In this document: piece after piece, positions 1 through 6,561 of the stretch
Numbering within the stretch: the stretch's first letter is position 1
Layout of the letters: every line of letters starts with the position of its first letter
DNA from: a bacterium
GTDB lineage: Bacteria; Patescibacteriota; Doudnabacteria; UBA920
Direction: 5' to 3'
Assembly (NCBI GenBank): GCA_021789715.1
Contig: JAJYJE010000057.1
Span: 1 to 6,561 of the forward strand
Length of the DNA: 6,561 nucleotides
The notes under the pieces: generated by a model
Seen by the model: the letters and a program-made list of their open reading frames with translations, nothing else
Database searches by the model: none
What the model was told of the DNA's origin: nothing
Translations under genes and position numbers: made by a program

Positions 1-804
1 GTCGATATATCCCGTAAATACAAGCCTGTCGCTATTTTTAATGTCAAGCGCATGATGCTTTATGTCGGGGTAGTGCGGATCAGGCTTTCCCGCTATAACC
101 AAATCCATATCCAATGCAAAATTTTTAACAAACAAGTCAAAACCTCTGGCTAGGTTGACAATGTTCTTTTTGCGCTCCAAGACCCCCACAAACAAAAAAT
201 ACGGCCGGCGCAATAAATATTTGCGGCGAATTTCCGCCACCGCCTTCTCGGAAACATCGGGCCTAACTGACACCCCTTCGTAAATTACCGAAATCTTGCC
301 AGCTGGCTGATTAAGCAGTTTAATAATGTCCCGTTTGGAATATTCCGAAACAGTTATAATTTTACTAGAGCGGTCTGCCGCGCTTTGAATTATTTTCCTG
401 TATGCCTGAAAATGCAAATAACGGCTTTTTTTATGCCCGCTAATTTTATGGTGGACTAAATCGTGAATGGTAACAATAAACGGCTTATCGTATAACAACG
501 GTACGTTAAAATTCGGGAAATGTACCAGGTCGAGCTGGTGTTTATTCAAAATCCTATGAAGCTTAAATTGCTCGGCGATTGAATAATGCCGGATATTGAC
601 CTGAATAAATTCAGGGTCGGCCGCGCCAAATTTAGAACAGCCGCTCTTAAGTTCCGCTACTTCATCTTCGGCATCCCCATTATAAAAAATTACGTAATGG
701 TCGGCCGCCCGCGCCGCCAGCAAATTTTTTGCCAGCTCGAAAACATACCTCCCGATTCCGCCATGCCGGCACCCCATCATTCTGGCGTCGATTCCAATGC
801 GCAT
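1..804 (-). CDS. GT4 family glycosyltransferase (MtfB-like), 3' end outside window
   Basis: Reading the minus strand from an ATG at 804 gives 268 codons with no stop before the window edge, so the C-terminal third is missing. The N-terminus (MRIGIDAR) and the glycine loop HGGIGRY at residues 14-20 are typical of the acceptor domain of GT-B fold, family GT4 enzymes. They are followed by VTIHDL (111-116), TVSEYS (151-156) and the interdomain segment VIYEGV (173-178). The donor domain then starts with FLFVGVLERKKN (203-214). The EX7E donor-binding motif would lie beyond the window. GT4 enzymes of this type move a sugar from a nucleotide donor to a lipid-linked glycan on the cytoplasmic face of the membrane; donor and acceptor cannot be told from sequence. 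It closely resembles the gene immediately upstream and follows it after a 71-bp AT-rich gap. The ATG was chosen because family similarity begins exactly there. No Shine-Dalgarno site precedes it. Confidence 0.9.
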   Translation of the reverse strand, partial: MRIGIDARMMGCRHGGIGRYVFELAKNLLAARAADHYVIFYNGDAEDEVAELKSGCSKFGAADPEFIQVNIRHYSIAEQFKLHRILNKHQLDLVHFPNFNVPLLYDKPFIVTIHDLVHHKISGHKKSRYLHFQAYRKIIQSAADRSSKIITVSEYSKRDIIKLLNQPAGKISVIYEGVSVRPDVSEKAVAEIRRKYLLRRPYFLFVGVLERKKNIVNLARGFDLFVKNFALDMDLVIAGKPDPHYPDIKHHALDIKNSDRLVFTGYID

Positions 805-875
805 TAAATTTGAAGATTTAAAAATAAAGAGATTTAAAGATTGCGGTAAAATTTTTCTATTTTTAAAGCGACCCG
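805..875. other. AT-rich gap between two glycosyltransferase genes
   Basis: This 71-bp spacer is the longest gap inside the glycan operon and is far richer in A and T than its neighbours. It holds two copies of AGATTTAAA, starting at 814 and 830, sixteen bases apart on the plus strand. I see no convincing terminator: there is no GC-rich stem followed by a T run in the direction of transcription. I also see no clear -35/-10 pair, so the downstream gene is probably transcribed by read-through. An AT-rich ribosome-entry region in place of a Shine-Dalgarno site is possible. Confidence 0.4.
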
Positions 876-2009
876 TTACTTTAAGCCATTCAAGCCGGCA
901 AGCACCTGGTCCGCCGTCTTTTGCCAGGTATACTTTTTTACCCATTCCAGGCCTTTGGCGATCAGCCGTTCCCGCAAGGATTCATTGGTTAACAACAGCT
1001 CAATGCCGCGCCGGATATCGTCCGGATTATGCGGATCGGCCAGCAGCGCAGCGCCGCCCGCCACTTCCGGCAGCGAAGTGGCCTGGCTGGCCAAAACCGG
1101 TACCCCGCAGGCCATTGCTTCAAGGGGCTGGAAACCGAAACCTTCGTAAAATGAGGGATAAACCAACCCCCGCGCCAGCGAAATCACTGCCGGCTTGTCC
1201 CGTTCTTCAAGGTAGCCGATGTATTTGATATGAGCTGATTTTTTTGACGCCGCGATTTCCCTAAAGATTGCTCGAAATTTCCAGCCCTTTCGGCCGACAA
1301 TAACCAGGTCGGTAGGGTGCCGCAATAGTTCATAAGCGCGCAGCAGCCCTGATAAATTTTTACGCGGCTCAATAGTATTTAAAAATAAAATATAGTCTCC
1401 CGGCAACCCGTAAGCGTTACGCGCGGCGCGCAGGCGCTCTACGGGTATTTTAGGCTGGAAAATCTTTTGGTCGATACCCGGATAAATTACCCTGATTTTT
1501 TGTTCCGGAATTTTAAACAGCCTGATGAGATCAAGCTTGGTATATTCCGAGACCGCGAATATTAAATCCGCCCTGGCGAATGCCCGCTTGAATCCAAGCA
1601 GTTTATGCCACAAATTCCGTTTTACGTCGTAATATTCCGGCGTGATAACCGGAGAGAGATCGTGGACGGTTATAGCCAATTTGGCAGAAGACCGGATATT
1701 GAACTGGTTTAAATTCGGCATAAACAGCACTTCAAAATCCCCCGTAAGGGATTCCAGCCTTACGGCCCGCAGCATCAGTCCCAAATTTAAAAGCCGGTTC
1801 GGGTAGCGGGCGCGGACAGTTTTGGCGTTAATAAAATGAAAATTATCGGCAAGCGCCGGACGGCTTTGGCCCAAAAAGCGGTTGCTAAACAAAGTGTAGC
1901 GATTCTCTTTATCCATAGCCAAAAGCGCGTCCAGCAGGTTTAAGGTGTAATTCTCCACCCCGCTGAGCCGTCCGCTTTGCAAACTTCTGAGATCAACTGC
2001 GATGTTCAT
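876..2009 (-). CDS. GT4 family glycosyltransferase (MtfB-like)
   Basis: A complete GT-B fold glycosyltransferase of 377 residues, the normal size for family GT4. It starts MNIAVDLRS, with the glycine loop SGVENY near residue 18 standing where relatives have GIGRY. The sequence TVHDLSP, then AVSEYTK, then VIYPGID mark the N-terminal acceptor domain and the linker. The C-terminal nucleotide-sugar domain opens with ILFLNTIEPRKN and carries the EX7E motif EGFGFQPLE at about 289-297, followed by ACGVPVLAS. The ATG at 2009 is preferred over an in-frame TTG two codons upstream, because the family begins MxIAxD. This start overlaps the end of the upstream gene by 17 bp, so translation is probably coupled. 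No Shine-Dalgarno sequence is seen. The expected role is adding one sugar to an undecaprenyl-linked oligosaccharide in the cytoplasm. It is a likely paralogue of the next gene downstream; sugar specificity is unknown. Confidence 0.93.
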   Translation of the reverse strand: MNIAVDLRSLQSGRLSGVENYTLNLLDALLAMDKENRYTLFSNRFLGQSRPALADNFHFINAKTVRARYPNRLLNLGLMLRAVRLESLTGDFEVLFMPNLNQFNIRSSAKLAITVHDLSPVITPEYYDVKRNLWHKLLGFKRAFARADLIFAVSEYTKLDLIRLFKIPEQKIRVIYPGIDQKIFQPKIPVERLRAARNAYGLPGDYILFLNTIEPRKNLSGLLRAYELLRHPTDLVIVGRKGWKFRAIFREIAASKKSAHIKYIGYLEERDKPAVISLARGLVYPSFYEGFGFQPLEAMACGVPVLASQATSLPEVAGGAALLADPHNPDDIRRGIELLLTNESLRERLIAKGLEWVKKYTWQKTADQVLAGLNGLK

Positions 2010-3186
2010 ACGCAAATGCCAAAAACTGCTGCTTGAATTTTTCCCTGCTGAATTTCTTCGCGTGGGCGCGCAAAGCTTGGGGGGGATATCTCAGCACATC
2101 CCAGGACAGAATAATTTTTTTTATAATTTCCTTATCGGGCTTACTGAACAACTCTCCTGTTATACCCGGCACGACAGTTTCCAAAGAGCCGCCCCTGTTA
2201 TAAGCGATAGTAGCCGTGCCGCAGGCGGCCGCTTCCAGTGGCATCAGGCCAAAATCCTCAACCTGCGGATAGATAAACGCCAAAGCCCCAGAATATTGAG
2301 CGCGCAGAACGGCATCGGAAATCCTTCCAAAAAAGCTAATGTTCGGCCCGGCTATCGACCGCAAAAACTTTTCCCGCCTGCCAGTGCCGAATACGTGGAG
2401 CGGCAAACCGAGCTCGTTAAAAACCCGAATAATCAATTCGTTGTTCTTGTGGGCCTGGAGGCGCCCGCCCAAGAGAAAGTAGTCACCTTTGGGATATAAG
2501 TCCATCCCAGCCTCCCCTGCGGCGGAGGAAAGGAGTTCGGCGTTGCTTTTATTTGCAGAAAACTCGCTTCGGCTCGGTCGACCCGGAGCGGAGGTAGCGA
2601 GATGCAGGGGGTTAATCGGCTTCCAAAATTCGCTATCTATAAACGGGTGCAAAACTTTCGAGTCGCGGTGATATATGCTCTTAATCCGTTTCTGAACTTC
2701 TTCGGAGTTTGCGATAAACGCCGTAACTCGCCGGGCGCCGCTAACATCCCACTTTCTCATCCAACGGATAACTAGGCGGGCCAATGGACGCAAAACGGCC
2801 GGTGCTTCATGGTCAACGTAATTATTGTCCACCCATAAAAACCGTGTTGGCGTATGGCAATAACAAATGTGCTTGACGCTTTTTGGCACATGAATATTTT
2901 TAGCCCAGCCGGAACTGGAGCTAATAACCAAATCGTATCCCTCGAATTTCAAAGAAGATACGGCTAGCGGAATAAGGGGCAGTAAATATTGCAACCGCGG
3001 TATTAGGTTGTAAAAAAACTGAAGCCAACTTGTACGCATGTCCCAACCCCGATATTTTTCCTTAAGCCTTCGGTCAAGGACCAATGCATATACCGGCGCT
3101 TCCGGAAATAGCTCGTGCAGCGCCTCCATCACTCGTTCGGCGCCGCCAAGCTGGGTAAAACTATCGTGAACCAGAGCTGTTTTCAT
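1993..3186 (-). CDS. WbaZ-like GT4 glycosyltransferase with an in-frame insert
   Basis: This 397-residue protein begins MKTALVHDSF and has the GGAERV loop near residues 14-19, a start typical of WbaZ-like GT4 enzymes (WbaZ is an O-antigen mannosyltransferase). Further family marks are HICYCHTPTRFLW (acceptor domain), FLLGGRLQAHKN (start of the donor domain) and the EX7E motif EDFGLMPLE at about 310-318, followed by AACGTATIAYNRGG. An in-frame TTG start 33 codons upstream would overlap the previous gene and adds residues unlike the family, so the ATG at 3186 is chosen. The gap from the upstream gene is 28 bp and the 3' end overlaps the next gene, so it sits inside one transcription unit. Between FWKP and KGDYFLL, where relatives have a short linker, this protein carries roughly 33 extra residues rich in Ser, Ala, Arg and Glu (about 193-225), encoded by a palindromic DNA segment. 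Being between the two domains, the insert may be tolerated. Mannose transfer is a family guess only. Confidence 0.93.
   Translation of the reverse strand: MKTALVHDSFTQLGGAERVMEALHELFPEAPVYALVLDRRLKEKYRGWDMRTSWLQFFYNLIPRLQYLLPLIPLAVSSLKFEGYDLVISSSSGWAKNIHVPKSVKHICYCHTPTRFLWVDNNYVDHEAPAVLRPLARLVIRWMRKWDVSGARRVTAFIANSEEVQKRIKSIYHRDSKVLHPFIDSEFWKPINPLHLATSAPGRPSRSEFSANKSNAELLSSAAGEAGMDLYPKGDYFLLGGRLQAHKNNELIIRVFNELGLPLHVFGTGRREKFLRSIAGPNISFFGRISDAVLRAQYSGALAFIYPQVEDFGLMPLEAAACGTATIAYNRGGSLETVVPGITGELFSKPDKEIIKKIILSWDVLRYPPQALRAHAKKFSREKFKQQFLAFAYEHRS
2514..2610. repeat. Palindromic insertion-like element inside a glycosyltransferase gene
   Basis: The 97-bp segment begins with CCCCTGC (2514-2520) and ends with its exact complement GCAGGGG (2604-2610). 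Inside lie further palindromes: CCTCC/GGAGG at 2511-2515 and 2524-2528 across the left end, and a larger one running from CTCGCT (2563-2568) to AGCGAG (2596-2601). The larger one encloses GCTC (2572-2575) paired with GAGC (2586-2589) around the self-complementary GGTCGACC (2576-2583). The segment is richer in GC than its flanks and codes for the non-conserved insert of the host enzyme. No clear target-site duplication is visible. Similar protein-coding palindromic elements are known in Rickettsia (RPE); the parallel is in architecture only and not in sequence. No second copy is present in this window, so its mobile nature is inferred. Confidence 0.6.
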
Positions 3187-3214
3187 ATAAGCAAACCGGT
3201 CAATAAGCAGATAA

Positions 3215-4651
3215 TTAGTAATCCTCTTTGGGTTTGGCGCCGAACAAAAGCAGCCAAAAACTTTTTGCCAGAATTTTAATATCAAGCCAAAGCGACCAAT
3301 TTTCTATGTAGTACGTATTCAAGCGGATCTCTTCTTCAAACGGCAAGTCCGGCCAGCTCATTTGAGCGATTTGGGACATCCCAAAGATTCCAGGCTTAAT
3401 GCTAAACATTCGACGGTAGCGGTTACGGTATCGCTCGACCTCGTCAAGCACATGAGCCCGCGGACCAACCATGCTCATATCCCCTTTTAGCACATTCCAA
3501 AACTGGGGAACTTCGTCCAAATGGGATTTCCGCAGGAAGCGTCCTACCGGCGTAACCCGCGGATCATGCCGAATTTTAAGGAACGGGCCGTTTTCCCCGC
3601 CGCGGCTGTTAACCTTCCACAATTGCCGCCTGACCATTTCGGCTTCCGTACCGCCATATTGCTCTCCTACCGACAAATGGCTGTACATTGTCCGAAATTT
3701 GTAGAACCGGAAATCGCGCTCCTGGCCGCCGCGCATAGCCACGTAAATTACCCGTCCGGCACTGTCCAGCTTGATGGCGATCGCCGCCAATAAAAAAACT
3801 GGAGACGTTACAATAAGGCAGCTTGCGCTGGCAATAATATCCAAAACGCGCTTAGCCACTTTTCCCCAGCCGTCCAGCGGCGTATTTTTTAGGCTAATAA
3901 CCGGAACGCCCTTAAGATTATAAGTTTCTATGGCGTTGCGCTGGACTTCGAACAAATTCGGCACAAAGCTGAAGCTAATCCCTTTATTCCTGGCAAATTC
4001 CACCAGCTGCAAATTAGCATCATCCGAAAGCGCGGGGTTGGCTTGTAAAATTTCATCAATCCTGCCGGTAGCGTATAGTTTTTCCAGTTTGGCTAAAGTA
4101 TCGGGGGCGTAATCAAGTTCGGCGATTATTTCATAACCATAAGATCTGTTACGGTAAACTTCTTGAATAATGCCCGACTCCGCCCGTTGCCCGTTAACGA
4201 CAGCCAGGCGATGCAGGCCCATCCCCTGGGAAAATAGCAGCATTTGTATTCCCCTCAAAACCAGGCGGCCAAACAAAACAAATAAAATACCCAAACCCCA
4301 GGCAGCCAGGACAATAAAGCGGGACTGGAATGTCCCGGGGTTAAAAAAGAATAAAAGAATTACCACCAAGAGCCCCAGCGAAACGCCCACTACAATCCGG
4401 GCAAATTCGCGTGCGAAACTACGGGTACCCCGCAAATTATAAAGTCCCAGCAGGGCGAAAATAATTATCAACCCTGGAATAACCTTGTTAGCAACGACCA
4501 AAAAATCGCTGAAATGCAACTGATATCTGACCGGTCCGACGGTCGCCACGGTATTGAGCCGCCAGAAAAAAGAAACAACACCGGCAAACAAAAGCATGGC
4601 CACATCAACCGGTATTGAAATCAAATTAAAAATCAGTTCGGTTTTTTTCAT
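3215..4651 (-). CDS. Polyprenyl-phosphate glycosyl-1-phosphate transferase (WbaP/WcaJ type)
   Basis: This 478-residue membrane enzyme is predicted to transfer a sugar-1-phosphate from a nucleotide sugar to undecaprenyl phosphate, the initiating step of a lipid-linked glycan. Four hydrophobic segments lie at about 6-30, 50-70, 86-104 and 112-132. A cytosolic Rossmann-like region follows at about 145-255 (the CoA_binding_3 type region of this family). The catalytic bacterial sugar transferase domain occupies about 265-478. That domain has the membrane-inserted helix at 268-293, KFRTM at 318-322, and [21 protein letters not shown] at 378-398. D379-E380 align with the catalytic Asp-Glu pair of PglC, and KPGIFG is at 419-424. 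The usual GPRP motif reads GPRA (A399). Size and topology match full-length WbaP/WcaJ/EPS enzymes rather than the short PglC form. It is the first gene of the glycan operon. The ATG at 4651 has a weak ribosome site (GGAAAA) upstream. Substrate sugar unknown. Confidence 0.95.
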
Positions 4652-4683
4652 TTCGTTTTTCCGCTATATGCGCAATAACCAAA

Positions 4684-4748
4684 GCAAATCTTAAGTATCG
4701 CTTGATGACTGGAACGCTTCAAGGGTACGCGAATAATTAAGATTTTGC
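4684..4748 (-). promoter_or_regulatory. Structured 5' leader of the glycan operon
   Basis: In the presumed leader RNA, GCAAAAUCUUAA (4748-4737) can pair with UUAAGAUUUGC (4694-4684): eleven pairs with one bulged A. Inside it UCG (4732-4730) can pair with CGA (4700-4698), and CUUGA (4723-4719) with UCAAG (4705-4701), closing a 13-nt loop. The outer stem would start at the first or second transcribed base if the promoter call is right. It does not match any riboswitch or operon-polarity element I know, and has no terminator-like T run, so any regulatory role is inferred. A bare 5' stabilising stem is the simplest alternative. Confidence 0.4.
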
Positions 4749-4754
4749 CACTTA

Positions 4755-4783
4755 ATTATAGCATTTCCGCTCTTCCGGCGCCA
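4755..4783 (-). promoter_or_regulatory. Extended -10 promoter of the glycan operon
   Basis: On the minus strand a perfect TATAAT (4760-4755) is preceded by TGC, giving the extended -10 form TGCTATAAT. Seventeen bases upstream the -35 position reads TGGCGC, a poor match, which the extended -10 could offset. It lies between the rnpB terminator and the start of the sugar transferase gene, which places the start of transcription near 4748 and leaves a leader of about 97 nt. Confidence 0.65.
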
Positions 4784-4802
4784 CTCCGAAATTAAATAAA
4801 TC

Positions 4803-4836
4803 AAAACCCGCCTTTTAATCAATAAAGGCGGGTTTT
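4803..4836 (-). terminator. Intrinsic terminator of rnpB
   Basis: The arms AAAACCCGCCTTT and AAAGGCGGGTTTT form a perfect 13-bp stem (4803-4815 with 4824-4836) around an 8-nt loop, with a GC-rich core and T runs on the exit side. It starts about ten bases after the 3' strand of RNase P helix P1. The sequence is nearly symmetric, so it could act on either strand, but only the minus strand has a gene feeding into it. Confidence 0.9.
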
Positions 4837-4845
4837 TAATCGCTC

Positions 4846-5175
4846 TAAGCAAACTCGTAAGCCGAATTCTGTTTCTAAATAATCATCTGTCTAGTCTTGA
4901 TGTTGCCATCAAGCTCAAGCAACCTACCAAATTTGGTCTTGCACTCAGGTAAGAATTTAGCCGTTTCATCCGCGGTATTACTATCGCGGCTCGCCCCGCC
5001 TTTCGGCGGGGCGGTTGTTAGCTTTCGCCCACAACCGTCTCTGTTCGCATCTCGTGGATTACTCCAGGCGGGAGTTACCCGCTACCCGTTTGATAACTCT
5101 ATAGAGGTTATCAATAAGTGTTCGGACTTTCCTCTCCGGCTTAAGCCGGAGCGATTATTCGATTTGCTTAAAGCT
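4846..5175 (-). ncRNA. rnpB: RNase P RNA, bacterial type A-like
   Basis: This is the catalytic RNA that trims the 5' leader of precursor tRNAs. The universal core is present: GAGGAAAGTCC (5134-5124) near the 5' end, ACAGAG in the middle, GCAAGACCAAA before the CCA-binding loop, and CAGAATTCGGCTTAC (4871-4857) at the 3' end. Helices can be paired by eye: P1 TAAGCAAA/TTTGCTTA (5170-5163 with 4853-4846), P2 AATAATC/GATTATT (5159-5153 with 4884-4878), P3 over 5134-5151, a P12-like GC hairpin with a GAAA loop at 4993-5012, and P18 with a GCAA loop at 4896-4913. CCGAA in the 5' core and UUCGG in the 3' core replace the CCGGG/CCCGG pair of E. coli, a compensatory change. The GGU that pairs with tRNA CCA is kept (4928-4926). 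P13/P14 and P16/P17 appear absent, making it about 330 nt against 377 in E. coli. Exact ends are estimates. Confidence 0.96.
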
Positions 5176-5180
5176 TATCA

Positions 5181-5209
5181 AATTTAGCATAAATAGCCCG
5201 CTTTGTCAA
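5181..5209 (-). promoter_or_regulatory. Promoter of rnpB
   Basis: A perfect -35 box TTGACA (5209-5204), a 17-bp spacer and the -10 box TAAATT (5186-5181) with an upstream TGC make a strong sigma-70 type promoter. Transcription would start near 5175, just ahead of RNase P helix P1. The -35 box lies two bases past the stop codon of the preceding SIMPL gene, and no terminator separates them, so some read-through into rnpB is likely. Confidence 0.85.
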
Positions 5210-5211
5210 TC

Positions 5212-6006
5212 CTACTGAACTTCAAAGGTAACAGACATGCTTTCGGTAATATCCTGGCTGCCGGGCTGTATATCCGGAGCAATCGACTTGGCGGCCCCTC
5301 CTCCCATGCCTAAAGGCGCGTTTAAGGCATAGGGCAACGGCGTTGCCGCGTTTGATTCTGAAATGCTCACAACCTTGCCCAAATTCAAACCCGCTTCCTT
5401 AGCCAATTCCTGAGCCTTGGTCTTGGCGTTGTCTATTGCCAATTTGCGAGCCTGCTGTTGCAAGGCATTCGGATCGTTAAAAGCAAAACTGAGGCCCTGG
5501 ACCTCGTTAGCGCCGGCATTAACGGCACCGTCAAGAATCTTTTCCAGCACTGACTGGTCTTTATTCACCCCATGGACTTTAACAGTAACGGTTTGATCGC
5601 CTTGGTAACCGATGATTTTGGGCGCATTGTTGGCCTCGGCGGCTCCGGGCACGACTACGGGATAACTCTGCTGCGGGTAAAGGCTGATCTGGGATGTGGT
5701 GATGTCCCCGTCCGCTATCCCCTGCTGTTTAATGAAAGCTATAACCTTATTAACCTTGTCATTATTCTGATTCTTAACATCCGTCGCGGCAGCGCCCTGG
5801 GTCATAACTCCAATGTTAACCACGGCCAAATCGGGTACCGCAGAAACTTTGCCGTCAGCCGAAACCGTAATGGTATTGGCCGGCTTTTGATTTTTTACGA
5901 CTTGGTTAAAATTATAAATCTGCTGCACGATCAGGAACGCGACAAAGACCATGAGCAAGGCTCCCAGGCCGTTAACTAGCCACTTGGGCAAAAGATTGTT
6001 TTCCAT
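5212..6006 (-). CDS. SIMPL domain (DUF541) protein, membrane-anchored
   Basis: The 264-residue product has a short charged start, one hydrophobic segment at about residues 10-28 with no obvious cleavage site, and then a SIMPL/DUF541 domain from about 43 to the end. The domain opens with NTITVSADGKVSAVPDLAVVNIGV, a hallmark of the family. It continues with KVIAFIKQQGI and DITTSQISLYP, then GYQGDQTVTVKV, a helix rich in Ala and Lys (ARKLAIDNAKTKAQELAKEAG, 186-206), GKVVSISES, and ends in the strand SMSVTFEV. The length fits the family. The predicted topology is a single anchor with the domain outside the cytoplasm. Relatives include periplasmic proteins linked to oxidative stress, but the biochemical role is not established. 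It stands alone between rpsI and rnpB with its own promoter-like site. Start at 6006 keeps the whole membrane anchor; the next Met (residue 19) would cut it. No good Shine-Dalgarno site is present. Confidence 0.92.
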   Translation of the reverse strand: MENNLLPKWLVNGLGALLMVFVAFLIVQQIYNFNQVVKNQKPANTITVSADGKVSAVPDLAVVNIGVMTQGAAATDVKNQNNDKVNKVIAFIKQQGIADGDITTSQISLYPQQSYPVVVPGAAEANNAPKIIGYQGDQTVTVKVHGVNKDQSVLEKILDGAVNAGANEVQGLSFAFNDPNALQQQARKLAIDNAKTKAQELAKEAGLNLGKVVSISESNAATPLPYALNAPLGMGGGAAKSIAPDIQPGSQDITESMSVTFEVQ

Positions 6007-6028
6007 ATATTATTTGCGTCATCCGGCT

Positions 6029-6065
6029 ATTCCCGACCCTCAGGGAATTCCAGGGCCGCCTGGGA
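6029..6065. repeat. Two tandem small hairpins upstream of the SIMPL gene
   Basis: On the plus strand ATTCCC (6029-6034) pairs with GGGAAT (6043-6048) across 8 bases. Directly next to it CCAGG (6050-6054) pairs with CCTGG (6059-6063) around GCCG. The pair lies between the promoter-like site and the start codon, so it would be in the 5' untranslated RNA. The layout and the words ATTCCC, GGGAAT and CCAGG recall the dispersed palindromic repeats found between genes in many bacteria. Only one copy is in this window, so membership of a repeat family is inferred. Confidence 0.45.
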
Positions 6066-6087
6066 TGAAATTAATGATGCTTAATAT

Positions 6088-6117
6088 AGTATAACGCAAA
6101 TTGCCGGCATATCCCAA
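6088..6117 (-). promoter_or_regulatory. Possible promoter of the SIMPL gene
   Basis: The minus strand has TATACT (6093-6088) as a -10 box, five of six bases matching, and TTGGGA (6117-6112) as a -35 box, four of six matching, with an 18-bp spacer. It lies just downstream of the rpsI terminator, where a new promoter is expected. Transcription would begin near 6081, giving a leader of about 75 nt that includes the two hairpins. Confidence 0.5.
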
Positions 6118-6135
6118 CCGGATATCAACAGGCAC

Positions 6136-6171
6136 AAAAAAACCGCCGCGAAAATATCGGAGGCGGTTTTT
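6136..6171 (-). terminator. Intrinsic terminator after rpsI
   Basis: AAAAACCGCC and GGCGGTTTTT pair over 10 bp (6171-6162 with 6147-6138 on the minus strand) around a 14-nt loop and run into a stretch of seven T. It begins five bases after the rpsI stop codon, so it closes the ribosomal protein unit. Confidence 0.9.
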
Positions 6172-6175
6172 AAAA

Positions 6176-6561
6176 TTAGCGTTTGGCCCACTGCGGAGAG
6201 CGGCGCGCTCTCTTTAGGCCAGGCTTCTTTCTTTCTTTCTTCCGGTCATCGCGGGTCAGCAGGCCGTTCTTCTTTAGGACCTTGCGGACATCGTCTGAAA
6301 TCTGGCCTAAAGCCATGGCTATGCCAAGCTGTACAGCAATAGCCTGCGAGTGCGGGCCGCCGCCGTTAACATGGCTGACAAAATGGTACTGGCCTTCCAG
6401 GCCGGTCAGTTCGAACGGACGGGCGATCTCATTTTGATAATGGCTGTAGTTGAAATAGGTATGGAGGGGTTTCTTATTGACCTGGCTCTCGCCCTTGCCT
6501 GAAAACCAACGGACCTTGGCACCGGAAGTCGTGCGGCGGCCTGTGGCAAAAAAATAGCGGC
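6176..6561 (-). CDS. rpsI: Ribosomal protein uS9 (S9), 5' end outside window
   Basis: The minus strand is open from the window edge to a TAA at 6178-6176, giving the last 127 residues of small-subunit protein S9. Family marks are the visible start RYFFATGRRTTSGAKVRWF, then GKGESQVNKKPLHTYF, then the signature GGGPHSQAIAVQLGIAMAL. The basic tail DDRKKERKKPGLKRARR ends in SPQWAKR; in the ribosome this tail reaches into the P site and its final Lys-Arg contacts the anticodon stem of the tRNA. Only the first few residues are missing, since S9 proteins usually run to about 130 residues. The gene is commonly cotranscribed with rplM, which would lie just outside the window. The run encoding KKERKK is built of AAAG tetranucleotide repeats. 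Confidence 0.97.
   Translation of the reverse strand, partial: RYFFATGRRTTSGAKVRWFSGKGESQVNKKPLHTYFNYSHYQNEIARPFELTGLEGQYHFVSHVNGGGPHSQAIAVQLGIAMALGQISDDVRKVLKKNGLLTRDDRKKERKKPGLKRARRSPQWAKR

Follow-up and report, generated by a model that had tools for sequence, protein, structure and literature searches.

A glycosyltransferase gene in the 6561-base window (the whole stretch of DNA analysed here) is lengthened by a 126-nt insert at 2491–2616 on the minus strand, which is probably a decayed copy of a small and presumably mobile palindromic element, designated family D, that landed in frame in the interdomain linker of this GT4 enzyme, where its translation product is predicted to be flexible.

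The insert and its host gene

The window is contig 45 of a genome of 833 kb (78% complete, 116 contigs), and the set used for comparison comprised 49 genomes of its class, including G001 from the same genus. The insert host (1993–3186, minus strand) was identified by Pfam and by its homologues as a GT4 (WbaZ-like) glycosyltransferase of 397 aa; Pfam PF00534 and PF13439 flank the insert with one domain match on each side, and the homologue P0003 has WbaZ-1 as its top PDB sequence match. Reading of the ORFs revealed two further GT4 genes in the window, one running off its edge and the second also supported by Pfam. The rest of the window encodes a bacterial sugar transferase, a SIMPL-domain protein, ribosomal protein S9 and a class A RNase P RNA (4842–5170, minus strand, 125.7 bits), the sole match in an RNA-family search of the window.

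Alignment of 120 homologous proteins, together with the DNA of relatives, resolved the insert as 42 codons replacing three of the empty site, by which 39 residues are added and the frame is kept; the same position measures 9 nt in G001 (L041). The original prediction had described a 97-bp element adding about 33 residues, figures that give way to the boundaries defined by the homologues, and its placement of the element in frame in a WbaZ-like gene was borne out by the GT4 ORF. The GC content of the insert is 58% versus 49% for the remaining gene. Three of its six reading frames are stop-free.

The AlphaFold model, built with a 60-sequence alignment, has a mean pLDDT of 91, and the 10-residue mean falls to 51–67 over residues 191–230, between two well-predicted domains. 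Foldseek returned GT-B enzymes among the top matches of the predicted model. Low confidence between confident domains suggests that the insert forms a flexible linker between the two domains, as predicted by the model. The 60-sequence alignment, the dip in pLDDT and the fold matches agree with the expected position between the GT-B domains, and the same alignment confirmed that the motifs on both sides are intact.

The palindrome of the window copy, by itself, is no stronger than chance. The 7-bp inverted repeat first noticed in the insert is exact (CCCCTGC at 2514–2520 and GCAGGGG at 2604–2610, separated by 83 nt) and nevertheless weak as evidence for a palindrome: 13 inverted pairs of 7 nt or longer, not all of them perfect, lie within the 501 bp around the arms, and an exact 7-bp inverted repeat turned up somewhere in 34% of 2000 dinucleotide-shuffled versions of the insert and at a spacing of at least 80 nt in 3%. 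Folded as RNA and DNA, the segment, for which nested palindromes had also been claimed, was no more stable than shuffles (RNA, z −0.4 for the plus and −1.1 for the minus strand; DNA, z −1.0); a longer stretch gave z −0.5 and −0.9. Two possible hairpins can be read from the plus strand, CCTCC/GGAGG at 2511–2528, which was not significant on folding, and CTCGCT/AGCGAG at 2563–2601, which also appears in the predicted folds, these being no better than those of shuffles. The insert starts with GGGATATAAG and ends with GGGTTAAT (ATTAACCCC on the opposite strand), and a CGTC or GTAG tag is found at neither end.

Family D and its match to the insert

Nucleotide searches of the source genome and of relatives disclosed no second copy of the insert, which gave only a 19-nt chance match in its own genome and fragments of at most 38 nt in 60 relatives, one set of which aligned at one insert end. 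In database collections, where records close to the window's genome may be omitted from such searches, the insert matched nothing among plasmids and phages, a 19-mer from it had a single, unrelated match among viral contigs and an 18-mer had seven matches among genome contigs, none named Patescibacteria; the insert peptide matched only itself in the protein database. Several of the weak matches in relatives shared the same 17 nt near one insert end, and this was the route to family D, a dispersed element of ~85–140 bp that has TAAC...GTTA at its ends and an outer stem in addition to two C-rich hairpins, and which was detected in 21 of the 49 genomes by blastn and in 32 by a covariance model with matches counted on both strands.

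A profile of 17 family-D copies yielded a single match in the window, at 2494–2518 on the plus strand on the insert boundary (E 0.0049), and its score at the insert was equalled by none of 1000 insert shuffles; a 35-copy profile repeated the match (E 0.0039, 0/1000 shuffles). Comparison of this left end with three consensus end strings, which were selected after the resemblance had been spotted, likewise gave scores reached by 0 of 1000 shuffles and 0 of 1937 other window pieces. The right end, GCAGGGGGTTAAT at 2604–2616 (plus strand), looks by eye like the opposite end of family D, but this likeness was not significant: no profile match was obtained, and scores as high arose in 429 of 1000 shuffles and in 25 of 1952 window pieces. 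A profile of 68 ends had its best window match at the insert, yet with E 3, and the covariance model ranked the insert 15th in the source genome (E 5.2) and scored it in the window at E 0.041 versus 0.049 for an unrelated place. The match at the left end, set against the null result at the right end and the weak covariance scores, makes family D likely here, short of proof. Comparison with inserts of other families mostly gave results near chance, the best being the G004 insert, for which 26 of 500 shuffles were as high.

Family D is also present elsewhere in the source genome. A profile search of 20 of its contigs located two copies (36.5 and 24.9 bits), both in frame inside conserved genes, one encoding a YmdB-like phosphoesterase and the other the RarA/MgsA ATPase (rarA), and a covariance search of the whole genome ranked the same two first, with E 5.8e-15 for the copy in the training set and 1.8e-6 for the copy outside it. 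In local alignment with the insert, the score of the rarA copy was reached by 2 of 1000 shuffles, and that of the YmdB copy by 161 of 1000, which is chance. Both the YmdB and the RarA loop are empty in G001. The YmdB loop was read in nine relatives, out of 44 genomes other than the source genome with a match, and is filled by other inserts in five and empty in four; the RarA loop, read in nine relatives out of 28, is filled in one and empty in eight, indicating that the pattern seen in the glycosyltransferase recurs in at least one other gene.

Palindromic families at the glycosyltransferase linker

To place the insert among its homologues, 7993 candidate proteins were scored and the best 120 of 5528 matches were listed, the window protein included. 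The linker measures 21–27 aa in 93 of these 120 and 38–87 aa in 27 (window included), and in all 27 it is lengthened at reference residues 189–191. The expectation that relatives would have an empty site was thus confirmed by G001 and by the 93 short linkers. Absence of any other copy and conservation of the insert as protein across distant homologues had been named beforehand as findings that would count against a mobile element; the former was observed for the insert itself in nucleotide and peptide searches, and the latter is contradicted by the short linker stretch of the 93.

The 27 long linkers mostly represent at least four unrelated palindromic families. By peptide motifs, from which the labels were assigned by eye, nine belong to family A (GTCATTGCGAG type), seven to B (GTCATTCTGAG type), two to C (GTCATTCCGG/GTCATCCCGG type) and three to D, four are compounds, one is of another type and one is the window insert; D-type peptides were recognised by eye, among the listed homologues, in P0007, P0028, P0108 and the compound P0050. 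The DNA of five inserts was read (G004, G014, G017, G020 and G021), four of them encoding listed proteins, and four of the five form strong hairpins (z −2.8 to −7.6). The G017 insert has a recognisable left half and gives no fold signal (z −0.7 and −0.5), and it is a model for the decay of a palindromic element. The glycosyltransferases of G017 and G018 contain the database proteins P0013 and P0067, which are named Candidatus Doudnabacteria, so that the class is probably Doudnabacteria within the Patescibacteria.

At the genome level, the gene is present in 45 of the 49 genomes (E up to 1e-60); its match is split by an insert in six of the 45, all in the window's own family, and runs unbroken through the linker in 38. 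In G016 (L075, G016:C52) the match changes frame shortly before the linker and its first piece contains one TAG, which may reflect either a disrupted gene or faulty assembly. A tree calculated without the insert columns implies 19 changes between presence and absence, in which gain and loss are indistinguishable, and pairs the window protein with the empty P0004 of the same genus (SH-aLRT 98). P0054 and P0086 are equal at 325 of 337 positions (96%) outside two variable loops and carry family B and family A, respectively, at the same linker place, so that separate insertions must have occurred. Neither a target-site duplication nor recent movement was seen; a duplication would show between near-identical filled and empty sites, and the nearest empty site among the listed homologues, that of P0004, shares only 223 of 337 positions with the window protein. 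Elsewhere in the alignment, a second loop in the C-terminal domain (P0003 residues 309–312) contains inserts of 12–21 residues in 13 of the 120 listed homologues, some of whose peptides resemble the insert of a YmdB relative (L276), and 13 proteins have at least 10 additional N-terminal residues.

With regard to how such inserts arise, the elements would be copied to many places by an enzyme acting in trans, and insertions into coding sequence would mostly be purged by selection, the survivors being those in a flexible loop with an open frame; the hairpin would then decay, as its DNA form would no longer be maintained. The peptide encoded by the window insert is most likely functionless in itself. 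As for the mover, Y1 (RAYT-type) transposases are present in 26 of the 49 genomes, namely in 17 of the 32 that have family D and 9 of the 17 that lack it, which amounts to no association (Fisher p 1.0).

A less probable origin, which we consider unlikely, is another lineage-specific palindromic family, or a composite of fragments, that merely resembles the C-rich end of family D. Compatible with such an origin are the restriction of the match to one end, an insert middle that matches nothing well and the compound inserts seen by eye in four of the 27 long linkers, but the profile match falls exactly on a boundary set independently by the protein alignment, at a score not reached in shuffles, family D resides in the source genome, and D-type peptides occur by eye at the linker of the four proteins named above. 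Growth of the linker through slippage, duplication or the capture of unrelated DNA, with no mobile element involved, would agree with the lack of a second copy of the insert and of a fold signal; it is nonetheless very unlikely, since relatives have the same site filled by palindromic elements and the insert combines a deviating GC content with a family-D end.

It is also conceivable, if extremely improbable, that the long linker is a selected functional module for which elements were recruited or kept. Use of the same residue in 27 of 120 listed proteins, and lengthening of the second loop near residue 310 in 13 of 120, would fit a module; the peptides at the site are nevertheless unrelated and by eye include three reading frames of family A, near-identical proteins hold different inserts, the region is predicted at low confidence, and a tolerant loop is the simpler explanation. 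The decayed family-D copy remains the preferred reading of the window insert. A wider proposal can be offered tentatively, namely that at least four unrelated families re-enter the same few loops (the GT4 linker, the YmdB loop and the RarA linker) in Doudnabacteria-like Patescibacteria, where the elements may actively target these sites and not just be tolerated there, the window insert being an aged example; on this tentative proposal, such repeated entry would mean that selfish hairpins keep rewriting protein linkers.

Dispersed elements and known systems

Elements of other families are dispersed among the same genomes. Matches to the G004 insert were found in 29 of the 49 genomes and to the G014 insert in 33, part of which is explained by a 26–27-bp mini-palindrome nested in both queries. 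Forty loci, picked nonrandomly from the better matches, hold 44 element places, 15 of them within ORFs of 150 aa or more; these 15 places correspond to 13 ORFs, every one recognised by Pfam (DnaG primase, ATP synthase PF00231 in two cases, DinB-type polymerase, IPP transferase of the MiaA type, tRNA methyl transferase of the MnmA type, TGT, the carbamoyl-phosphate synthase small chain, RecJ type, tetrapyrrole methylase in two cases, Wzy_C and alcohol dehydrogenase). The family-B peptide of the glycosyltransferase P0053 also matches a DNA polymerase IV (E 3.3e-6) and, weakly, a UvrC-like protein (E 0.043).

Protein-coding palindromes are best known from Rickettsia, and comparable ones have reportedly been found in Wolbachia. 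The Rickettsia palindromic elements (RPEs) are small palindromes of ~100–150 bp located in and between genes and forming in-frame fusions (PMC2229807, PMC10969869). The elements described here resemble them in architecture, being small palindromes with inverted ends that lie in frame in conserved genes, and the 126-nt window insert falls within the RPE size range, with fold z of −0.5 to −1.1; they differ in the bacterial group, in the several unrelated families sharing one protein loop and in the decay of the window copy, which leaves no significant hairpin. Of the RPE-type architecture that the original prediction proposed, the in-frame insertion and the empty relatives were upheld; as for dispersed copies, the source genome has two clear ones of family D, to which the insert likely belongs, and as for the hairpin, that of the window copy is not significant and four of the five inserts read as DNA in relatives fold strongly. 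The related suggestion of a small mobile palindrome that tolerates coding positions is supported by the palindromic inserts that recur in frame at this linker in relatives, by the multi-copy family D, whose terminus matches one end of the window insert, and by the two family-D copies within other genes of the source genome; the insert itself has no further copy in nucleotide or peptide searches and a palindrome at the chance level.

CGTC-tagged REPs offer a second comparison: they lie inside genes, many of which serve replication or repair, have no dedicated transposase, re-use a site in Xanthomonas recB and are reported from five phyla, a list from which Patescibacteria are absent (PMC3733652). 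Families A and B are similar to these in that several inserts start with CGTCAT, whereas family D has TAAC...GTTA ends and no CGTC tag. Correia/NEMIS MITEs are described as ~100 bp long with inverted ends, a terminal TA and known in-frame fusions (PMC2229807); family D is like them in its size of ~100 bp and its inverted ends with TA. Neither a target-site duplication nor a parent transposon, both features of MITEs, came to light here. A literature search for palindromic or miniature inverted-repeat elements in Patescibacteria, Candidate Phyla Radiation, Parcubacteria or Doudnabacteria returned no title on the topic among the matches listed, from a coverage that mostly excludes subscription journals. 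As far as these searches reach, what is new is the bacterial group and the fact that unrelated families use a common loop.

Should such elements prove common among the Patescibacteria, which are a large group and have small genomes, selfish hairpins would supply new protein sequence more generally. One linker with several unrelated families also provides a natural series of empty, fresh and decayed sites for following the conversion of DNA element to protein, and for annotation, odd low-complexity linkers in genomes of this kind may represent element remnants.

Other repeats were observed in the source genome. The mini-palindrome contained in the glycosyltransferase inserts of G004 and G014 occurs as a 27-bp element in frame in the gene of elongation factor Ts (C13:5143-5169 in L088; tsf in L136:56-658), where it encodes SASAKATADK. 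A repeat of ~66 bp with a GGGGAAAACCCC...GGGGTTTTCCCC stem was considered as a candidate family and rejected, as it is distinct from the insert and found in 5′ leaders, directly upstream of rpsB and nusG (L136, L140) and elsewhere (C31:7275 in L140, C13:6390 in L136, C35:6143 in L142 and C5:5084 in L143, and in G007 at L137 and L141); it may represent a leader RNA for genes of translation and transcription. Finally, AT-rich TGATCA-like palindromic repeats were observed on C18 (L093) near 1556, 4221, 5653, 6149 and 7620.
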